A DNA stretch of 64,000 nt from Candidatus Woesearchaeota archaeon (GTDB lineage: Archaea; Nanobdellota; Nanobdellia; Woesearchaeales; GW2011-AR4). Position 1 is the first letter of the stretch; each line of letters opens with the position of its first letter. Location: contig JACPJQ010000004.1 of NCBI GenBank assembly GCA_016187465.1, positions 240,806-304,805 of the forward strand, read 5' to 3'. Both the position numbers and the translations under genes were made by a program. The notes below the pieces were generated by a model. The model was not told the origin of the DNA and did no database searches. It worked only from the letters and a program-made list of their open reading frames with translations. Positions 1 through 64,000 of the stretch are shown here, one piece after another.

Positions 1-60
1 TATACCACCTATCCCATAACCAACATATTCTATATTAGGCACGCCAAAAATTTCAACCAT
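1..60 (-). CDS. Partial CDS, 5' end only
   Basis: An ATG at position 60 on the minus strand opens a frame that stays open to the window edge (20 codons, beginning MVEIFGVPN). A TTTAAA-like box lies about 25-35 bases upstream, near 84-94, as expected for a leaderless archaeal gene. It follows rpl11 on the same strand but has its own promoter. Too little is visible to name a product. Confidence 0.5.
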   Translation of the reverse strand, partial: MVEIFGVPNIEYVGYGIGGI

Positions 61-123
61 AAATCACAACTTCTAGAATCATCTTTAAATACTTTTTCAA
101 AATCAAAAATAAAAAGAAAAATA

Positions 124-924
124 TTATTTCTTCTTCTCTTCCTTCTTCGGAGCTTCCTTCTTAGCTTCTGCTGCTGGCGCTGCCCCTGCTGCAGGCGCAG
201 CGCCCGGAGCTGCCCCTGCAGCTGCCGCTCCTTCCACCGGCAATAGCTCCTTTATCATTTCGTCCGGAATTCCAGCTAAAGTCAATTTTGCCTTAATCTC
301 TCCCCTTGCTTTACCGGCCATCTGGGCAATAATTTCCTTTGCAATCTTTTCAAACTCTGCCTTTCTCTTTGCAAGCTCTTCTGCCAGCCTCTTCTTCTCT
401 TCCTCAAGCTTTGCAAGCTCTTCTGCTGTCAACTCAGTCTTCTCAAGCCTTATCTCCTCGTCAAACTTGCCTGCGTTAACATCCTGGATAGTTTCCTTTG
501 CAGGCTTTCCTTCAACCAGAATTCCCATTGACTGGCATGTTCCGATAACTTCCTTTACTTTTTCCTTAAGTGTTTTGCCTAAAGTAGCAGTTTCCTTCAT
601 CTTTGCTATCTTTATGACCTGCTCGATAAGAATATCAGCAACCATCTCGTGCTTCGCTTTTCCTGAAGCTTTCTCTAAGTTTGCTTCTTTTTTTATTAAG
701 CCTGAGGCAGGAGGGGTTCCTATTATTATTTCGTACTGCTTTGTTTCTTTATCTATGAAAATCTTGACAGGCACCTGCATTCCCTGAAATGAAGAAGTCT
801 TTTTGTTAATGTCAGATACAACCTGGCCTATGTTGACTCCCATAGGGCCCAGGGCCGGTCCAAGTGGCGGCGCAGCTGTAGCTTTTCCGCCTTCAACCAA
901 TACTTCAACTTTTTCCTTTGGCAT
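124..924 (-). CDS. rpl11: 50S ribosomal protein L11 with long C-terminal extension
   Basis: L11 binds 23S rRNA at the GTPase-associated centre and anchors the stalk. Residues 1-160 are a full L11 (start MPKEKVEVLVEGG, glycine/proline-rich APPLGPALGPMGVN motif, then the RNA-binding C domain). The family is normally about 160 residues; this one has 266. Residues about 165-230 are highly charged and helical (repeated EEL/KLEEE/KRLAEE), and residues 232-266 are an Ala/Pro hinge ending in KKEEKKK. That tail resembles the hinge and charged tail of archaeal stalk protein L12/P1, but lacks its terminal factor-binding motif. It is last in the ftsZ-secE-spt5-rpl11 group, after a 275-base gap from spt5. 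Confidence 0.95.
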   Translation of the reverse strand: MPKEKVEVLVEGGKATAAPPLGPALGPMGVNIGQVVSDINKKTSSFQGMQVPVKIFIDKETKQYEIIIGTPPASGLIKKEANLEKASGKAKHEMVADILIEQVIKIAKMKETATLGKTLKEKVKEVIGTCQSMGILVEGKPAKETIQDVNAGKFDEEIRLEKTELTAEELAKLEEEKKRLAEELAKRKAEFEKIAKEIIAQMAGKARGEIKAKLTLAGIPDEMIKELLPVEGAAAAGAAPGAAPAAGAAPAAEAKKEAPKKEEKKK

Positions 925-957
925 TTTTGTTTGATGATTTTTATAATTATTTTTTTA

Positions 958-1024
958 ATCCGCTCACTTCGTTCGCAATAGTTTGTGCTCGGGCTCGCTG
1001 TCTGCCACACGCTCGCCCTCGCCA
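958..1024 (-). repeat. Dispersed GC-rich intergenic element, copy 1
   Basis: In the 277-base gap between spt5 and rpl11 the minus strand reads GGCGAGG, about 30 bases, CCGAGCACAAA, TTGCGAACGAAG and GAGCGGATT. The same ordered blocks recur in five other intergenic regions of the window. It stands out from A/T-rich surroundings and has no open frame of note. It lies upstream of rpl11 in the direction of transcription. Function unknown. Confidence 0.55.
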
Positions 1025-1070
1025 ATTATTGCATTAATCGTCAAAAGCGGTTACTTTTAGTGGCATGCGA

Positions 1071-1093
1071 GTGAGCGAAGTGAACTCGCTCAC
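1071..1093. repeat. 8-bp inverted repeat
   Basis: GTGAGCGA (1071-1078) and TCGCTCAC (1086-1093) form a perfect inverted repeat with a 7-base loop. It sits between spt5 and rpl11, just upstream of repeat copy 1. No T-tract follows, so a terminator role is not supported. Otherwise I see nothing more in 1025-1200. Confidence 0.5.
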
Positions 1094-1201
1094 AGGTCAC
1101 TGCTAGGAATCTCAAAGTCGCTCTCGTGTTTTTGATTTATTGTTTATTATTAATGAGTTTTAATTTTTTATTGTAACAAACCTTGATTTAAAAACCTATT
1201 C

Positions 1202-1723
1202 CTATTGGAATGTATCGTCCCCGGATTCAGAAGATTCTGCTGCTTTTTCTGCTTCAGTTGATGTATCGGAATCCCTTCTTACTACCTTAACTGCGTCCAT
1301 CTTGACTGTTATTGGGATTGGGACAGCTGCCTCAAGCAGCTCGACAACAACCTCTTCCTTTGTCTTGTCGATTCTTGTGACTTTTGCATTCTCTCTCTTG
1401 AAAGGGCCTGAAATGATTTCAACAATATCACTCTTCTGAATATTCATCTCGTGCTTTACCTGCTCGAGCATGTGCTCTATCTCTGAATATTTCACAGGAT
1501 GCGCTAAAATTCCTCTTGCGTAAGGAATGTTGAATGCAGCCTGCTCTGCGTCTGTCTTTGTTGCAGCTTCTATGAAAATATAGCCGCGCATGCCGTGAGG
1601 CCTCACAACAGAGTAGACTTCCAGCTTTTTCTTTGTGGCATTGCTTGTGACAAAGTCCATCACCTGGTCTTCCCTGTTAGCAGTTGTTCTTAAAGCAAAT
1701 ATTGTCTCGTCTTCTTTTGACAT
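1202..1723 (-). CDS. spt5: Transcription elongation factor Spt5 (archaeal NusG)
   Basis: Spt5 binds the RNA polymerase clamp and raises processivity. The 173-residue protein has the NGN domain at about residues 6-90 (FALRTTANREDQV, HGMRGYIFIEA) and a KOW domain at about 95-150 (IVEIISGPFKRENAKVTRID). An acidic Ser/Glu-rich tail of about 20 residues follows. It lies between secE and rpl11, the standard archaeal order, and the start MSKEDETIFALRTT fits the family. Confidence 0.95.
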   Translation of the reverse strand: MSKEDETIFALRTTANREDQVMDFVTSNATKKKLEVYSVVRPHGMRGYIFIEAATKTDAEQAAFNIPYARGILAHPVKYSEIEHMLEQVKHEMNIQKSDIVEIISGPFKRENAKVTRIDKTKEEVVVELLEAAVPIPITVKMDAVKVVRRDSDTSTEAEKAAESSESGDDTFQ

Positions 1724-1828
1724 TTTGTTGATACACGAACTAGGTTATTTTTGAAATCAAAGAAACCTAGAACATAAGAATATGGGAAGGGCACTCCTTT
1801 ATAAAGTTTTGGTTGCCCGTTGCCCAAT

Positions 1829-2026
1829 TCAAAAAAACAGCAGCTTAATCATCTGCACGACAAATCCAAGCAATCCGATAATTAGAATCCCCAGCCCGCT
1901 TACCTTGACGATTGTCTTGAACTCAAACGCATCAGGTTTTTTTGTTATCTTAATTACCCTAATGCATCCCTGAATAAAAGCCCTTGCCTTGTATTTCCAT
2001 GATGTCGCGTCTTGAGTTTGTTCCAT
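1829..2026 (-). CDS. secE: Protein translocase subunit SecE/Sec61-gamma
   Basis: SecE is the small clamp subunit of the Sec membrane channel. The protein has an amphipathic N-terminal helix (about residues 12-40, ending ITKKPDAFEF) and one C-terminal membrane segment (VSGLGILIIGLLGFVVQMIKLLFF), the SecE architecture. ATG at 2026 is preferred to a TTG four codons upstream because it gives the usual N-terminus. Position between ftsZ and spt5 is the conserved archaeal arrangement. Confidence 0.88.
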   Translation of the reverse strand: MEQTQDATSWKYKARAFIQGCIRVIKITKKPDAFEFKTIVKVSGLGILIIGLLGFVVQMIKLLFF

Positions 2027-2069
2027 TGTTTTATTCAATAATAGAAAAATAAATTACTTTTAAATCTAT

Positions 2070-3215
2070 CTAATCCAAAAACTCAATGCCAAGATGCTGC
2101 TCAATCTCCTTCTTTTTCTTTTCGGATGTTTTTTTGGCAGAGCCGAATATCTGCGAGGATTTAACCCCAGTTACTATCAGCATTGTCCTTATTGTCTTGT
2201 CCATGTCCTTGTATATCTGGGCTCCCCAGATTATTCTTGCATCTTCATCAAGCTTTTCTGTTATTGTTTCAACAACCTTTCTTGCTTCGTCAAGCGTCAT
2301 GTCCTCTCCGCCAATTACGTTAATCAAAGCGCCGTTTGCGCCCGAGATGTCCACATCAAGCAAAGGATTATTAATTGCCTTTTCAACAGCTTCCACTGCC
2401 CTGTTTTCAGTGTCGCTTTCTCCAACACCTATCAGTGCGACTCCGCCGCCTTTCATGACGGCCCTAATGTCAGCAAAATCCAGATTAACCAAGCCAGCCT
2501 TTGTCACAAGCTCTGCAATCCCCTTGACAGAATTTGTAAGAATTTCATCTGCAACCTTAAATGATGTATGCAACGGCAGCTCAGGCGCCAGTTCAAGCAG
2601 TTTGTCGTTTGGAATCACTATTAAAGTGTCAGCCACCTGCTCCATTTTCTCCAATCCTACAACAGCATTCTCGTATCTTCTATGCCCCTCCATCGAAAAC
2701 GGCATTGTCACAACGCCAACAGTCAGAGCCCCTAGTTTCTTGGCCACTTCAGCAACTACAGGGGCAGAGCCGGTGCCAGTTCCCCCTCCCAGTCCGCAAG
2801 TAACAAAAATCATGTCGCAGCCCTGAAGCGCTTTTTTTATGTCAGCCTCATTCTCCCGCGCTGCTTCTTCCCCCAATCTCGGCTCAGAGCCCGCTCCAAG
2901 CCCTTTTGTAAGCTCCCTTCCAATCAAAATTTTTTTGTTTGCAGTTGTGTAGAGCAAATCTTGAGCGTCTGTGTTGATAGCTATTGTTTCAACGCCTATA
3001 ATGCCCACTTCGCTCATCCTGTTTATAGTATTGTTGCCACCGCCTCCGCATCCAACAACCTTGATAGTGGCTCTTTGCCTTGACAGAAGCTGCTCAAGCT
3101 CTGCATCTATGTCCTGCACGCTTTTATCCTGATGGACTGTTTTTTTTTCTATAGAAAGCAATTTAGGATTATCATTCAGTTCAGCTTCCATTGCCTGCTC
3201 TATAATAGTTGACAC
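2070..3215 (-). CDS. ftsZ: Cell division protein FtsZ
   Basis: FtsZ is a tubulin-like GTPase that builds the division ring. The 381-residue protein shows [15 protein letters not shown] at the nucleotide site, the tubulin signature [14 protein letters not shown], the INTDAQDL segment and the T7-loop region with [11 protein letters not shown]. The start is GTG at 3215, supported by a GAGGGTGAG ribosome binding site about 5 bases upstream. It leads the ftsZ-secE-spt5-rpl11 group. The C-terminal tail is short and Lys/Glu-rich, ending HLGIEFLD. Confidence 0.97.
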
Positions 3216-3272
3216 AAACTCACCCTCTGTACTTTTTTATTATTATGGAATGGTTATAACTACTATTTAAAT

Positions 3273-3941
3273 TTATTTGTTTTTGGTTTCTTTAACCTCA
3301 AACTCCATTTTCTTTATGCTTGGGACCAATCTATTGGCAATCCTTATAAATTCTTCCTGGAACTCCTTCGGCACGCTGTGCTCCAGCTTTATAGATGCAG
3401 AATTTTCCTTAATCTCAATATCTGCTTCCCTTACGTGGAGATGCAACTTAAGCAGGGATTTAAGCTTTTCTTTGTCATCATCCACTACTTTGTTTATCTT
3501 AACTTTGTAAATCAAGTCCTTGCCGGCAAGCGGATGGTTGAAATCCACTAAACATCTTCCTCCGCTTACTGTCTTGACCATGCCAAAAACCCCGTCTATA
3601 TTCAACTGCAATCCCGGCATGGGCTGTATATTCTGCTGCCTGAACTTGCTTGTGGGAATCATCCGTATAAGCTTTGCGTCTTTCTTGCCAAATGCCCTGT
3701 CTGCGCCTATCTCAAAGGTATACTCTTTTTCAGTTTCCTTGCCTATCATCTGCTCTTCAAGCCCCTTTAACATGCTGTTTTCGCCTATGCAGATGACTAC
3801 GGGAGAGTATTCTGCATCCTTATCGTGCATTCCATTCTCCTTTGCGACTTTCTCCTCAGTTGTATCGAACAGCATATTATCTTCCTTGACTCTTCCAGTA
3901 TACTCCATTTCCACAAAATCATTCTTTTTGACAGTTGCCAT
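3273..3941 (-). CDS. FKBP-type peptidyl-prolyl isomerase, long archaeal SlyD-like type
   Basis: A prolyl isomerase and chaperone of the archaeal FKBP26/SlyD class. The N-terminal part has the FKBP core split by an insert-in-flap domain (VEMEYTGRVKEDNMLFDTTEE, MLKGLEEQMIGKE, VDFNHPLAGKDLIYKVKI). Residues about 155-222 form the extra C-terminal domain found in long archaeal FKBPs. It sits upstream of ftsZ on the same strand with 57 bases between. Confidence 0.92.
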   Translation of the reverse strand: MATVKKNDFVEMEYTGRVKEDNMLFDTTEEKVAKENGMHDKDAEYSPVVICIGENSMLKGLEEQMIGKETEKEYTFEIGADRAFGKKDAKLIRMIPTSKFRQQNIQPMPGLQLNIDGVFGMVKTVSGGRCLVDFNHPLAGKDLIYKVKINKVVDDDKEKLKSLLKLHLHVREADIEIKENSASIKLEHSVPKEFQEEFIRIANRLVPSIKKMEFEVKETKNK

Positions 3942-4094
3942 AGAAAACAGGTTTAGGACAAGTTGGTGATTTATAAAGATTTCTGCTTTGAGGTTCTTGT
4001 TAATCTTTGGGTGGTAAGTGTCTGGTGATTACTGAAGAGTATTTTACACACAGATTTGGAAAATATTATAAAGACACCTATAAAGTTGCGATAT

Positions 4095-4682
4095 ATGGCA
4101 ACAAATAATAGAAAAAGTATGGTTTTTATTGATGCAAGTAACCTCTTAGGTGGGTGGTGGACTTATTGTAAAGCCAATGAATTTGTTACTGAAGATGCTA
4201 TTACAAAAAAACTGCAATTAACAAAAAAAATTGATTATTCTAAACTTCTAAAGGAAACGACAAAAGATACTGATTTTATAAGAGGTTATTTTTATGATGC
4301 AGTTAATGAACCAATAGACCATAAAAAACAAGGATTTTTTGACAAACTGAGAAGTTTAGAAGTCACTGTTGTAACTAAAAAACTAAGGCATAAGGATGTT
4401 CAATGTAAGCATTGTAAAAAAGTAGACATGAGTGTTCCTTATCAGAAAGGAGTTGATGTAGCACTTGTTACAGAAGTTATGGGTTTAGGATTTGAAAAAG
4501 CTTACGAAGTTGCAATTATTATTAGTGGAGATAATGATTTCGTTGATGCAATAAATTTTATTAAGACAAAAGGGCTAAAAGTTTATGTTGTTTCTTTTAT
4601 TAATTCTCTTGGAGAGGATGTTATGAGATGCGCTGATAGGGTAATCCAATTAGATAAGATATTTGATAAAATCACCTTATAA
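4095..4682 (+). CDS. NYN domain ribonuclease, LabA/DUF88 type
   Basis: NYN proteins have a PIN-like fold and act as metal-dependent RNases. The acidic pocket is complete: VFIDASNL near the N-terminus, GVDVALVTEV in the middle and IIISGDNDFVDAI later. A CxxCxxC-like cluster (CKHCKKVD) may bind zinc. I start at ATG 4095 because a TATAAA-like box near 4062-4072 lies about 25-30 bases upstream, the leaderless pattern; an in-frame TTG at 4056 overlaps that promoter. Substrate unknown. Confidence 0.85.
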   Translation: MATNNRKSMVFIDASNLLGGWWTYCKANEFVTEDAITKKLQLTKKIDYSKLLKETTKDTDFIRGYFYDAVNEPIDHKKQGFFDKLRSLEVTVVTKKLRHKDVQCKHCKKVDMSVPYQKGVDVALVTEVMGLGFEKAYEVAIIISGDNDFVDAINFIKTKGLKVYVVSFINSLGEDVMRCADRVIQLDKIFDKITL

Positions 4683-4691
4683 TATCGAAAC

Positions 4692-4700
4692 TTTTAAATA
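4692..4700 (+). promoter_or_regulatory. TATA box of the candidate ncRNA
   Basis: TTTTAAATA lies just after the NYN stop codon. It predicts a transcription start near 4720-4728, with no start codon or open frame following before the convergent orc gene. Confidence 0.45.
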
Positions 4701-4721
4701 CTAATTAGTAAACTAATTAGT

Positions 4722-4875
4722 TATAACAACGGAAGGGGCGATAGGGATTATACCCAATTCTTCCCTTCTGGTTTATACCTTCTTACAGATTTCATAATAT
4801 TATTATGAGCAGTAGGAAGCTCGGATTGAAAAGTTACCCCGCTTTACAACAGCGGAACTGTCCTTGCCCTGTGCC
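4722..4875 (+). ncRNA. Candidate structured non-coding RNA
   Basis: The 193-base gap between the NYN and orc genes has a TATA box but no reading frame. Two hairpins are visible. One at about 4731-4772 has GGAAGGG/CCCTTC arms and an inner GGG/CCC. The second is closed by AGCAGTAGG (near 4810) and CCTACTGCT (near 4853-4861) and encloses CCGCT/AGCGG with a 7-base loop. A short T-run follows. It does not fold as a tRNA in either direction, and ACA boxes are not at the positions expected for H/ACA RNA. Orientation rests on the TATA box. Confidence 0.4.
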
Positions 4876-6084
4876 CTACTGCTTTTCATAATTTTCAGTT
4901 AATCGCAACCCCCGTATGCTTAACTCTTCTAAGACAAGTTGCCTATCTATTTTACATTTGGTTTTTAATGATTTTCTCGGAACATTATCTTTAGTCATGG
5001 CAACATCAATTCTTTTGTCAATCGCTCCAACATCATCCAAATAGTTTAGGTAATGGTGGACTACCATTACTTTGCCTTTTGCTTTTATATTTAGTCGGTT
5101 ATCTTTAATCAAAGAAGAATAACTCTTGTAAAGGTCTTCGACAGAACTTATATTATTTAGGCAAGTAGCACACAAAGTTAATAGTTGGTGGTCATCCAGC
5201 TTGCTTATCATTTGTTTATCTAAAGCATATATTGAAGATTTTAATGCAGAGTTGATGTGTTTAAGATTTATTGTTGCCTCCCCATCACTTTCAGCTTCCA
5301 AAGCTGTGTTAAAAATAATCTCAATTGCTAAACGGGAATCGCTACGCTTTTCTTCTAAGACTTTTTGAGAAATAAAATTTATTAATTCATCAGATATGGC
5401 TTTTGGGTCTTTAAACCCAAGTCTTATTCTCTGTTTGATTATATTCTGAATTTCATTTATACCATAAGGCGGAAAAACAATTTCTGTTAGCTGTAAAGAA
5501 CTCCTAATCCTGTCTGGTAAGGATTCTTCCCAAGCAAGATTATTTGAAATAAGTATCAAATTTATATTTTTATTGAAAGACGGAACTAACTCCTTTGGTC
5601 TTGAAAGATGGTATAGCATATAAAGTATTCTATCGCTCCTATCTATTTCATCAAATACTATGATACAATCATTTTTTAATTTTTCCAAGAATGTTTTCAT
5701 CATAATCTCAAGAGATTTTTGGGGTGCATCATTTTTCAATATAAATTTTAAGATATTAGATGAAGATTTTCCATAGCATTGAATTTGGATTATTTCGATA
5801 TCTGGCTTGATTCTTTTTAATTGTTGCATAGCAAAGTTTATAGTAACTGTTTTTCCTGAACCAGGGTATCCTTTAATCAAGAGATTATTTGGTTTTCTGT
5901 ATCCCACAAAAACTGACAGTTGTTTATAAAATTCTTCACTTTCCCTCCTATCTATAATTTTTGGAGGTGCAGAATCAATTTTAAAAATGGAAGGGTCTTT
6001 AATAATCAAGTGCGGTTTTAACATATACCTTTCAAATTTATTTTTTGGCAAACTTTCTTTTTCGTTATTCAATTCTTGTTCCAT
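4876..6084 (-). CDS. Orc1/Cdc6-family AAA+ ATPase
   Basis: Archaeal Orc1/Cdc6 proteins recognise replication origins and load MCM. The 402-residue protein has Walker A GYPGSGKT, Walker B IIVFDEID, sensor 1 ILISNN and a sensor-2 region RSDSRLAIEI, followed by a C-terminal winged-helix region (about residues 290-395). Length and order fit the family. The upstream gap 6085-6244 is A/T-rich, but I see no repeated origin-recognition-box-like sequence there, so an adjacent origin is not supported. A structured RNA converges on its 3' end. Confidence 0.88.
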   Translation of the reverse strand: MEQELNNEKESLPKNKFERYMLKPHLIIKDPSIFKIDSAPPKIIDRRESEEFYKQLSVFVGYRKPNNLLIKGYPGSGKTVTINFAMQQLKRIKPDIEIIQIQCYGKSSSNILKFILKNDAPQKSLEIMMKTFLEKLKNDCIIVFDEIDRSDRILYMLYHLSRPKELVPSFNKNINLILISNNLAWEESLPDRIRSSLQLTEIVFPPYGINEIQNIIKQRIRLGFKDPKAISDELINFISQKVLEEKRSDSRLAIEIIFNTALEAESDGEATINLKHINSALKSSIYALDKQMISKLDDHQLLTLCATCLNNISSVEDLYKSYSSLIKDNRLNIKAKGKVMVVHHYLNYLDDVGAIDKRIDVAMTKDNVPRKSLKTKCKIDRQLVLEELSIRGLRLTENYEKQ

Positions 6085-6244
6085 TAAATTCTCACCCGTT
6101 ATTCAATTTTCAATGATTATTAAAAATATAAAGTATTTAAATGTTTGTATATCATTAGTATGTTTAAAATATAGTTTGTAGTATCTAGGTATTGATATAA
6201 AAATTCAGAAGTGCTATAAAAATCACCCGCTTCTTACTACCCCT

Positions 6245-6811
6245 TTATTTACCACCTGATGACCTACCAATACCCTTCTTTGAGTTGACAAACTTAACCA
6301 CTTGCCCAACAACTTGCTCTGGAGTGAGCTGTGTTGTGTCAATAACATAATTATAGAGTTTTTTGTCAAAATAATTGATTCCATAGTATTTCTGGTATCT
6401 TTTTTTCTCGCTCTCTTCTCTTTTTTTGATGTTGTTTATTGCTTCATCCATGTCTTTGTTTTTTTCCTGCTGCCTTCTGTCTTTTAATATTCTTTCTGCC
6501 CTTATCTGGTCGTCAGCGTCAAGAAAAACCCTCACATCTGCATTCGGAATGAAAAATGCAGTAAGCCTGCCGTCAACCACAAAGTTGTCTTTTGTATTGC
6601 CCATCTCTTTCAGCTTGTTGTCAAGCTCGAAATCAATCGACTTATCTTTTTCTGCCAGCTTGTTAAGCTCGAGCAGAGTTATCCTTTTTTCCATTGCCAT
6701 GACTCTCATTAAGTCTCCTATTGAATAGTGCTTAAGCTTCAGCCTTTCGGAAAGCAGCTTTGCAACTGTGCTCTTTCCCGAACCAGCCTTTCCTGATATT
6801 GTTACTATCAT
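6245..6811 (-). CDS. cmk: Cytidylate kinase, archaeal type
   Basis: Phosphorylates CMP/dCMP with ATP. The protein begins MIVTISGKAGSGKSTVAKLL (P-loop), with the NMP-binding region FVVDGRLTAFF and lid region AERILKDRRQQ. Length of about 188 residues fits the short archaeal CMK. I start at ATG 6811: a TATA-like AATATAAAT lies about 30 bases upstream, and this gives the standard family N-terminus; an in-frame TTG six codons earlier is less likely. The tail GIGRSSGGK is lineage-specific. Confidence 0.92.
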   Translation of the reverse strand: MIVTISGKAGSGKSTVAKLLSERLKLKHYSIGDLMRVMAMEKRITLLELNKLAEKDKSIDFELDNKLKEMGNTKDNFVVDGRLTAFFIPNADVRVFLDADDQIRAERILKDRRQQEKNKDMDEAINNIKKREESEKKRYQKYYGINYFDKKLYNYVIDTTQLTPEQVVGQVVKFVNSKKGIGRSSGGK

Positions 6812-6908
6812 AACTACATGGTTAGGCAATTGGTATTTATATTTTATTTTTTGGATTTGGCTGCCATCATAAAAACATTTTTAAACCGCAATTTTTTCTA
6901 TCCAAACA

Positions 6909-7769
6909 ATGAAACAGACTCTGCTTGACAAAGTAGGCATTTTTTTGTTGAACAGGGGGTTCACGGTAAAAAGCCTGACAAGAACATGCTTTGACATGCT
7001 TGCAAGAAGACAAGACCAGATACTCCTACTTAAAGTTCTTGAAGACGCAAATTCCATCAGCAGGCAATACACAGAGGAAATGGCTGCTGTGGCTTCTTAT
7101 GTCGGCGCATCCCCATTAATAATTTCTGAAAAAGCCGGAAGCGGTCTGGAGGATAATATAATTTACTCAAGATTTGACATCCACACTTTAAACTTCAATA
7201 CCTTCCTGAACTGCATCAACAACAGGTTTCCTTTTGTAAGAAGGAGCCAGGCTGGACTGACTGCCTCTGTAGCAGGAAAAAAGCTTAAGGAGAAAAGGGA
7301 AGAGCGCGGCTATTCGCTTAATTCCTTATCTAAGAAAATAGGAGTCACAAGCAGGATGATAATCAAATACGAGAATGAGAATTCCGAAGTCACGGTAAAC
7401 AAGGCAAAAAAAATCTATGACTTGTTCGGTTATCATGTTTTCAATGTGATAAACATCTTTGCCCAGCCGCAGCGGGAAACCAAGTTTGAGACGGAGGTTT
7501 CAAGAAAGTATGTTGAGCTGGGGTTCGATGCAACTGAAACAAAAAAGACGCCGTTTGACATAATTGCAAGGAAGGATAAAGAGATCATACTGACGGAAGT
7601 AAGCGACAAGGTCAATCCCCAGATGCAATCCTTGTCAAAACTGATTGACGCTGACAACCTAGTGATTTTCAACAAGAAAAAGCCGAAAAACATTCCTTCA
7701 ATGACCAAAAAGGAGTTTATGGATTTTGACAAGGCGAATGAACTGGTAAGGTTTTTAAAGGAATTCTGA
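6909..7769 (+). CDS. Conserved archaeal HTH (XRE) transcriptional regulator
   Basis: Matches a conserved archaeal regulator family in which a helix-turn-helix sits between two nuclease-like domains. The XRE-type HTH is at about residues 122-175 (GKKLKEKREERGYSLNSLSKKIGVTSRMIIKYENE). The flanking regions (1-100 and about 190-286) resemble each other, for example FDMLARRQDQILLLKV and FDIIARKDKEIILTEV, suggesting an internal duplication of a restriction-endonuclease-like fold. Divergent from cmk; probably leaderless. Confidence 0.82.
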   Translation: MKQTLLDKVGIFLLNRGFTVKSLTRTCFDMLARRQDQILLLKVLEDANSISRQYTEEMAAVASYVGASPLIISEKAGSGLEDNIIYSRFDIHTLNFNTFLNCINNRFPFVRRSQAGLTASVAGKKLKEKREERGYSLNSLSKKIGVTSRMIIKYENENSEVTVNKAKKIYDLFGYHVFNVINIFAQPQRETKFETEVSRKYVELGFDATETKKTPFDIIARKDKEIILTEVSDKVNPQMQSLSKLIDADNLVIFNKKKPKNIPSMTKKEFMDFDKANELVRFLKEF

Positions 7770-7821
7770 ATACTGATGTGAAAGAGGTGTAGCCTCTAGA
7801 CTGATTCTAGAGAGAATTAAA

Positions 7822-8742
7822 ATGGCTTTTGAATACGAACCAATAAAATTTGATAGCACAAATAGGATAAGTTTGCCTGAACATCCTATCACAAGCAAGC
7901 GCATGTTAAACGAACTGGAAAACATAGTTGCTTCTCTATTTGAACGAATTATTCTAAAAATAAATCCAGATATTGAGGTTTATGAAAGTATTTACCAATC
8001 CCCTATAAAGTCCAGATGGCCAGAAAATAATGTTGGGAGAGTGAGGCATTACAGGGCGCACGGTGATACCGCGGTAATTGTATTGCCGCAACGAAGCGGC
8101 GGGTATAATTTTGCACAACTTGTTGCATCTTACCTTGCAACAAATGGCATCAGTGCCTATGAAATTGAAACTCCACTGCATGGTTCAAGGCTTCCAAGTG
8201 GCATAAAAAGCATTAGCGAACTGGATATGGAGTTAGACGATTCGAAGTTAATGTTCAATCAGGCTGTAACTGAAACACGAGGTTTGATTGATTTGATGCA
8301 AGAGCAAAAAATCGGGGTTTGCGGCATCAGCTTAGGTGCAGTCTACGCCAGTATACTCTATGGAATTGACGGCAGAGTTTCTAGCGCTTGCTTGGTAATG
8401 GCAGGAGGCAATTTTGCAGATATGCTCTTTGAATCCGGTGACCCATTTATCAGTGCTTTAGGAAACCAGGTTATTGCAAAAGGATTAAATGGGAGCGAGT
8501 TGAGGAAGGTATTAGGACCCATAGAACCATGCAATTACACAAATCCCGATAAGTCAGATAATCTCTTTATGATTAATGCATCTTCTGATAAGGTTGTGCC
8601 GGATAAAAATGGCAGGGCATTGGCAGAAGCGTGGCAAAATCCACGCCAATATTTAGTTAATTCCGGTCATTTAAGCATAATGTTAAAAATACCAGAGCTG
8701 TTGCCCAGACTTTTGGAGCATTACAAAAACACTCTAAAATGA
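7822..8742 (+). CDS. Alpha/beta hydrolase
   Basis: The 306-residue protein has the nucleophile elbow GISLGA (G-x-S-x-G, near residue 171), a likely catalytic Asp in ASSDKVVPD and a His in SGHLS near the C-terminus, in the correct order. The segment HYRAHGDTAVIVLPQRSGGYN resembles the oxyanion-hole strand of prokaryotic esterases of the ABHD18 type. No signal peptide is seen, so it is probably cytoplasmic. Substrate unknown. Confidence 0.72.
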   Translation: MAFEYEPIKFDSTNRISLPEHPITSKRMLNELENIVASLFERIILKINPDIEVYESIYQSPIKSRWPENNVGRVRHYRAHGDTAVIVLPQRSGGYNFAQLVASYLATNGISAYEIETPLHGSRLPSGIKSISELDMELDDSKLMFNQAVTETRGLIDLMQEQKIGVCGISLGAVYASILYGIDGRVSSACLVMAGGNFADMLFESGDPFISALGNQVIAKGLNGSELRKVLGPIEPCNYTNPDKSDNLFMINASSDKVVPDKNGRALAEAWQNPRQYLVNSGHLSIMLKIPELLPRLLEHYKNTLK

Positions 8743-8775
8743 AATTCTTTTAATCGAAAATAGTTTAAACAAAAA

Positions 8776-9384
8776 TTATCTGGGCGAACATTCTGCTATA
8801 AAATTAAATCTTCTGTAATCTGAGGGATTTACACTGCTTACTGCCAAATCGATAACTTTAGTGAATATCTGTCCATACATTCTTTCAATTTTAAAACAGG
8901 TTTCTAACTCATTTTTAAATTCTTCCAGAGAGTACTCTCTTTTATGATAGGGACTTCCATGCGGTTTTCTTGGGGTGGATATGATTATCTTGCCTTCAGG
9001 TTTTAAAAGTCTCTTAGCTTCTTTTAAAAATATATCAGGGTTCTCCAAGTGCTCAATTCCTTCAAAACTCACTATCAAATCAAGGCAACTGGAATCAGGA
9101 AATACCTCTACCATGCGTTCTACATTTCCGACATGGAATGAGTTTGAAGGTGAGGAGAAAAATTCTTGAGCATGTCGAATTGCCCCTTCAGATATGTCCA
9201 TACCATATACTTTAGCAGCTCTTGAAGCCAGAACTCTTGTTCCATAGCCGCTACCGCACGGAGCATCAAGAATAACATTATCAGGCAAGGCGTAACCTAA
9301 AGCGAATGCATACCTTGCCAAATGGCTTGGTTCAGTTTCGCTTACTTTAGTCGGTGCTTGTCGTTCTCCATCGCTTTGAATCAT
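8776..9384 (-). CDS. Class I SAM-dependent methyltransferase
   Basis: Rossmann-type methyltransferase of 202 residues. Motif I is ILDAPCGSGYGTRVLA, motif II is VYGMDISEGAIRHA, motif IV is LDLIVSFEGIEHLENP, followed by LLKPEGKIIISTP. The late region with KREYSLEEFK resembles small-molecule or glycan O-methyltransferases. It is convergent with the hydrolase at 7822-8742. Substrate unknown. Confidence 0.85.
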   Translation of the reverse strand: MIQSDGERQAPTKVSETEPSHLARYAFALGYALPDNVILDAPCGSGYGTRVLASRAAKVYGMDISEGAIRHAQEFFSSPSNSFHVGNVERMVEVFPDSSCLDLIVSFEGIEHLENPDIFLKEAKRLLKPEGKIIISTPRKPHGSPYHKREYSLEEFKNELETCFKIERMYGQIFTKVIDLAVSSVNPSDYRRFNFIAECSPR

Positions 9385-9521
9385 TACTGTTGGTACAATC
9401 CATTATTTTTTAAACCTTTCTCATCAAAACTTTCAACCAAAATCCGAAATCTTTATATACATTCATACTTCTTTTTATCTAATAGGGTTGGTTATTCAAT
9501 TAAAAAAAGAGGTTGATTGGG

Positions 9522-10130
9522 ATGGCTGATGAAGATTTAGGCTCATACAAGGATATTTCTGAGTTAAAGAGGGATTTGGATGGCATGAAAGGGAAAAAAG
9601 ACATTTCTACAAGGGAGCTTTATGATGCCGTGCAGAAATTGTCGCAGAAGATGACGGATATTCTGGAAATCTTCGGCGCTGCAGCCGACCAGATGAAGCT
9701 TGAAGAAAAGGAATCAGCATTCGAATCGAAAAGGCACGAGACAATAATATCAAAATTAGACAAGATGCTGGACCAGAACAAGACCATTGCAGAGGGCATG
9801 GTTTCTCTTGTTGAGCTGGTGAACAAAAATATTGAAGAGCCTGAGCATGAGGACCTTCCAAAGCCAAAAGAAGACACCTTTTTCAGGCCCAGGGCAGAGC
9901 CACAACAGGCTGCCCAGCCTTCAATGATGCCGTCCATGGCTCCGCCGCAGATGATGGCTATGCCGCCGCAAATGCCAATGTCTTTTGCTCCAAATGTCCA
10001 GCCTCCGGATGCCGGGATGCAGATGCCCCCGATGGAGCCGGCCCCTTCTCCGGACTTGGATTTCCCTGACGAGCCTTTTGGGCTGGATGAGCCGAAGAAA
10101 AAAGGGCTTTTTGGCATGTTTAAAAAGTAG
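9522..10130 (+). CDS. Coiled-coil protein with Pro/Met-rich linker, unknown function
   Basis: Not assignable to a known family. Residues 1-115 are charged and helical (coiled coil likely); residues about 125-185 are a Pro/Met/Gln-rich low-complexity stretch with repeated PPQM and MP units; the end GLFGMFKK is a short basic hydrophobic tail that could bind a membrane or partner. ATG at 9522 is preferred because GAGGTTGA lies about 9 bases upstream; a TTG three codons earlier is the alternative. It is followed closely by another coiled-coil gene. Confidence 0.7.
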   Translation: MADEDLGSYKDISELKRDLDGMKGKKDISTRELYDAVQKLSQKMTDILEIFGAAADQMKLEEKESAFESKRHETIISKLDKMLDQNKTIAEGMVSLVELVNKNIEEPEHEDLPKPKEDTFFRPRAEPQQAAQPSMMPSMAPPQMMAMPPQMPMSFAPNVQPPDAGMQMPPMEPAPSPDLDFPDEPFGLDEPKKKGLFGMFKK

Positions 10131-10144
10131 CTTTCCGTGACAAA

Positions 10145-10624
10145 ATGTATGCCGTACAAAACTCAAGGTACTTCAGGCATTTTGCAAGGCACCTTTTTCT
10201 TTTAAGCAAAGTTTACAGAGAGAGGGGCAGGGCAAAAAGTGATCTTGACTCCCATCTAAAAAACATGAGAAACTCAATAATAAGGATGAGGCTGAGCTAT
10301 AAGGACGTAGACAGGCTGAAAGAAAAAATCGAAATCATGATTGACTGGGAAAGAAGATACTCAAGGTTTTTCAAGCCCGAGGATACTGAAATTCAGGACT
10401 TAAGAAACAGGATAAGTTCGCTGGAAAACGAGCTGAAAAATGAGAGGGAGAAAAAGCAGCACGTCGTTAGTGAAAACAGCGAAAAAATTAGAGAGCTGAC
10501 AGAATCATTGAACAATATAAAAAGCCAGGTGATGCACCTTATGATGGACAGGGCAAAAAGGCACCATCGTATAAAGGCGCTGGAGCAGAAGATAACTGGA
10601 AAGGCAGAGCCGAATAATTATTGA
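10145..10624 (+). CDS. Coiled-coil protein, unknown function
   Basis: Unrecognised 159-residue basic protein. Residues about 85-150 are a strong coiled coil with heptad spacing (LRNRISSLENELKNE). The N-terminal 40 residues are Arg/Tyr-rich. It starts 15 bases after the preceding coiled-coil gene and is probably cotranscribed, so the two may form a complex. Confidence 0.65.
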   Translation: MYAVQNSRYFRHFARHLFLLSKVYRERGRAKSDLDSHLKNMRNSIIRMRLSYKDVDRLKEKIEIMIDWERRYSRFFKPEDTEIQDLRNRISSLENELKNEREKKQHVVSENSEKIRELTESLNNIKSQVMHLMMDRAKRHHRIKALEQKITGKAEPNNY

Positions 10625-10627
10625 ATC

Positions 10628-10810
10628 TTACAAGTCTCTTGCCATTACAGTATTTCTGGAGTTTAATTTGGCCCTTTTGCATGCATTCTCAATGTCCTTC
10701 TGCACTTTTTCCTCCAAAGCCCTGTAGAATTCCTCTGAAACGCTCAAATTTTTTCCGTCAAGCTTTGCAAGATCCTTAACTTGCGATTTAACTATAACTG
10801 ATTTTGTCAT
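10628..10810 (-). CDS. DUF1931-like single histone-fold protein
   Basis: A 60-residue protein with the sequence pattern of the archaeal DUF1931 histone-like family: VIVKSQVKDLAK start, VSEEFYRALEEKV central helix and a C-terminal TVMARDL resembling the last part of a histone fold. It probably binds DNA. It is separate from the true histone at 12900 and convergent with the coiled-coil gene. Confidence 0.72.
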   Translation of the reverse strand: MTKSVIVKSQVKDLAKLDGKNLSVSEEFYRALEEKVQKDIENACKRAKLNSRNTVMARDL

Positions 10811-10825
10811 TTTGAGTTATGGTTA

Positions 10826-11092
10826 TCATTTTTTAGTTAATTCTGGAAAAAATATTGAAGCATGGCCGCATTTATTACACTTATACTTGTTAAATTCTGA
10901 TTGTTCCCCGAATGTTTTTATTGAAAAATCTGGACTAACATCATCACTCTTGCATTTTGGACAAATGCGAACATTCTTAGTCTGGAGTTTCTTTGATTTT
11001 TTATTTGATAATCTGTCCCACAAAATTATCCATATTGCTATAAAAAATAAAATCACAATGAAAGTAACATAATAAAAATTTATCATATTCAA
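10826..11092 (-). CDS. Membrane-anchored zinc-ribbon protein
   Basis: An 88-residue protein with one N-terminal membrane helix (about residues 6-25) followed by a zinc ribbon made of CPKC and CNKC, 28 residues apart. Its start overlaps the end of gltX by 4 bases, so the two are probably cotranscribed. Partner and role unknown. Confidence 0.65.
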   Translation of the reverse strand: MNMINFYYVTFIVILFFIAIWIILWDRLSNKKSKKLQTKNVRICPKCKSDDVSPDFSIKTFGEQSEFNKYKCNKCGHASIFFPELTKK

Positions 11093-12774
11093 TCATGCGT
11101 GTACCAAAACATTAATCTGTCGCTTTTTTTGCTGTCCAGCCTGCAAAAACCGAACCTTGCGAACTGAACAACCTCTCCCACTTTCAGATTTTTGACCATT
11201 GGCTCTGCCAGTCCTTTTTTTACTTCCTTATTCGGCATCAAAACCTCAACCTTAACCAAATCTTTCTGCACTGGCAGCCAGTGGATTATTTTGTCGCCGT
11301 GATTTTTGTATTTTTCATACCCCAATGAATCAAAAACAAATTTGCTTTTTTTCTTAACGAAATTAAGACAGTCCATTAGCCTGTACAATCTACCATCCTT
11401 AAATTCCTTTAAATCTTTTTCAGCAACATAAAACTTGCCTTTTGTCCTGAATTTTCTTGTGCCTCTTTCAGGATGCTCCGGGTGCAGTTTCAGCTCAACG
11501 CTCTGTTCCTTTGCATTCTCTATCTCAATCTGTTTAGGACTTTCAACAAAAAAATACCTGTTGCATTTTGAGTCAAGCAGTCTCCTGTTATGAACAATTA
11601 AATCATTCCAAGTGAGGACTGCTTCTGTTTTTGTAATGCCTGTTGAAAGCACAAACTCCTTTATAGCTTCAGGCAAAAACCCCCTTCGCCTCAAAGCAAC
11701 TAAAGTTGTCAGTGAAGGGTCGTCCCAGCCAATAAGCTGCTTTTTCTGGACATTTTCCCTTATTATCCTTCCTGAGCTTTCCACTCCTTCAAGATTAAAC
11801 CTTGCAAACTCGTAAATCTTGGTTTCCTTAAAGTCAGCAAGCGTCTGTATCAGCCTTTGAAGCTCGTTCCTAAGCTCGAATTCCTTGCTTCTCAAGCGGT
11901 GAGTTATGCCTTCTATACCATCCATTACAGCGCTCTCAAAGTCATAATTAGGCCAGAGCCTGTACTCTTTCTCCTTTCTTGGATGCGGTTCTTCTATGAT
12001 CCTGAATATGACAGGGTCTCTTAAAGTCGTATTCTGGCTTTGCATATGCCCTTTAAGCCTTAATACATACTTTCCCGCTCTTGACTTAAACATCATATTC
12101 CATCTTTCCAGGTTCTTTTCAGGATTAGAATATCTGCACTCGCATTCAACTCCATTTTTCCTGTTTTCTTTTATTGTTTCTTGACTGCATGCGCAGACAT
12201 AAGCATGATTCTCGCTTATCATCTTTTCAGCGTATTTGTAGAATTCTTCCATATAGTCAGATGCATATTCAATCTTGTCTGGCTTGATGCCGAGCCATTC
12301 ATAATTTTCAAGATGTATTTTATAAAATTCCTCATCTGCAAGCTCTGGATTGGTGTCTTCAAACCTTAAATAGAAAGTGCCGTTATAGCGTCTTGCGAGT
12401 TCATAATTCACAATAATGGCTTTTGCATGCCCTATGTGCGGGTATTTGCTAGGCTCAGGCGGAAAGGCTGTTACAACCTTCTGGCCTTCCCTTATTCCCA
12501 GAAACTCAAAGATGTCCTTTTCCTTTGCTTCCTTCTTTTCCAGCAGCTCCGGCGCCAGCTCCTGCAGCTCTTTTTCCTGCTTTTCCAATGAAAGCTTATT
12601 GATTTCCTTTGTTATCTTTGCAGCTTCCTTGCCTATCTCACTGGCTTTTTGCCTAAATTCAGGGTTTTCCGCAAGGACTTTGCCTATTACAGCCCCCGGA
12701 TTTGCCTTGCCTTTGTACTTCACTGCGTTCTGCAGGGCATATTTTTTTATTATGATTTTTAGGTTTTCTTCCAT
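11089..12774 (-). CDS. gltX: Glutamyl-tRNA synthetase, archaeal type
   Basis: Charges tRNA-Glu. The 561-residue protein has an archaeal N-terminal helical domain, then the class I HIGH motif in FPPEPSKYPHIGHAKA, the GluRS/GlnRS core (YLRFEDTNPE, LWPNYDFESAVMD, ITHRLRSKEFE) and beta-barrel anticodon-binding domains. The segment where KMSKS is expected reads VESSGRIIRENV, so the signature lysines are not present in the usual form. tRNA-Glu(CTC) is encoded at 19377. Transcribed with a small zinc-ribbon gene. Confidence 0.95.
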   Translation of the reverse strand: MEENLKIIIKKYALQNAVKYKGKANPGAVIGKVLAENPEFRQKASEIGKEAAKITKEINKLSLEKQEKELQELAPELLEKKEAKEKDIFEFLGIREGQKVVTAFPPEPSKYPHIGHAKAIIVNYELARRYNGTFYLRFEDTNPELADEEFYKIHLENYEWLGIKPDKIEYASDYMEEFYKYAEKMISENHAYVCACSQETIKENRKNGVECECRYSNPEKNLERWNMMFKSRAGKYVLRLKGHMQSQNTTLRDPVIFRIIEEPHPRKEKEYRLWPNYDFESAVMDGIEGITHRLRSKEFELRNELQRLIQTLADFKETKIYEFARFNLEGVESSGRIIRENVQKKQLIGWDDPSLTTLVALRRRGFLPEAIKEFVLSTGITKTEAVLTWNDLIVHNRRLLDSKCNRYFFVESPKQIEIENAKEQSVELKLHPEHPERGTRKFRTKGKFYVAEKDLKEFKDGRLYRLMDCLNFVKKKSKFVFDSLGYEKYKNHGDKIIHWLPVQKDLVKVEVLMPNKEVKKGLAEPMVKNLKVGEVVQFARFGFCRLDSKKSDRLMFWYTHD

Positions 12775-12899
12775 TATTTTGGCTAAAATCGAAAGTTATA
12801 TAAATAACTTATTCTATGAAAAAGGCTTGCACAAAGGCTGAAGGGGTTGTTTTTGATTTTCTCCCTTAAATTTTTAATTTGGGGCTGCATTAATCCAAA

Positions 12900-13112
12900 A
12901 TGGGAAGAAAAACTTCTACAATACCGAAGGCGAGCGTCGCAAGAATATTGGTGAAAGCGGGCGCCAAAAGGGTTTCCCAGGATGGAGTAGATGCTTTTAC
13001 AGAAGTTCTAACTGACATTGCAGCCAAGATTTCCTCGAAAGCCAGCCAGATAGCAAAGCATGCTGGAAGAAAGACCGTGCATGAAGGGGATGTTAAATTG
13101 GCTGCTAAATGA
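12900..13112 (+). CDS. Archaeal histone
   Basis: A 70-residue histone of the HMf type, with helix 1 SVARILVKAGAKRV, central helix FTEVLTDIAAKISSKASQIAKHAG, loop RKTVHEGDVKLA. It lacks long tails and should form DNA-wrapping dimers. A TTTTTAATTT box lies about 25-30 bases upstream of the ATG, so it is probably leaderless. Confidence 0.95.
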   Translation: MGRKTSTIPKASVARILVKAGAKRVSQDGVDAFTEVLTDIAAKISSKASQIAKHAGRKTVHEGDVKLAAK

Positions 13113-13144
13113 AAATTTAATGAATAATACTTGCAATCAATTCA

Positions 13145-13242
13145 ATCCGCCTTCGGCAAATTCTACTGCTCGTGTGACATGCGAAAGCTCACTTTCGCTC
13201 GCTTATATCACTGCTTTTCTGCCATACCGCTCAGGTTCGCCT
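13145..13242 (-). repeat. Dispersed GC-rich intergenic element, copy 2
   Basis: Between the histone and tRNA-Ala the minus strand reads AGGCGAAC, about 60 bases, AGAATTTGCCGAAGGCGG and ATTGAATTGA. The end block is nearly identical to the copy at 25264-25355. It also holds an inner GCGAAAG/CTTTCGC inverted repeat. This copy is antisense to the neighbouring genes. Confidence 0.5.
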
Positions 13243-13296
13243 ATGCATACATTAAAGAAAATCTTTTAAACAGTCCTCATTTCTTTGGCTTTGAAT

Positions 13297-13391
13297 GGGC
13301 TGGTAGTTAAATCCGGCATAACGCACCCATGGCATGGGTGATCGCCAAAAAGCGACCCATCAGGCTCCGGGTTCAAATCCCGGCCAGTCCA
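13297..13391 (+). tRNA. tRNA-Ala(GGC) with intron after the anticodon stem
   Basis: Acceptor GGGCTGG/CCAGTCC contains the G3-U70 pair that defines tRNA-Ala, with A73. D stem GTTA/TAAC, anticodon stem CACCC/GGGTG with loop ATGGCAT (anticodon 13331-13333), T stem CCGGG/CCCGG. Between the anticodon stem and T stem are 26 bases instead of about 5. There GGGT pairs with ACCC (4 bp), flanked by 3-base bulges GAT and ATC: a BHB motif. Cutting after the second bulge base removes 13342-13360 (19 bases). This leaves a slightly long variable loop (ACAGGCT), so exact ends are tentative. CCA is not encoded. Confidence 0.82.
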
Positions 13392-13404
13392 TTTTTAAAT
13401 TAAA

Positions 13405-13584
13405 ATGTCAAAGACTAAATTATTTGCATCTAAACATCCTTATCTTGTTAATATCTTATTTTTAATTTTAGGCTTAGTCATTGGAATATTTTTATCCTAT
13501 ATTATGAATTATTTTTTTGGAATTAGTATCGGTCCAAGTCGCATATATTATAATGGAAGTGGAATTTGTATAGGGGGTCGTTAA
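13405..13584 (+). CDS. Small single-span membrane protein
   Basis: A 59-residue frame starting 13 bases after tRNA-Ala (begins MSKTKLFASKHPYL). Residues about 14-40 form one hydrophobic segment, with a basic N-terminus and a Gly-rich C-terminus. Closeness to the tRNA suggests cotranscription. No family recognised; it may be lineage-specific. Confidence 0.5.
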   Translation: MSKTKLFASKHPYLVNILFLILGLVIGIFLSYIMNYFFGISIGPSRIYYNGSGICIGGR

Positions 13585-13634
13585 CATCCTAAAGATTTTT
13601 AATATAATTTGACTATGACCCTAAAATTCATAAA

Positions 13635-14117
13635 ATGCTCGGCATAATCTCAGATACGCATGAAAACGAGGAAGCAGTCAAGAAAGCTGTAAGAGTATTC
13701 AAAGAAAAGAATGTGGAACTTGTGGTGCATTGCGGCGACATCATCTCTCCCCCAATGCTTGAGCATTTTAGAGGATTAAAAATGAAACTTGTTTTTGGCA
13801 ACAACGACGGGGAGAGGAACGGGTTAAGCAAAACTGCCAAAAAATTAGGATTTGAGGAATTGTCTGATGAAAAGGAATTTGAGCATAAAGAAAAGAAATT
13901 TTACGTTTACCACGGAACACAAGAAGAAAAGCTTGATTCAGCAATCAAAAGCAATAAATATGACTATGTTTTAACTGGCCACACGCACATAAAAAGAGAC
14001 AATAAAATCGGCAAAACAAGAGTTATCAACCCAGGCGCTTTGTTCAGGATTTATCCTTATACTATTGCATTGCTTGACGCCGAAAAAGACAAACTGGAAT
14101 TTGTGAAAATAAAATAA
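13635..14117 (+). CDS. YfcE/MJ0936-type metallophosphoesterase
   Basis: Calcineurin-like phosphoesterase of 160 residues. Metal-binding motifs are in order: ISDTHEN, VVHCGDII, FGNNDGE and LTGHTHIKR, then the conserved NPGALFR. Small archaeal members hydrolyse phosphodiesters in vitro. It is followed 2 bases later by a HIT gene, so the two form an operon. Confidence 0.9.
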   Translation: MLGIISDTHENEEAVKKAVRVFKEKNVELVVHCGDIISPPMLEHFRGLKMKLVFGNNDGERNGLSKTAKKLGFEELSDEKEFEHKEKKFYVYHGTQEEKLDSAIKSNKYDYVLTGHTHIKRDNKIGKTRVINPGALFRIYPYTIALLDAEKDKLEFVKIK

Positions 14118-14119
14118 AA

Positions 14120-14530
14120 ATGGAAGACTGCATATTCTGCAAGATTGTTGACGGGAAAATTCCTGCTGCAAAAGTCTATGAAGATGTAAAAGTAATCAGT
14201 TTTCTTGACATAATGCCTGCAAACAAAGGGCATTGCCTTGTCATTCCCAAAAAACATTCAGAAAATCTTACGGAAATGAATGAGGACGATTCAGCGTCAT
14301 TAATAAACGCAGCCAGAAAAATTGCAAAAGCACTGTCCTTGAGCTTCGGCAACGCGGGCTTCAATATTATAATGAACAACGGCAAGGAAGCAGGCCAGAT
14401 TGTCAATCACGCGCATATTCACATAATACCCAGATTCCAGAAAGACAGGCTGAGGATCAAATGGAGCCACATCAAGTACGGCGAGAATGAGATAAATGAG
14501 TATGCCGACAAGATAAGGAAATTCATTTAG
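14120..14530 (+). CDS. HIT family nucleotide hydrolase/transferase
   Basis: A 136-residue HINT-like protein, with N-terminal CIFCKIVDGKIPA and the complete catalytic HIT motif NHAHIHIIPR (His-x-His-x-His). Unlike the two HIT paralogs at 41850-43039, the active site is intact. Cotranscribed with the phosphoesterase. Confidence 0.93.
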   Translation: MEDCIFCKIVDGKIPAAKVYEDVKVISFLDIMPANKGHCLVIPKKHSENLTEMNEDDSASLINAARKIAKALSLSFGNAGFNIIMNNGKEAGQIVNHAHIHIIPRFQKDRLRIKWSHIKYGENEINEYADKIRKFI

Positions 14531-14565
14531 CAACGTTTATAAAACGATATTCTATACCTCTACTA

Positions 14566-15381
14566 ATGGGGGAATCATTTTTTGGAAATTTATCAGACAT
14601 CAAGAGAATAGCACCAGTTGAATTAGAGCAAATACTTCAAGAGCGATACATCAGTATACAAGATGGAAGGCTGATTTATACATATTGGGTACATATGGAA
14701 CCATGGGAAGACAAGCCTTTGCTAGTTGATAACGAAGGACAATTTTGGATTGGTAAAAAATCAAATGGTCATAACTTTGTCTTGGAAGAATATGGGCGAA
14801 ATATAAGTGAATTTTTGGGATGTTCTTCACCTGAAGTAGAGTACTTTGATTTTGACGGGGCTCCCTTGACATTATCAAGATTTATCCATCATTCAAATGA
14901 CCCGACAAATACGGAAATGGAAGACCATGGCCAGGTTTCCATTGTGCCAAGAATATTGGCAGCATATTCAAAATATATCACTGATAATCCAAAAAGATTA
15001 TCGGGAAGGCTGGACTGTGACATCAATAGGGGAAATTTTTTAGTTGATGCTGAAGGTAAGTTCTATCAAATAGATTTTTCGCGTCCGGTGGAACACTTTT
15101 ATACATTAAGCGAAATTAAGGCACGATTAAACTTATTTAAATTGACTGCAGACCCGGATAATGAAATCAACAAAAAGGCGGTTGCCCAAATAAAACAATA
15201 TGCTTTTAATGAACTGTATAGGGAATTCACTCCAAAATCACACAAATTATTCCCTAAGGAAACAGAACGCTGTTTGCCGCACTCTTTATGGAACGTTACT
15301 AACCTCGATCGTTTGTTAACATCCTTGCATACAACACCAGAACCTAAGGAGCCTAAATTCAGAGTTATGTATCCAAATTAG
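14566..15381 (+). CDS. Hypothetical protein with kinase-like active-site pattern
   Basis: A 271-residue protein I cannot place firmly. Segment DCDINRGNFLVD followed by KFYQIDFSRP resembles the catalytic loop (D-x-x-x-x-N) and metal-binding D-F of protein-kinase-like or HipA/aminoglycoside-kinase folds. An N-terminal nucleotide-binding loop is not clear, so the fold is a guess. Leaderless promoter (TTTATAAAACG) lies about 25 bases upstream. Confidence 0.5.
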   Translation: MGESFFGNLSDIKRIAPVELEQILQERYISIQDGRLIYTYWVHMEPWEDKPLLVDNEGQFWIGKKSNGHNFVLEEYGRNISEFLGCSSPEVEYFDFDGAPLTLSRFIHHSNDPTNTEMEDHGQVSIVPRILAAYSKYITDNPKRLSGRLDCDINRGNFLVDAEGKFYQIDFSRPVEHFYTLSEIKARLNLFKLTADPDNEINKKAVAQIKQYAFNELYREFTPKSHKLFPKETERCLPHSLWNVTNLDRLLTSLHTTPEPKEPKFRVMYPN

Positions 15382-15431
15382 GGTCAATCGTAATCTTTTT
15401 AAAACATCCTCTTATTCTTTTTCACAATCAC

Positions 15432-15630
15432 GCCGGTGTAACTCAGCCTGGTAGCTGCCAATGTTCATTGGCTTGCTGGGCAATTAGAGTGATGCTCTCA
15501 TACGCATTGCTTGGAAAGGCAGCGCGAATCAAAATTCGCTGGTCTTTCAAAATTGCTTTGAAAGGCATAAGTCGGGAGTTCAAATTGTGGCGCGCGAGCA
15601 TGCGCCCGCATGCAAGTCTCCCCACCGGCA
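15432..15630 (+). tRNA. Elongator tRNA-Met(CAT) with three introns
   Basis: Acceptor GCCGGTG/CACCGGC with A73; D stem ACTC/GAGT; anticodon stem ATGCT/GGCAT with loop CTCATA-A (anticodon 15499-15501); variable AAGTC; T stem GGGAG/CTCCC. Three insertions must be removed. D-loop 15452-15483 (32 bases) has a BHB: GCCT/GGGC helix, bulges GGT and AAT, leaving loop AGCCTGGTTA. Anticodon 37/38 intron is 15503-15562 (60 bases). T-loop 15585-15616 (32 bases) leaves TTCAAAT. The mature length is then about 75. The anticodon stem lacks initiator features, so elongator is preferred. The anticodon and T-loop BHB helices are imperfect. Confidence 0.82.
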
Positions 15631-15670
15631 CTCATTTTTAAAACTTTAAAACCAAAAAATTTTAATATGT

Positions 15671-15757
15671 CGGAAATTTTCATAATCTATCCAATTTGCA
15701 AAAATTTCCGAGCATGCTCAAAAACACGCTCCGTACTCAGGTGCGGAGTGTTTTTGA
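15671..15757. repeat. Two inverted repeats after tRNA-Met
   Basis: CGGAAATTTT (15671-15680) is complementary to AAAATTTCCG (15701-15710). Immediately after, TCAAAAACAC-gc-TCCG (15718-15733) pairs with CGGAGTGTTTTTGA (15744-15757). The second has outer sequences TGCTCAAAAA and TTTTTGACAARCAAA that recur around the hairpin at 16867-16909. They may be terminators or a small repeated cassette. Confidence 0.5.
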
Positions 15758-15792
15758 CAAACAAAATAATAACTTTGGCACTGGTGATTTTT

Positions 15793-16344
15793 ATGGAGAT
15801 GAATACTCAAAATCTTAAATTAAAAATAGGCGACAAGGCTCCTGACTTCAGTTTGCCCGGTGTTGACGGAAAAACCTATTCTTTAAGCAGTTTCAGGGGC
15901 AAGAAAATTCTTGTTGTTGTGTTTATGTGCAACCACTGCCCATATGTGCAGGGCTCTCTGGAAAGAGTCAAGTCAATTCAAAGCGATTTTGGAATTAAAG
16001 GAGTGCAGGTTGCAGGCATAAATGCAAATGATGAAGTCAATTATCCTGATGACAGCTTTGATAAGATGATAGAGATCAATAAATCCAGGAAAATGAATTT
16101 TCCTTATTTAAGGGACGAAGACCAAACTGTTGCAAACGCTTATGGCGCCCAATGCACTCCGGAATGCTTTGTCTTTGACGGCGAGAGAAAATTAAAGTAC
16201 CACGGAAGGATTGACGACAGCCCAAAAGACGAAAGCAAAGTGACTGTCAATGACCTGAGAAATGCAATAGATGCTGTGATACATAGCAGGAAAGTTGCGA
16301 TTGAGCTGACGCCTGCAATCGGATGCTCGATTAAGTGGAGGTAA
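15793..16344 (+). CDS. Thioredoxin-fold peroxiredoxin/TlpA-like protein
   Basis: A 183-residue AhpC/TSA-like thioredoxin-fold protein. The N-terminus [21 protein letters not shown] is diagnostic of the family, and the redox site is FMCNHCPYV (C-x-x-C-P). I start at ATG 15793 because the upstream open frame overlaps tRNA-Met and hairpins. It probably reduces thiols or peroxides in the cytoplasm; no signal peptide is seen. Confidence 0.85.
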
Positions 16345-16351
16345 AAGTTTA

Positions 16352-16804
16352 TTAATTATTTTTGATATTTTTCAAAAATATATTTATCGGAATAGAATGC
16401 CTAAGAAGTTCTTGTTTTAATTTTTTGTATCTATTTATAGTACTTTCGCTGGTAATCACTTCTTCACCAATCCATTTGCCTTTCAATGTATAATGAAAAA
16501 TTATCAATTCCTTATCGTCAAATAGCCAAAAATCTTTCGGTTTAATTTTTAAGATAGCTATTATCTTTTTATAGTCTTTATTCAATAAAAACCATATTTT
16601 TTCTCCATATCTTGGCGAACTTTTCCAAAAATCAATTTCGTATTTCAAGTAACCAGAGAGAGGCAAAGCTATTACCCTTAATCTTCGGATGCTTATCTTT
16701 TTTTCTTTTGCATGCTTCAATAATCTAAACCACCTTTTCTCTCGAATTCCAATATAGCTTTTCCCTTCTTTGAATTTTTTAAAATTATCTATACTCACGG
16801 ACAA
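16352..16804 (-). CDS. DUF6879-like protein
   Basis: A basic 150-residue protein. RRLRVIALPLSGYLKYEIDFW in the middle and DFWLFDDKELIIFHY later resemble DUF6879, a domain known mainly from bacteria in HTH or toxin-antitoxin contexts. Function unknown. It lies between the two hairpin cassettes at 15671-15757 and 16867-16909. Confidence 0.5.
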   Translation of the reverse strand: MSVSIDNFKKFKEGKSYIGIREKRWFRLLKHAKEKKISIRRLRVIALPLSGYLKYEIDFWKSSPRYGEKIWFLLNKDYKKIIAILKIKPKDFWLFDDKELIIFHYTLKGKWIGEEVITSESTINRYKKLKQELLRHSIPINIFLKNIKNN

Positions 16805-16866
16805 AAATAATTATACAATAGTTGTCCGTTCGTAATACAAAGAAAACCTTATGGGTTTTCGAGTGC

Positions 16867-16909
16867 TCAAAAATTTCATCAATTTATAATAAATACGTGA
16901 AATTTTTGA
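16867..16909. repeat. 12-bp inverted repeat
   Basis: TCAAAAATTTCA (16867-16878) pairs perfectly with TGAAATTTTTGA (16898-16909). A shorter repeat GAAAACC/GGTTTTC lies at about 16841-16860. The outer context (GAG-TGCTCAAAAA and TTTTTGACAAGCAAA) matches the hairpin at 15718-15757. The rest of 16805-17011 is A/T-rich with no gene seen. Confidence 0.55.
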
Positions 16910-17011
16910 CAAGCAAATGACTTATTTATTTAACCATGTACATAGGCAATGACTCTAGTCTAAAAATATTTTTTCTAGATTTTTTCCAAGATTCTTCAAA
17001 ATTAATTAATT

Positions 17012-18019
17012 TCACTTTCCTAAATTCTCCAAAACTTTCCCATAATTGTACTTTAAAGCCTCGTTGCCGGGATGTTTCTTCAATTCCTCGTCTAAAATTT
17101 TCTCGGCTTCCTTGAATTTGCCTATCGACATGTAAACAACAGCAAGATTGTTGGCAGGCGATGGGTTTTCAGGAGCGTGCTTCATGCTTTTCTTGAAGTA
17201 TTCTACTGCCCTGTTTTTGTCGTTCATCTCCAAATATATTTTTGCAATTTCCGAAAAAACTAACTTATAGTTTGTGTTCAGCTTTGCTGTTTTTTCAAAA
17301 TACTTAAGCGCATTGTTGTAATCGTTTCTGCCAAGGAACATTTTTGCTGCCTGGTAATTATATCTTGCACTTTCAGGCTCATCCTCAAGCTGCTTTAAAA
17401 TCATTTTTGCGTATTGTTCCGTTTTTTCTCCTATTAATCCTGAATCTTTTAAAGAGCCGAAATGGTGCAGAACAACGTCAATCTTCCCATATTTCAGCTT
17501 TTTCACATTTATCGAGTCTTCAACCAACTCATGTACTCTATGTTTGAAACTAATTCCAATCTTGTTTTTAAACAGCCTTACAAGATTATTGGGTATGTAA
17601 AACGGATAATTTTTAATGGGCTCAAAATCCGAATCATTCTTGACAGCGCCTTCAAAAAAATTATTGAGGTAAGACCTCTGCTCCAGCTGAAACCCGACGA
17701 ATTCGTCGGCATTACTGATTGCATCTTTTATTTTATCTAAATCTCTTTTTTCAATGATTTCATCGGCATCTATAACCAAAATCCAATCTTTTGTCGCATG
17801 CTTAATGCTTTCGTTTCTTGCAGCGCTGAAATCATCAATCCATTTGAAATCAATAACTTTTGCGTTGAACTTCTCGGCAATCTCTTTTGTCTTGTCTGTG
17901 CTGCCAGTGTCAACTATTATGACTTCGTCAATAATCTCCTTTACAGGATTAAGACATTGCTCTAAAAATTTCTCCTCATTCTTTGCTATCATGCATAATG
18001 AGATTGTTTGATTTGACAT
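17012..18019 (-). CDS. Family 2 glycosyltransferase with C-terminal TPRs
   Basis: SunS/TPR-type glycosyltransferase, 335 residues. The GT-A domain has SLCMIAKNEEKFLEQCL, VIIVDTGSTDKT and WILVIDADEII (DXD-like). Residues about 215-335 form tetratricopeptide repeats (YNYQAAKMFLGRNDYNNALKY and three more units). I start at ATG 18019; the frame is open further but runs into tRNA-Ser(CGA), which ends 17 bases upstream. It probably acts at the cytoplasmic membrane face in surface glycan synthesis. Confidence 0.88.
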   Translation of the reverse strand: MSNQTISLCMIAKNEEKFLEQCLNPVKEIIDEVIIVDTGSTDKTKEIAEKFNAKVIDFKWIDDFSAARNESIKHATKDWILVIDADEIIEKRDLDKIKDAISNADEFVGFQLEQRSYLNNFFEGAVKNDSDFEPIKNYPFYIPNNLVRLFKNKIGISFKHRVHELVEDSINVKKLKYGKIDVVLHHFGSLKDSGLIGEKTEQYAKMILKQLEDEPESARYNYQAAKMFLGRNDYNNALKYFEKTAKLNTNYKLVFSEIAKIYLEMNDKNRAVEYFKKSMKHAPENPSPANNLAVVYMSIGKFKEAEKILDEELKKHPGNEALKYNYGKVLENLGK

Positions 18020-18036
18020 TTCATTAATATACAAAG

Positions 18037-18195
18037 CGCCAAGGCCCGGATTTTCATCAGCATTCTGCTTTTTTTGAACCGAGAAGCCCTTGCGGGCAGC
18101 AGTTTTCTTTGCAGATTCGAGACTGCCGCAATATTCCGATTGCGAGGCTCGGTTTTGGTCTAACCTCGCCAACTGCCGGATTCTGCCACCTTGGC
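18037..18195 (-). tRNA. tRNA-Ser(CGA) with three introns
   Basis: On the minus strand: acceptor GCCAAGG/CCTTGGC with G73 (typical of tRNA-Ser), D stem GCAG/TTGC, anticodon stem GCAGT/ACTGC with anticodon CGA at 18117-18119, variable arm GCCC-GCAA-GGGC, T stem CTCGG/CCGGG. D-loop intron 18133-18174 (42 bases): helix TCCG/CGGA, bulges GCA and ATA, leaving AATCCGGCA, the same D loop as tRNA-Ala. Anticodon 37/38 intron 18105-18115 (11 bases, weak BHB). T-loop intron 18051-18072 (22 bases): helix TTCA/TGAA, bulges AAA and AAT, leaving TTCAAAT. Mature length is about 84. Confidence 0.85.
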
Positions 18196-18262
18196 AGCGT
18201 TGAGAATTATATTCCGCTATTAAAACTTTACCCTAACAGAAAGAGAAATAACAAAAATCCTT

Positions 18263-18619
18263 TCAGATTTTCCCTTCGCATTTGACTCCAAATGAGCCGT
18301 AGCTTAAGCTCAGGTTGAATTTCTTGCACAGCAAGTTCATCACTACCAAATTCTTATCTGAATAATCCTCTAGTATGCACTGCCTGAACCCGTTGTTGTC
18401 CCAGCTAGAAATGCCGTCAACTTTGTCGCAGAATGTAATGAAATCATTTGGCTCATCTGGTTCTATCAGCCCTGTGGCGTTCTCTATCTCTTGCTCTATC
18501 TTCTTTACGTCTTCAGGGACTGTTATGAATGCCCAGAACAGGCTTGTAAGCACGATTCCAATAATCAATGCCCCGATAAAGATTGCCCAGGCCTCAAGCT
18601 CTGAATAGGTTTTTGCCAT
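18263..18619 (-). CDS. Membrane-anchored hypothetical protein
   Basis: A 118-residue protein with one N-terminal membrane segment (about residues 12-33) and a soluble domain of about 80 residues with five cysteines, plausibly outside the cell and disulfide-bonded. No family recognised. Confidence 0.6.
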   Translation of the reverse strand: MAKTYSELEAWAIFIGALIIGIVLTSLFWAFITVPEDVKKIEQEIENATGLIEPDEPNDFITFCDKVDGISSWDNNGFRQCILEDYSDKNLVVMNLLCKKFNLSLSYGSFGVKCEGKI

Positions 18620-18714
18620 TACAAAGTAGAAATCAAAATGGGTTTAAAAAGATTTAGTAATGCTCCTGCCGAGCTACATACATTTTTGTGAAAAATTAGA
18701 GCTTTTAATTGTAT

Positions 18715-19362
18715 TTATTTAATTTTATTGATTTCTGCTTTTTTATATTCCTCTAGATTAGGAATTAGTGAAATCATGTCAGTTTTGATAAGTACCAATT
18801 TTTCTTTCGCAGCACTAACTCTTTCATTCTTTATTTTAAAATCCCCTTTAACAGCAGAAACTTTAATTTCTTCTAGGTCCCCATTTAATAGGTCGGCATC
18901 TTTCGAAAATATATCCATCGAATCCCGAATCGTTGCATTTCCAAACTCAGGGTCATTGGTAGCTTGCAATAATCTCTCTTTAAAGACCCTTATTGGAGTA
19001 GTTTCGGTTGAATTTTTGAAATATTCATCATTCAATTCTAACGCTAGTAACTGCATAAGAAACTTATTAAATTTTAGTTCTGAAACTAAATTATCAGCTA
19101 GTGCTATCTTTCTATTTATTTTTTCATTAAGCCGTTCTCTATCGAGAGATTCTTGTAATATTCTTATAGAGTTTGTTGCATTAGCAGAATGAAGTGTGGC
19201 TTCTGCAGAATTTTTAGTTGCGATTATAGAATTTATTGTAACAATTATAATAGCAAACATTAGAATAAAATTTACTATATCTTTATTTTGATTTATGATA
19301 CTACAAGAATTAACAAAAATAGCTTTCAATCTTCCTATCAGTATTGTCAGAAAATTAACCAT
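18715..19362 (-). CDS. Hypothetical membrane protein
   Basis: A 215-residue protein with a hydrophobic segment at about residues 30-48 and a long, mostly helical charged remainder. It starts 14 bases after the 3' end of tRNA-Glu on the same strand and may share its transcript. No family recognised. Confidence 0.6.
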   Translation of the reverse strand: MVNFLTILIGRLKAIFVNSCSIINQNKDIVNFILMFAIIIVTINSIIATKNSAEATLHSANATNSIRILQESLDRERLNEKINRKIALADNLVSELKFNKFLMQLLALELNDEYFKNSTETTPIRVFKERLLQATNDPEFGNATIRDSMDIFSKDADLLNGDLEEIKVSAVKGDFKIKNERVSAAKEKLVLIKTDMISLIPNLEEYKKAEINKIK

Positions 19363-19376
19363 TTTTTTTAAAAGTA

Positions 19377-19451
19377 TGCTCCTGCCGAGATTTGAACTCG
19401 GGTCACCGCCTCGAGAGGGCGGTATGATTGTCCGGACTACACTACAGGAGC
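19377..19451 (-). tRNA. tRNA-Glu(CTC), no intron
   Basis: On the minus strand: acceptor GCTCCTG/CAGGAGC with A73, anticodon stem CCGCC/GGCGG with loop CTCTCGA (anticodon CTC), T arm with TTCAAAT loop and CGAG-type stem. A normal 75-base cloverleaf without CCA. It serves as an internal control showing that uninterrupted tRNAs also occur here. Confidence 0.95.
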
Positions 19452-19542
19452 AGTAAGTGGCAGAAATCTCGGCTATTTTTAAAAGTTGAGGTTTCGGAAA
19501 GCAAACCCTACATTTTTAAATGAATATTGCATACCTCAACAG

Positions 19543-21285
19543 ATGCATAAACTATTTTTGCCTACCTCTATGGAAGAGGGTAAACTGCATTACAGGGATT
19601 TTTCCCAGTTTGATGTGGTTTTTGTTACAGGCGATCCATATTATGACCATCCGCTCAGCGGAATGGCAATAGTCTCCAGGCTGTTGGACAAAAGAGGCTA
19701 CAAAGTCGGCATAATAGCTCAGCCGCTGAGCGATAAGGAATACAAAATATGCGGCCGCCCGAAATACTTCTTTTGCATCACATCTGGGCTGCTGGACTCT
19801 ATGCTTGCAAATTACACTCCAATGCTTAAGAAAAGGGACAATGTCCTAGTACCGGAAAGATCGCTCATGGTTTACACACAAAAGCTGAAAGAGCACTTTA
19901 AAGGATGCATCACAGTTATCGGAGGAGTTGAAGCAACCATCCGAAGATTCACCCATTTTGACTACAAAGACAATAAATTGAGAAGGGGCATTCTTAATGA
20001 CACAAAAGCTGACCTGCTGCTTTTCGGTAATGCAGAGCGCTCAATTCTTGCACTTCTTGAAAGAATGGAAAAAATTGAAATTGATTCATTTGAAAAAATA
20101 AAAGACAGGCTTGGCCTCAAATCAATAGAGGGACTGTCATTTCGGGTAAGAAAGGATGATATAAATCCAAAAATAAGAAAGCTTTCGTCATATGAAGAAT
20201 GCATGGCTGACAAGCAGAAATTCAATCTTTTGACCAGGACATTCTATCTGCTTCCGGATGAGGCATTCATCGAGGGATGCGGAAGCGGATTCATACAGCA
20301 TAATAGGCCATGCCATACTTTGACTGAAAAGGAGATGGATTACATTTATGACGTTCCATTCACTCGGGAATTGCATCCTTCATCAAAGAATTACGAGCAA
20401 AACAAAAAAATGGTAGAGTACTTGAGTTCTTCAGTCGCCATCGGAAGAGGATGCTGGGGTTCCTGCTCTTTCTGCGTCATTCCCTTGGTGCAGGGAAAGG
20501 AAGTTGCAAAGAGAAGCAAAGAAAGTATTGTGCATGAAATTGAATCCCTCTACAAAGACGGAATAAAAAAAATAAATGACTTGACATTGCCGACAATAAA
20601 CATGTACGGCTCCAGATGCGCCTTGTACAAATTCGAATCGCAAATGTATTCCCCAATCATCGGGGAAGACATAACCGTTTATGACAAGAAAGACTACTGC
20701 AACCAGGAATGCGTTGGATGCAGATACAGGGTCCTGAGCGATGACCTGTATCCCCTGCTGGAAGAAATTGAAAAACTTAATAAAAAGTATTCCGGCACTT
20801 CCCTTGAGCTGAGAAGCGCCATAAGGCATGATATAATCCTGGACCAGAAAAAACTCTTTAGGAAGATCATGCAGTTTGTCACAAGGCTGAAGATCGCCCC
20901 GGAAAACCTGAGCGATGCTGTTTTAAAGCAGATGAACAAATCAACTGCATCCGCATTCAGAGAATTCCTGGACGAATACAAAGAAGTGAACAGGGAGCAG
21001 AAGACAAACAAAAATCTTGTACCCTATTTCATAGCGGCCCATCCCGGAAGCACAAAGGAAAGCATGGAAGAAACAAAAAAATTTTGCAGGGAAAACGGCA
21101 TTTTTGTAAATTTGACTCAGGTGTTTACCCCTACCCCGGGAACTTTGTCAACGGCAATGTACTACACCGGCGAAAATCCTATCACAAGGGAAAAAGTTTA
21201 TGTGCCCCGCACGTTCAGGGAAAAAAAAGACCAGAAGAACATACTGCTGAACAAGGATGAGGAATTGGCTGATGACAACGGGTGA
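19543..21285 (+). CDS. YgiQ family radical SAM protein
   Basis: A large B12-binding-like N-terminal region (FVTGDPYYDHPLSGMAI, RGYKVGIIAQP) is followed by the radical SAM core with GRGCWGSCSFCVIPLVQG, whose three cysteines bind the 4Fe-4S cluster. The C-terminal region with TPTPGTLSTAMYYTG is typical of YgiQ/UPF0313. ATG at 19543 lies about 25 bases after a TTTTTAAATG box; the frame is open further upstream from a TTG. The reaction of the family is not established to my knowledge. Confidence 0.9.
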   Translation: MHKLFLPTSMEEGKLHYRDFSQFDVVFVTGDPYYDHPLSGMAIVSRLLDKRGYKVGIIAQPLSDKEYKICGRPKYFFCITSGLLDSMLANYTPMLKKRDNVLVPERSLMVYTQKLKEHFKGCITVIGGVEATIRRFTHFDYKDNKLRRGILNDTKADLLLFGNAERSILALLERMEKIEIDSFEKIKDRLGLKSIEGLSFRVRKDDINPKIRKLSSYEECMADKQKFNLLTRTFYLLPDEAFIEGCGSGFIQHNRPCHTLTEKEMDYIYDVPFTRELHPSSKNYEQNKKMVEYLSSSVAIGRGCWGSCSFCVIPLVQGKEVAKRSKESIVHEIESLYKDGIKKINDLTLPTINMYGSRCALYKFESQMYSPIIGEDITVYDKKDYCNQECVGCRYRVLSDDLYPLLEEIEKLNKKYSGTSLELRSAIRHDIILDQKKLFRKIMQFVTRLKIAPENLSDAVLKQMNKSTASAFREFLDEYKEVNREQKTNKNLVPYFIAAHPGSTKESMEETKKFCRENGIFVNLTQVFTPTPGTLSTAMYYTGENPITREKVYVPRTFREKKDQKNILLNKDEELADDNG

Positions 21286-21324
21286 AAAAGCAACTATTTT
21301 AAACTAGCAGATTACCTCTTTTTT

Positions 21325-21681
21325 ATGTTTATTACCAAGAAATACGGCCAGAGCAAAATTGACAGGTGCCCTTTCTGCCGGAAACATGCAACAAGCATGA
21401 ACAGGCAAAATGTTCCGGTGTGCCCCTCCCACAAAGGCGAAATTCTTGACAATCTGAAATGTGTATGCAGCTCTACACTTGAAATTAGGAATGGCAAATT
21501 CGGAATTTTTTTCTCGTGCATCAGGTGCGGCAGCATGAGCCTGAGGAAAGTTTTGGAATTCAACGCAGTAAAACCTAAAATGAAGAATGAAAAATTTTCT
21601 CAAATGAATGAAAAAAAATTCCCAATAAAAAGCGGAAAAATAATGACAGTGAGAAGCGATGACCCAAGATACTTCGACTGA
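21325..21681 (+). CDS. Zinc-finger protein
   Basis: A 118-residue protein with cysteine pairs CPFC, CVC and CIRC, consistent with one or two zinc ribbons, and a basic C-terminus. Its 3' end overlaps the S4-domain gene by 23 bases, and it lies in a run with radical SAM, S4 and helicase genes, so an RNA-related role is plausible but unproven. Confidence 0.65.
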   Translation: MFITKKYGQSKIDRCPFCRKHATSMNRQNVPVCPSHKGEILDNLKCVCSSTLEIRNGKFGIFFSCIRCGSMSLRKVLEFNAVKPKMKNEKFSQMNEKKFPIKSGKIMTVRSDDPRYFD

Positions 21682-21877
21682 ATACATAGAGCTTAACGCT
21701 TTCCTCAGGATTAACGGGGCTGCAGGCACGGGCGGCAAAGTGAAGATTTTAATAAAATCGGGCTGTGTCAAGGTGAACGGGGAGACAGAAACAAGAAACA
21801 AAAAAAAGCTTCATGCGGGGGATATTGTGGAGTATCTCGGAAAAGAGCATGCAGTTAAGGAAGAGTTTATCAGATGA
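21659..21877 (+). CDS. RNA-binding S4 domain protein (YbcJ/YlmH-like)
   Basis: A 72-residue stand-alone S4 domain: IELNAFLRINGAAGTGGKVKILIKSGCVKVNGE, then KLHAGDIVEYLGK. This is the alpha-L RNA-binding motif. It overlaps the upstream zinc-finger gene by 23 bases, implying translational coupling, and is followed 29 bases later by an RNA helicase-like gene. Confidence 0.88.
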   Translation: MTQDTSTEYIELNAFLRINGAAGTGGKVKILIKSGCVKVNGETETRNKKKLHAGDIVEYLGKEHAVKEEFIR

Positions 21878-21906
21878 GCTAAACAATCCAAGATTTCTAA
21901 AAACTT

Positions 21907-23832
21907 ATGCACTACAAAAACTTAAAATTAGACAAATTTCAGGAAGACGCAATAAAGGCAATAGAGCACAACAAGTCAGTTATAGTGTCAGCTCCGACAG
22001 GCTCTGGAAAAACCCTGATTGCAGATTATATCATTGACAGGGACTTCAGGAAAGGAATAAGGGTTATTTACACTGCTCCAATTAAAGCTCTTTCAAACCA
22101 GAAATACAAGGAATTTTCCAGAAGCTACGGAGAAAAGAATGTCGGCGTATTGACCGGAGATGTCCAGAAAAACCCCGATGCGCTGATACTGATAATGACC
22201 ACTGAAATCTATCACAACATGGTGCTCAGCCAGGACCCTTTTGTGGACAATGTTTCTTATGTTATTTTTGATGAAATACATTATATAAATGATATTGAGC
22301 GCGGCTATGTATGGGAAGAATCGATAATCTTCTCAAAGCCCAATGTCAGGATATTATGCCTGTCGGCGACTATCCCGAACGCCGGGGAATTCGCGAGCTG
22401 GATAGAAACAATAAAAGGCCACGAAGTGGTTGTGGTAAGGCACGATGAAAGGCCGGTTCCCCTGCATGTGAATTTATATGACGCTCACCTTGGAATAACC
22501 ACCTTAAAGAATCTGAAAGATGCCATGGATATTCCTGAATACAATAGCGTGATGCACAGCCGCTTCAGGAAAAGGCGGGAAAAGCCCAAATTGCCTTCCC
22601 ATACAGAGCTAATCAAAGAAATGAGGAATAACCTGCCGTGCCTTTTCTTCAGCTTTTCAAGGCAGGGCTGCCAAAGAAAAGCGATGGAACTCTTTGGAAA
22701 AATGATGTTCCAGCCGAATCCTGAAATCTCTGCTTTTGTCAGGGCCAAGCTGGCAAATGCAAATCCCGAGATCAACAAGCTGGATTCTGTAAGGATACTG
22801 AGGCAGACACTTCCTTACGGGATAGCCTTCCATCATGCAGGAATACTGCCAATTATGAAGGAGATTGTCGAGGAGCTTTTTGAGAAGGGGATGATAAAAG
22901 TCCTGTACACAACTGAGACTTTCGCAGTAGGAATAAACATGCCTGCCAAGAGTGTGTGCTTCGAGTCTTTGAGGAAATTTGACGGTGTTTCATTCCGACT
23001 GATGAACTCAAAGGAGTATTTCCAGATTGCAGGCAGGGCAGGGAGGAGGGGAATAGACACAGAAGGGTTTGTTTACATCGTGGTTGAAAGAAAATTTTTT
23101 GATTACGGCAAAATCAGCAAAATAATCCATTCTGACACGCTGCCCATCAATTCCCAGTTCAGGCTTTCGGTGAATACCGTGCTGAATCTGATAAGGCACC
23201 ACAATGAAAAAGAAATTGATGAAATATTATGCAAAAGTTTCCATTCATTCCAGAAGTATAAGAAGAACCTGATGAACCGGGAAAATGTGATAAGCCATAA
23301 TGCATTCTACAATTATAAGAAAAAACTTGAGAAGATGGGTTATGTGGAAGGAAATTCACTGACTGAAAAGGGGGTTTTTGCGTCAAACATTTATTCTGAT
23401 GAGATGCTGATAGGAGAAATATTTGCAACTGACTGCTATACAAAGCTGAATGAATATCAGATGCTGATGATTGTTGCATGCATATGCTATGAAGCAAGGG
23501 AAAGGACAGAGTTTTCCAAGACGTATCCTTCAAAATCAGAAAATGATCTCAGGAAAATTATTTGGCATGACCCCTATCTTAAGCGGGAGAAGAGGTTCGG
23601 CCAGATAGAAAACCTTACTTCAATTGTCCATCCTCTTTACCACAGCCAAGGCCTCTTCAAAATTCTTCAAAACACAAGCCTGCAGGAGGGGGATATCATA
23701 AGGTTCCTAAGGCTGATTGTTGACAAGCTTGGCCAAATCAAGAGTGCAACGCAAGACTCAAGGTTAAGGGACATGCTTTCAAACTGCCAGAAACTTGTTG
23801 ATGACTGCGTTGGACAGTTTGATGCGATTTGA
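21907..23832 (+). CDS. Ski2/Mtr4-like superfamily 2 helicase
   Basis: The 641-residue helicase has motif I APTGSGKT, Ia TAPIKALSNQK, II FDEIH, III LSATIPN, later FHHAGI, TETFAVGINMPAK and VI QIAGRAGRRG. The DEIHY-INDIERGYVWEE context resembles the eukaryotic exosome helicases Mtr4/Ski2 more than archaeal Hel308. The family unwinds RNA for exosome decay, which is a plausible role here. Upstream genes encode S4 and zinc-finger proteins in the same direction. Confidence 0.88.
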   Translation: MHYKNLKLDKFQEDAIKAIEHNKSVIVSAPTGSGKTLIADYIIDRDFRKGIRVIYTAPIKALSNQKYKEFSRSYGEKNVGVLTGDVQKNPDALILIMTTEIYHNMVLSQDPFVDNVSYVIFDEIHYINDIERGYVWEESIIFSKPNVRILCLSATIPNAGEFASWIETIKGHEVVVVRHDERPVPLHVNLYDAHLGITTLKNLKDAMDIPEYNSVMHSRFRKRREKPKLPSHTELIKEMRNNLPCLFFSFSRQGCQRKAMELFGKMMFQPNPEISAFVRAKLANANPEINKLDSVRILRQTLPYGIAFHHAGILPIMKEIVEELFEKGMIKVLYTTETFAVGINMPAKSVCFESLRKFDGVSFRLMNSKEYFQIAGRAGRRGIDTEGFVYIVVERKFFDYGKISKIIHSDTLPINSQFRLSVNTVLNLIRHHNEKEIDEILCKSFHSFQKYKKNLMNRENVISHNAFYNYKKKLEKMGYVEGNSLTEKGVFASNIYSDEMLIGEIFATDCYTKLNEYQMLMIVACICYEARERTEFSKTYPSKSENDLRKIIWHDPYLKREKRFGQIENLTSIVHPLYHSQGLFKILQNTSLQEGDIIRFLRLIVDKLGQIKSATQDSRLRDMLSNCQKLVDDCVGQFDAI

Positions 23833-23887
23833 TTATTCTTTAGAAGAATAGGGGTAGTTTTTTAAATGAGCTTGCTAGAACAATGCC

Positions 23888-24643
23888 ATGAAACAGGGAT
23901 TTTGGATTGTCGTTAAGGATATCATAAGGAAGGCAGATGTTATTCTGGAAATCCTTGATGCGAGAATGCCTGACCTTACCAGAAATAAGCGCTTGGAGCA
24001 GTACGCTGCGGCTTCGGGGAAACGGCTGATTCTCGTCATAAACAAGAAAGACATAATATCCGAGAATGCAGTCAGGAGCATAGAAAAATATTATTCGGGC
24101 CAGGATTATATTTTGGTATCCTCCAAGAGCCATAAAGGCGTCAGCAAATTAATAGGATTGATAAAAAACAAAGCGAAGAAGAGCGATTTGAAAGTGGCTT
24201 TTATCGGTTATCCAAACACCGGAAAAAGCTCATTGATAAATATTCTGTCTAAAGGCGGGAAGGCGAAAACAGGCCTGGAGTCCGGATTAACGAGGGGAGT
24301 GCAGCTGATTGCAGGCAAAGGAGGCCTTATGCTGATAGACACTCCCGGTGTGGTGCCTTACGAAGGCAGGGAAGAGGTATTATTAGGGTTGACATCTGCA
24401 ATAAGCCCGGACAAGTTAAATGACCCGGAATCTGTCGCATACGAGCTTCTCGGAATATTCAAGAAAAATAATCCGGCTGCCCTGGGGAAAGAGTATGGCA
24501 TTGACACCAGCTTGGATGCCGAAGAATTATTGCTGGAATTCGGAAAGAAGAGGGGCATGCTTCTAAAAAGGGGCATTGTTGACGAGAGAAGGGCTGCAAT
24601 TAAGCTCCTCACAGACTGGCATAATGGCAAAATAATGGTTTGA
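23888..24643 (+). CDS. Circularly permuted YlqF/YawG-type GTPase
   Basis: Ribosome-assembly GTPase family. The G motifs occur in permuted order: DARMPD and NKKD (G4) come first, then GYPNTGKSSLIN (G1) and DTPG (G3). The protein is 251 residues with a helical C-terminal region. It probably helps large-subunit maturation. It converges on tRNA-Ser(GGA), whose 3' end lies 8 bases beyond the stop. Confidence 0.93.
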   Translation: MKQGFWIVVKDIIRKADVILEILDARMPDLTRNKRLEQYAAASGKRLILVINKKDIISENAVRSIEKYYSGQDYILVSSKSHKGVSKLIGLIKNKAKKSDLKVAFIGYPNTGKSSLINILSKGGKAKTGLESGLTRGVQLIAGKGGLMLIDTPGVVPYEGREEVLLGLTSAISPDKLNDPESVAYELLGIFKKNNPAALGKEYGIDTSLDAEELLLEFGKKRGMLLKRGIVDERRAAIKLLTDWHNGKIMV

Positions 24644-24651
24644 GATTAAAA

Positions 24652-24912
24652 CGCCGGGACTGGGACTTTCAAATAATTATCTGTGTTAAGTCAGGCAACA
24701 AGCTGTGACTTGCTTGCGTTTTTACTCAAGCTCGCTCGTAACTCAATGCCTAGATGTCAGATGCATTATTTTTGAACCCAGATATCCTTTCGGAAACAAG
24801 CTGTCAGGCAGCTGCATGCGTAATGTTATGGAGCATGCTCGCTTTTCAACTTATTCCAGGCTTGCGCGATTTCCTGAATGGTTTGCCATTTACCAGGTTA
24901 CGCGATCCCGGC
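24652..24912 (-). tRNA. tRNA-Ser(GGA) with three introns
   Basis: On the minus strand: acceptor GCCGGGA/TCCCGGC with G73, D stem GCG/CGC, anticodon stem CAAGC/GCTTG with loop CTGGAA-A (anticodon 24855-24857), variable arm TCC-GAAA-GGA, T stem CTGGG/CCCAG. D-loop intron 24871-24891 (21 bases) is a perfect BHB: helix CCTG/CAGG, bulges GTA and AAA, inner stem AATGG/CCATT; it leaves loop AACCTGGTA. Anticodon intron 24803-24853 (51 bases). T-loop intron 24666-24770 (105 bases): helix TTCA/TGAA, bulges AAA and AGT, leaving TTCAAAT. Mature length is 84. A TTTATAAA box lies about 35 bases upstream. Confidence 0.9.
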
Positions 24913-24990
24913 ATTAGAATTCGAATTCAATTTTGGTTTATAAATGTTTGTTGGATGGCAGAAATAAGATTAAAAAATAAAAAAATCAAA

Positions 24991-25197
24991 TCACTTTCTC
25001 TTGCTTTCTCCCCTTACTGCCTTGCAGTCCGGGCATCCTGAAGAGCCGATTGAGCCTAAGCCCATTACCACAAACAAAGCCGTCCACCAGTTAATCCCCC
25101 AGAAACCCCATACGCCGAGGTCCTTCAGCAAAAACAAAATACCGAGAACCGCCAGGGTAATACCTCCCATTTTTATGCACTTGCTGCATCCATTCAT
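24991..25197 (-). CDS. Small two-span membrane protein with CxxC motifs
   Basis: Begins with MNGCSKC, followed by two hydrophobic segments (GGITLAVLGILFLLKDL and WWTALFVVMGLGSIG) and ends with GCPDCK. The paired CxxC at both ends could bind metal. ATG at 25197 follows GAGGTGA by 8 bases; earlier in-frame starts lie inside that site. No known function. Confidence 0.65.
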   Translation of the reverse strand: MNGCSKCIKMGGITLAVLGILFLLKDLGVWGFWGINWWTALFVVMGLGSIGSSGCPDCKAVRGESKRK

Positions 25198-25263
25198 CAC
25201 GGACATCACCTCTATTCTATCTTTTAAACCAATCTTTAAATAGTTTGTGTTTTAGAATGTATG

Positions 25264-25355
25264 GGCGAGGCGGATCGACTGGGTTAGTGGCGTCATGACA
25301 AAAAACAGAAATTGTCGTTGCCGCCGAGCGCTAACATTTGCCGAAGGCGGGATTT
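25264..25355 (+). repeat. Dispersed GC-rich intergenic element, copy 3
   Basis: Reads GGCGAGGCGG, about 55 bases, TTGCCGCCGAGC and TTTGCCGAAGGCGGGATTTA. CCGCC and GGCGG can form a hairpin. The end block matches copies 2 and 5. It lies between two minus-strand genes, antisense to both. Confidence 0.5.
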
Positions 25356-25386
25356 AATTTATTTCAAATTAATGTTTTTGTTAGAA

Positions 25387-25680
25387 TTATAACTGAATTA
25401 AATAACCAATAATAGAGATTAACCATCCTAAGATTAATGGAATCAACAAAATGGATGCTGTCCAAAATGCCACTTTTTTATTCCATGTTGACCGCATTAT
25501 TAAATAAATCAACAGAATCGCCGCCACAGGCAATCCTAAAAATATTAAAAAAATAAAAAAAACATCATTGCAAAAAATTGATTGCGGATTACAATCACTT
25601 TTTAAACTTCTAGTTATTGTGTAGATTGCGCCTATCAATAAACTAAGAATAATTACAAATACACTGCCCACGACACCCAA
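25387..25680 (-). CDS. Hypothetical membrane protein
   Basis: A 97-residue protein with three hydrophobic segments (about residues 3-20, 40-65 and 72-95) and little else. No family recognised. Confidence 0.55.
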   Translation of the reverse strand: MGVVGSVFVIILSLLIGAIYTITRSLKSDCNPQSIFCNDVFFIFLIFLGLPVAAILLIYLIMRSTWNKKVAFWTASILLIPLILGWLISIIGYLIQL

Positions 25681-25767
25681 TATTCTTTTGCCTCTTGATG
25701 TCGAAGAAATTTGGGTATCATCTGGAATATGAAATCACCGCTTGAATTTTTATTCAATCAAAAACTA

Positions 25768-25845
25768 TTCTATCATCTCTATCTCAATATTCAATCCTTC
25801 AGGCAGCGCAAAACAGGTTTTGCTGGTCTTCGGGTTTAATGTAAT
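25768..25845 (-). pseudogene. Duplicated 3' end of rps10
   Basis: The minus strand encodes [13 protein letters not shown] plus stop, matching the last residues of S10 ([13 protein letters not shown] plus stop at 25861). The upstream part (TLNPKTSKTCFA) does not match S10. The duplication ends at the stop codon and sits directly downstream of rps10. It is a remnant of a partial tandem duplication or of an older copy. Confidence 0.65.
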
Positions 25846-25860
25846 ATAATTTCTAGAAAC

Positions 25861-26169
25861 CTATTCAATCATCTCTATCTCAATATTTAAACCCTCAGGA
25901 ATAGGAACTCTCATCACCAATCTCAAAGCTCTTTCGTCTAAGCCCAAATCTATCAGCCTTTTGTGAATCCTCATCTCGTATCTTTCCCATGTTGCTGTTC
26001 CCTCGCCGTCAGGGCTTTTCCTTGTCGTTACTTTAAGCCTTTTTGTCGGCAGGGGAATAGGCCCTCTCATGTCAACTCCTGTCTTGTCGGCTATGTCTTT
26101 GATGTAACTGCAGACATCATTAATCTTGCTGATGTCTATGCTCGCCAGTTTTATTCTTGCTTTTTGCAT
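25861..26169 (-). CDS. rps10: 30S ribosomal protein S10
   Basis: A complete 102-residue archaeal S10: [30 protein letters not shown], then [40 protein letters not shown]. It belongs to the 30S head. In archaea it commonly follows the EF-1A gene, as here, though a 71-codon frame and a hairpin lie between. Confidence 0.97.
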
Positions 26170-26264
26170 TTTATTGGTGTTGAGTTGAAGCCTTTTACCA
26201 CATGATAATTTGTTAATTTACCATGACCCTCAAAAGAGGGAAAAAATTTTGATTTAGTGACTTT

Positions 26265-26480
26265 TTAAAATTTTATTTTATCATAAATCCCTTGATTTAT
26301 AACGTTCCATTGCACAGGTTCTTTCAAATATTCTTGCCCTGTTCTGTATGGAATCGCTCCGATTCTGTACCTTAACTTATCAATTTCACGCTGAAATTGT
26401 GTTAGTTCTGTTTTTGGAGATTGAATTTGTGGTTTAGCACCAATAGTTTTCAATACCCAATCTAAAGTCATTGATTGCAT
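26265..26480 (-). CDS. Hypothetical protein
   Basis: A 71-codon frame between EF-1A and S10 (begins MQSMTLDWVLKTIGAK). It is hydrophilic with a short helical stretch. It interrupts the usual tuf-rps10 pair. Existence as a gene is plausible but not assured. Confidence 0.4.
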   Translation of the reverse strand: MQSMTLDWVLKTIGAKPQIQSPKTELTQFQREIDKLRYRIGAIPYRTGQEYLKEPVQWNVINQGIYDKIKF

Positions 26481-26548
26481 ATTAAATTCGAAAATCTATT
26501 TCGATTTATTTTGTGGGATGAGCGAAGCGAATCCTACGTTTTTTGATG

Positions 26549-26568
26549 AAACTTTTCGTAAAAAGTTT
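26549..26568. repeat. 8-bp inverted repeat after EF-1A
   Basis: AAACTTTT (26549-26556) and AAAAGTTT (26561-26568) form a hairpin with a 4-base loop, about 30 bases downstream of the EF-1A stop codon. An A-run rather than a T-run follows on the EF-1A strand, so termination by this element is uncertain. Confidence 0.35.
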
Positions 26569-26596
26569 CCCGCCGTCAACTCGCGGAAGGGTTGAA

Positions 26597-27883
26597 TCAC
26601 TTCTTCACTAAGTCAATGCACATGCCTGCAGCAACCGTGACGCCCGAGTCACGGACTGCAAACCTTGCCATTTGAGGTATCTCAGACTGCTTCTCTATGC
26701 ACAGCGGCTGTATCGGCTTTATCTTTACAATCGCAGCGTCTCCATTCTTTATGAAGTCAGGCTTTTCTTCCTTTGCTGCGCCTGTTGCAGGATCAAGCTT
26801 TTTCACTATTTCAGTGATTTGGCATGCAACCTGCGCTGTGTGAACGTGGAATACAGGTGTGTAGCCTACAGTTATGACAGTCGGGTGGTTCAAAACAACT
26901 ATTTGGGCTGTAAATTCCGTTGCAACAGTCGGAGCGTGATTCACATGTCCTAGGACGTCGCCTCTTGCGATATCCTTCTTTTCGATGCCCCTGACGTTGA
27001 ATCCGATGTTATCTCCGGGCTCTGCCTGCTCCAGCTGCTCATGGTGCATTTCAATGGATTTCACTTCGCCTGTTATTCCTTTGCCTTCTCTTGCAGGAAC
27101 AACAACAATCTTGTCATTGATTTTCATTATGCCCGTAACAACTTTCCCTACCGGAACAACTCCGATTCCTGTGATGTTGTATACATCCTGGATTGGAAGC
27201 CTTAATGGCAGTTGTGTAGGCTTTTGAGGCTCTTTAAACATGTCCAAAGTTTCAAGCAATGTGTGCCCCTTGTACCATGCCATATTCTCTGACTTCTTTG
27301 CTACATTGTCTCCTGGGAATGAAGCTCCCGCAACAAAAGGAATTTCTTCAACTTTGTAGCCCACAAGCTTTAACTGCTTTGAAACTTCTTCCCTGACTTC
27401 GTCGAATCTCTTCTCATCGTACTTTGCCATGTCCATCTTGTTGACGTAAACAATAAGCTGGTTCACTCCCAAAGTCCTTGACAGGAAAATGTGCTCTTTT
27501 GTCTGAGCCTGCACGCCGTCTCCCGGGTTTGCAGAAACAACCAGAATTCCGGCGTCGGCCTGCGCAGCGCCTGTAATCATATTCTTAATGAAATCCTTGT
27601 GCCCTGGCGCGTCAATTATCGTGAAGTAATATTTTTGCGTTTCAAACTTTTTGTGGCTCAGGTCTATAGTGACTCCGCGCTCTCTTTCTTCCTTCAAATT
27701 GTCCATTACGAATGCGAACTCAAATCCTGCCTTTCCAAGCTCTTTTGCAGTGTCCTTGAGCTTTCTCATTGCCTGCTCGTCAATGTTTCCTGTGTCGTAA
27801 AGCAGTCTTCCTACTGTTGTTGATTTTCCGTGGTCTACGTGACCAATGAACACAATGTTCATGTGTGGTTTTCCTTTAGCCAT
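26597..27883 (-). CDS. tuf: Elongation factor 1-alpha (EF-Tu homolog)
   Basis: Delivers aminoacyl-tRNA to the ribosome. The 428-residue GTPase has G1 [12 protein letters not shown]3 DAPGHKDF, G4 NKMD and the later beta-barrel domains ending [10 protein letters not shown]-like. It starts with ATG preceded by AGGAGGTTA about 9 bases upstream, a strong ribosome binding site. No insertion or intein is seen. Confidence 0.98.
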
Positions 27884-28025
27884 TTTATTGATTAACCTCC
27901 TATATAAAATTTATAATTTAGCCTTTTTGGGAATTCTGTTACATTTAAAAAGGTTGTGGTTTTTTGTGAGTGAATTGATAATATTTAAATACCTAAAATA
28001 AAATGTTCAATCGGGTTGGCTGTAA

Positions 28026-28973
28026 ATGAATTATAAAATTATTCCGGTTGCAGTTATGGTCTTGATTTCTCTTAGTATTGTGATTGCATATGACTTAAGC
28101 GAATATCCTAAGCCATTTATTAAAAATGGAAAATTTGATGGTGTTCTGGCAGTAGGGGATAATGCCCCTGCCGATGATGTAGTAGCGCTTTCAAATATAA
28201 TTGCATCACTCCAATACTCAACTTTAGAAAATTTAGCACAAGACAACGTTTTAGTCGATACTTTAGCTGTTGGAGAAATAAAAACATACAGCTTTAATAA
28301 TATTGATTATGAAACTACATTGAATTTTGTAGAGCTTGGGAAAGCACAGTTTATAATCAACGGCTGGACTTCGAATGTTATAAAGGAAGGAAAATCAGAC
28401 ATATTGGTTGACGGCCGCATATTGACTTTGGCTAAGGTATTCAATGAGAATGGCATTGATTACGCCACATTCTCTCTCAGCGATGAGGAAATAAATATCG
28501 GGGATTATTTTATTGAAGTTGGGGCGGCGATGTTGGCAAGTGAGGTTGAAGATATTAAAAATGTCAATTCTATTTTGGTTGGGCATGCATGTGATAATTT
28601 TTTAGTTGCAGAAGTTAGCGGGCGTGATAATTGTGAAGAAGGCTACGAAAAAAATGTCGGCTCAATAGAGTCATATCAAATGTCAAATGGAAAAATATCA
28701 ATAGTTGTAACTGGCTATTCAGAGAGCGACACGCTTAACGCAGCTAACCTGCTATCTTCTTATGAAACTCACAAGGAAAGCTTCAAGGGAAATGCTATAA
28801 AAGTAAAGAAAGACGGGAGTCCTGTAGATTACAAACCCATTAAGACGGATACTGCTAATAATTCTGAAGATGATGGCGATAATATCAATTTTAAATTTAG
28901 CATAGCAATTTTCTTGGTGATGCTTATCTCACTGATAGTCTTGTTCTTTTATTCAAAAACCAAAAAGAGGTAA
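28026..28973 (+). CDS. S-layer-like surface protein
   Basis: A 315-residue exported protein. It has a signal peptide (about residues 1-21), then YPKPFIKNGKFDGVLAVGDNAPADDVVA, which resembles the N-terminal domain of archaeal S-layer glycoproteins and related surface proteins, and a single C-terminal membrane anchor (about 291-311) with a basic end. It likely faces outward. It is shorter than full S-layer proteins and may be an accessory subunit. Confidence 0.72.
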   Translation: MNYKIIPVAVMVLISLSIVIAYDLSEYPKPFIKNGKFDGVLAVGDNAPADDVVALSNIIASLQYSTLENLAQDNVLVDTLAVGEIKTYSFNNIDYETTLNFVELGKAQFIINGWTSNVIKEGKSDILVDGRILTLAKVFNENGIDYATFSLSDEEINIGDYFIEVGAAMLASEVEDIKNVNSILVGHACDNFLVAEVSGRDNCEEGYEKNVGSIESYQMSNGKISIVVTGYSESDTLNAANLLSSYETHKESFKGNAIKVKKDGSPVDYKPIKTDTANNSEDDGDNINFKFSIAIFLVMLISLIVLFFYSKTKKR

Positions 28974-29019
28974 ACTTTATATACTTGCTTGCAAAAATAA
29001 CTAAATGTTGGGGATTTAA

Positions 29020-29856
29020 ATGCCTTCGGACAAAAAATTTTCAGATATGCCGCCTTCTATGAAAGATTCTAAATACATCCTTAAGATTTTAAAAACGGCG
29101 GTAATCGGCGTAATAATATTTATGCTGCTCTGGGGCTCGTTTTTTGTTGTCGGTCCCGGGGAAAAAGGCGTTATTTTCAACAGTTTTACTGGAATCAGGG
29201 ACAAAACATTCGACGAAGGGCTGCACTTCAAACTGCCTCTTTTTGAAACCCATTACAGGTTTGAAGTCAGGACAAGGATATTCAGGGACCAAGCTTCTGC
29301 CGCTTCAAAGGACCTGCAGGTGGTTTCTACAGAAATTGCCCTGAATTACCACATAGAAAAGGATAAAGTCAATACTTTGTTCAAAAATATCGGCTCCAAT
29401 TACGAAGAGAGGATAATAGACCCGTCAATACAGGAAGTGGTGAAGGCTATAACGGCAAAACATATAGCAGAAGAGCTGATAACCAAGAGGGAAGTTATCA
29501 AGGAAGAAATCAAAGTAAATTTAAGGGAAAGGCTTGTCAAAAGCTACATTATCCTTGATGACCTGTCTTTGACGGATTTTGATTTCAGCGAGGAATTCAA
29601 CAGGGCAATAGAATCCAAGGTTACTGCAGAACAGCTGGCCCTGAAGGCGCAGAGGGATTTGGAGAGGATCAAGACAGAGGCCTTGCAGAACATCGAGAAG
29701 GCAAAAGGCGAATCGGAGGCGATAAGGATTATAAACGAGCAGCTTCTTAAAAGCCCCCAATACATCAATTATTTGACAATCCAAAAATGGGACGGCAAGA
29801 TGCCCCTTGCTTTGGGAAGCGGAAGCCTGCTGTCGATAACCGGGGAGCAGAAGTAA
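29020..29856 (+). CDS. SPFH/prohibitin family membrane protein
   Basis: A 278-residue band-7 protein. A membrane helix at about residues 27-48 is followed by VVGPGEKGVIFNSFTGIRDKTFDEGLHFKLPL, the SPFH start, and by a C-terminal coiled coil with KAQRDLERIKTEALQNIEKAKGESEA. These proteins form large rings on the membrane and often modulate membrane proteases. Confidence 0.93.
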   Translation: MPSDKKFSDMPPSMKDSKYILKILKTAVIGVIIFMLLWGSFFVVGPGEKGVIFNSFTGIRDKTFDEGLHFKLPLFETHYRFEVRTRIFRDQASAASKDLQVVSTEIALNYHIEKDKVNTLFKNIGSNYEERIIDPSIQEVVKAITAKHIAEELITKREVIKEEIKVNLRERLVKSYIILDDLSLTDFDFSEEFNRAIESKVTAEQLALKAQRDLERIKTEALQNIEKAKGESEAIRIINEQLLKSPQYINYLTIQKWDGKMPLALGSGSLLSITGEQK

Positions 29857-29887
29857 GTTTAATATACCTTTTTATCATTCTTTTTTT

Positions 29888-30490
29888 ATGTTTGACCATT
29901 TCGCAAAGGAAAAATCTGATTTTCTAAGGAAAAAGGACAAAAGCAGGAAAGGCCGCATAGACAAGGGCATAATTAAGATTATCAGTACCCTAAATTCCAA
30001 GAATGACTATTACACCACAAGCAGCTGCGCTGGAAGAATTGTGCTGCTGGAGATAAAATCAAGAAAAAAGGACGAATGCAGATGGATTTTTATTAAGCAT
30101 GATGAGGTTACATTCAATGAAATAAATAATTCATTAAAAAAATATAACAATAACATAAAAAACAATAAAACAAATAAAAAAATAGAAAATCAGATTTGGC
30201 TTAAACAACAGCCAGTAATATTACATGTTGCTTGCAGAAACTTGGATGCGGCAAGAAAACTTCTTGACGCTTCAAGAAAAATATTCAAGCATTCCGGAAT
30301 GATAGGGGTTACGGATAAAAAAGCCACAATAGAAATTATAGGCAACGAAAGGATTGAAACAGTAATAGCGGACAATAATTTTGCTGCTGATGAGAAATAT
30401 TTTAAGAATTTAATCAAATACGCCAATAAAAATTTTGTGGAGAATAAGAGTAAAATCGGAAAATTTTTTAGCTTGATAAAAGGGCTGTAA
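29888..30490 (+). CDS. taw3: tRNA wybutosine-synthesizing protein Taw3
   Basis: Methylates the N4 position of a wyosine intermediate at G37 of archaeal tRNA-Phe. The protein starts FDHFAKEKSDFLRKKDKSRKGRID and contains the conserved TTSSCAGRI motif, and later VACRNLDAARKLLDASR. The 200-residue length fits Tyw3/Taw3. It is followed 1 base after its stop by the AlkD-like gene. Confidence 0.92.
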   Translation: MFDHFAKEKSDFLRKKDKSRKGRIDKGIIKIISTLNSKNDYYTTSSCAGRIVLLEIKSRKKDECRWIFIKHDEVTFNEINNSLKKYNNNIKNNKTNKKIENQIWLKQQPVILHVACRNLDAARKLLDASRKIFKHSGMIGVTDKKATIEIIGNERIETVIADNNFAADEKYFKNLIKYANKNFVENKSKIGKFFSLIKGL

Positions 30491-30491
30491 A

Positions 30492-31187
30492 ATGATGAAC
30501 CAACTCCTAAAAGAAATAAGAAAATATTCTCATCCGGATAAAGCCAAAATCTATGCAAGATTCTTCAAGACTGGGAAGGGGGAGTATGGTGAAGGGGACC
30601 TTTTTCTCGGGTTAACTGTTCCAGAGCAAAGAACGTTGGCTAAGAAGTATACTATCTTATCGATGAATGAAGTTAAAAAACTCCTTTACAGCAAGTACCA
30701 TGAGCACAGGCTTACAGGACTTCTTATTCTGGTTTACAAATATGAAAAAGCTGACAGTGAAGAAAAAGATAGAATAATTGATTTTTACATCAAGCACAGG
30801 CACAGAGGCAATAACTGGGATTTTATTGATTGCATTGCGGACAAGCTTCTTGGAAATCATCTAATAGTAAAAGACAAGTCATTGCTGTACAATCTTGCTA
30901 AGTCAGAAAGCATCTGGGACAGGAGAATAGCAATAATCACCACTTTCGCATTCATAAAAAATAAAAGATTTGAAGACACAATAAAGATTTCTGAGATTCT
31001 GCTGAATGACAAGCAAGATCTGATACAGAAAGCAGTCGGCTGGATGCTCCGCGAAATGGGAAAAAGGGACGAAAGCGAATTGATTAAGTTTTTGGATGAG
31101 AACTACAGGAAAATGCCCAGAACAATGCTTAGGTATTCAATTGAGAGACTGGATGAAAAGAGTAAGAAGTATTATCTGAAGAAATGA
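30492..31187 (+). CDS. AlkD-like DNA alkylation repair protein
   Basis: A 231-residue HEAT-like repeat protein. KIYARFFKTGKGEYGEGDLFLGLTVPEQR and NNWDFIDCIADKLLG are characteristic of the AlkD/DNA alkylation repair family, which removes bulky alkylated bases without base flipping. It is cotranscribed with taw3. Confidence 0.9.
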   Translation: MMNQLLKEIRKYSHPDKAKIYARFFKTGKGEYGEGDLFLGLTVPEQRTLAKKYTILSMNEVKKLLYSKYHEHRLTGLLILVYKYEKADSEEKDRIIDFYIKHRHRGNNWDFIDCIADKLLGNHLIVKDKSLLYNLAKSESIWDRRIAIITTFAFIKNKRFEDTIKISEILLNDKQDLIQKAVGWMLREMGKRDESELIKFLDENYRKMPRTMLRYSIERLDEKSKKYYLKK

Positions 31188-31279
31188 GTAGGATTTACTA
31201 AAAACAGAGGAAACTTTAAATATTAGCTGATAATTGGACTAATTGAGGATGCCCTTTTAAGTGCACCTTTTGCATTAAC

Positions 31280-31504
31280 ATGTCAAAAGCATTCGATGTC
31301 GTCATAAACGAAGAGTATATGAGTAAGAAAAAGGTTTTAGTAGCCCATTGCCTAACCTTAGGAATAACAAGCCAAGGCAAGTCGGTTGAAGAGGCTATGG
31401 ATAATATTAAGGACGCTATCAAGCTCTATTTAGAGGAGAATCCTGAAGAAATTCCACAAACTGAAGATTTAATGCCGCCTATGGCAACAAGGTTATTCTT
31501 GTAG
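31280..31504 (+). CDS. hicB: HicB-like antitoxin
   Basis: A 74-residue HicB fold: CLTLGITSQGKSVEEAMDNIKDAIKLYLEE is the UPF0150 core. It lacks a C-terminal DNA-binding domain. It lies 59 bases upstream of a hicA-like reading frame that has a premature stop, so the module appears toxin-free. Confidence 0.82.
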   Translation: MSKAFDVVINEEYMSKKKVLVAHCLTLGITSQGKSVEEAMDNIKDAIKLYLEENPEEIPQTEDLMPPMATRLFL

Positions 31505-31563
31505 TTTTAATTATATAATCCAAAACAAATATTTATAAACATAATTCTGCTAAATGAAATATC

Positions 31564-31788
31564 ATGAAATCACCCATATTATCATCAAGAAAAGTCATTA
31601 AGGCCTTACAATCGATAGGATTTCAGATAACAAGGTAATCGGGAAGCCACATAATTTTGGTAAAATTTGTTGATAATAAGAAATTAACAGTTGTTGTTCC
31701 AAAACATGATGAAATCGCAAAAGGTACTTTATTGAGCATAATCTCCCAAAGCGGCATGACAAAGGAGGAGTTTTTGAAGTTGTTGTAA
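31564..31788 (+). pseudogene. hicA: hicA toxin broken by an in-frame TAA
   Basis: A 74-codon frame encodes MKSPILSSRKVIKALQSIGF-QITR, then TAA at 31636-31638, then SGSHIILVKF, VVVPKHDEIAKGTLLSIISQSGM and TKEEFLKLL with no other lesion. The rest matches HicA closely, including the catalytic GSH histidine. Most HicA proteins have Gln or Lys at the TAA position, so one C-to-T or A-to-T change explains it. TAA ends many genes here, so recoding is unlikely. Confidence 0.82.
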
Positions 31789-31835
31789 CTCTCAAATCAA
31801 AACATTTTTATAAATCTACAATTTCTAGTAAATTA

Positions 31836-32747
31836 ATGTCATTACAAAATACAATAAAAACTTCAGTTCATTTAACCGGTATAGAATATTATGGCGGAAA
31901 TTATGTTGAAACTGTGATTAAACCGGCTGAAGAAAATACAGGAATTATTTTTCGAACCAAGAATGGTAACATTAAAGCAAAACTAGATTATGCCGCACAA
32001 TCCAGAAGTTCAATTTTATTAAATAACGGAAGAGTCCAAATACTTAATGTTGAGCATATATTGGCAACTTTATATGCCTATGGAATTGATAATGCTTTAA
32101 TTGAAATAAAAAGAACACCTTCCAAGAGTTTTAGACTCCTTAGCGAATTGGGGTTAACAACTGGTATAGAAGTGGTGCCGACTTTTGAAGATAGAGAAAA
32201 AACTTTATGCGACAAATTAGATGGGGCAGGTATAGAACAACAACGAACAGAAAGGAAGGAGTTAAGAATTAATAAGCCAGTGTATACAGAAAAGCTGTCA
32301 TTTGAGCCTATTAATAGTGGATTGATACTTGTTGCAACAACCAACTATCCAATTCCAGGCGAACAGACAGTGGCAATACAAATAACTCCTCAGTCATATA
32401 GGGACGAATTGTCAAGGTCTAGACCTTACGCAAAACATGCTCCTGTCTGGCTGCCTAAAAGATTAGTGAGTGCAATAGCCGCAGTGATGTTTCCTTCTTT
32501 TGGTATTGGACATGGTTTTGACAGTTCAAAAGTATTTTTACCAGTTAAAAATAAAGAAGAATGGTATAAAACACAGCGTTACCCAGATGGAGATGAAATT
32601 GCAAGACATACTATGGTTGATAGGTTAGGCGCATTGGCATTGCTTAACGGAAGATTAGAAGGTGTAAGAGTTTTGGCAAGATATAGCGGTCATGAAAATG
32701 ATCTAAGAGTGTTAAGAGAACTAATACATAATTTCTTATTACACTAA
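31836..32747 (+). CDS. LpxC-like UDP-acyl-GlcNAc deacetylase homolog
   Basis: A 303-residue protein clearly related to bacterial LpxC, the zinc deacetylase of lipid A synthesis. PAEENTGIIFR matches the N-terminal domain; NVEHILATLYAYGIDNALIEI carries the E-H zinc/base pair; ARHTMVDRLG carries the second His and the Asp ligand; YSGHEND carries the late His. Differences: the Lys after the ligand His is Thr, the usual Asp four residues after the ligand Asp is Ala, and the DGSA loop is replaced. No other lpx gene is seen. Its stop overlaps that of EF-2 by 4 bases. Confidence 0.8.
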   Translation: MSLQNTIKTSVHLTGIEYYGGNYVETVIKPAEENTGIIFRTKNGNIKAKLDYAAQSRSSILLNNGRVQILNVEHILATLYAYGIDNALIEIKRTPSKSFRLLSELGLTTGIEVVPTFEDREKTLCDKLDGAGIEQQRTERKELRINKPVYTEKLSFEPINSGLILVATTNYPIPGEQTVAIQITPQSYRDELSRSRPYAKHAPVWLPKRLVSAIAAVMFPSFGIGHGFDSSKVFLPVKNKEEWYKTQRYPDGDEIARHTMVDRLGALALLNGRLEGVRVLARYSGHENDLRVLRELIHNFLLH

Positions 32748-35548
32748 ACCCCGACCATCGCATCCGTCAGTCCTTTCCTTTTCTTTATGTCCTGGACGAC
32801 TTTCTGCTGAAGCTCGGAAGGCAGCCTCTCGAAACTCTGGTCTACAAGCGATGAAACTCCTCTGCCTTCTGTTGCTGATCTTAATTCAGAGCTCCATCCC
32901 AGCATGTTCATGACAGGCAGTTTCGCCTTTATGAAAACAAAAGCCCCTTCCTGGTTGACATCAAAAAGCTGTCCTCTCATGCTGTTGACAAGCTTTGTCA
33001 AGTTTCCCATGTACTCGACAGGAGCCTCGATGAGCATAACCTGCATCGGCTCGAGCATTATCGGGCTTGCCGTTAGCATTGCTCCTCTTATCCCCTCCCT
33101 TATTGCTGGGTAAACCTGCGCAGGCCCCCTGTGGATTGCATCCTCGTGCAGGGTCATATCCATAAGGTTGACCTTCACCCCAAAACAGGGCTCTCTTGCC
33201 AAGGGCCCTTTTCTCATGACTTCCTCAAACATGTCAAATATCATTTCAAGAACTTCCCCAAGATGGACTTGTCCTCGCGTCTTGTCAAGGAAAATATTTC
33301 CGTTGAAAACATTTTTGACCTGGTCTGCCTCTTTTGCATCCATTCCCGTGCTTATGAGTGCCTGCCTTATCTCAAGATTTTTCTTCTTAATTCTGCCTTC
33401 TGAAATAGTGCCGTCTTTTACCAGTTTGTAAATCTCGGGACTCAAAGGCTCAACCACAAAATAAAATTTGTTGTGCTTGTTGGGGGTCTTGCCTTCAACT
33501 TCCTGTGAAAGCTTGGTGATTGATTCTCGGTAAACAACAATCGGGGCAGATGTTTTCACTTCAACATTCTTCTCCGTAATTATCCTGTTTTCAATGATTT
33601 CAAGATGAAGCTCCCCCATTCCGGATATCAGATTTTCACCGGTCTCTTCATTGATTTCAATAACAATAGAAGGGTCTTCCCTGCCTACTTTTCTTAAAAC
33701 CTCGATAAGCTTTGGCAAGTCGCTTGGCTTTTTCGGCTCGATAGCCTTTGTGATTACGGGCTCGAAAATGTGCTTCAGCTCCTCAAAAGACTGCTCGGGC
33801 TCTATTGTTATTGTCTCGCCTGCATTTCCAAGAACTCCGGAAATTGCGCAGACGTTTCCAGCTGCAATTTTGTCAATCAGTTCGGGCTTTATCCCATTGT
33901 AAACATAAATATTCTGTATCCTCTGGTGCTGCTTCGCATTGTTCAGGAATACTTCTGTTCCGCTTGTCAAAGTCCCTGAAAAAAGCCTTCCTGCAGAAAT
34001 GTCCTTTCCCGACCTTGGGTCAACTACAATCCTTGTTATGACAAAAGCCACTTTTCCGTTTGGGTTGCACGTGATCAAGTCCTTGCCGAACTCGCTTTCA
34101 GAATCGCCTCTCCATATTTTTGGAATCCTGTAATGCTGCGCCGTAACTGGGTCAGGATGATGCTTAATTACCATATCTAAGATAACCTCATGAAGGGGTG
34201 CGTTGTTCCACACCCATTCTTTTCTTTGCTCTTCATCCATCTCATAAATTCTGAGGATGTCCTTGAATGAGATGTTCTTTTTCTGCATGTAAGCAAATGA
34301 CAAAGCCCAGTTTTCACGTGCCGAGCCGAATGCAACCGATCCGTCCATAATATTAACTTTCCACTTCTGCTTGTAATCCGGCTCTGCAATGTCCTCTATA
34401 AGCTTGTTGAAGTTGCCGATGAGTTTGACAAACCTTTCCTGGATTTTCTCCGGAGTGAGGTGCAGTTCCTTAACCAGCCTGTCAACCTTGTTGATGAAAA
34501 GCACAGGCTTTACCCTTTCCCTCAGGGCCTGCTTCAGGACAGTTTCTGTCTGCGGCATTATTCCTTCGACTGCGCAGATAAGGACTATAGTTCCGTCAAT
34601 AGCGCGCATCGCCCTTGTTACATTGCCCCCAAAGTCAACGTGGCCAGGAGTGTCGATAAGATTAATCAGGTACTCATTTCCCTGGTATTCATGCACCATT
34701 GAAACGTTTGCAGCGTCCACTGTCATCAATCTCTCTTGCTCGTCCTTGTGCTGCCATGTCGCCATGCCTTCTTCCAAATCTCCTGCGTATTTTGTGGCCA
34801 TCAGGCCGGCAGCGGCTATAAGGTTGTCAGTCATCGCTGTATTGTGTATGGCCATGCCTTCTGCTATGAAATTATGATTGTCAGGAACAGTAAAATCGTA
34901 AACAATTTCCTCAAATCCGGATTCAATTTTGGTGACTTCTATGAAAGCCAGCTCTTCTGAAACCAAGTCAGAAACCTCAGCTTTTAAGATCAGGAGATTA
35001 TTCCCAGACGACACAGAATTACAATTAGTATTGTCTTCGCACATTTGCAGAATAGATTTTTCATCCAATCCAAGACCAACAAGCTTGCCAAAATCTTTGG
35101 CGCATACGACCCTGTCGCCAATTCTTAAATCCTTGGCTTCAACATACGCATATCCGTTCCTTTGGACAGTGTACTTATGTTCAGGGGTGGTAGTTATTTC
35201 AAATCCGTTTCTCAAGCTTATTTTTATTGTTTTACCGCCATCCAAACGCCACACATACTGAAGCGGTTTTTTCTCAAGTTTTCCGCTAGTTTTGTTTAAA
35301 GAGTATACATCAATCTCTTCTTTAGGAATAAATATTGTATGATCCTCTTTTTCCTCAAAAACAATTCCATCATTTGAAACCTTTTCAAAAATCTCTCTTG
35401 CTGTACTTATTGTGCCGTTCGCAAGCATTATTCTTGAATCGCCGCTTATGCACTTGCCATGGTGGATATGCGCAGAGGTGCAGATATTCCTGATGAACTT
35501 AGGATTTTTTGTAATCCTTCCAACCGCCTCAGCCATTTTTTCTGCCAT
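32744..35548 (-). CDS. fusA: Elongation factor 2 containing a mini-intein
   Basis: Translocase of the ribosome. The 934-residue precursor contains a 204-residue intein at residues 33-236; the spliced EF-2 is 730 residues. Exteins carry G1 (SAHIHHGK joined to TAMTDN), G3 DTPGHVDF, G4 NKVD and the diphthamide-loop region near IHRGPAQVYPA. The C-terminal domain is complete (SELQQKVVQDIKKRKGL). Before splicing the P-loop is interrupted, so activity depends on splicing. Confidence 0.96.
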   Translation of the reverse strand: MAEKMAEAVGRITKNPKFIRNICTSAHIHHGKCISGDSRIMLANGTISTAREIFEKVSNDGIVFEEKEDHTIFIPKEEIDVYSLNKTSGKLEKKPLQYVWRLDGGKTIKISLRNGFEITTTPEHKYTVQRNGYAYVEAKDLRIGDRVVCAKDFGKLVGLGLDEKSILQMCEDNTNCNSVSSGNNLLILKAEVSDLVSEELAFIEVTKIESGFEEIVYDFTVPDNHNFIAEGMAIHNTAMTDNLIAAAGLMATKYAGDLEEGMATWQHKDEQERLMTVDAANVSMVHEYQGNEYLINLIDTPGHVDFGGNVTRAMRAIDGTIVLICAVEGIMPQTETVLKQALRERVKPVLFINKVDRLVKELHLTPEKIQERFVKLIGNFNKLIEDIAEPDYKQKWKVNIMDGSVAFGSARENWALSFAYMQKKNISFKDILRIYEMDEEQRKEWVWNNAPLHEVILDMVIKHHPDPVTAQHYRIPKIWRGDSESEFGKDLITCNPNGKVAFVITRIVVDPRSGKDISAGRLFSGTLTSGTEVFLNNAKQHQRIQNIYVYNGIKPELIDKIAAGNVCAISGVLGNAGETITIEPEQSFEELKHIFEPVITKAIEPKKPSDLPKLIEVLRKVGREDPSIVIEINEETGENLISGMGELHLEIIENRIITEKNVEVKTSAPIVVYRESITKLSQEVEGKTPNKHNKFYFVVEPLSPEIYKLVKDGTISEGRIKKKNLEIRQALISTGMDAKEADQVKNVFNGNIFLDKTRGQVHLGEVLEMIFDMFEEVMRKGPLAREPCFGVKVNLMDMTLHEDAIHRGPAQVYPAIREGIRGAMLTASPIMLEPMQVMLIEAPVEYMGNLTKLVNSMRGQLFDVNQEGAFVFIKAKLPVMNMLGWSSELRSATEGRGVSSLVDQSFERLPSELQQKVVQDIKKRKGLTDAMVGV
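34841..35452 (-). other. Mini-intein in the P-loop of EF-2
   Basis: Protein-splicing element without endonuclease. It begins with CISGDSRIML (block A), has TTTPEHKYTV (block B, T-x-x-H), VYDFTVPDNHNFIAEG (block F) and ends with AIHN (block G); the next extein residue is Thr. All expected nucleophiles are present. At 204 residues it has no room for a LAGLIDADG domain, and no such motif is seen. Residues about 120-165 are a remnant linker. Confidence 0.93.
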
Positions 35549-35653
35549 TTTTTATTGCACCAAATTATTTAGAATATGGATAAATGGATTTCGAAGTTAT
35601 TTTTAAATGTTTAGATTTAAAATTGAATAACACAACTATAATCACCTACATCA

Positions 35654-35902
35654 TTAATTTTTTTCATTAAGAATATCAGTTAAAACTCTAATCCTGCCAC
35701 TTTCAACTACAATTTCAATTGGAAATGGTGCCGTAATCTTATTTTTAGCAGAATACTCTTGCCAATGTTTATACCCTTCCCTTAGTAATTCCAACGTTTC
35801 ATAACTTTGTATTGACATCATTCTCTTGCCTTCTGCTGGAACAGCTACACAATATCTGTGGTTTTTATCCACTTTTGGTTTAAACACTTTTTTGATTTCC
35901 AT
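35654..35902 (-). CDS. Hypothetical protein
   Basis: An 82-residue acidic-basic mixed protein (begins MEIKKVFKPKVDKNHRYC), apparently soluble. It lies between EF-2 and ndk with separate A/T-rich flanks. No family recognised. Confidence 0.55.
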   Translation of the reverse strand: MEIKKVFKPKVDKNHRYCVAVPAEGKRMMSIQSYETLELLREGYKHWQEYSAKNKITAPFPIEIVVESGRIRVLTDILNEKN

Positions 35903-35990
35903 AGAATTGATTATTCTGTTAATTATATAAATTTATTAGTATTGGTAATTTTGTAAAACTCATCTTTCGATGTTTGAATTTTTAAAAACT

Positions 35991-36470
35991 TCAAAACACA
36001 TGCTTTTCATGCACTGTGCTGTAAGAATGCATCTCTTCCTTCCTGAACCAGAGTTTTACCTCAGCATCTGCTTCTGCTTTATTGCCTGATGCATGAATCA
36101 GGTTCTTGCCTCCCAATCCTTTTTTTGAAGCGTAAGCCATGCTCATATGCGCAAAATCCCCTCTTATCGTGCCCGGGCTTGCCTCATGGGGCGATGTCGA
36201 GCCTACTAATCTTCTCACATTCCCTACAGCATGCACGCCTTCAGCGACAAATGCCACAACAGGGCCTTCTGTTATGAACTCCACCAATTCCCTGAAAAAA
36301 GGCTTTTTCCTGTGGGCTTTATAGTGCTCTTCCGCAAATTTTCTGTCAACCCACACCATTTTCATGCCTATGATTTTTAATCCTGCATTCTCAAACCTTC
36401 TTAGAATCTCTCCAATCAAGCCGCGCTCGACTCCGTCGGGCTTTATGATGACAAGGCTTTTTTCTATCAA
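35991..36470 (-). CDS. ndk: Nucleoside diphosphate kinase
   Basis: Transfers the gamma-phosphate from ATP to NDPs. The protein has SLVIIKPDGVERGLIGEI, HYKAHRKKPFF, GSTSPHEASPGTIRGDF and the catalytic His in NLIHASG. I choose the TTG at 36470: AGGTGA lies about 6 bases upstream and the protein then starts at the conserved beta strand. The frame is open for 46 codons upstream but those overlap rpl24e and do not match. A short insertion (AHMSMAYASKKGLGGK) precedes the catalytic His. Confidence 0.93.
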   Translation of the reverse strand: MIEKSLVIIKPDGVERGLIGEILRRFENAGLKIIGMKMVWVDRKFAEEHYKAHRKKPFFRELVEFITEGPVVAFVAEGVHAVGNVRRLVGSTSPHEASPGTIRGDFAHMSMAYASKKGLGGKNLIHASGNKAEADAEVKLWFRKEEMHSYSTVHEKHVF

Positions 36471-36525
36471 AATCTCACCTCTATGAGATTTTGGAAGTTC
36501 CAAAAATTGAAAATTTTTGTAACAA

Positions 36526-36729
36526 TCATTCTGCCGCCGCCTCTTGGGATTCCAGCTTTTCCCTCTTAAATTTCCTGCTCCATCTTGTTTCCAGGAACTT
36601 TCTTCCAAGCTTTACATGGTTCTTTTCACACTTTGATGAGCAGAAGTATAAAATCTTTGCGTCTTTCTGCACGTAAATCTTTCCCGTTCCCTTTTCTATG
36701 CTGTTTCCGCAAAAAGTGCACTTTGCCAT
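36526..36729 (-). CDS. rpl24e: 50S ribosomal protein L24e
   Basis: A 67-residue zinc-finger ribosomal protein: MAKCTFCGNSIEKGTGKIYV with CxxC, then YFCSSKCEKNHVKLGRKF with the second cysteine pair, and a basic helical tail. ATG at 36729 gives the standard start. It is third in the L7Ae-S28e-L24e-Ndk order common in archaea, but 215 bases separate it from rps28e. Confidence 0.95.
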   Translation of the reverse strand: MAKCTFCGNSIEKGTGKIYVQKDAKILYFCSSKCEKNHVKLGRKFLETRWSRKFKREKLESQEAAAE

Positions 36730-36765
36730 TTGATTGGTTATCTTAAATATTCCGTTAATTCCAAT

Positions 36766-36840
36766 ATGTGCTTCGCACAAACTTTTGTGCTCGGCGTATT
36801 TTTTCCGCCATTAAAATACGCCTCGCCTGTTTTTTCATTG
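36766..36840 (-). repeat. Dispersed GC-rich intergenic element, copy 4
   Basis: In the 215-base gap between rps28e and rpl24e the minus strand reads AATGAAAAAACAGGCGAGGC, then ACGCCGAGCACAAAAGTTTG and GCGAAGCACAT. Both blocks match the copy at 55125-55200 almost base for base while the middle differs. An inner AAAATACGC/GCGTATTTT-type pairing is possible. It is oriented with the operon. Confidence 0.6.
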
Positions 36841-36944
36841 AATAAACTTGCGAGGCAAAAATTAGTGGCAGTGCAATTTTTGCCGAGTGTAATTTTTGTC
36901 GCGAAGCGACGGATTTGATTTATTATCTTTACTTTTTAAATCTT

Positions 36945-37262
36945 TTACCCTGAGCCTCTGCCTGCTTTTGTAAGCTGGCCGGCTTCAAATTCTGTCTCGC
37001 GGAGCATTAAAATGTCGCCTATCTGCACAGGGCCCTTGACATTCCTTCTTAATATCTTGTTCTTGTCTCTTCCGTCCATGATTCTGCATCTTATCTGTAT
37101 CGCTTCCCCTCTTGTGCCTGTCCTCCCGATAATCTCCTCTATTTTTGCAGGCGTGGCAAATGAAAACTGGACAGAACCCTTAACCTGCTCTTCCTGCTGT
37201 CTTGGGGCTTTTTTCTTTGAAGGGTCTTCCTTCAGATGCTTTGTCGGGTCTTCCTTTGCCAT
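36945..37262 (-). CDS. rps28e: 30S ribosomal protein S28e with N-terminal extension
   Basis: Residues about 36-105 match S28e (ATPAKIEEIIGRTGTRGEAIQIRCRIMDGRD, NVKGPVQIGDILMLRETE). The first 35 residues are a Lys/Glu/Pro-rich extension not found in typical 65-75-residue S28e. No internal Met near residue 36 would give the short form. It follows rpl7ae by 1 base. Confidence 0.93.
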   Translation of the reverse strand: MAKEDPTKHLKEDPSKKKAPRQQEEQVKGSVQFSFATPAKIEEIIGRTGTRGEAIQIRCRIMDGRDKNKILRRNVKGPVQIGDILMLRETEFEAGQLTKAGRGSG

Positions 37263-37263
37263 T

Positions 37264-37608
37264 TTACTTTTTGATGCTGTCAGTTATTTCCTTAATTAGC
37301 TTTTTGGATTCCCCTTCCTGGACAATTGCAATGCTTCCTGTCGGAACGTCTATTCCTGCCGCAGCACCAAGCTCTTCCTTGCTCGGCACCTGCACGCAAG
37401 GCACTCCTTTTTCCTCTGCAAGAATCGGTATGTGCATTGTTATCTCGGGCGGATTGACATCCTTTGCTATGGCGACAAACTTTGCAATGCCCTTTTCAAT
37501 TGCCTTTGTAGCTTCGTTTGTGCCTTTCCTTATTTTGCCGGTAGCTTTGGCTACTTCAATAGCCTCATAAACCTTGTCCAATAATTCCTTTGGCGCGTCA
37601 TAAACCAT
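37264..37608 (-). CDS. rpl7ae: Ribosomal protein L7Ae
   Basis: Binds kink-turns in 23S rRNA, box C/D and H/ACA RNAs and RNase P. The 114-residue protein contains GTNEATKAIEKGIAKFVAIAKDVNPPEI and the LAEEKGVPCVQVPSKEELG region, typical of L7Ae. ATG at 37608 has GGAGGT about 9 bases upstream; an earlier TTG gives 13 extra residues that include this site. A kink-turn-like leader precedes the gene, suggesting self-regulation. Confidence 0.96.
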   Translation of the reverse strand: MVYDAPKELLDKVYEAIEVAKATGKIRKGTNEATKAIEKGIAKFVAIAKDVNPPEITMHIPILAEEKGVPCVQVPSKEELGAAAGIDVPTGSIAIVQEGESKKLIKEITDSIKK

Positions 37609-37659
37609 TTTAATCGTACCTCCAATGTCTATACGAGGATAAGTCAAATAGAATTTTGC

Positions 37660-37704
37660 TTACCTCCCTCAACCAGCAATGCCGGTATCATCAATCACAG
37701 GTAA
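37660..37704 (-). promoter_or_regulatory. Kink-turn-like leader of rpl7ae
   Basis: On the minus strand, TTACCT (37704-37699) pairs with AGGTAA (37665-37660), and ACCGGC pairs with GCTGGT through a 3-base loop. Between them lie TGATGA on the 5' side and TGA on the 3' side, as in box C/D kink-turns bound by L7Ae. The TATA box at 37725-37732 places the start near the first base of the hairpin. Control of L7Ae synthesis by L7Ae through such leaders is reported for other archaea; here it is inference from sequence. Confidence 0.6.
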
Positions 37705-37724
37705 ATTATTGGAATGTATGGGTC

Positions 37725-37732
37725 TTTAAATA
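37725..37732 (-). promoter_or_regulatory. TATA box of the rpl7ae operon
   Basis: TATTTAAA on the minus strand, about 27 bases before the predicted transcript start and 117 bases before the rpl7ae ATG. This implies an unusually long leader for an archaeal ribosomal gene in this window. Confidence 0.55.
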
Positions 37733-37786
37733 GGTTTCTATATCAAATTTGAAAAGATCTTGGGCTAGAAAGAAAGATATTTGAAT

Positions 37787-38470
37787 TTATATTTCTTTTA
37801 ATACCCCTCTTACTTCATACTCACTATCTGTTCTTATTGAATCCGCAATTTTTTTAATTAAGCTTGGAGATTCTCTTGATTTCGCCAAAGCAACTAAACC
37901 CCCAATATGGGCTATGAGTTCTTTTTGGTTGAAATCTTTTTCAAAAGACAATCTCACAAATTCAGATTTCTCTCTTTCATCAACAAATCCTTTATCTTCA
38001 TACAAGCATATGGTGGCAAAATCAGATTTAGAGGCTAGACTAAACGGAAAACATTCAAAATTATATCCTAAACTGGCTGCCGCATTCCATAGGGTAACCA
38101 AATTACCAGTAACATCCAAAAGATGTCCTTCCTCATGACCCCTTGTAAATATAAAATGAGGACCATCTCCTTTATAAGTATCGATTAAGAAATCGAGAGT
38201 ACCTGTTTCTGGATTATGGGTTGGTCTTAATTCACCATGCTTATTCACAAAAAGATTACCCCCCCTCCTAGCTAGCCAATATCCCCTATCATAATCATCG
38301 GTATATTTTACTCTTACATTTTCCGGTAATCTAACACTTTCTTGAACTCCCTTTAAATCAATTCTGCCAGTATTCCACTTTTCCGTTAAGAAGTCAAATA
38401 GTGGTATGATCTTATTTGTATTTAAATACTGCGGATTTAGATTTAAGTTTTTATAGTGCAGAGTTTCCAT
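37787..38470 (-). CDS. Putative HExxH zinc metalloprotease
   Basis: A 227-residue protein with FTRGHEEGHLLDV, a zincin motif, preceded by a beta-rich region and followed by an acidic helix (YEDKGFVDEREKSEF). The layout resembles ImmA/IrrE-type peptidases, but I cannot assign the family. A third ligand may be a Glu in the later helix. Leaderless promoter upstream. Confidence 0.55.
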   Translation of the reverse strand: METLHYKNLNLNPQYLNTNKIIPLFDFLTEKWNTGRIDLKGVQESVRLPENVRVKYTDDYDRGYWLARRGGNLFVNKHGELRPTHNPETGTLDFLIDTYKGDGPHFIFTRGHEEGHLLDVTGNLVTLWNAAASLGYNFECFPFSLASKSDFATICLYEDKGFVDEREKSEFVRLSFEKDFNQKELIAHIGGLVALAKSRESPSLIKKIADSIRTDSEYEVRGVLKEI

Positions 38471-38629
38471 AATTTTGATAAAGAGCGGGCGTTTTTAAAT
38501 CTTTTTGTTTTGTTACTTTGTAGAGACTATACTCCTATCTCAGTTCTTAAATTAAGCTCTTCAAAAATTTTCAAAGCAAAAGCCTATAAATAAAATAAAT
38601 TTATAAACATTTTTGTTTTTTAGCCCAAT

Positions 38630-39538
38630 ATGGTATATAATTGGTTTGAAGCTGGCTTGATTCCTTTAATTGTGCCTTACAGCCTGTCATTCATAGCGCT
38701 TTTGATCGGCTCAGTCACTGACTTAAAGACGAGAGAAGTGCCTGACTGGGTTAATTATGGATTGATGCTCTCTGGTGTTGGGTTGAATCTGTTGTTTTCG
38801 GCGATTTACTCAAACCCATCTTTTATAATTAATAGCTTAATCGGTTTGGCAGTCTTCTTCGGCATTGCTTACACCATGTTTTATGCAGGCCAATGGGGCG
38901 GCGGAGACAGCAAGATGATAATGGGGCTTGGGGCAATGCTGGGAATTGATGTAAGCTTCAAAACCCAGCAGTTCCTTGTTGGTTTTTTTGTAAATGCATT
39001 GTTTGCGGGCGCAATATACGGCTTAATATGGAGCATCTTTCTGGTTTTTAAGAATAAGAAAAAGTTTTTGAAAGAGGCAGAGAAAGCATTATCCCGAAAG
39101 GAAGCGGTTAAATACAAAAAAATAATACTTGCTGTTTTAGTTTTATTATTGATTTCCGTTTTTTTTGTTGGATTTTGGTATTTTAAGATTTTGGTATTGT
39201 CATTGGCATTGCTTATTCTGACAACTTTTTACCTCTGGATTTTTGTCAAGGCAATTGAAAAATCATGCATGCACAAACTTATTGAGCCTACAAGGCTGAC
39301 AGAAGGTGACTGGATTGTAAATGATATTTTCGTTAATAAGCAGTACATATGCGGCCCAAAAGATTTAGGCATCAGCAAAAGCCAGATTAAGAAGCTTATT
39401 GGGCTCTACAAAAAAGGAAAAGTCAGAAAAGTCTTAATCAAGGAGGGCATTCCGTTTGTGCCCAGCTTTTTTATTGCGTTTGCTGCGACTTTAGTGGTTG
39501 GTAACCCGCTAATATTATTAACTTACCGGGTTGTTTAG
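38630..39538 (+). CDS. Archaeal prepilin peptidase (A24 family)
   Basis: Aspartic membrane protease that cleaves class III signal peptides of pilins and archaellins. SVTDLKTREVPDWVNYGLM carries the first catalytic Asp, and GQWGGGDSKMIMGLGA carries the GxGD Asp. About seven membrane segments. The 302 residues include a cytoplasmic Lys-rich loop. The 955-residue protein at 43088 contains a pilin-like motif that could be a substrate. Confidence 0.88.
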   Translation: MVYNWFEAGLIPLIVPYSLSFIALLIGSVTDLKTREVPDWVNYGLMLSGVGLNLLFSAIYSNPSFIINSLIGLAVFFGIAYTMFYAGQWGGGDSKMIMGLGAMLGIDVSFKTQQFLVGFFVNALFAGAIYGLIWSIFLVFKNKKKFLKEAEKALSRKEAVKYKKIILAVLVLLLISVFFVGFWYFKILVLSLALLILTTFYLWIFVKAIEKSCMHKLIEPTRLTEGDWIVNDIFVNKQYICGPKDLGISKSQIKKLIGLYKKGKVRKVLIKEGIPFVPSFFIAFAATLVVGNPLILLTYRVV

Positions 39539-39977
39539 TTGCATTATCATACCCTCTCGTAACTATTGTGGGGATGCCTGCTGCTTCGTGTATAACATCT
39601 TGGACCAGTTTGCTTAGGCTAGGTTTGCCTTGCAATTTCGCTACACTCCAAATATGCCCGTTACCCTGCTTAAAGAAGACACTGGAATCTGAGTGGCCGA
39701 CTTGAAATTCACAATCATCCCTTATTAAGTGTAAATACGGGACTTCACTGTTACCGCCAATTTGGCGTTTGCCGATAACAATAGCGCCTTCATTAAACCT
39801 ATAATCGGGATTGCCAATTCCAATACGGTATTTACCATCAGGCAAAGAACCGTCATATTTGTCATCTAGGGATAAGCCGTCTACACGCTTAAGATAAACT
39901 CGCATTTCCTTCTTGTCTCTAACAAATCTTACTGCCTTGGCAACCAAATGCCCCAATTCTTGTTTTTCCGTTTCCAT
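39471..39977 (-). CDS. Hypothetical protein
   Basis: A 168-residue soluble protein, beta-rich (GKYRIGIGNPDYRFNEGAIVIGKRQIGG). Its 3' end overlaps the convergent prepilin peptidase gene by 68 bases. No family recognised. A second unrecognised gene of similar style lies just upstream on the same strand. Confidence 0.55.
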   Translation of the reverse strand: METEKQELGHLVAKAVRFVRDKKEMRVYLKRVDGLSLDDKYDGSLPDGKYRIGIGNPDYRFNEGAIVIGKRQIGGNSEVPYLHLIRDDCEFQVGHSDSSVFFKQGNGHIWSVAKLQGKPSLSKLVQDVIHEAAGIPTIVTRGYDNATKQPGKLIILAGYQPLKSQQTQ

Positions 39978-40005
39978 TTGACAAACCTCCGAATTTTATA
40001 TTTAT

Positions 40006-40380
40006 CTATGGTAAGTTTTCCAACTGTAATGAATAATCCAGTGATGATGTTGCATTTGAATGTCCGCATGCCTCCAGCAGCAAGTCATGCAGCAAATCTT
40101 CTGGAGAATTTCTAACTTGCCTGCCATCAACTTTAGTGATTCCATTTTCGTATAGGCACTCTAGTAGAGTGTCGCCTTCATGATTGGGCCTTATAAAGGT
40201 TAAAGTTTGAGCTTCAATTTCTTTGTTACCTATTGTTTCTATCGTCAGAAAATGCCCTGTTTCCAATTTGTGCACTTCAGTAACCAAGCGGAGCTCTGGG
40301 TTAAAATTATGATACTTAAGGTCGGCTTTCAGTCCAAGATAATGCAAACTTTTCAAAAATTCTCCCATATCTTGTGCCAT
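40006..40380 (-). CDS. Hypothetical protein
   Basis: A 124-residue soluble protein (begins MAQDMGEFLKSLHYLG). It resembles the following gene in having a C-terminal segment with LLHDLLLEACG (compare VQDVIHEAAG in the 168-residue protein), so the two could be distant paralogs. Divergent from the Lrp-like regulator. Confidence 0.55.
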   Translation of the reverse strand: MAQDMGEFLKSLHYLGLKADLKYHNFNPELRLVTEVHKLETGHFLTIETIGNKEIEAQTLTFIRPNHEGDTLLECLYENGITKVDGRQVRNSPEDLLHDLLLEACGHSNATSSLDYSLQLENLP

Positions 40381-40419
40381 TTTAAGAATTAATGTTTTAT
40401 ATAATTTATATAAAAAGAT

Positions 40420-40508
40420 TACCCAATAAATTTAGTATAAATATACCAAAAAATTTAAAAAGATATATTAATTATACCAATAAATAATTATTGACTATTT
40501 AATTATAC
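40420..40508. promoter_or_regulatory. Repeated CCAATAAAT/TATACCAA sites between divergent genes
   Basis: In the gap 40381-40525, CCAATAAAT occurs twice about 60 bases apart, and TATACCAA occurs twice. The sites flank the likely promoter of the Lrp-like gene at 40526 and that of the divergent gene at 40380. They may be operators of this regulator. Confidence 0.4.
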
Positions 40509-40525
40509 TAGAATAAGCGGTTTTT

Positions 40526-41107
40526 ATGAAGAAATTTGACCAGCAGGAAGAAAGAATACTGAAAGAGTTAATTAAAAATCCGAGAATTTCCGACAACCAG
40601 GTAGCTAAAAACACAAAAATTCCTGTAACAACAGTAAACAGGAAAAGAAAGCTGCTTGAAGAGCAGGGCTTCATACATTACTATGTTGACGTTTCTGATG
40701 AAAGCCCTGAAAAAGGCCAGTACCATTCAAGGCAGCTTTATGTTATCAAATTCAAAGAGGGCATCACAAGGCAGAAATACCTTGATGAAATAGAAAAAAG
40801 CGAAAATTTCAGGAAAGTGAATCCAAAGTATCATGCAGAAAGCTTTTTAGGGGAAAAAGACGGGCATTTTGCAATAATCTTGATTGTAGAGGCTAAAAGC
40901 GCAGACGAACTCGTGGAAATTTTTAACGGCGACATAATACCAAATATAAAAAAGAGGCATGGCAGCGACTGCATCAGCGACATAATAACAACCAAAGTGA
41001 CTTTCCCGTTCAGGATTCATCATAACTACATGCCTCTCTTTAATATGGAAAGAGGCATAATCAAGAAAGACTGGCTCAATGACTGGATTTTCGTGCCGAA
41101 TATTTAA
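40526..41107 (+). CDS. Lrp/AsnC-like transcriptional regulator
   Basis: A 193-residue protein. Residues 5-55 are an AsnC-type winged HTH (EERILKELIKNPRISDNQVAKNTKIPVTTVNRKRKLLEEQGFI). The remainder is a ligand or oligomerisation domain that only loosely resembles RAM. Repeated sites in the upstream gap suggest autoregulation. Confidence 0.78.
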   Translation: MKKFDQQEERILKELIKNPRISDNQVAKNTKIPVTTVNRKRKLLEEQGFIHYYVDVSDESPEKGQYHSRQLYVIKFKEGITRQKYLDEIEKSENFRKVNPKYHAESFLGEKDGHFAIILIVEAKSADELVEIFNGDIIPNIKKRHGSDCISDIITTKVTFPFRIHHNYMPLFNMERGIIKKDWLNDWIFVPNI

Positions 41108-41472
41108 GAGATTGGATAAACTCCGTAACTTGCTAATCTGCTGACAGCAACATCAGGTTGCACGATTTCTGGTGAATCATCGTTTCCAATGAATAACGCA
41201 CCATCACCTTCTTTTGGAGTATATGTATAAACGACCGGTTTACCATATGAGTTTTTTGGTGTTGCAAAAAGATTTTGGAATTGAATCTCACCATCAGAAT
41301 AAAACGTAAATACCGATATCATGTAGTTTTTTGTTTCTGCTCGGTGTATTGAATCTTTACGCGTATTAGACCCGCCTATTAAATTACCTACCCATAGGCC
41401 AATATCTTGCCTTAATCTAAGCCTCTCACTAGAATTTATTATTCGCACTAAATCCTGTTCCATATCTTGCAC
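41104..41472 (-). CDS. Hypothetical protein
   Basis: A 122-residue soluble protein (begins MQDMEQDLVRIINSSERL). It overlaps the end of the convergent regulator gene by 4 bases. No family recognised; the length and flanks resemble the hypothetical genes at 39471 and 40006. Confidence 0.55.
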   Translation of the reverse strand: MQDMEQDLVRIINSSERLRLRQDIGLWVGNLIGGSNTRKDSIHRAETKNYMISVFTFYSDGEIQFQNLFATPKNSYGKPVVYTYTPKEGDGALFIGNDDSPEIVQPDVAVSRLASYGVYPIS

Positions 41473-41558
41473 TACAATTGGTTAACTTATAAATTTTTCT
41501 GTCCATTTTTATAAAAACTGAAGATTTAAAAATAACATGTCAAAACTAATTCAGAAAA

Positions 41559-41843
41559 ATGTACTTGAACGGCAAATATTTGAAAATCGGCATTGTAACC
41601 GAAGACGAATTACTGGATAAGATTAGAGTTCAATATGTTAAATGGAAAAAAGAAAATATGGAAGGCACTTATTCACTTATTCCTAAATTGATATTACGAA
41701 AAAATGGCTGCTGGATTGTTCCTTCTAATGGAGATGCAGACTCAGACTCTAATCTTAAGAAAAGGCTGGACATGGATCAGCCAATTGTTAGCTTTTTGTA
41801 TAGGAATTATTTAAGAATGTATAATATAGCTCCAGATAAGTGA
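41559..41843 (+). CDS. Hypothetical protein
   Basis: A 94-residue basic soluble protein (begins MYLNGKYLKIGIVTEDELL). No family recognised. It ends 6 bases from the convergent HIT gene. Confidence 0.5.
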   Translation: MYLNGKYLKIGIVTEDELLDKIRVQYVKWKKENMEGTYSLIPKLILRKNGCWIVPSNGDADSDSNLKKRLDMDQPIVSFLYRNYLRMYNIAPDK

Positions 41844-41849
41844 ATTCCA

Positions 41850-42392
41850 TTAAGGCACCCTTCTCATCTGCTTTGTGAAATACTCTTCCTCCTCTTCTGA
41901 CAGCACAACGGGCTTTGGGGCATGCACCTTCGGCTTTTTTATCTCCTTCTCGAAATGGCCTATCCTTTTTGTCTGCTCTTTAAGCTTAAGCTCGACTGTT
42001 GACATTTCCTCTTCGTCGAGATTCTTGGGCTGCCATTGCAAATTTATGCCGTCCCCTTCTTTTCTGGGTATGACATTGATGATAAAGTGTGCTATTGTCT
42101 GCCCTGCAGGTATCCCATTGGCCACAAAGATGCTTGTTCCCTGCGCCCCCAAAGATTCAAAAATGGCGCTTGATAATTTATTGGAGACATTAAACAGCCT
42201 GCCAATCTCAATGTCCGGCACCTGCTCAATTATTGGGTAATGGCTTTTCGGCATGACAAAGCAATGCCCGGGGTTTGCGCCATTGAAGTCAAGCACAGCC
42301 ATCACAAATTCATCTTCGTAAACTTTTTTTGAAGGAATCTTGTTTGCAACAATCTGGCACACTATGCATCCTTCTCTTGATTTGTCTGCCAT
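41850..42392 (-). CDS. HIT-like protein lacking the catalytic histidine
   Basis: A 180-residue HIT-fold protein: CIVCQIVANKIPSKKVYEDEFVMAVLDFNGANPGHCFVMPKSHYP is a good match. The active site reads AHFIINVIPR, so the central nucleophile His and the last His of H-x-H-x-H are Ile and Asn. It has a charged C-terminal extension after residue 130. It overlaps the upstream HIT gene by one base (ATGA-type junction), so the two are translated together. Confidence 0.85.
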   Translation of the reverse strand: MADKSREGCIVCQIVANKIPSKKVYEDEFVMAVLDFNGANPGHCFVMPKSHYPIIEQVPDIEIGRLFNVSNKLSSAIFESLGAQGTSIFVANGIPAGQTIAHFIINVIPRKEGDGINLQWQPKNLDEEEMSTVELKLKEQTKRIGHFEKEIKKPKVHAPKPVVLSEEEEEYFTKQMRRVP

Positions 42393-43027
42393 TATTTTAC
42401 ACCCAGCATTCTTGAAATATCATCCAAGTCAAGATTATCTTTCGCAGGCTCTTTCTTTTTTGCCTCTTCCTTATTCTTTGGCTCTGGCATCTTGATTAAC
42501 GGCTTTTCCTGCTCTGCAGGAGAGCCGCTCAATGCAGAAATCAGCTTGTTGCCAATTGCCTCAATTTCCCGCTCTTCCATGGTTTTCTGAGGCAGGACAA
42601 AGTTTACTCCGTCATTCTCCTTTCTTGGGATTATATGCGCCATGAAATGCTGCGCCCTCTGCCCTGCAGCAATGCCGTTTGCCACAATTATATTGGTTCC
42701 CTGAGCGTCAACGCTTCTTAGGATTGAGTTGGAAAGCGCCTTTGCAACCATAAACACATGAGCAACTTCCTCCTCCGGCAGTTGGGGCATTATGGAGTAA
42801 TGCTCTTTTGTTACAAGAAGCGTATGTCCGGGGTTTGTGGGATTTATATCCAGGATTGCGATGACATGCTCGTCTTCATAGACTTTTCTCGACTGCACTT
42901 TGCCTGCTATTATCTGGCAGAATATGCACTGCTTCTTCTGGAACTCCTTCAATTCCTCAGGACTCATCTGCTTTATCTTTTCCTGCAGAGCCTTCAGCTG
43001 CTCCGGGCTTATGTTTTCTTCTGCCAT
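42392..43027 (-). CDS. HIT-like protein with Met in place of the nucleophile
   Basis: A HIT-fold paralog of its downstream neighbour. A Lys/Glu-rich N-terminal helix (SPEQLKALQEKIKQMSPEEL) precedes CIFCQIIAGKVQSRKVYEDE. The motif reads QHFMAHIIPR: the outer histidines remain but the central one is Met. A long charged tail follows (KEEAKKKEPAKDNLDLDD). ATG 43027 is preferred to a TTG four codons earlier. The pair may be non-catalytic nucleotide sensors or a heterodimer. Confidence 0.85.
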   Translation of the reverse strand: MAEENISPEQLKALQEKIKQMSPEELKEFQKKQCIFCQIIAGKVQSRKVYEDEHVIAILDINPTNPGHTLLVTKEHYSIMPQLPEEEVAHVFMVAKALSNSILRSVDAQGTNIIVANGIAAGQRAQHFMAHIIPRKENDGVNFVLPQKTMEEREIEAIGNKLISALSGSPAEQEKPLIKMPEPKNKEEAKKKEPAKDNLDLDDISRMLGVK

Positions 43028-43087
43028 ATCCTGCACCAATTACAATCATTTTTTATAAATCTGTCGGAATTATTGCAGTCCAACATG

Positions 43088-45955
43088 CTAGCCCTCCTCT
43101 TCAACCTCCCCTTCGTTCTCTTTAATGGCAATATCAAAACTGCTCTGGGCAGTTAATTCTGAATCGCTGACCTGCACAGTCACTGTTGAGGTTCCTTGGG
43201 TATTCTCTTTTACCTCGCAGTCTATATGATTTTGGGCGGTGACTAGGCACTCAACCAGATTACTATCAGTTTGGCTTGCAATCGTAAAAATAAGATCTTG
43301 TTTTCTGGTTTCATCGTCCTCTGCGTACTGCCATAGTGTTTTTTTTATTACATTATTATGCATCCCGACCCAGGTTAGTTGGGCATCTGGCAGTTCTTCA
43401 ATAAATCTTGGTGGAGTGTTTTGTATCACATTGCCTTCAATAAGCTGCACAATCCCAAGCCCCTGGATGGACTGCGCGCATTCCTCGCTAAGTTCTGCAT
43501 TCAATTTATAAGAAACACGTTTTCCATCACCAACATCACCAAAATGCCACATTATCAGAGGATCATTTTTTATGAAAATTTCACCACCACCATCTGTTGC
43601 GTCACTTAGATACTTATTCAAGTCGTCAATGCACGTCTTTGGGATATACTCATACAGCCTGAATCCTTTTAATTCAGCGCCTTTCTTCGGCTTTATCACA
43701 ATCTCCACTCTTGTTATGCCGTCGCAAACAATAAACTTTCTGAAGATTTCAACATTGCGCTTTGTAGGCTCAATTTGTGCCATTTCAGAATCAATGTCTG
43801 TCGGGCAGTTGGTGCAAGAATTTAAAATTTCATTTATTACATTTCTTGCTTCATCTCTGCCTATATCAACCGGTATCAATGTGCATTCAGGCTGGCTGCA
43901 TGCGCTGGCTATTTTTGCTGATTTTCCCGCGCCTTCTGCAAAGAAAGATATCCTGTCAAACTTCGGCAGGAAGCATATATAATAAGGGTAAACGATCTCC
44001 AGATTTCCGGCATAGAACGAGCGCTTGACATCTCCTCCCTTGACTAAAAATATGTTATTATTAATTCCGCTTCTGAGCGCATCCTCCATTATAGGAGTCT
44101 CTTTAAACTTTTCAGGCTCCGGATTTCTGTTCAAATCCAAAAAATATATTTTGTCAACCTTGCACGGCACATTGATATCCTGAAGTTCCCTGGAGCCGAA
44201 GTGCAGGCTCTTGTCAATGCCCTTCATCCCAATTTCAAACTCTGCAATTTCCGCATTGCAGGATTTTTCGCTCACTCCGCTGACCATCCTGTAGCCTGCA
44301 ACTAAAACTGCGATCGACACAAAAGCGGCAAGGGCGTATTTGAAAACATCCAATGCTGCTTGCCCTCTTTTGGGCTTTGCCACGCCCCTTTCAATTGACT
44401 TAATACTCTTAATTGCAAAAACCAATTCCTCGTCAATAGGCTCCGACCATTTTTTCTTATGGTATTCCATGACCACCTCATACAGGAACACCAGATAACC
44501 GCCCATATAAAATACGGCGGATAACATCAAAATTATAAGGAGGGAGATTCCTATCAAAAAATGCCGTGTGAAAATCACATCAATAATGCTGTTGTAAAAA
44601 TAAAAGAGCAGGCTGCTGAAAAAATAGTAAATATATGCGGTATAAAACACAAGCCCTCCGATTATCAGGATTGCATATAACTCTCTCCTGATTTTAGGAT
44701 TTGAGCCTAAGGCATAAACAGCCAGCCCAAATATTATAGAAACCAAAGATACAGCCGTTATCATGGTTGACTTATCCGGAAAGAACCTGTCCAGAACTGA
44801 GCTGCTTTTCAATAGCGAGACTGAAGAGATGTCAACGCCGCTTATTGAAGCGTCTGCCAATGGCCTGATTATGTAGCCCGGCAGCAGGATATAAGCCACT
44901 GCCGACGAATAAACAAAAAACAGCACAACCCTGTTGAAATGAAATTCTTTTTGCGACATCATCTGCGCCCAGACTACTATCGGGATAAGCAGAAACACGA
45001 TCAATGATAAAGCATTTAGAAGGTAACCAATTAGCAATGGAATTGCGGCGTAGCTCGGCATACCAGGCATATCGCCCAAAAACAGTTTCAGAAACGGAAC
45101 ATGGCTGCTGCTTAATTCCTGAAGATACGGGTTCTCCTTCATGAATGTGAGCGAGTATGCAAAAACCCCCAGGTCAGCCAGGGCATGCATTACCAGCAGC
45201 CCGGATATCGCCAACGGCAGCGTTTTCTTGTAGTGGAACAGCGACACGAACTTTCTGTACAGTCTTTGGCTGTAATCGCCGATTTTAAAAATAACGTTAT
45301 CAGGATGGAATTTCTGATGGTGCTTTGCTATGCTGTATGCATAAAATATAATTCCAGTAGCTACTACTGGATCGTCTATTGCAAACTCAAGCCATTCAAG
45401 GATTGTGCTGAACACAAAATGGTAAAATCCCAAGAGAAGCACAAAAATCGAAAGAAATTTTATTAAAACATTTTTAATTTTTTTTTGGTAAATGGCATAT
45501 AAGAAGCTTGGATGAGACACCTCAATCTTTTTTGCCAGATAAATGCTTACAATAAAAATTCCCCCAATCCCGATGTAGAATGCCGCAATGTTTGCAGCAG
45601 CAAGATTGTCCCGGAAAAACAGATACCCATGATAAACAAATTTTATGATTTTGAAATTGAACGCATCCAGCCTTGTGTAGCTTAGTATGTCCTTGAAGAA
45701 AAGGGAAAAATAAGAAAGGATTATCATCAAATTTGCAGATTTTGATGTTTTTCCGAATAAGATCGAGGTTATATTCAGCTTATAGAACAGGTAGGAAAAA
45801 ACAATAAAGCTGATAGTATGGTCAATCCAGTCCAAGTCGGCTGGAACGCTGCCAAAATAGCCTACAAGCCCGATGAGCATCAGAGCGCCAACCAGGAATT
45901 GCAGCACTCCGAACTCCAGCTTTTTAATCGCCTCTTTTGCTTTTCTTATCATCAA
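43088..45955 (-). CDS. Large polytopic membrane protein with internal pilin-like segment
   Basis: A 955-residue protein. Residues 1-530 contain about 12-14 membrane spans. At about 548-580, PKRGQAALDVFKYALAAFVSIAVLVAG looks like an archaeal class III signal/pilin helix placed mid-protein. The following 370 residues are predicted extracellular, cysteine-containing (ACSQPEC, SCTNCPTD) and end in a beta-rich region resembling Ig/cadherin folds. No known family. It could anchor a pilus or surface structure. Confidence 0.75.
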   Translation of the reverse strand: MMIRKAKEAIKKLEFGVLQFLVGALMLIGLVGYFGSVPADLDWIDHTISFIVFSYLFYKLNITSILFGKTSKSANLMIILSYFSLFFKDILSYTRLDAFNFKIIKFVYHGYLFFRDNLAAANIAAFYIGIGGIFIVSIYLAKKIEVSHPSFLYAIYQKKIKNVLIKFLSIFVLLLGFYHFVFSTILEWLEFAIDDPVVATGIIFYAYSIAKHHQKFHPDNVIFKIGDYSQRLYRKFVSLFHYKKTLPLAISGLLVMHALADLGVFAYSLTFMKENPYLQELSSSHVPFLKLFLGDMPGMPSYAAIPLLIGYLLNALSLIVFLLIPIVVWAQMMSQKEFHFNRVVLFFVYSSAVAYILLPGYIIRPLADASISGVDISSVSLLKSSSVLDRFFPDKSTMITAVSLVSIIFGLAVYALGSNPKIRRELYAILIIGGLVFYTAYIYYFFSSLLFYFYNSIIDVIFTRHFLIGISLLIILMLSAVFYMGGYLVFLYEVVMEYHKKKWSEPIDEELVFAIKSIKSIERGVAKPKRGQAALDVFKYALAAFVSIAVLVAGYRMVSGVSEKSCNAEIAEFEIGMKGIDKSLHFGSRELQDINVPCKVDKIYFLDLNRNPEPEKFKETPIMEDALRSGINNNIFLVKGGDVKRSFYAGNLEIVYPYYICFLPKFDRISFFAEGAGKSAKIASACSQPECTLIPVDIGRDEARNVINEILNSCTNCPTDIDSEMAQIEPTKRNVEIFRKFIVCDGITRVEIVIKPKKGAELKGFRLYEYIPKTCIDDLNKYLSDATDGGGEIFIKNDPLIMWHFGDVGDGKRVSYKLNAELSEECAQSIQGLGIVQLIEGNVIQNTPPRFIEELPDAQLTWVGMHNNVIKKTLWQYAEDDETRKQDLIFTIASQTDSNLVECLVTAQNHIDCEVKENTQGTSTVTVQVSDSELTAQSSFDIAIKENEGEVEEEG

Positions 45956-46031
45956 ACACTCTCTTGAATAATGCTTATTTAAATCTTGCTAATCGCATAA
46001 ATATAAAAATAACAAAGTTTTATTCAATAAA

Positions 46032-46820
46032 ATGGCAAGGCTGACGCTGGATCTGGCAAAAAGCATAGATGAGAATGCTGCTGTGTATTTTGAAAAGGCC
46101 AAGAAAGCAAAGAAAAAGATTGAAGGCGCTGAAAAGGCATTAAAGGAAAGCCTGAGAAAATTGCAGGAATTAGAGGCTAAAAAAGAGAGAATATCCCTGG
46201 AAAAATCCAAGCAGGAAAGATTCAAGGAAAGAAAGCGCGAGTGGTATGAAAAGTTCAGGTGGTTTGTAAGCTCGGAGGGTTTTTTGGTTGTTGGGGGAAG
46301 GGATGCCACTTCAAATGAGATTGTTGTGAAAAAACACACAGAGGCAAATGACCTAGTGTTTCATACAGACATGGCAGGCTCGCCTTTTTTTGTTGTAAAA
46401 AGCGATAACAGGCAGATCGGCGCCAAAACAAAAGAGGAGGCGGCAGATGCAACGTGCACTTTCAGCAGAGTGTGGAAGCTCGGGCTGCAGACAAGCCCTG
46501 TGTTCTATGTTATGCCGGAGCAGGTAAGCAAGAAAACCAAGTCAGGAGAGTTCATGGGAAAAGGCGCTTTTATGGTTTACGGCAAGACAGATTACATCAG
46601 CAACAAAGTAAATTTAGCCATTGGAATGAATGAAAGGCAGCAAGTGATGGCAGGACCTCTTGACGCAGTCAAAGCCCATTGCAGCCAGTATGTTGTTTTA
46701 GTCCAAGGCGATGAAAAAGTCAGCTCGGTTGCAAAATACATCCAGCACAGGATTGGCGGCTCAATTGACGAGATAATCAGGGCGCTGCCGAGCGGCGGGT
46801 TTAAGGTTAGGAAAGAATAA
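46032..46820 (+). CDS. NFACT-R domain protein, short form
   Basis: A 262-residue protein with a coiled coil (about residues 18-75) and the NFACT-R/DUF814 domain (FRWFVSSEGFLVVGGRDATSNEIVVKKH, DLVFHTDMAGSPFFVVK, KGAFMVYGKTDY). Full Rqc2/NEMF/FbpA homologs in archaea are about 600-700 residues with NFACT-N and HhH domains at the front; these are absent. A start codon in the right context and a clean upstream gap argue against truncation by error. Confidence 0.88.
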   Translation: MARLTLDLAKSIDENAAVYFEKAKKAKKKIEGAEKALKESLRKLQELEAKKERISLEKSKQERFKERKREWYEKFRWFVSSEGFLVVGGRDATSNEIVVKKHTEANDLVFHTDMAGSPFFVVKSDNRQIGAKTKEEAADATCTFSRVWKLGLQTSPVFYVMPEQVSKKTKSGEFMGKGAFMVYGKTDYISNKVNLAIGMNERQQVMAGPLDAVKAHCSQYVVLVQGDEKVSSVAKYIQHRIGGSIDEIIRALPSGGFKVRKE

Positions 46821-46932
46821 ATGCAATAGCAACATACAATAACGATGAACATTAATCAAGACTCATTAATGAAAACTCAATCGCGATTGAACAATAACAA
46901 AAATAAAACAATAAAAAATAAAATAAATGGAT

Positions 46933-47023
46933 AGGCGAGGAGGAGAGGCTATTGAAATAAAAACATAAAGAAACACAGCAATTGCCTTTGCCGCCGAGCT
47001 GTAATATGCGCCGCAGGCGGATT
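46933..47023 (+). repeat. Dispersed GC-rich intergenic element, copy 5
   Basis: In the 302-base gap before the GNAT gene: AGGCGAGGAGG, about 45 bases, TTTGCCGCCGAGC and GCCGCAGGCGGATTGAA. CCGCC/GGCGG can pair. An A-rich stretch precedes it (AACAATAACAAAAATAAAA), which also precedes copy 6. Nothing else is seen in 46821-47122. Confidence 0.55.
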
Positions 47024-47122
47024 GAAAATTTAAATACAATTCAATAACGGAAAATCATTAAATAAAATCCACAACAAAAATCATCCGTATAAAAAAATTG
47101 ATAATTAAAAAACAAAAATAAG

Positions 47123-47626
47123 ATGCATGAAAAGATTATTATGAAGAAAGCCAGAGTTAAGAATCTTGGAAAAATTTATGGGATTATACTGGAATGCGCA
47201 GAATGGCTTAAATCCAAAAGAATAAATCAATGGAGTACACCATATCCAAGAAATCTTTTTAAAAAAGATATAGAAAAAGAAAAAGTATTTTATTTTGCGG
47301 TTAATAAAAAAATAATTGGGACAGCAACATTGTCAAGAACCATGCCATTCTATCACCCAAAGAATATTTGGGATTCTGATAAATCCGCTTTGTATTTATG
47401 CAGGCTTGCGGTTGCCAGGCGATTAAAAAATAAAGGAATAGGCAAGAAACTATTGTCTCAAATTGAAAATTTTGCCAAGTCTAAAAAAATTAAAAATCTC
47501 AGAATAGACATTGTTAAATCCAACAAGTTTCTAAAAAAATACTATAGTGATGCTGGTTTTGTTTCAGTTAAGGAGGCTGTCATAAGAAAAACGCCATCCG
47601 TATTTATGGAAAAAGAAATAAAATAA
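47123..47626 (+). CDS. GNAT family N-acetyltransferase
   Basis: A 167-residue acetyltransferase. ALYLCRLAVARRLKNKGIGKKLLSQIENFAK carries the acetyl-CoA binding motif (R/Q-x-x-G-x-G/A form with KNKGIGKKL). C-terminal YYSDAGFVSVKEA fits the last strand. Substrate unknown. Confidence 0.85.
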   Translation: MHEKIIMKKARVKNLGKIYGIILECAEWLKSKRINQWSTPYPRNLFKKDIEKEKVFYFAVNKKIIGTATLSRTMPFYHPKNIWDSDKSALYLCRLAVARRLKNKGIGKKLLSQIENFAKSKKIKNLRIDIVKSNKFLKKYYSDAGFVSVKEAVIRKTPSVFMEKEIK

Positions 47627-47637
47627 AATTAAACAAA

Positions 47638-48447
47638 ATGTTGATTCCAATCCAGTCAGAAACCCCAAAATTCAAGTGCAGCGCCTGCGGAAGCTGCTGC
47701 AGCCACATCAGGGGCATGATTCCAAAAGAAGACAGGGAATTCATCAAAGAGTTTGCATTCGGGAAAATGCCTGTAGTGCAGCTCGTTCCCTCAGAACAGA
47801 TGACGTTTCCTTTGTGGGACTGGGAGGCAAAAAGATTTATGGAATGGCAGCATGAAGCCAAAGTTGACGCTAACATAAAGCCATTGAGGGCAATCATGGA
47901 CTTGAAATCAAATAAGGCAATAATATTAACATATTTTATGGACAGCGCGACAGACGCATGCCCGTTTCTCAAGAACAATAAATGCTCAATCTATCATACA
48001 AAAAGAGCTTATGTCTGCAGGTTGTTTCCTTTCAACAGGAGCCCTTTTTTAAATCAGGAGGGGACTCCCTTAAAGCATGGAATGTTTGGGGAATGCGGCG
48101 CGATGGAGCATATCCTGCCGCAAGTGCCGGAAGATTTCAATAAGATGGTAAAATTTTTAAATGAGGCTTTTCCGGATAGCTCTTTCCTTAATGCTGTGCA
48201 AAATGACATCATTATAGAATGGGCAAACAAGACGATAATAGACTTGATAAGGAAAAAGGTTATAAAGCCTGCAATCAATTACCCTTACGAATTTTTGCTC
48301 AAACGAATTTCAAGCTCAGATAAAGTTGACTTCACGGATTTTTTGGTTGAGTGCAGTTACTTAACAGAAAATGAAATGCGGGATTCAATAAGAAACTTTG
48401 ACAGCAATATTGATGCAGAAAATAAGATAAAGCATTTTTTGAATTAG
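47638..48447 (+). CDS. YkgJ-like cysteine cluster protein
   Basis: A 269-residue protein of the YkgJ/Fe-S (or Zn) cysteine cluster family: FKCSACGSCCSHIRG near the start, ACPFLKNNKCSIYHTKRAYVCRLFPFNRSP in the middle. Together they supply the eight-cysteine pattern. Role unknown. It precedes the NAD(P)HX repair genes by 5 bases. Confidence 0.88.
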   Translation: MLIPIQSETPKFKCSACGSCCSHIRGMIPKEDREFIKEFAFGKMPVVQLVPSEQMTFPLWDWEAKRFMEWQHEAKVDANIKPLRAIMDLKSNKAIILTYFMDSATDACPFLKNNKCSIYHTKRAYVCRLFPFNRSPFLNQEGTPLKHGMFGECGAMEHILPQVPEDFNKMVKFLNEAFPDSSFLNAVQNDIIIEWANKTIIDLIRKKVIKPAINYPYEFLLKRISSSDKVDFTDFLVECSYLTENEMRDSIRNFDSNIDAENKIKHFLN

Positions 48448-48452
48448 TCCTA

Positions 48453-49046
48453 ATGATTTCATCACAGGATATGCGAATTTTAGAAGCCAACAGCGATATT
48501 CCAAGGCTTAGCTTGATGGAGAATGCCGGCAGGGCTGTCTATCAAGCCATAATGCAGAGGTTTGAGTTAAAAGACAAAAGAATTCTTATTGTATGCTACC
48601 ACGGCAATAATGGGGCAGATGGATTTGTAGCTGCCAGGCACCTATGCGATGAAGCTGAAACAGATGTTCTTTTTATTGGCGACGAATCCAAGCTGAAAAA
48701 AGACGCTTTGATAAATTTCAAAAAAATAGAGCACAATGAAAAGGTACAGTTTCTTATGGAAGACGAAGTTGATTTTGATGCTTATGACATAATAATTGAT
48801 GCTGTCCTTGGCATAGGCATTCAGGGCAGGCTTAACAGGGAGATTTCCGCAATAATTGACGACATAAACAACTCAAAGGCGTATAAAATATCAGTTGATA
48901 TTCCAACTGGACTGAATCCGGATACAGGGGATGTTCCTGACAAATGCGTCAACGCAGATTTGATTGTGACATTCCACGATATGAAAAAAGGGCTTGAAAA
49001 ATTCCAGGATAAGGTTGTTGTTGCGGATATTGGGCTGGCGAGATAA
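48453..49046 (+). CDS. nnrE: NAD(P)H-hydrate epimerase
   Basis: YjeF N-terminal domain protein. NAGRAVYQAI, VCYHGNNGADGFVAARHL and IIDAVLGIGIQG are the family motifs. It epimerises damaged NAD(P)HX so the dehydratase can repair it. At 197 residues it is a stand-alone unit; many microbes fuse it to the dehydratase, which here is the next gene 2 bases away. The first strand is slightly short. Confidence 0.9.
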   Translation: MISSQDMRILEANSDIPRLSLMENAGRAVYQAIMQRFELKDKRILIVCYHGNNGADGFVAARHLCDEAETDVLFIGDESKLKKDALINFKKIEHNEKVQFLMEDEVDFDAYDIIIDAVLGIGIQGRLNREISAIIDDINNSKAYKISVDIPTGLNPDTGDVPDKCVNADLIVTFHDMKKGLEKFQDKVVVADIGLAR

Positions 49047-49048
49047 AA

Positions 49049-49921
49049 ATGCACTTCATAACCCAGTCCCAAATTAAACTTCCATCAAGAAATAAAGACA
49101 GCCACAAAGGCGATAATGGATTAGTTCTTGCTGTAGGTGGTTCAAAAGATTTTGTCGGCGCCATTACGCTGGCTGGACTGGCTGCCTTGAGAAGCGGCTG
49201 CGACTTAGTGAAGGTGATAGCTCCAGAAAAGGTTGCATGGGCGGTTAATGCTTATTCTCCAGATTTGGTAACAATGAAATTGAAGGGGGACTTTTTTAAT
49301 TTAAGCCATTCCAGCATTGTTAAAAAAGAAATGGAAAAATTTGATGTTCTGTTGGTAGGCAACGGTATTGGTTTAGATAAAAGCACAAAGCAATTCTGCA
49401 AAAAGATAATAAAAAGTGTAAAAAAATTCAAAGTCATTGACGCTGACGCAATAAAAGCAATCTCGACGAATGATGCAGAAAATTCAATAATCACTCCACA
49501 TTCAAAAGAACTGGAATATTTTTTGATAAATTCTAAGATAAATAAATCCATTATACGTTTAATCAATAACGAAAAAAATCCAGTTAAAAAATCAAAATTA
49601 ATAAAAAACACAACTCAAAAATTCCTAAATGAAAACAACATTATCCTGCTGAAGGGCAAAATAGACATTATCCTCTCAAAAGATGATATCCTCTACAACA
49701 AAACAGGAAACGCTGGCATGACAAAAGGCGGCACAGGTGATGTTTTGGCTGGCATGTGCGCAGGATTTCTAGCGCAAAGCGGGAATCTGTTGCAAAGTGC
49801 TATAAATGCAGCTTATTTTAATGGCTTGATTGGCGATGTTTTATTGAAAAAGAAAAAGGGGTTTACTTATTTGGCTAGTGATATGATTGATGAAATAAAA
49901 ACTATAAGGAATCATTCCTGA
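49049..49921 (+). CDS. nnrD: ADP-dependent NAD(P)H-hydrate dehydratase
   Basis: YjeF C-terminal/CARKD domain, 290 residues. DNGLVLAVGGSKDFVGAITLAGLAALRSGCDLV, VGNGIGLDKS, ITPHSKELE and the signature NAGMTKGGTGDVLAGM are present. It restores NAD(P)H from the hydrate using ADP. It is coupled with nnrE. Its 3' end overlaps the convergent gene by 10 bases. Confidence 0.93.
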   Translation: MHFITQSQIKLPSRNKDSHKGDNGLVLAVGGSKDFVGAITLAGLAALRSGCDLVKVIAPEKVAWAVNAYSPDLVTMKLKGDFFNLSHSSIVKKEMEKFDVLLVGNGIGLDKSTKQFCKKIIKSVKKFKVIDADAIKAISTNDAENSIITPHSKELEYFLINSKINKSIIRLINNEKNPVKKSKLIKNTTQKFLNENNIILLKGKIDIILSKDDILYNKTGNAGMTKGGTGDVLAGMCAGFLAQSGNLLQSAINAAYFNGLIGDVLLKKKKGFTYLASDMIDEIKTIRNHS

Positions 49922-50271
49922 ACATATTCTGTTCCAATCGCAAGGCATATCTCAGCTTTCTTCAATTCTTTTCCAAGATAGGCTGCATGGTCCAGCCTCT
50001 TGAACCAGTTTTTGCTGTGCTTTTCACTATACTCAAAGATTGCATGGTATAAATCCTGCACTCTCTTTCCTCTGAATTCTTTTAAGATTGTATGCTGGTA
50101 ATCGCATACAGCAACTCCTATCTCGCCCCTGTCCCAGTGTACCCTTATTAGGACATAGCAGCCGTCGTCCATCCTGAAGTCCTTGTAGTCGTCCCATTTC
50201 TTGACTTCAATTACTTCAAAATCGTCAGCCACTTTCTTGTCCTTTACCCATGCGGGCCTTTCCATTGCCAT
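49912..50271 (-). CDS. DUF4346-like protein
   Basis: A 119-residue soluble protein. YVLIRVHWDRGEIGVAVCDYQHTILKEFRGKRVQDLYHAIFE and the ending DHAAYLGKELKKAEICLAIGTEYVQE match the pattern of DUF4346, usually found as a C-terminal domain of larger archaeal proteins. Here it stands alone. Function unknown. Confidence 0.6.
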   Translation of the reverse strand: MAMERPAWVKDKKVADDFEVIEVKKWDDYKDFRMDDGCYVLIRVHWDRGEIGVAVCDYQHTILKEFRGKRVQDLYHAIFEYSEKHSKNWFKRLDHAAYLGKELKKAEICLAIGTEYVQE

Positions 50272-50340
50272 TTTAAAATGCAGATTATTGGATTATTTAA
50301 AATTGTTGCGGTTTTATACTGCAAAACAGAAATTTTATAT

Positions 50341-50431
50341 AGAGAACTTTGAATAACCCTCAATTTTGCCACTTTACATTCAAAGTTCTCTTAGAGAATT
50401 TTGACAATTATATGGATATTCAAAATTCTCT
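50341..50431. repeat. Two related inverted repeats upstream of a RelE-like toxin
   Basis: AGAGAACTTTGAAT (50341-50354) pairs with ATTCAAAGTTCTCT (50378-50391), 14 bp perfect. AGAGAATTTTGA (50393-50404) pairs with TCAAAATTCTCT (50420-50431), 12 bp perfect. All four arms are variants of one sequence. They end 25 bases before the toxin start and could be operators or two stable RNA hairpins. Confidence 0.7.
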
Positions 50432-50455
50432 ATAAAATAACCAATCTTCAAAATC

Positions 50456-50716
50456 ATGTATAAATCATCAACCAGAAGCAAAAGAGCTGAAAAACAATTT
50501 TATAATGTTATTAATTCTAGGGAAGGCGTAGCTGAAAAATTAGAGAAGCTTAAAAATGACCCAAGAAGAGAATTAGATGCCCATAAATTAAAGGGAAAAT
50601 TAGAAGGAAAATGGAGCTGCTCTCTAGGCTACGATATCAGAATGCTTTATGAAATTGATGACGAAAATAAAGAAATAGTTGTTGTAACAGTCGGCTCTCA
50701 CAAGATTTATCGTTAA
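50456..50716 (+). CDS. RelE/ParE-family toxin
   Basis: An 86-residue RelE-like protein. AHKLKGKLEGKWSCSLGYDIRMLYEIDDENKEIVVVTVGSHKIYR is the conserved C-terminal sheet with the Arg and terminal HKIYR seen in archaeal RelE and YafQ-like mRNA interferases. No antitoxin gene lies directly upstream; a candidate is convergent and overlapping at the 3' end. Confidence 0.82.
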   Translation: MYKSSTRSKRAEKQFYNVINSREGVAEKLEKLKNDPRRELDAHKLKGKLEGKWSCSLGYDIRMLYEIDDENKEIVVVTVGSHKIYR

Positions 50717-50865
50717 GTTCTAAGCTCCCAAGTTTTAACCCCTTTTTTCTTGGCTTCGTCACTTTCTTTGACTGCAGCCATCATTTCCTCGTTCCTTAAA
50801 ATTCCAACTTCTTCAAGGAGTTCCTCATACTCCTTTTTTGATATTTGCACCATTTCCTGCTTCAT
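50713..50865 (-). CDS. Small antitoxin-like protein, convergent with RelE-like toxin
   Basis: A 50-codon frame (begins MKQEMVQISKKEYEELLEEV). The leading ISKKEYEELLEE helix and the end KESDEAKKKGVKTWEL resemble RelB/Phd-type archaeal antitoxins. Its stop codon overlaps the toxin stop by 4 bases. A tail-to-tail toxin and antitoxin is unusual. It could also be an orphan antitoxin. Confidence 0.55.
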   Translation of the reverse strand: MKQEMVQISKKEYEELLEEVGILRNEEMMAAVKESDEAKKKGVKTWELRT

Positions 50866-50945
50866 ATTAAACCTTTAATCTTTGCTGTTTTTAAAGGTTT
50901 TGTTGTGTTTTTGGTTTTTTTGCTGATGAGATTGTTCTATACCTC

Positions 50946-51719
50946 TTAAGCTTTTTCTTGAAACTTATACTTTCCTATAAGTTCTTTAGCTTTCACATAT
51001 TTACCCATTTGTTCGAGTACGCCCTGAAAATTATTTACTATTTTGATTGTAGGTACTCTTTTGAAAAATTCTTCCATTATGTAAGACCTATCTAAACTAC
51101 AATTCTTAAATTTTTTAGCGAGTTCTATAAGTTGTTCATCCAAATCCCCTTTCGCTGCTTGCTTGAATCCTTTTTGGTTTTCATCCAGATAGTGAAGCAA
51201 TTCTCTGTATCTCCAAATTTCCCAATCCGGGCTTTTCCTACGCTCGCATTCCTCTCTAAGTCCCTTTAATTTTGTTTTCCATGCGGCAAACTCGTTAGGG
51301 CTTAAATATACATCTAATCTTTTTTTCAGATCTTTACTATTTTGAGCTTTTACCCCCAAATTAAAAGCGCTTATCACATGTGTGAAATAACTAACCATAT
51401 CGTCGTATATATGTTCTCTTTCATGTACACTATAAGGGGCATGCCAACCTCTTTCACGAACATACTTCTCACTTACACCCACCTTATCGGCAATTCTTTT
51501 CCGGTCCTTTCCTTTTATTATTTTACCACCTGCAAGCTTAACAATTTGTCTTTCATTTTCTGTCAAAGCAAAAGTATAATAAATGTCTATCAATCTTTGG
51601 GGTGGAGTTAAATAGTAATGAAACGTAGGTTTAGGTCCTTGCAATATTCCATATTTTTTATAATTAGCATCGACTTTAGCTTCAATTGTTTCTTCTTTTT
51701 GGTCCGTCATTTTCATCAT
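50946..51719 (-). CDS. Hypothetical protein with possible HTH
   Basis: A 257-residue basic protein with no membrane segment. Residues about 74-90 (DRKRIADKVGVSEKYVRE) resemble a helix-turn-helix. The rest is helical and charged. Divergent from the Lrp-like gene at 51839 with a 119-base A/T-rich gap. No family recognised. Confidence 0.55.
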   Translation of the reverse strand: MMKMTDQKEETIEAKVDANYKKYGILQGPKPTFHYYLTPPQRLIDIYYTFALTENERQIVKLAGGKIIKGKDRKRIADKVGVSEKYVRERGWHAPYSVHEREHIYDDMVSYFTHVISAFNLGVKAQNSKDLKKRLDVYLSPNEFAAWKTKLKGLREECERRKSPDWEIWRYRELLHYLDENQKGFKQAAKGDLDEQLIELAKKFKNCSLDRSYIMEEFFKRVPTIKIVNNFQGVLEQMGKYVKAKELIGKYKFQEKA

Positions 51720-51838
51720 TTTGAATTATTTTATTATTAAATAGTGGTAAATATTTATTACATATATATTAATATTTTCATCAATTTCTTACAAAAAAAG
51801 AGAAAATTTATATATAAAATAGTATTTTTAGTAAAAAT

Positions 51839-52795
51839 ATGGAATTGGACTTATTGGACAAGAAAATAATGTATGAATTGGACCTAAATGCAAGGGCATC
51901 AGTTACGCAAATAGCTAAAAAAGTAAGGGCTTCAAAGGAAACTGTAAATTTCAGGATTAAAAGGCTATTGAAAGAGAGCTACATAAAGGGATTTTATGCT
52001 GTTTTTAACACAGCAAAACTCGGATATTTCTATTATAAGACTTTTGTAAAATTCCACAGAACAACTCCCGAGATTGAAAATAAAATAATTGAATATATAA
52101 AAAATCAAAAAAATTGTGCTTATTTTGGAAGCTGTGAAGGTCCTTATGATTTAATTTTTCTGCTTATGGTTAAAAATGCTAAACAATTCAAAGAATTTTT
52201 GATTGAATTTAAAGAGAAATTTGGCGATTATATATTAGAAAAAGAAGTTCATACAGTACTAACAACACACAGATTAAATGAGAAATTCCTTTTTGCAGGC
52301 AAAACCTCAAAGCATTCTTTTTATCAAGATGAAATACGCCAATATCCCATTGATGATATCGACGCTAAAATCATGCAAATACTTTCAACAGAGGCAAGAA
52401 TTAGCCTGATTGATTTAGGCAATAAGATTAATATTGATTCAAAAGTTGTTAAGTACAGAATAAAAAAACTAGAAAAAGAGGGCGTCATTATTGCTTATGT
52501 TTCTGCTCCAAATTTCGATAAGTTAGGGTTACAATTCATACAAATAAACTTCAACCTAAAAAATAATAAAACAGCATCATCAATCATTGAGTTCTTTGAT
52601 AAAACAAACAAATGCCTTTATGCTCTGGAACTTCTGGGAAAGTATGACTTAACAATAGAAATCCATGTAGAAAATGACAAAGTTTTAAGGGAAATAATTG
52701 AGAATTTCAAGCAGCAATTTGTCGACCAGTATAACGATTATGACATATTCAATATGTACAAAGAACATTTGGTCGTATGGCTGCCTATTGCTTAA
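51839..52795 (+). CDS. Two-module Lrp/AsnC-like regulator
   Basis: A 318-residue protein made of two similar halves. The first HTH is at residues 2-50 (LLDKKIMYELDLNARASVTQIAKKVRASKETVNFRIKRL), the second at about 175-222 (DDIDAKIMQILSTEARISLIDLGNKINIDSKVVKYRIKKL). Each is followed by a ligand-binding-like domain. Such tandem Lrp proteins occur in archaea. Leaderless promoter TTTATATATAAAA lies about 30 bases upstream. Confidence 0.85.
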   Translation: MELDLLDKKIMYELDLNARASVTQIAKKVRASKETVNFRIKRLLKESYIKGFYAVFNTAKLGYFYYKTFVKFHRTTPEIENKIIEYIKNQKNCAYFGSCEGPYDLIFLLMVKNAKQFKEFLIEFKEKFGDYILEKEVHTVLTTHRLNEKFLFAGKTSKHSFYQDEIRQYPIDDIDAKIMQILSTEARISLIDLGNKINIDSKVVKYRIKKLEKEGVIIAYVSAPNFDKLGLQFIQINFNLKNNKTASSIIEFFDKTNKCLYALELLGKYDLTIEIHVENDKVLREIIENFKQQFVDQYNDYDIFNMYKEHLVVWLPIA

Positions 52796-52819
52796 CTAAA
52801 TTCTATAAAACCGCAAGCT

Positions 52820-52890
52820 TTAAATACTATTACTTAGAATATTTTTAAAATTATCTTTTTAATTATTTAAAATACTATTTAAAATACTAT
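52820..52890 (+). promoter_or_regulatory. Three TTTAAA-TACTAT repeats before an AbrB-like gene
   Basis: TTTAAATACTATTA near 52820, and two direct copies of TTTAAAATACTAT at about 52866-52891, immediately upstream of the ATG at 52898. Each could act as a TATA box; the near-tandem arrangement suggests operator sites for the AbrB-like product. Confidence 0.4.
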
Positions 52891-52897
52891 TATCAAA

Positions 52898-53050
52898 ATG
52901 GTAAAGGTGCAAAAACTTCCTTCCGGACAGCTTGTAATCACAATCCCAAAGCTCCTTGCAGAATATGAAGGGCTGAAGAAGGGCATGGAGATGGAGTTCA
53001 AGAAGCATAAAGATGGGTTTGTGCTTGAAATTAAAAAGAAAAAAGGGTGA
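52898..53050 (+). CDS. AbrB/SpoVT-like DNA-binding protein
   Basis: A 50-residue swapped-hairpin protein: VKVQKLPSGQLVITIPKLLAEYEGLKKGMEMEFKKHKDGFVLEIKKKK is the AbrB fold. Such proteins are often antitoxins or autoregulators. Its TGA overlaps the ATG of the next gene (TGATG), so they are coupled. Confidence 0.78.
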   Translation: MVKVQKLPSGQLVITIPKLLAEYEGLKKGMEMEFKKHKDGFVLEIKKKKG

Positions 53051-53202
53051 TGAAACTGAAAATAGAAGATTTGGCCAAACTGCTGGGTAAAACCAGTATG
53101 GAAGTGGAGGAAATGCTCAGAAAACAGGATGTAATTGACTTGAACTTGAATGAAAGAAAATCAAAGCGCGAAGATGATGACGACTTGAAGATATATGAAT
53201 AA
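53050..53202 (+). CDS. Small acidic protein coupled to AbrB-like gene
   Basis: A 50-residue protein (begins MKLKIEDLAKLLGKTSMEVEEML) with a helical N-terminus and an acidic C-terminus (REDDDDLKIYE). The first half resembles a small HTH. Translationally coupled with the AbrB-like gene; possible partner or antitoxin component. No family recognised. Confidence 0.55.
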   Translation: MKLKIEDLAKLLGKTSMEVEEMLRKQDVIDLNLNERKSKREDDDDLKIYE

Positions 53203-53291
53203 TTTTTTGGGTTATCTCCGCCTGGATATCTGTAAGTAAAAACAATAAGTATAAAAAAGGCACATACAACAAAAAATAAAAAAGAGGCAAA

Positions 53292-54704
53292 ATGGCAACT
53301 GATGCTGAGCTTAAGAAATACGGGTTTGAGGAAAACGAGGTAAGCGAGGAATTCAGAAGCTCATCCATCAAGACAGGCTATCCAAAGCCAGCTAGACGAT
53401 ATAGGCTGCATTACGAAGGCTATAATATTTCCATTGAAGAGCCCTATTTCTGGACATTGCATTACTTAAGGTATTTTGGCGGCTTTCCTAGGATTGACAA
53501 AATCACTGATGTTTTTGCAGCAGCTGAAAACTCTGCTTTTTTTGGGGCATCCCAGCAGAGGCTGGGCCTGCAGCAGGACAAAGTAAGCCAGTTCCTTGCA
53601 ACCATAGGGAAGATGGTAAGGGAGCTTTTCCAGCTTGTAAGGGAGATGAGAGTCCTTGACGAAAGACTTAGCTACTATGGAGACTCTTACACTCACAGCC
53701 CGAGCGCTGAAAGCGCTGAAATAACATTAAAGGGCATCTGGGTTGACTTGGTGGAGCAGGGCGCAAAAAATCCAGCCTCTGTTTACGGCATGGCCAGAGA
53801 AGTGCAGTTCACGACATTGCCGGACTTGTTCTTTTCCACGCATCCAAAAAAACAGGAAGACGTGGATGTAGTTGTAGAGAGGGAAAGGGGGCAGTTCAAC
53901 AGGAAGGTTAGGGAGGTATTAAAAAGAAAGCTGAGGGCGTTCCTGGCGTGGAAGGAGCACACTTACGAAGAGCTGAAAAACAGGAGGAAATTCACTTTAA
54001 AATACTTAAGGCAGCATTTTGAAATAATAAGAATGTACATGACATGGGTAAAGCCTTACCTAAAGAACATACAAAGACTGCAGCTTGACCAGACAAGAGC
54101 AGACACCCCAGATTTGCTGGTGGCTTTTGAAAGCTCAATGATAGAAGTTGAGATTTTGGCTATAAAGCCGTCTGGCTCTGTTAACCAATGCGTACTTATG
54201 CATTACCTTTTCAGGACCCGCCCGGAGATGAACTACTCGCAGGAATACCAGAGAGGACCTTTGCATCTCGGAAGAGTTGAGATGGATTTTAGGGCGTATG
54301 CATGGACTGACAAAGAAATTGAGAGTTACAAACGAATGAGGGAGCAGGAGGATTTTCAGCTTCTTGGAGTTATAGACGGCTCTGTCAAATCTGCCTTGGA
54401 AGCTTTGGGGGATGAGCTGATGAGGTACTTAAAGGAAGCTGGAGAAGAATTTGAAGAGAAAAAAGAGCTGCCAAAAACACCTTTAAAACGCTCAGGGCCT
54501 TTCATGTCGGTATTTGAAGGATTTGCAGAGTTGTTTACCTCATTCAAGACAAGCAAGACGCTAAAGCAAAAATCCAAAAAGCCCACTCAGACAGACATGA
54601 TGAGGCTGGCTATCGCAAGGAAGAATGCCCAGGATTCTGTCAAGAAAGTCATGTGGAACACCTATCATCATTTCAAGAAGCAGCATGATATGCTGAACTG
54701 GTAA
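53292..54704 (+). CDS. Large conserved-looking protein of unknown function
   Basis: A 470-residue soluble, mostly helical protein with many aromatic and charged residues (SIEEPYFWTLHYLRYFGGFPRIDKITDVFAAAENSAFF). No signal peptide, membrane segment or known motif. A charged low-complexity stretch is at residues about 385-400. Codon use and length argue it is a real, probably well-expressed protein. It is followed closely by SemiSWEET. Confidence 0.65.
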   Translation: MATDAELKKYGFEENEVSEEFRSSSIKTGYPKPARRYRLHYEGYNISIEEPYFWTLHYLRYFGGFPRIDKITDVFAAAENSAFFGASQQRLGLQQDKVSQFLATIGKMVRELFQLVREMRVLDERLSYYGDSYTHSPSAESAEITLKGIWVDLVEQGAKNPASVYGMAREVQFTTLPDLFFSTHPKKQEDVDVVVERERGQFNRKVREVLKRKLRAFLAWKEHTYEELKNRRKFTLKYLRQHFEIIRMYMTWVKPYLKNIQRLQLDQTRADTPDLLVAFESSMIEVEILAIKPSGSVNQCVLMHYLFRTRPEMNYSQEYQRGPLHLGRVEMDFRAYAWTDKEIESYKRMREQEDFQLLGVIDGSVKSALEALGDELMRYLKEAGEEFEEKKELPKTPLKRSGPFMSVFEGFAELFTSFKTSKTLKQKSKKPTQTDMMRLAIARKNAQDSVKKVMWNTYHHFKKQHDMLNW

Positions 54705-54716
54705 AACATCTGTAAT

Positions 54717-54971
54717 ATGGACTATACAACCATAATCGGGTCTATTGCAGCTACACTTACTACTATTGCATTTATCCCTCAATTAATAAAGACTTGGAAA
54801 ACAAAATCTGCCAGAGATATTTCATTAGGAATGTTTTTAATATTTTGTGCCGGTGTTTTTTTATGGTTGATTTATGGTGTTCTGAAGAAAGATGCTGTGA
54901 TTGTTATTGCAAATTTTATTGTTTTTGTACTGTCATTTATTATTTTCATCCTTAAAATCAGATATAAATAA
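54717..54971 (+). CDS. SemiSWEET sugar transporter
   Basis: An 84-residue PQ-loop protein with three membrane helices. The first helix carries the PQ motif (TTIAFIPQLIKTWKTKSARDIS). These half-transporters dimerise to move sugars across the membrane. It starts 12 bases after the 470-residue protein. Confidence 0.9.
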   Translation: MDYTTIIGSIAATLTTIAFIPQLIKTWKTKSARDISLGMFLIFCAGVFLWLIYGVLKKDAVIVIANFIVFVLSFIIFILKIRYK

Positions 54972-55124
54972 AATTTTCAAAACCATTAACTATTTATACA
55001 ACCTTTCCGATAAGAATACTAATCAGCAATAATAGGCAATTTCAATAAACTGTTAAAAATAAATAAAAAAACAATACGAAAAAATTCATTAACGATTAAA
55101 CATTAACAAAAATAAAATAAACAA

Positions 55125-55200
55125 TGAAAAAACAGGCGAGGCTGAACGATATGTCCAAAAAGTGAAGCCGAGCACAAAAGTTTGCGAACGAAGCGAGCAT
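55125..55200 (+). repeat. Dispersed GC-rich intergenic element, copy 6
   Basis: In the 279-base gap before the 722-residue gene: AATGAAAAAACAGGCGAGGC, about 25 bases, GCCGAGCACAAAAGTTTGCG, AACGAAGCGAGCAT. Ends match copies 1 and 4. Preceded by the A-rich stretch ATTAACAAAAATAAAA. No g gene is seen in the rest of 54972-55250. Confidence 0.6.
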
Positions 55201-55250
55201 ATTAAAAATTAAAATGGAATTATTCAAACTCCAAATAAAAAAGGCGTAAA

Positions 55251-57419
55251 ATGAAATTCGGCTCAGGTTATTATTCTCATCATCCTGTAGTGGATTATTT
55301 TAATGCAATGGATCCACAATCGTATGGCGAGAAGCCGCCTTACGGAGCTGATTTGGGAGTTAAAGACATCGGAATGAGCGTTCCAATGGGCATTTCTGCT
55401 GCAAACGTTGCCGGCATATATTCCAAAATAAGAATGGGCACGGGCAATATAGAAATCCAGTTTCCGGGCTACAGGACAGGAAACAGGAATGCCCAGACTC
55501 CAGAGATGCTTGGCGAAGACCAAAGGCAAGCCATAAGAGAGCTTTCATTGGCAAACGAAGTCAAATTCACAACACATGCCTCTTTCCAATTAATGGGCAT
55601 GATGGGCAGAGACGAAAGAGGCAATTTCTCAATTTCAGGCGCAACGCAAGACTTGTTTGAGCTGAAGAGAGCTATTGATTTTCAGGCGGATTTAGGCGGC
55701 GGCTCTGTTGTAATCCATTCTGGGGAATTTGAACGCCCAATGACCGACATGTATATGGATGATGAGACGGGCAGGCTTAACCTTGCCAGAGATTCAAGCG
55801 GCAGGCTTATGTTCAGGCAGGCCCATACACAGGAAATTGGCGCTCATTTTGAACTGCTTGATGACAGGACATCCGCAAAGATTGAGACTGTGCAGAAAGA
55901 CAGGTTAGTTGCGCATCCTGATTGGAAGCGTGCCAAGGAAGATTACTGGGGACAAGACCAAAAAGGCAATAAGGTATTCATTCGGAAAGGAGACTATACT
56001 GACTACGAAAATAGAATGATTATTGATCCTTATGACCCTGCGAAAGGCAGAGTTCCTGAGTTTGATGAAACTACAAAGGAATTTAAAATAAGGCTAAAAA
56101 CTTATGAGGACTTCAGAGAAGAAGCTAAAGAATACAACAGATATTTAGAGCAAAAAAAGGGAAGAAAACTCAGTTATTATGAGAAAATGTATCCAGAAGA
56201 AGCTTATGTCAGGGCAACTCTGGATGCGCAGGAAGGCACCTCAAGAGGATGGTCAGTTTATTATGGATTGGGCACAGAAAGAAACATAAAAACTCTGAAC
56301 AAGCTTGAAGAAGCCAAAAAATTCTATGAGGGATTAGATAAAACAACACCTCCTGAGGAACAGTGGAAGATTTTAAAACAGGACGATGAACTCTACAGAG
56401 CCACCGGAGGTTTTGCAGCCCCGGAAATGAAGCATCCATTGGAGTTGATAAAGAGGGCTATTGAAGATACTAGAAGAAATCTGGATTTTGCCCGCACATC
56501 ATCTTCTGGACAACTGCAGCAAGCTCTTGACACGTACGAAACCAAGAGCCACATAATTACCCCAATCAAAAGGCTGGAAAGCGACGGCGTAAGGCTTTAT
56601 GCAGAAGCAGGAATACACTCTTTGCAGAAGACCCGCGATCCCAATAATCCGGTTTTCGTTGCCGTTGAGCATATTTTCCCGGAAAGGTTTGGCGGACATC
56701 CTGAAGAGCTTAAATGGATAATCAAGAAATCAAGGGAAAGAATGGTTGACATGCTTACAAAGCCCGAAATACCATTTGGGGCAAGCATGGCTCCTGAAGA
56801 GATAACCGCAGACAGATTGAAAAAAATCTACAGGGGCGAGCACCTGCAGCCAAACCCCTACTACATGGGTGTGAGCAGGGAAGAAGCAGAAAAACTGGCA
56901 GAGAGGCATATAAAAGCAACAATTGACACTGGGCATATAAATCTCTGGAGAAAATATTGGCAGGATGATCCAAGAAAGACAAGAGAGCAAAATGATAAAA
57001 CATTCCAAAGGTGGGCCGTTGATACAATTGAGAGCCTTGCGAAAGAAAAGATGGTGGGCAATGTTCACTTGGCAGACAATTATGGCTATCATGACGACCA
57101 TCTGGCTCCCGGGCAGGGCAACAGCCCGATAAAGGAGATAATGTCTACACTCAAAAAATATGGATATGAAAAAGCTGTGACTGTAGAGCCTGGGGCTGAT
57201 GCCTCAACTGACTTAAGCGATTTTCACGGCCTGATGAAGACATGGCGCTTTTTTGGCTCGCCTGTTTACGGAATGGGCTTCAGAGGAGCAGGAGTTCCTC
57301 AAACATGGTCAGATGTTCAGTACTCATTCTTCGGCCAAAACAAGCCGCCTTATTACATCTTTGGCGGTTATGCTCCAAGCAATGACTGGACATTGTGGAG
57401 CGCTGTGCCGTTAGAGTGA
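55251..57419 (+). CDS. Xylose-isomerase-like TIM-barrel protein with large insertion
   Basis: A 722-residue protein. Segments GTGNIEIQFPG, EVKFTTHAS, LGGGSVVIHSGEFE, ATIDTGHINLWRKYW, GNVHLADNYGYHDDHL and KAVTVEPGAD carry the His/Glu/Asp metal ligands of the AP endonuclease 2/xylose isomerase fold. Residues about 180-430 are an insertion between barrel strands, and the protein is about 2-3 times the usual size. No signal peptide. Substrate unknown. Confidence 0.7.
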   Translation: MKFGSGYYSHHPVVDYFNAMDPQSYGEKPPYGADLGVKDIGMSVPMGISAANVAGIYSKIRMGTGNIEIQFPGYRTGNRNAQTPEMLGEDQRQAIRELSLANEVKFTTHASFQLMGMMGRDERGNFSISGATQDLFELKRAIDFQADLGGGSVVIHSGEFERPMTDMYMDDETGRLNLARDSSGRLMFRQAHTQEIGAHFELLDDRTSAKIETVQKDRLVAHPDWKRAKEDYWGQDQKGNKVFIRKGDYTDYENRMIIDPYDPAKGRVPEFDETTKEFKIRLKTYEDFREEAKEYNRYLEQKKGRKLSYYEKMYPEEAYVRATLDAQEGTSRGWSVYYGLGTERNIKTLNKLEEAKKFYEGLDKTTPPEEQWKILKQDDELYRATGGFAAPEMKHPLELIKRAIEDTRRNLDFARTSSSGQLQQALDTYETKSHIITPIKRLESDGVRLYAEAGIHSLQKTRDPNNPVFVAVEHIFPERFGGHPEELKWIIKKSRERMVDMLTKPEIPFGASMAPEEITADRLKKIYRGEHLQPNPYYMGVSREEAEKLAERHIKATIDTGHINLWRKYWQDDPRKTREQNDKTFQRWAVDTIESLAKEKMVGNVHLADNYGYHDDHLAPGQGNSPIKEIMSTLKKYGYEKAVTVEPGADASTDLSDFHGLMKTWRFFGSPVYGMGFRGAGVPQTWSDVQYSFFGQNKPPYYIFGGYAPSNDWTLWSAVPLE

Positions 57420-57514
57420 AATTATTGTTATGTGAAATTTTTAAATTGCCCTTAATATCAGTTTCAGGCATTTTTCATCTCTGAACTTGCTCACCTTTAA
57501 AATAGAAAAGTTTA

Positions 57515-57550
57515 TATACATCTGTATATTTTTTTATTCATATGTATGAA
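57515..57550 (+). promoter_or_regulatory. Two palindromes overlapping the MNT start
   Basis: TATACA-TC-TGTATA (57515-57528) and TTCATA-TG-TATGAA (57537-57550) are perfect palindromes with 2-base centres. The second contains the ATG of the nucleotidyltransferase gene. The first overlaps the likely TATA box. They look like operator sites for autoregulation of the module. Confidence 0.55.
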
Positions 57551-58078
57551 AAAATAGGCATTTTAAAACCATTTTTTGAAGAGTCAAACAGGGAATTTCA
57601 TATAAGGGAATTAGCAAGGGTTCTGCAAATTAATCAAATGACAGCTAAAAAATATCTTGAGCAATTGAAAAAAGAGGGCTTTCTTCTGGAAACAGAAAGC
57701 AAGTACGTCAAAAATTATAAAGCCGACATAGAAAATGAAAAATTTAGAGAATATAAAAGATTTTTCAATATGCAAAATTTAATTGACTCCGGGCTTATCA
57801 GCCTTTTAGACAGGGAATTTGCATATCCTGCGATTGTTGCTTTTGGCTCGTTTGAGAAAGGAGAAGACTCGATAAACAGCGATATAGACATATTTATATT
57901 ATCAGAGACTAAAAAAGAGCTAAATTTAGAGCAATTTGAAAAAAAGCTGAAAAGGAAAGTACAGCTGCATGTTTTTTCAGAAAAGGAATATGAGAAACTG
58001 AAAAAAAATAATCCTCATTTAGTTAATAACATAGCCAATGGAAGAGTTTTAAGAGGGCATTTTTATGTATTAAAATGA
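57542..58078 (+). CDS. MNT-type nucleotidyltransferase with HTH (antitoxin-like)
   Basis: A 178-residue protein. Winged HTH at about residues 12-60 (REFHIRELARVLQINQMTAKKYLEQLKKEGFL) followed by a minimal nucleotidyltransferase domain with GSFEKGEDSINSDIDIFIL (GS...D-x-D). It overlaps the HEPN gene by 4 bases. In MNT/HEPN modules the MNT protein neutralises the HEPN RNase by adenylylation. Confidence 0.85.
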   Translation: MYEKIGILKPFFEESNREFHIRELARVLQINQMTAKKYLEQLKKEGFLLETESKYVKNYKADIENEKFREYKRFFNMQNLIDSGLISLLDREFAYPAIVAFGSFEKGEDSINSDIDIFILSETKKELNLEQFEKKLKRKVQLHVFSEKEYEKLKKNNPHLVNNIANGRVLRGHFYVLK

Positions 58079-58503
58079 ATTTTGAAGATTTTATAAGGAG
58101 AAATTTGGTAAGAAAAGCCACTTCCGACACAGAATTAGCTAAATCATTAATTACAGAATCTTATAAAATATTAAAAGTTATAAAAGAGTTAAACCCAAGC
58201 GATGCTAATGCAACACTGTTAATGAGGGAGTGCTATGAATCTTTTAGGCAGATATGCGAGGCAATTGCTGTTTATAAAGGCTACAAGATTTACTCCCATG
58301 AAGCCATAACTGCCTTTATTGCGGAAATATTAAATGAAAAGGAAATAGCAGAGTCTTTTGATAGGTACAGAAAAATAAGAAACTCTATTAACTACTATGG
58401 TACGCCAATTAGCTTGGCAGAGACGCAAAAGGCTCTGGTAGAAATACCAAAATTTATCGATGATTTAAAGAAAAAATACTTGTTTGATGTACTAAGATTA
58501 TAA
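58075..58503 (+). CDS. HEPN domain protein (toxin-like)
   Basis: A 142-residue helical protein with SFRQICEAIAVYKGYK and the motif YRKIRNSINYYG, the R-N-x-x-x form of HEPN domains. The His or Tyr of the RNase motif appears as Tyr. It pairs with the upstream MNT gene by a 4-base overlap. Confidence 0.82.
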   Translation: MNFEDFIRRNLVRKATSDTELAKSLITESYKILKVIKELNPSDANATLLMRECYESFRQICEAIAVYKGYKIYSHEAITAFIAEILNEKEIAESFDRYRKIRNSINYYGTPISLAETQKALVEIPKFIDDLKKKYLFDVLRL

Positions 58504-58517
58504 AGTAAGTTTATTAG

Positions 58518-58551
58518 ATGCTTGCAAAGTTTTATATAAATTAGAGTGCAA
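58518..58551. repeat. 7-bp inverted repeat before the 167-residue gene
   Basis: GCTTGCA near 58518 and TGCAAGC near 58545 flank a TTTTATATAAA box in the short gap after the HEPN gene. It may be a terminator of the MNT/HEPN module or an operator. Confidence 0.35.
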
Positions 58552-58595
58552 GCAGGGTTAATTAGGCGTTATTTTTTAGACAAAAATAGATTAAA

Positions 58596-59099
58596 ATGAC
58601 CATCAACAAGAAAGAACTGCACAAGCTGCTGCCTGAAGAAAGGATAAAAAAGCTGAAGCTGATGGAGGAAGAGCGCAAAAAGGAGGTTAATGAAATAGAG
58701 AGATTGATAATGGAGTCAATGCAGGAGCTGAAGACTGACAGGCTTGCAGAAGATATCTCTCCTGAGCAGAAGCCGGTTGACATTTCCAAGCTTTTTGAGG
58801 CAACAGGCGAGCAGAATCTTGAAAGAACAGCAAGTGAATCCCGGGCATCAGGAAAAGGCGCCAAAGGATACATGTCTGCCATGCAGGTTGATTATGATTA
58901 TTCCAACCTTAAGAAATTCTACAGCGTTGTTTCAGGCGGCGGCTCTTTGACAGAAGATGAAAAGAAGATGGTTGGGGAGATTGGTGAAAGAATAAACATA
59001 GCTGAAAAATACATGACAGAATCAGATAAAATCGCAAGCAAGCTGGTTGCTGGGAGGGCATTGCTTTACAAGATGTGGAAGGAAACCGGATTTGGCTAG
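58596..59099 (+). CDS. Hypothetical protein with coiled-coil N-terminus
   Basis: A 167-residue protein. Residues 1-50 are a charged coiled coil (LPEERIKKLKLMEEERKKEVNEIERL). The second half is helical with GGGSLTEDEKKMVGEI. No family recognised. Its end overlaps the convergent gene at 59096 by 4 bases. Confidence 0.6.
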   Translation: MTINKKELHKLLPEERIKKLKLMEEERKKEVNEIERLIMESMQELKTDRLAEDISPEQKPVDISKLFEATGEQNLERTASESRASGKGAKGYMSAMQVDYDYSNLKKFYSVVSGGGSLTEDEKKMVGEIGERINIAEKYMTESDKIASKLVAGRALLYKMWKETGFG

Positions 59100-59707
59100 G
59101 AAGTTGACGTCTTAAGCGCATACATAACGGGATCCACCTTCATCCAAAGCTTGAACTGCTCCCATTCTGACGAGCTCATTCCGGCAATCGGAACTAAGGA
59201 TGTAAGAGTGGCGTGAAAATCCGCCCCTTTAGGGAAAAAATATTTTACGTATCTCGCGCCTTTGTCCATTGTTTCAATCCCTATCAATGCGAATGCATTC
59301 TCTTCATTTGATGCATTGACCGGGGTATCTCCAACGTCCTCATAAGCTGATTTCGCCCTGAACTTTCCCAAGTAGCTGAACAATTTCTTGTAGTCGACAT
59401 AAGATGAATGAGGGGAAATTCCATAGCTTTTGGAAACAGAGCCATAGCCGCCCGCAGAAGGCAGCTCTTCTTTTGCAAGTTTATAGCTCTTATCTTCATG
59501 CGCCCTTTCTTTCCTCTCCTTTTTTGCCTTCTCCGCAGCGCTTTTAATGAGGATGTTTATAATAGAAGAAATTGGTATTCTGTCGTCGCTTTTGCTCTTT
59601 GCGGCATTTGCTTTTTTAACATTCAATCTTGGCACCCTGACAGAAGCTTTTCTTAATTTAACCTTAGAAAAATTTTTTATGACTCTGTCACCTAATGTCT
59701 TTTTCAT
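59096..59707 (-). CDS. Hypothetical basic protein
   Basis: A 203-residue protein starting at MKKTLGDRVI. The N-terminal 60 residues are Lys/Arg-rich, the C-terminal 130 contain an apparently folded domain (FALIGIETMDKGARYVKYFFPKGADFHATLTS). The frame is open 29 codons further upstream, but that part contains no conserved-looking start. No family recognised. Confidence 0.55.
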   Translation of the reverse strand: MKKTLGDRVIKNFSKVKLRKASVRVPRLNVKKANAAKSKSDDRIPISSIINILIKSAAEKAKKERKERAHEDKSYKLAKEELPSAGGYGSVSKSYGISPHSSYVDYKKLFSYLGKFRAKSAYEDVGDTPVNASNEENAFALIGIETMDKGARYVKYFFPKGADFHATLTSLVPIAGMSSSEWEQFKLWMKVDPVMYALKTSTS

Positions 59708-59911
59708 AATCTGCACCTTCTTGGATATAATATCCAACAATAATCTAATCGTGTATTTATAGTTTATGGTTTTCAGAAGCGGCGCAATCCTCAATTTTTT
59801 GAAAATTACATAACTGGATTATAAAAATCAATGTACCGCCCTGCCATATTTGTAGCAATTAATCAACCTTAGGCACATTCCACGTTGCATTGGAAAGCTG
59901 AGGAGTTAAAA

Positions 59912-59936
59912 TTATTTGAGTAAATAGCTCAAATAA
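59912..59936. terminator. 9-bp inverted repeat after the secreted-protein remnant
   Basis: TTATTTGAG (59912-59920) and CTCAAATAA (59928-59936) form a hairpin just past the stop at 59947 of the minus-strand remnant. Flanking T- and A-runs fit a transcription end from either side. Gap 59708-59946 holds no gene I can see. Confidence 0.4.
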
Positions 59937-59946
59937 ATAGAAAAAT

Positions 59947-62900
59947 TTAATTTGTGAAGAGGAAATTCCCTCTCACAGTATTCCACGAATCGCTTTCTCC
60001 CACACCTGTAAAAACAAGCGTGAAATCTTTTCCATCTGTTGAAAGCCATTTGTTTGCAAAATTCCAGAAAAAGGTGTTTGCAGGTATAGTTGGCGAGCCA
60101 AACGCTGATGTGTAGTAAATAGTCGACCATGGACCCCATGGATTTTGAGCTTCAAAAATTCCTATATCACCATTAAATGACCCATCATGCTCTGTAATCA
60201 AAAAATATCTTCCAAGACCACTATTGAAACTGGCACTGGCTGTCCAGCCGACTCCTTTTGAGTCAGCAAATACTGGTTTACGTGCAGCAAGATTTGTTGT
60301 CCAAGTCGGATTTCCGCTTGAATCAAGTCCTGAAAAAAATTCATAAGAAGCCCGATTCATTATGCTTGCTTGAGGCACTCTCATAAGAATTATCTCCCCA
60401 GGAATCTGAACTTCAAGAGAAGAAGGATTTTTCAAATTAATTGCATAAGAGTATACATAAGCATCTCTTGCTCCGGCATAATTTTTCCCAAACTGGAGGA
60501 AAGTAGGGATGATAATTCCATCCGACTGCACGAAAGCCCAAGAGGCCTGTGTTCAGGATACACTATGATTGGTAGACTTTAGTTTGCGCATAGTTCTGCG
60601 TATCCGAACCGGGCTGAACCCACATATAAAGGACACCACCTATGGAAATAATCCTGTAACTCTTTCCTCCGGCGGTTCCCCGAGGAACACTCCAAAGATT
60701 AGTGCCAGTATAGCTTGTAGCAGTGCCGCTTATGCGGGCAACTCCCAAACCTGCGTCAGCGCCTCCAAACCCGCCGCCATCGCCCCATGAAGTGTATTGA
60801 TTGTCATCATTCGCCCAAGTGATTGGCCAGTTGTCGCTTCCGGGAGCAAGACGCTTATGAGTTGTCCAATTAAAATTGATTCCGGTAATAAGAGAACTTT
60901 GAGGGTAAGGAATGGATGCAGGCTGTATTGTTGAGGAAACAATATTATAATCCCTTGTAGCAGTGCCTCCATCTCCAATTAAAGTAACTCGAATAATATT
61001 CGAAGCTGTTGCAGTCGAAGGAACAGTGAATACAATGCTTGAGCCGACTCCAGTTTTAATTGAAGGAAGCCCGTCACCGATAAGGTCAATATCCCAATTA
61101 AGATTTGAGCCAGAGCCGGTTGTTGTAATTGATTCTCCAAGTACAAATTTTGTCCCAACTTCAGGAGTGATAATAGTAGTCTGTGCTGCTTGAGGTGGTG
61201 GATTTTGGATTGGAATGGTAGCATTTACTCAACGTAAAGAAGTCCTCATAAACATGACATTCCCATCATAAGAATTTGCAATTACAATTCCTCCAAGTTC
61301 AGGAACATATTGCACCGAATTTTGAATTCCATTTTGACGATCAGTTGGTACTGTTCCGGTAACACTAGGAGTATCAACATACATTGTCTCGGCATCAACC
61401 CTATAAATCTTTATCCCGGAACCGGAATTATAAAACACCAAAAATTTATCATTGGCTTCATCATAAACAACTCCGGGATATCCGGATAATTGAAGTACAG
61501 ATGCGCCTAATCCGTTGAAGGTAACTGGGATGGATGATGCGTCAACTAGATTTCTGATTCGTGGATTTGATGTTCCAGAATAGCTTCCAACAACAAGCAT
61601 TCTATTGCGCTTAGGATCTATTGCGGCTCCTGCATAATTCGTTTCGCTGTTTGTATTAATCTTAGACCATGAATTTGTTGCCTGAGTCCACTTCCAAAAT
61701 TCCCCACCATATGTTCTACTATAATAAATATCTTCAGTTACAGGATGTTTAGCGACTAAAGCTGCTGTAAAATCTCCGCCGCCCGTATAACGAGAAACGT
61801 ATTCAGGCGCATCCCAAGAATTGGTATAGAGATTGAAACTGAAACTATAACCGGGATCTCCTGCATAGGGCCACCCAGCTGGAGGATTTGGCAAGCCACC
61901 CAAACCCATGCCCGGACTATCAACAACAATCATGCGATTGCGTGCATTTATAAATTGGGTAGCGTAATACGTATGGGTAGCGCTAGGTTTGAGATCGAGA
62001 TAATATTGTGCCGAATTTATGACCTGACTATTGGGAGAGGGTGGACTCAATTGCACCCATCTCGGATTATCTGTATTCAATTGAATAGCATCAACTTCAT
62101 TTCCACAGTAATCTCCATGGCCTCCAGCAGCGCCTAATACATAGAGACTCCCCTGACGCTTAAGCGTGGCTCCAGTCCACGCTACGATTTTTGATATTGG
62201 ACCGGTAATGCCGCATGGAGTCGGGCTTGGTGCTACACTTGAAAGAGCTGTATTAGGAATTTCATACCATTGCCAAAGAGGAAGATTTTTTACCCATGAA
62301 GGGAGATTGCTTGAAGAAGTAGTTGCATCTGAAGCTGCTGAAGTTGTAAAAGTGAAGTCATTGCTTTGTGCCAAATTCCCGGCAGCATCTCTTGATTTAA
62401 CACGATAGTGGTACAAAGTGTTTGCATTTAGCCCTGATAATGATTGTAAATGTGAAGTAACCAAAGCAGTATTCAATGCAGTTGATAAACCATAAGCTGT
62501 TGTTGTTCCGTAATCCACTTGAGTATCAGCATTTTCATTTGTTGTCCATGTAATTGTTGCAGAGCTTGAAGTTATTGAAGAGGCTGCAATTGCAGAGACT
62601 GTAACAGTAGGAGTTGGATTTGGAATGGAACCAGACGAATAAAGAGCTGGGCGTTTCGTTCCAACCCACACCGGATTGTGTCCTTTTCCGCTTTTGTCGG
62701 AAATGTCATTTGGAGTGGGGTTTATATTTAAATACCAGATGCTTGCCGCGCCTGCTGAAGTTGAAAGCGGTGAATTAACTTCGCTTAAGACATCATTAAG
62801 AGATAACTTGGAATTGTAAATCTGAAATCCACGAAGAATGCCGTTATACACTTCCTTGCCGGGGTTCCATGGCGCATCTCCGAAAGTTAGTGCCGGAGCG

Positions 62901-64000
62901 GGAGGATTTGTATTGCCCCAAGACGGCACAGAGTCATGGACTACAGTTTTAGTTGTGTCGGGAAGATTATAGTAATACGTGCAGTGTTTGCCTCCCGTGT
63001 CTGCATAACAAATAAGGGCTTGCGTGTACCATTTGTTATAAACTACATTCTCTGTGCTGGTGTAGTCATAGCCGTCAGAAGCAATTTCCCATTTATGAAA
63101 AGTATAGTCCGGCCAAATTGGATAAGGGTGTGCTCCATAGTATGTACCGGGACTACCGTTATCCCAAAACCATGTACTATCTAAATTCCCTTGCCCGTCA
63201 TCATTTCCCCAAAAGAATGTGGTGAAGTAGTACGGCTGGAAACGCGGATAAGCCCGCCAAATATAAGTAACCCCTTGCCCTCCTGGGCCATAAATTGGCA
63301 AACCATTATTTTGCGGATTAGTGAATTTGAAGCGGATTGTGTTCACGCCGTCAGAACCAGGAAAATCAAGGCCGGTAATTGTACCAGTTAGTGTAGGAAT
63401 TGTAACAATTGCAGACTGGCTTGCACTTCCACCTGTTCCGGTGCAAGTCAAGGTATAAGTCATCGTCGAAGTCGGATTGACTGATTGCGTTCCATATGTT
63501 GCTTTTGTTCCAGTCCATCCATTTGAAGCAGTGCATGAATCTGCATTTGTAGAGCTCCAAGTTAATGTTGAAGAGGCTCCTGTACTGATTGAAGACGGGC
63601 TGGCGGAAAGAGAGATGGTGGGAGCTGGAGTTGTTATTGTTCCGCTTCCATATCCGGCCGGGAACGCGCAACCGTTAGTGTTGATATTTAATCTTTTATG
63701 AACATCAAAAGCAGACTGGCCTGCAATGTCATTGACTCCGGGAATAATAGCTCCGTGCGGGAATTCTCCCGTTATTGGATCCCACAAAGGTTTATTGGTC
63801 AAAACGCCATTCTCATAACGATAAAGAATATTAGCCCCGATGTCGGCTCCGTTCTTGCCTTTACCTTTTAGTGAACTCGCGTCCGGGATAAACACTTTGC
63901 AGGTTCCCAAATCCGAAGTTGCACTGACTCCCGGCGGAGGTGTTGTGGCGAGATTTCTTGTTTCGGTTCCTGTTCCCCAAGTGTATCTAAAGTTATTCCA
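59947..64000 (-). pseudogene. Decayed multidomain secreted protein, 5' end outside the window
   Basis: From the right edge one frame runs to a TGA at 61229-61231. It holds a beta-helix-like part (PHGAIIPGVNDIAGQS), an Ig-like repeat, a LamG-like region, a fibronectin III domain (ATITWTTNENADTQVDYG) and a galactose-oxidase/Kelch-like propeller. The same frame continues past the TGA into an Ig-like linker and the start of a DUF4185 domain, ends at a TAG (60563-60565), and the DUF4185 domain resumes in another frame that also has a TGA (60553-60555), ending ESDSWNTVRGNFLFTN. At least three lesions. TGA is a normal stop elsewhere (for example histone and EF-1A). Confidence 0.7.

Follow-up and report, generated by a model that had tools for sequence, protein, structure and literature searches.

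The explanation that on balance probably holds for the tRNA-Ser(GGA) locus analysed here is that it is a working single-copy gene with three BHB introns in its transcript, that all three are spliced out, and that the intron in the T-loop goes on to act in trans by pairing with 16S rRNA, perhaps with a role in small-subunit assembly. At the centre of this explanation is a short core in the T-loop intron, overlooked by an earlier sequence-only reading of the same DNA, which is complementary to the small-subunit rRNA and which, to judge from its behaviour in related genomes, has very probably been conserved for that pairing.

The gene lies on the minus strand of the window, that is, the whole stretch of 64,000 nucleotides of DNA that was analysed, and is divided as follows:

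24652-24912, minus strand: tRNA-Ser(GGA) locus, 261 bases, with three BHB introns and a spliced RNA of 84 nt
24892-24912, minus strand: exon 1, 21 nt, comprising the 5' strand of the acceptor stem, positions 8-9, the 5' strand of the D-stem and most of the D-loop
24871-24891 (24870-24890 is equivalent), minus strand: D-loop intron, 21 nt, with BHB CCTG/CAGG and bulges GTA and AAA
24854-24870, minus strand: exon 2, 17 nt, comprising the 3' strand of the D-stem, the 5' strand of the anticodon stem and the loop CTGGAA with the anticodon GGA
24803-24853, minus strand: anticodon-loop intron (37/38), 51 nt, with a relaxed BHB
24771-24802, minus strand: exon 3, 32 nt, comprising position 38, the 3' strand of the anticodon stem, the variable arm, the 5' strand of the T-stem and TTCAAA
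24666-24770, minus strand: T-loop intron (59/60), 105 nt, with BHB TTCA/TGAA beside the T-stem
24652-24665, minus strand: exon 4, 14 nt, comprising position 60, the 3' strand of the T-stem, the 3' strand of the acceptor stem and the discriminator G

The extent of the locus, the position of the D-loop intron, the 84 nt of the mature RNA and the 51 and 105 nt of the other two introns had been proposed in the sequence-only reading, and every one of them holds. The structure of the gene and the presence of its introns are evident from the sequence itself. Once the introns are taken out, ARAGORN calls a complete tRNA-Ser(GGA) cloverleaf in which every stem is paired and which includes a variable arm and the discriminator G. 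The unspliced 261 bases give no ARAGORN call, and the locus is missed by the Rfam tRNA model. Together with the existence of relatives that lack individual introns, the cloverleaf confirms that this is a three-intron tRNA-Ser(GGA) in a DPANN archaeon.

A BHB-like structure can be read by eye at every one of the three splice sites, the anticodon site being relaxed. The D-loop BHB, previously described as perfect, does have a 4-bp central helix (CCTG/CAGG), 3-nt bulges and a 5-bp inner helix, but the outer helix adjoining the bulge is essentially missing. By the same inspection, the BHB of the anticodon intron has a U-U mismatch within its central helix, and the T-loop splice site is the best hBHBh' among the three introns. 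Fold z values were -2.26 for the D-loop intron and -3.49 for the T-loop intron.

A separate, uninterrupted copy of the gene had been named in advance as a finding that would tell against its use. On the genomic side, sequence searches of the 93%-complete assembly found no uninterrupted tRNA-Ser(GGA); the matches of the spliced sequence elsewhere in the genome are short tRNA-like pieces only, so there is no uninterrupted second copy among them. The neighbouring gene, convergent with the tRNA gene and 8 bases away (window 23888-24643), encodes a YlqF/RbgA-like ribosome-biogenesis GTPase, with a TIGR03596 match of 155 bits that falls under the cut-off of 208. The convergent arrangement recurs in two of the related genomes (G014 and G023). 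As a pointer to a ribosome-assembly role for the intron, this neighbour is suggestive at most.

BLAST matches to the exons of the gene were obtained in 32 of 59 relatives. In relatives, the homologous exons either are separated by the same introns or are directly joined, and the introns are thus not the product of chance. Most members of the genus have the D-loop intron (lengths other than 21 nt occur) together with introns at 37/38 (10-51 nt) and 59/60 (63-105 nt). The D-loop intron is kept in the genus and is cleanly missing from G001 and G003, and the 37/38 intron is missing from G001 and G009, so that G001 is without both the D-loop and the anticodon introns and G003 is without the D-loop intron only. 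The uninterrupted D-arms of G001 (..CCTGGTATTGCG) and G003 (..TCTGGTATTGCG) agree with the junction predicted here (..CCTGGTATCGCG). G024, G039 and G057 have no T-loop intron, their TTCAAAT being uninterrupted.

Other sites in the same tRNA are also used. Introns at about 29/30 occur in G020, G023, G031, G026 and G034, introns near positions 7-9 in G009, G019, G026 and G034, and a variable-arm intron in G023. The G023 gene (L030, G023:C31, minus strand) apparently has four introns (29/30, 37/38, variable arm and 59/60). With all four removed it gives a good tRNA-Ser(GGA) call by ARAGORN, in which the variable arm is shortened and weakly paired; because this arm is short after splicing, the boundaries of the fourth intron are uncertain. 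A survey of archaeal tRNAs recorded up to three introns per tRNA (PMC8450103).

Several tRNAs of the genome are interrupted, which makes the tRNA-Ser gene one instance of a wide pattern. In a partial survey by searches, just ten tRNAs in 1.62 Mb passed the Rfam cut-off, because several of the tRNA genes carry introns. Introns sit at 37/38 and 59/60 in tRNA-Ala(TGC) (L013) and in the D-loop of tRNA-Ile(GAT) (L012), and tRNA-Arg(TCT) (L015) has two; all three genes are ARAGORN-positive once spliced by hand and are missed or mis-called when unspliced. Three further tRNA-like loci of 149-169 bases (L014, L017 and L018) are apparently interrupted by at least one intron. In tRNA-Ala(GGC) (window 13296-13392, 97 bases), about 20 additional bases separate the anticodon stem from the T-stem and are probably a non-canonical intron. 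In the rRNA operon region, the 23S match (L112:2402-6121, minus strand) extends over 3720 bases against a model of 2987 positions, so there are probably insertions or introns inside it, and the 16S-23S spacer of L112, nearly 1 kb in length, has an apparent small ORF starting ATGACTGAAAATATAACC ahead of tRNA-Ala(TGC).

The three-intron tRNA is itself real and belongs to an already known class of multi-intron tRNAs. The sequence-only reading, in treating such genes as rare outside the Thermoproteales, overstated the case: more are present in the same genome, and they have been published for Thermoproteales, ARMAN-1/2, N. equitans and others (PMC4033280), as well as for three Asgard genomes in which 92-95% of tRNA genes are interrupted and over half have multiple introns (PMC11291895). 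As in the gene studied here, the tRNAs of these lineages have BHB introns both at 37/38 and at other, non-canonical sites, with up to three per gene (PMC8450103, PMC4033280, PMC11291895).

Unlike these lineages, the Woesearchaeota family has a single alpha-type EndA without broad-specificity loops. A three-unit or heterotetrameric enzyme had been expected; what the genome encodes is one alpha-type protein of 200 aa with both EndA domains present, and no further PF01974 match, either to a second subunit or to a fused three-unit protein, was found at E values up to 10. The Tyr-His-Lys positions are conserved across 20 family proteins. The protein aligns without gaps over the catalytic core with the M. 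jannaschii alpha4 EndA (1a79) and is shorter than the N. equitans protein (3iey_A) at the latter's insertion, and comparison with both shows that an inserted specificity loop (CSL/ASL) is absent. An EndA match is present in 30 of 36 family genomes and is nearly always single; a gene for RtcB is also present in the genome. Such loops have been blamed for the relaxed specificity of (alpha-beta)2 and epsilon2 EndA (PMC12397907, PMC4033280). Three possibilities are left: the alpha-type EndA of this family owes a relaxed specificity to some other feature, the splice sites are adequate for it as they stand, or a divergent partner escapes detection. The same genomes sit uneasily with the rule that EndA must be heteromeric or loop-bearing where tRNA introns are relaxed and multiple.

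The core of the T-loop intron and the structure predicted around it are placed as follows:

24684-24699 (24684-24703 including G-U pairs), minus strand: core GTTGCCTGACTTAACA, the exact reverse complement of nt 1089-1104 of the organism's own 16S rRNA
24692-24752, minus strand: predicted hairpin; the 5' half of the core forms its 3' strand, and its apical part varies between genomes
24684-24691, minus strand: predicted single-stranded ACTTAACA, the 3' half of the core, with an unpaired probability of about 0.9-1.0 in the organism's own intron

In 16 genomes from four genera of the Woesearchaeota family, the T-loop introns have the common core [TC]GTTGCCTGACTTAACA, the remainder of the intron being close to unalignable. 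The core with an upstream GAGC is restricted to one family among 353 genomes of the order. Its target is nt 1089-1106 of 16S rRNA, in the head of the small subunit, equivalent to E. coli 1088-1105 by a gapless match to the annotated E. coli 16S gene, and the transcript of the tRNA strand carries the antisense to 16S, so that the orientation fits pairing. Both the conservation and the complementarity can be read directly from the alignment: over 18 positions in 16 genomes (288 cells) there are 278 Watson-Crick pairs, 10 G-U pairs and no mismatches. Contiguous pairing of the organism's own intron with 16S extends over 16 Watson-Crick pairs, or 20 counting G-U; across the set, the Watson-Crick run is 15-19 in 15 of the 16 genomes, and the run with G-U is 18-23 in all of them. 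Independent changes in the core are few and are all transitions: G005 and G016 each have an A replaced by G, and one clade has T in place of C. Pairing survives every one of them through G-U. The target site is identical in G019, G020 and G022; with the 16S side invariant, two-sided covariation is absent.

Other family sequences that match the core exactly (G034 L076, G028 L079, G026, G022 and G019) were set aside as the 16S gene itself, and the single order-level match outside the family, in G086, as 16S antisense sequence. Complementarity to 16S is not shared by the introns at large, since the organism's own D-loop and anticodon introns, and its own tRNA-Ala(TGC) T-loop intron, have chance-level complementarity to 16S or 23S. 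T-loop introns without the core occur in G019, G034, G022, G032 (L044), G041, G008, G026, G027 and G058, and strong 16S complementarity was not found in any of these. In G019 and G022 the T-loop intron is retained and the 16S site is unchanged, with the core gone, so the core is not universally needed. Its absence from some members of the family means that it has been lost there, or was gained within the family.

An intron complementary to rRNA could in principle be a modification guide, box C/D-like or H/ACA-like, specifying 2'-O-methylation, pseudouridylation or another change within 16S 1089-1106. In Haloferax, the tRNA-Trp intron serves as a cis-acting box C/D guide (PMC7994747), fibrillarin is encoded in the genome, and CUGA and ACA triplets are present in the core. 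The arrangement of these elements makes such a guide unlikely here. The RUGAUGA C box is found in none of the 16 introns, even when they are read as circles, and the D-box-like CUGA is misplaced, lying inside the complementary stretch and not 3' of the antisense; on these grounds a box C/D guide was rejected. An H/ACA guide was rejected as well, since the antisense is continuous and not bipartite around a pocket, the internal loop has only about 2 nt per side, the ACA is about 6 nt from the stem, and no Rfam match was found at the locus at E values up to 5.

A simpler alternative is that this is an ordinary multi-intron archaeal tRNA in which the core is chance or inherited, functionless sequence. 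Multi-intron tRNAs are indeed widespread in some archaeal lineages, and some family members do without the core, but the way in which the core stands out from its surroundings leaves this explanation with a low probability. Pairwise identity is 0.96 in the core versus 0.91 in the tRNA exons of a four-genome sample, and in the intron flanks it is 0.78-0.79, near the 0.71-0.74 of shuffled flanks. One mononucleotide shuffle of the G020 intron got to 16, and the null was therefore redone with dinucleotide shuffles. In 800 of these for each of two introns, the observed pairing was never matched: the Watson-Crick maximum was 13 (observed 16) and the G-U-inclusive maximum was 17-18 (observed 20 and 23). 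The lack of any mismatch to 16S among the 288 cells likewise argues against a functionless core. Conserved complementarity beyond chance, the property by which an RNA that pairs with rRNA in trans would be recognised, is thus what was found.

There is also a small chance that the core acts in cis on the pre-tRNA, with binding of 16S rRNA or the pre-ribosome delaying or triggering splicing at the T-loop and so tuning the supply of tRNA-Ser(GGA) to ribosome number. The core does sit in a pre-tRNA, from a single-copy gene, that is unable to mature without removal of the T-loop intron. Nothing specific speaks against a cis action, beyond the prediction that the core and the BHB stem form distinct elements. 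A connection to 16S rRNA introns, in which the tRNA intron would be a derivative of, or a defence against, an element at position 1093, is highly improbable: the 16S target of the core (L049-L052, L131) includes E. coli position 1093, where 16S genes of Pyrobaculum, Thermoproteus and Desulfurococcales are known to carry introns (PMC4496867), but no intron interrupts that position in the 16S of the organism itself or of G019, G020 or G022, and a moved intron would bring sense, not antisense, flanks.

In the explanation that we prefer, that of an intron pairing with 16S in trans, EndA would excise the three introns and RtcB would ligate the exons. The excised T-loop intron would probably be circular, in keeping with the known circularisation of archaeal tRNA introns (PMC12558985), and would be the host of a small RNA pairing in the cell with 16S nt 1089-1106. 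Folded as circles, most of the introns are predicted to be closed by a stem (the inner helix of the BHB) and to form a hairpin with the 5' half of the core as its 3' strand, which leaves the 3' half of the core single-stranded over about 8-9 nt; the hairpin apex differs freely between genomes and is long in G000 and G003. From these predicted folds it is plausible that the single-stranded half of the core is a toehold for strand invasion of the rRNA. The single-stranded GACUUAACA would nucleate pairing with 16S, the neighbouring hairpin would then open, and a duplex of 18-23 bp would form. The likeliest role for such an RNA would be in small-subunit assembly, as a transient chaperone or as a checkpoint, by which tRNA splicing would be coupled to ribosome production. 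It is the target alone that points to small-subunit assembly, and we offer this role for the excised intron tentatively. That the excised, perhaps circular intron serves in this family of Woesearchaeota as a non-modifying rRNA chaperone at E. coli 1088-1105 is, similarly, a possibility to which we would give somewhat less than even weight. To our knowledge, no archaeal tRNA intron that acts as a non-modifying 16S chaperone has been described, and we know of no protein partner for the core-bearing intron. No published report of the 16S-pairing element, or of Woesearchaeota tRNA introns, was found in the open literature (subscription papers and preprints being outside this scope).

Small RNAs with a long, conserved complementarity to small-subunit rRNA are familiar from eukaryotes, where U14, U3 and snR30/U17 are rRNA-pairing snoRNAs of ribosome assembly. 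These are stand-alone or encoded in mRNA introns and have C/D or H/ACA elements, and no homology with them is claimed. The tRNA-Trp intron of Haloferax and Pyrococcus (a box C/D guide, sR50) is likewise an archaeal tRNA intron that is a functional RNA by base pairing (PMC7994747). It has C/D boxes and targets its own pre-tRNA, whereas the tRNA-Ser T-loop intron is boxless and complementary to 16S. The yeast fitRNAs are also excised tRNA introns, with an action in trans through complementarity (reviewed in PMC13247085). They are eukaryotic and target mRNAs for decay, whereas here the target is 16S rRNA.

Archaeal tRNA introns are mostly regarded as neutral or selfish. A 16S-complementary core preserved within an otherwise drifting intron makes this one a concrete candidate for an intron retained because it functions in trans, and such a function would account for the persistence of a costly interruption of the T-loop in a single-copy, essential tRNA. 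If the intron does work in trans, it would add a new type to the known helper RNAs of the ribosome.
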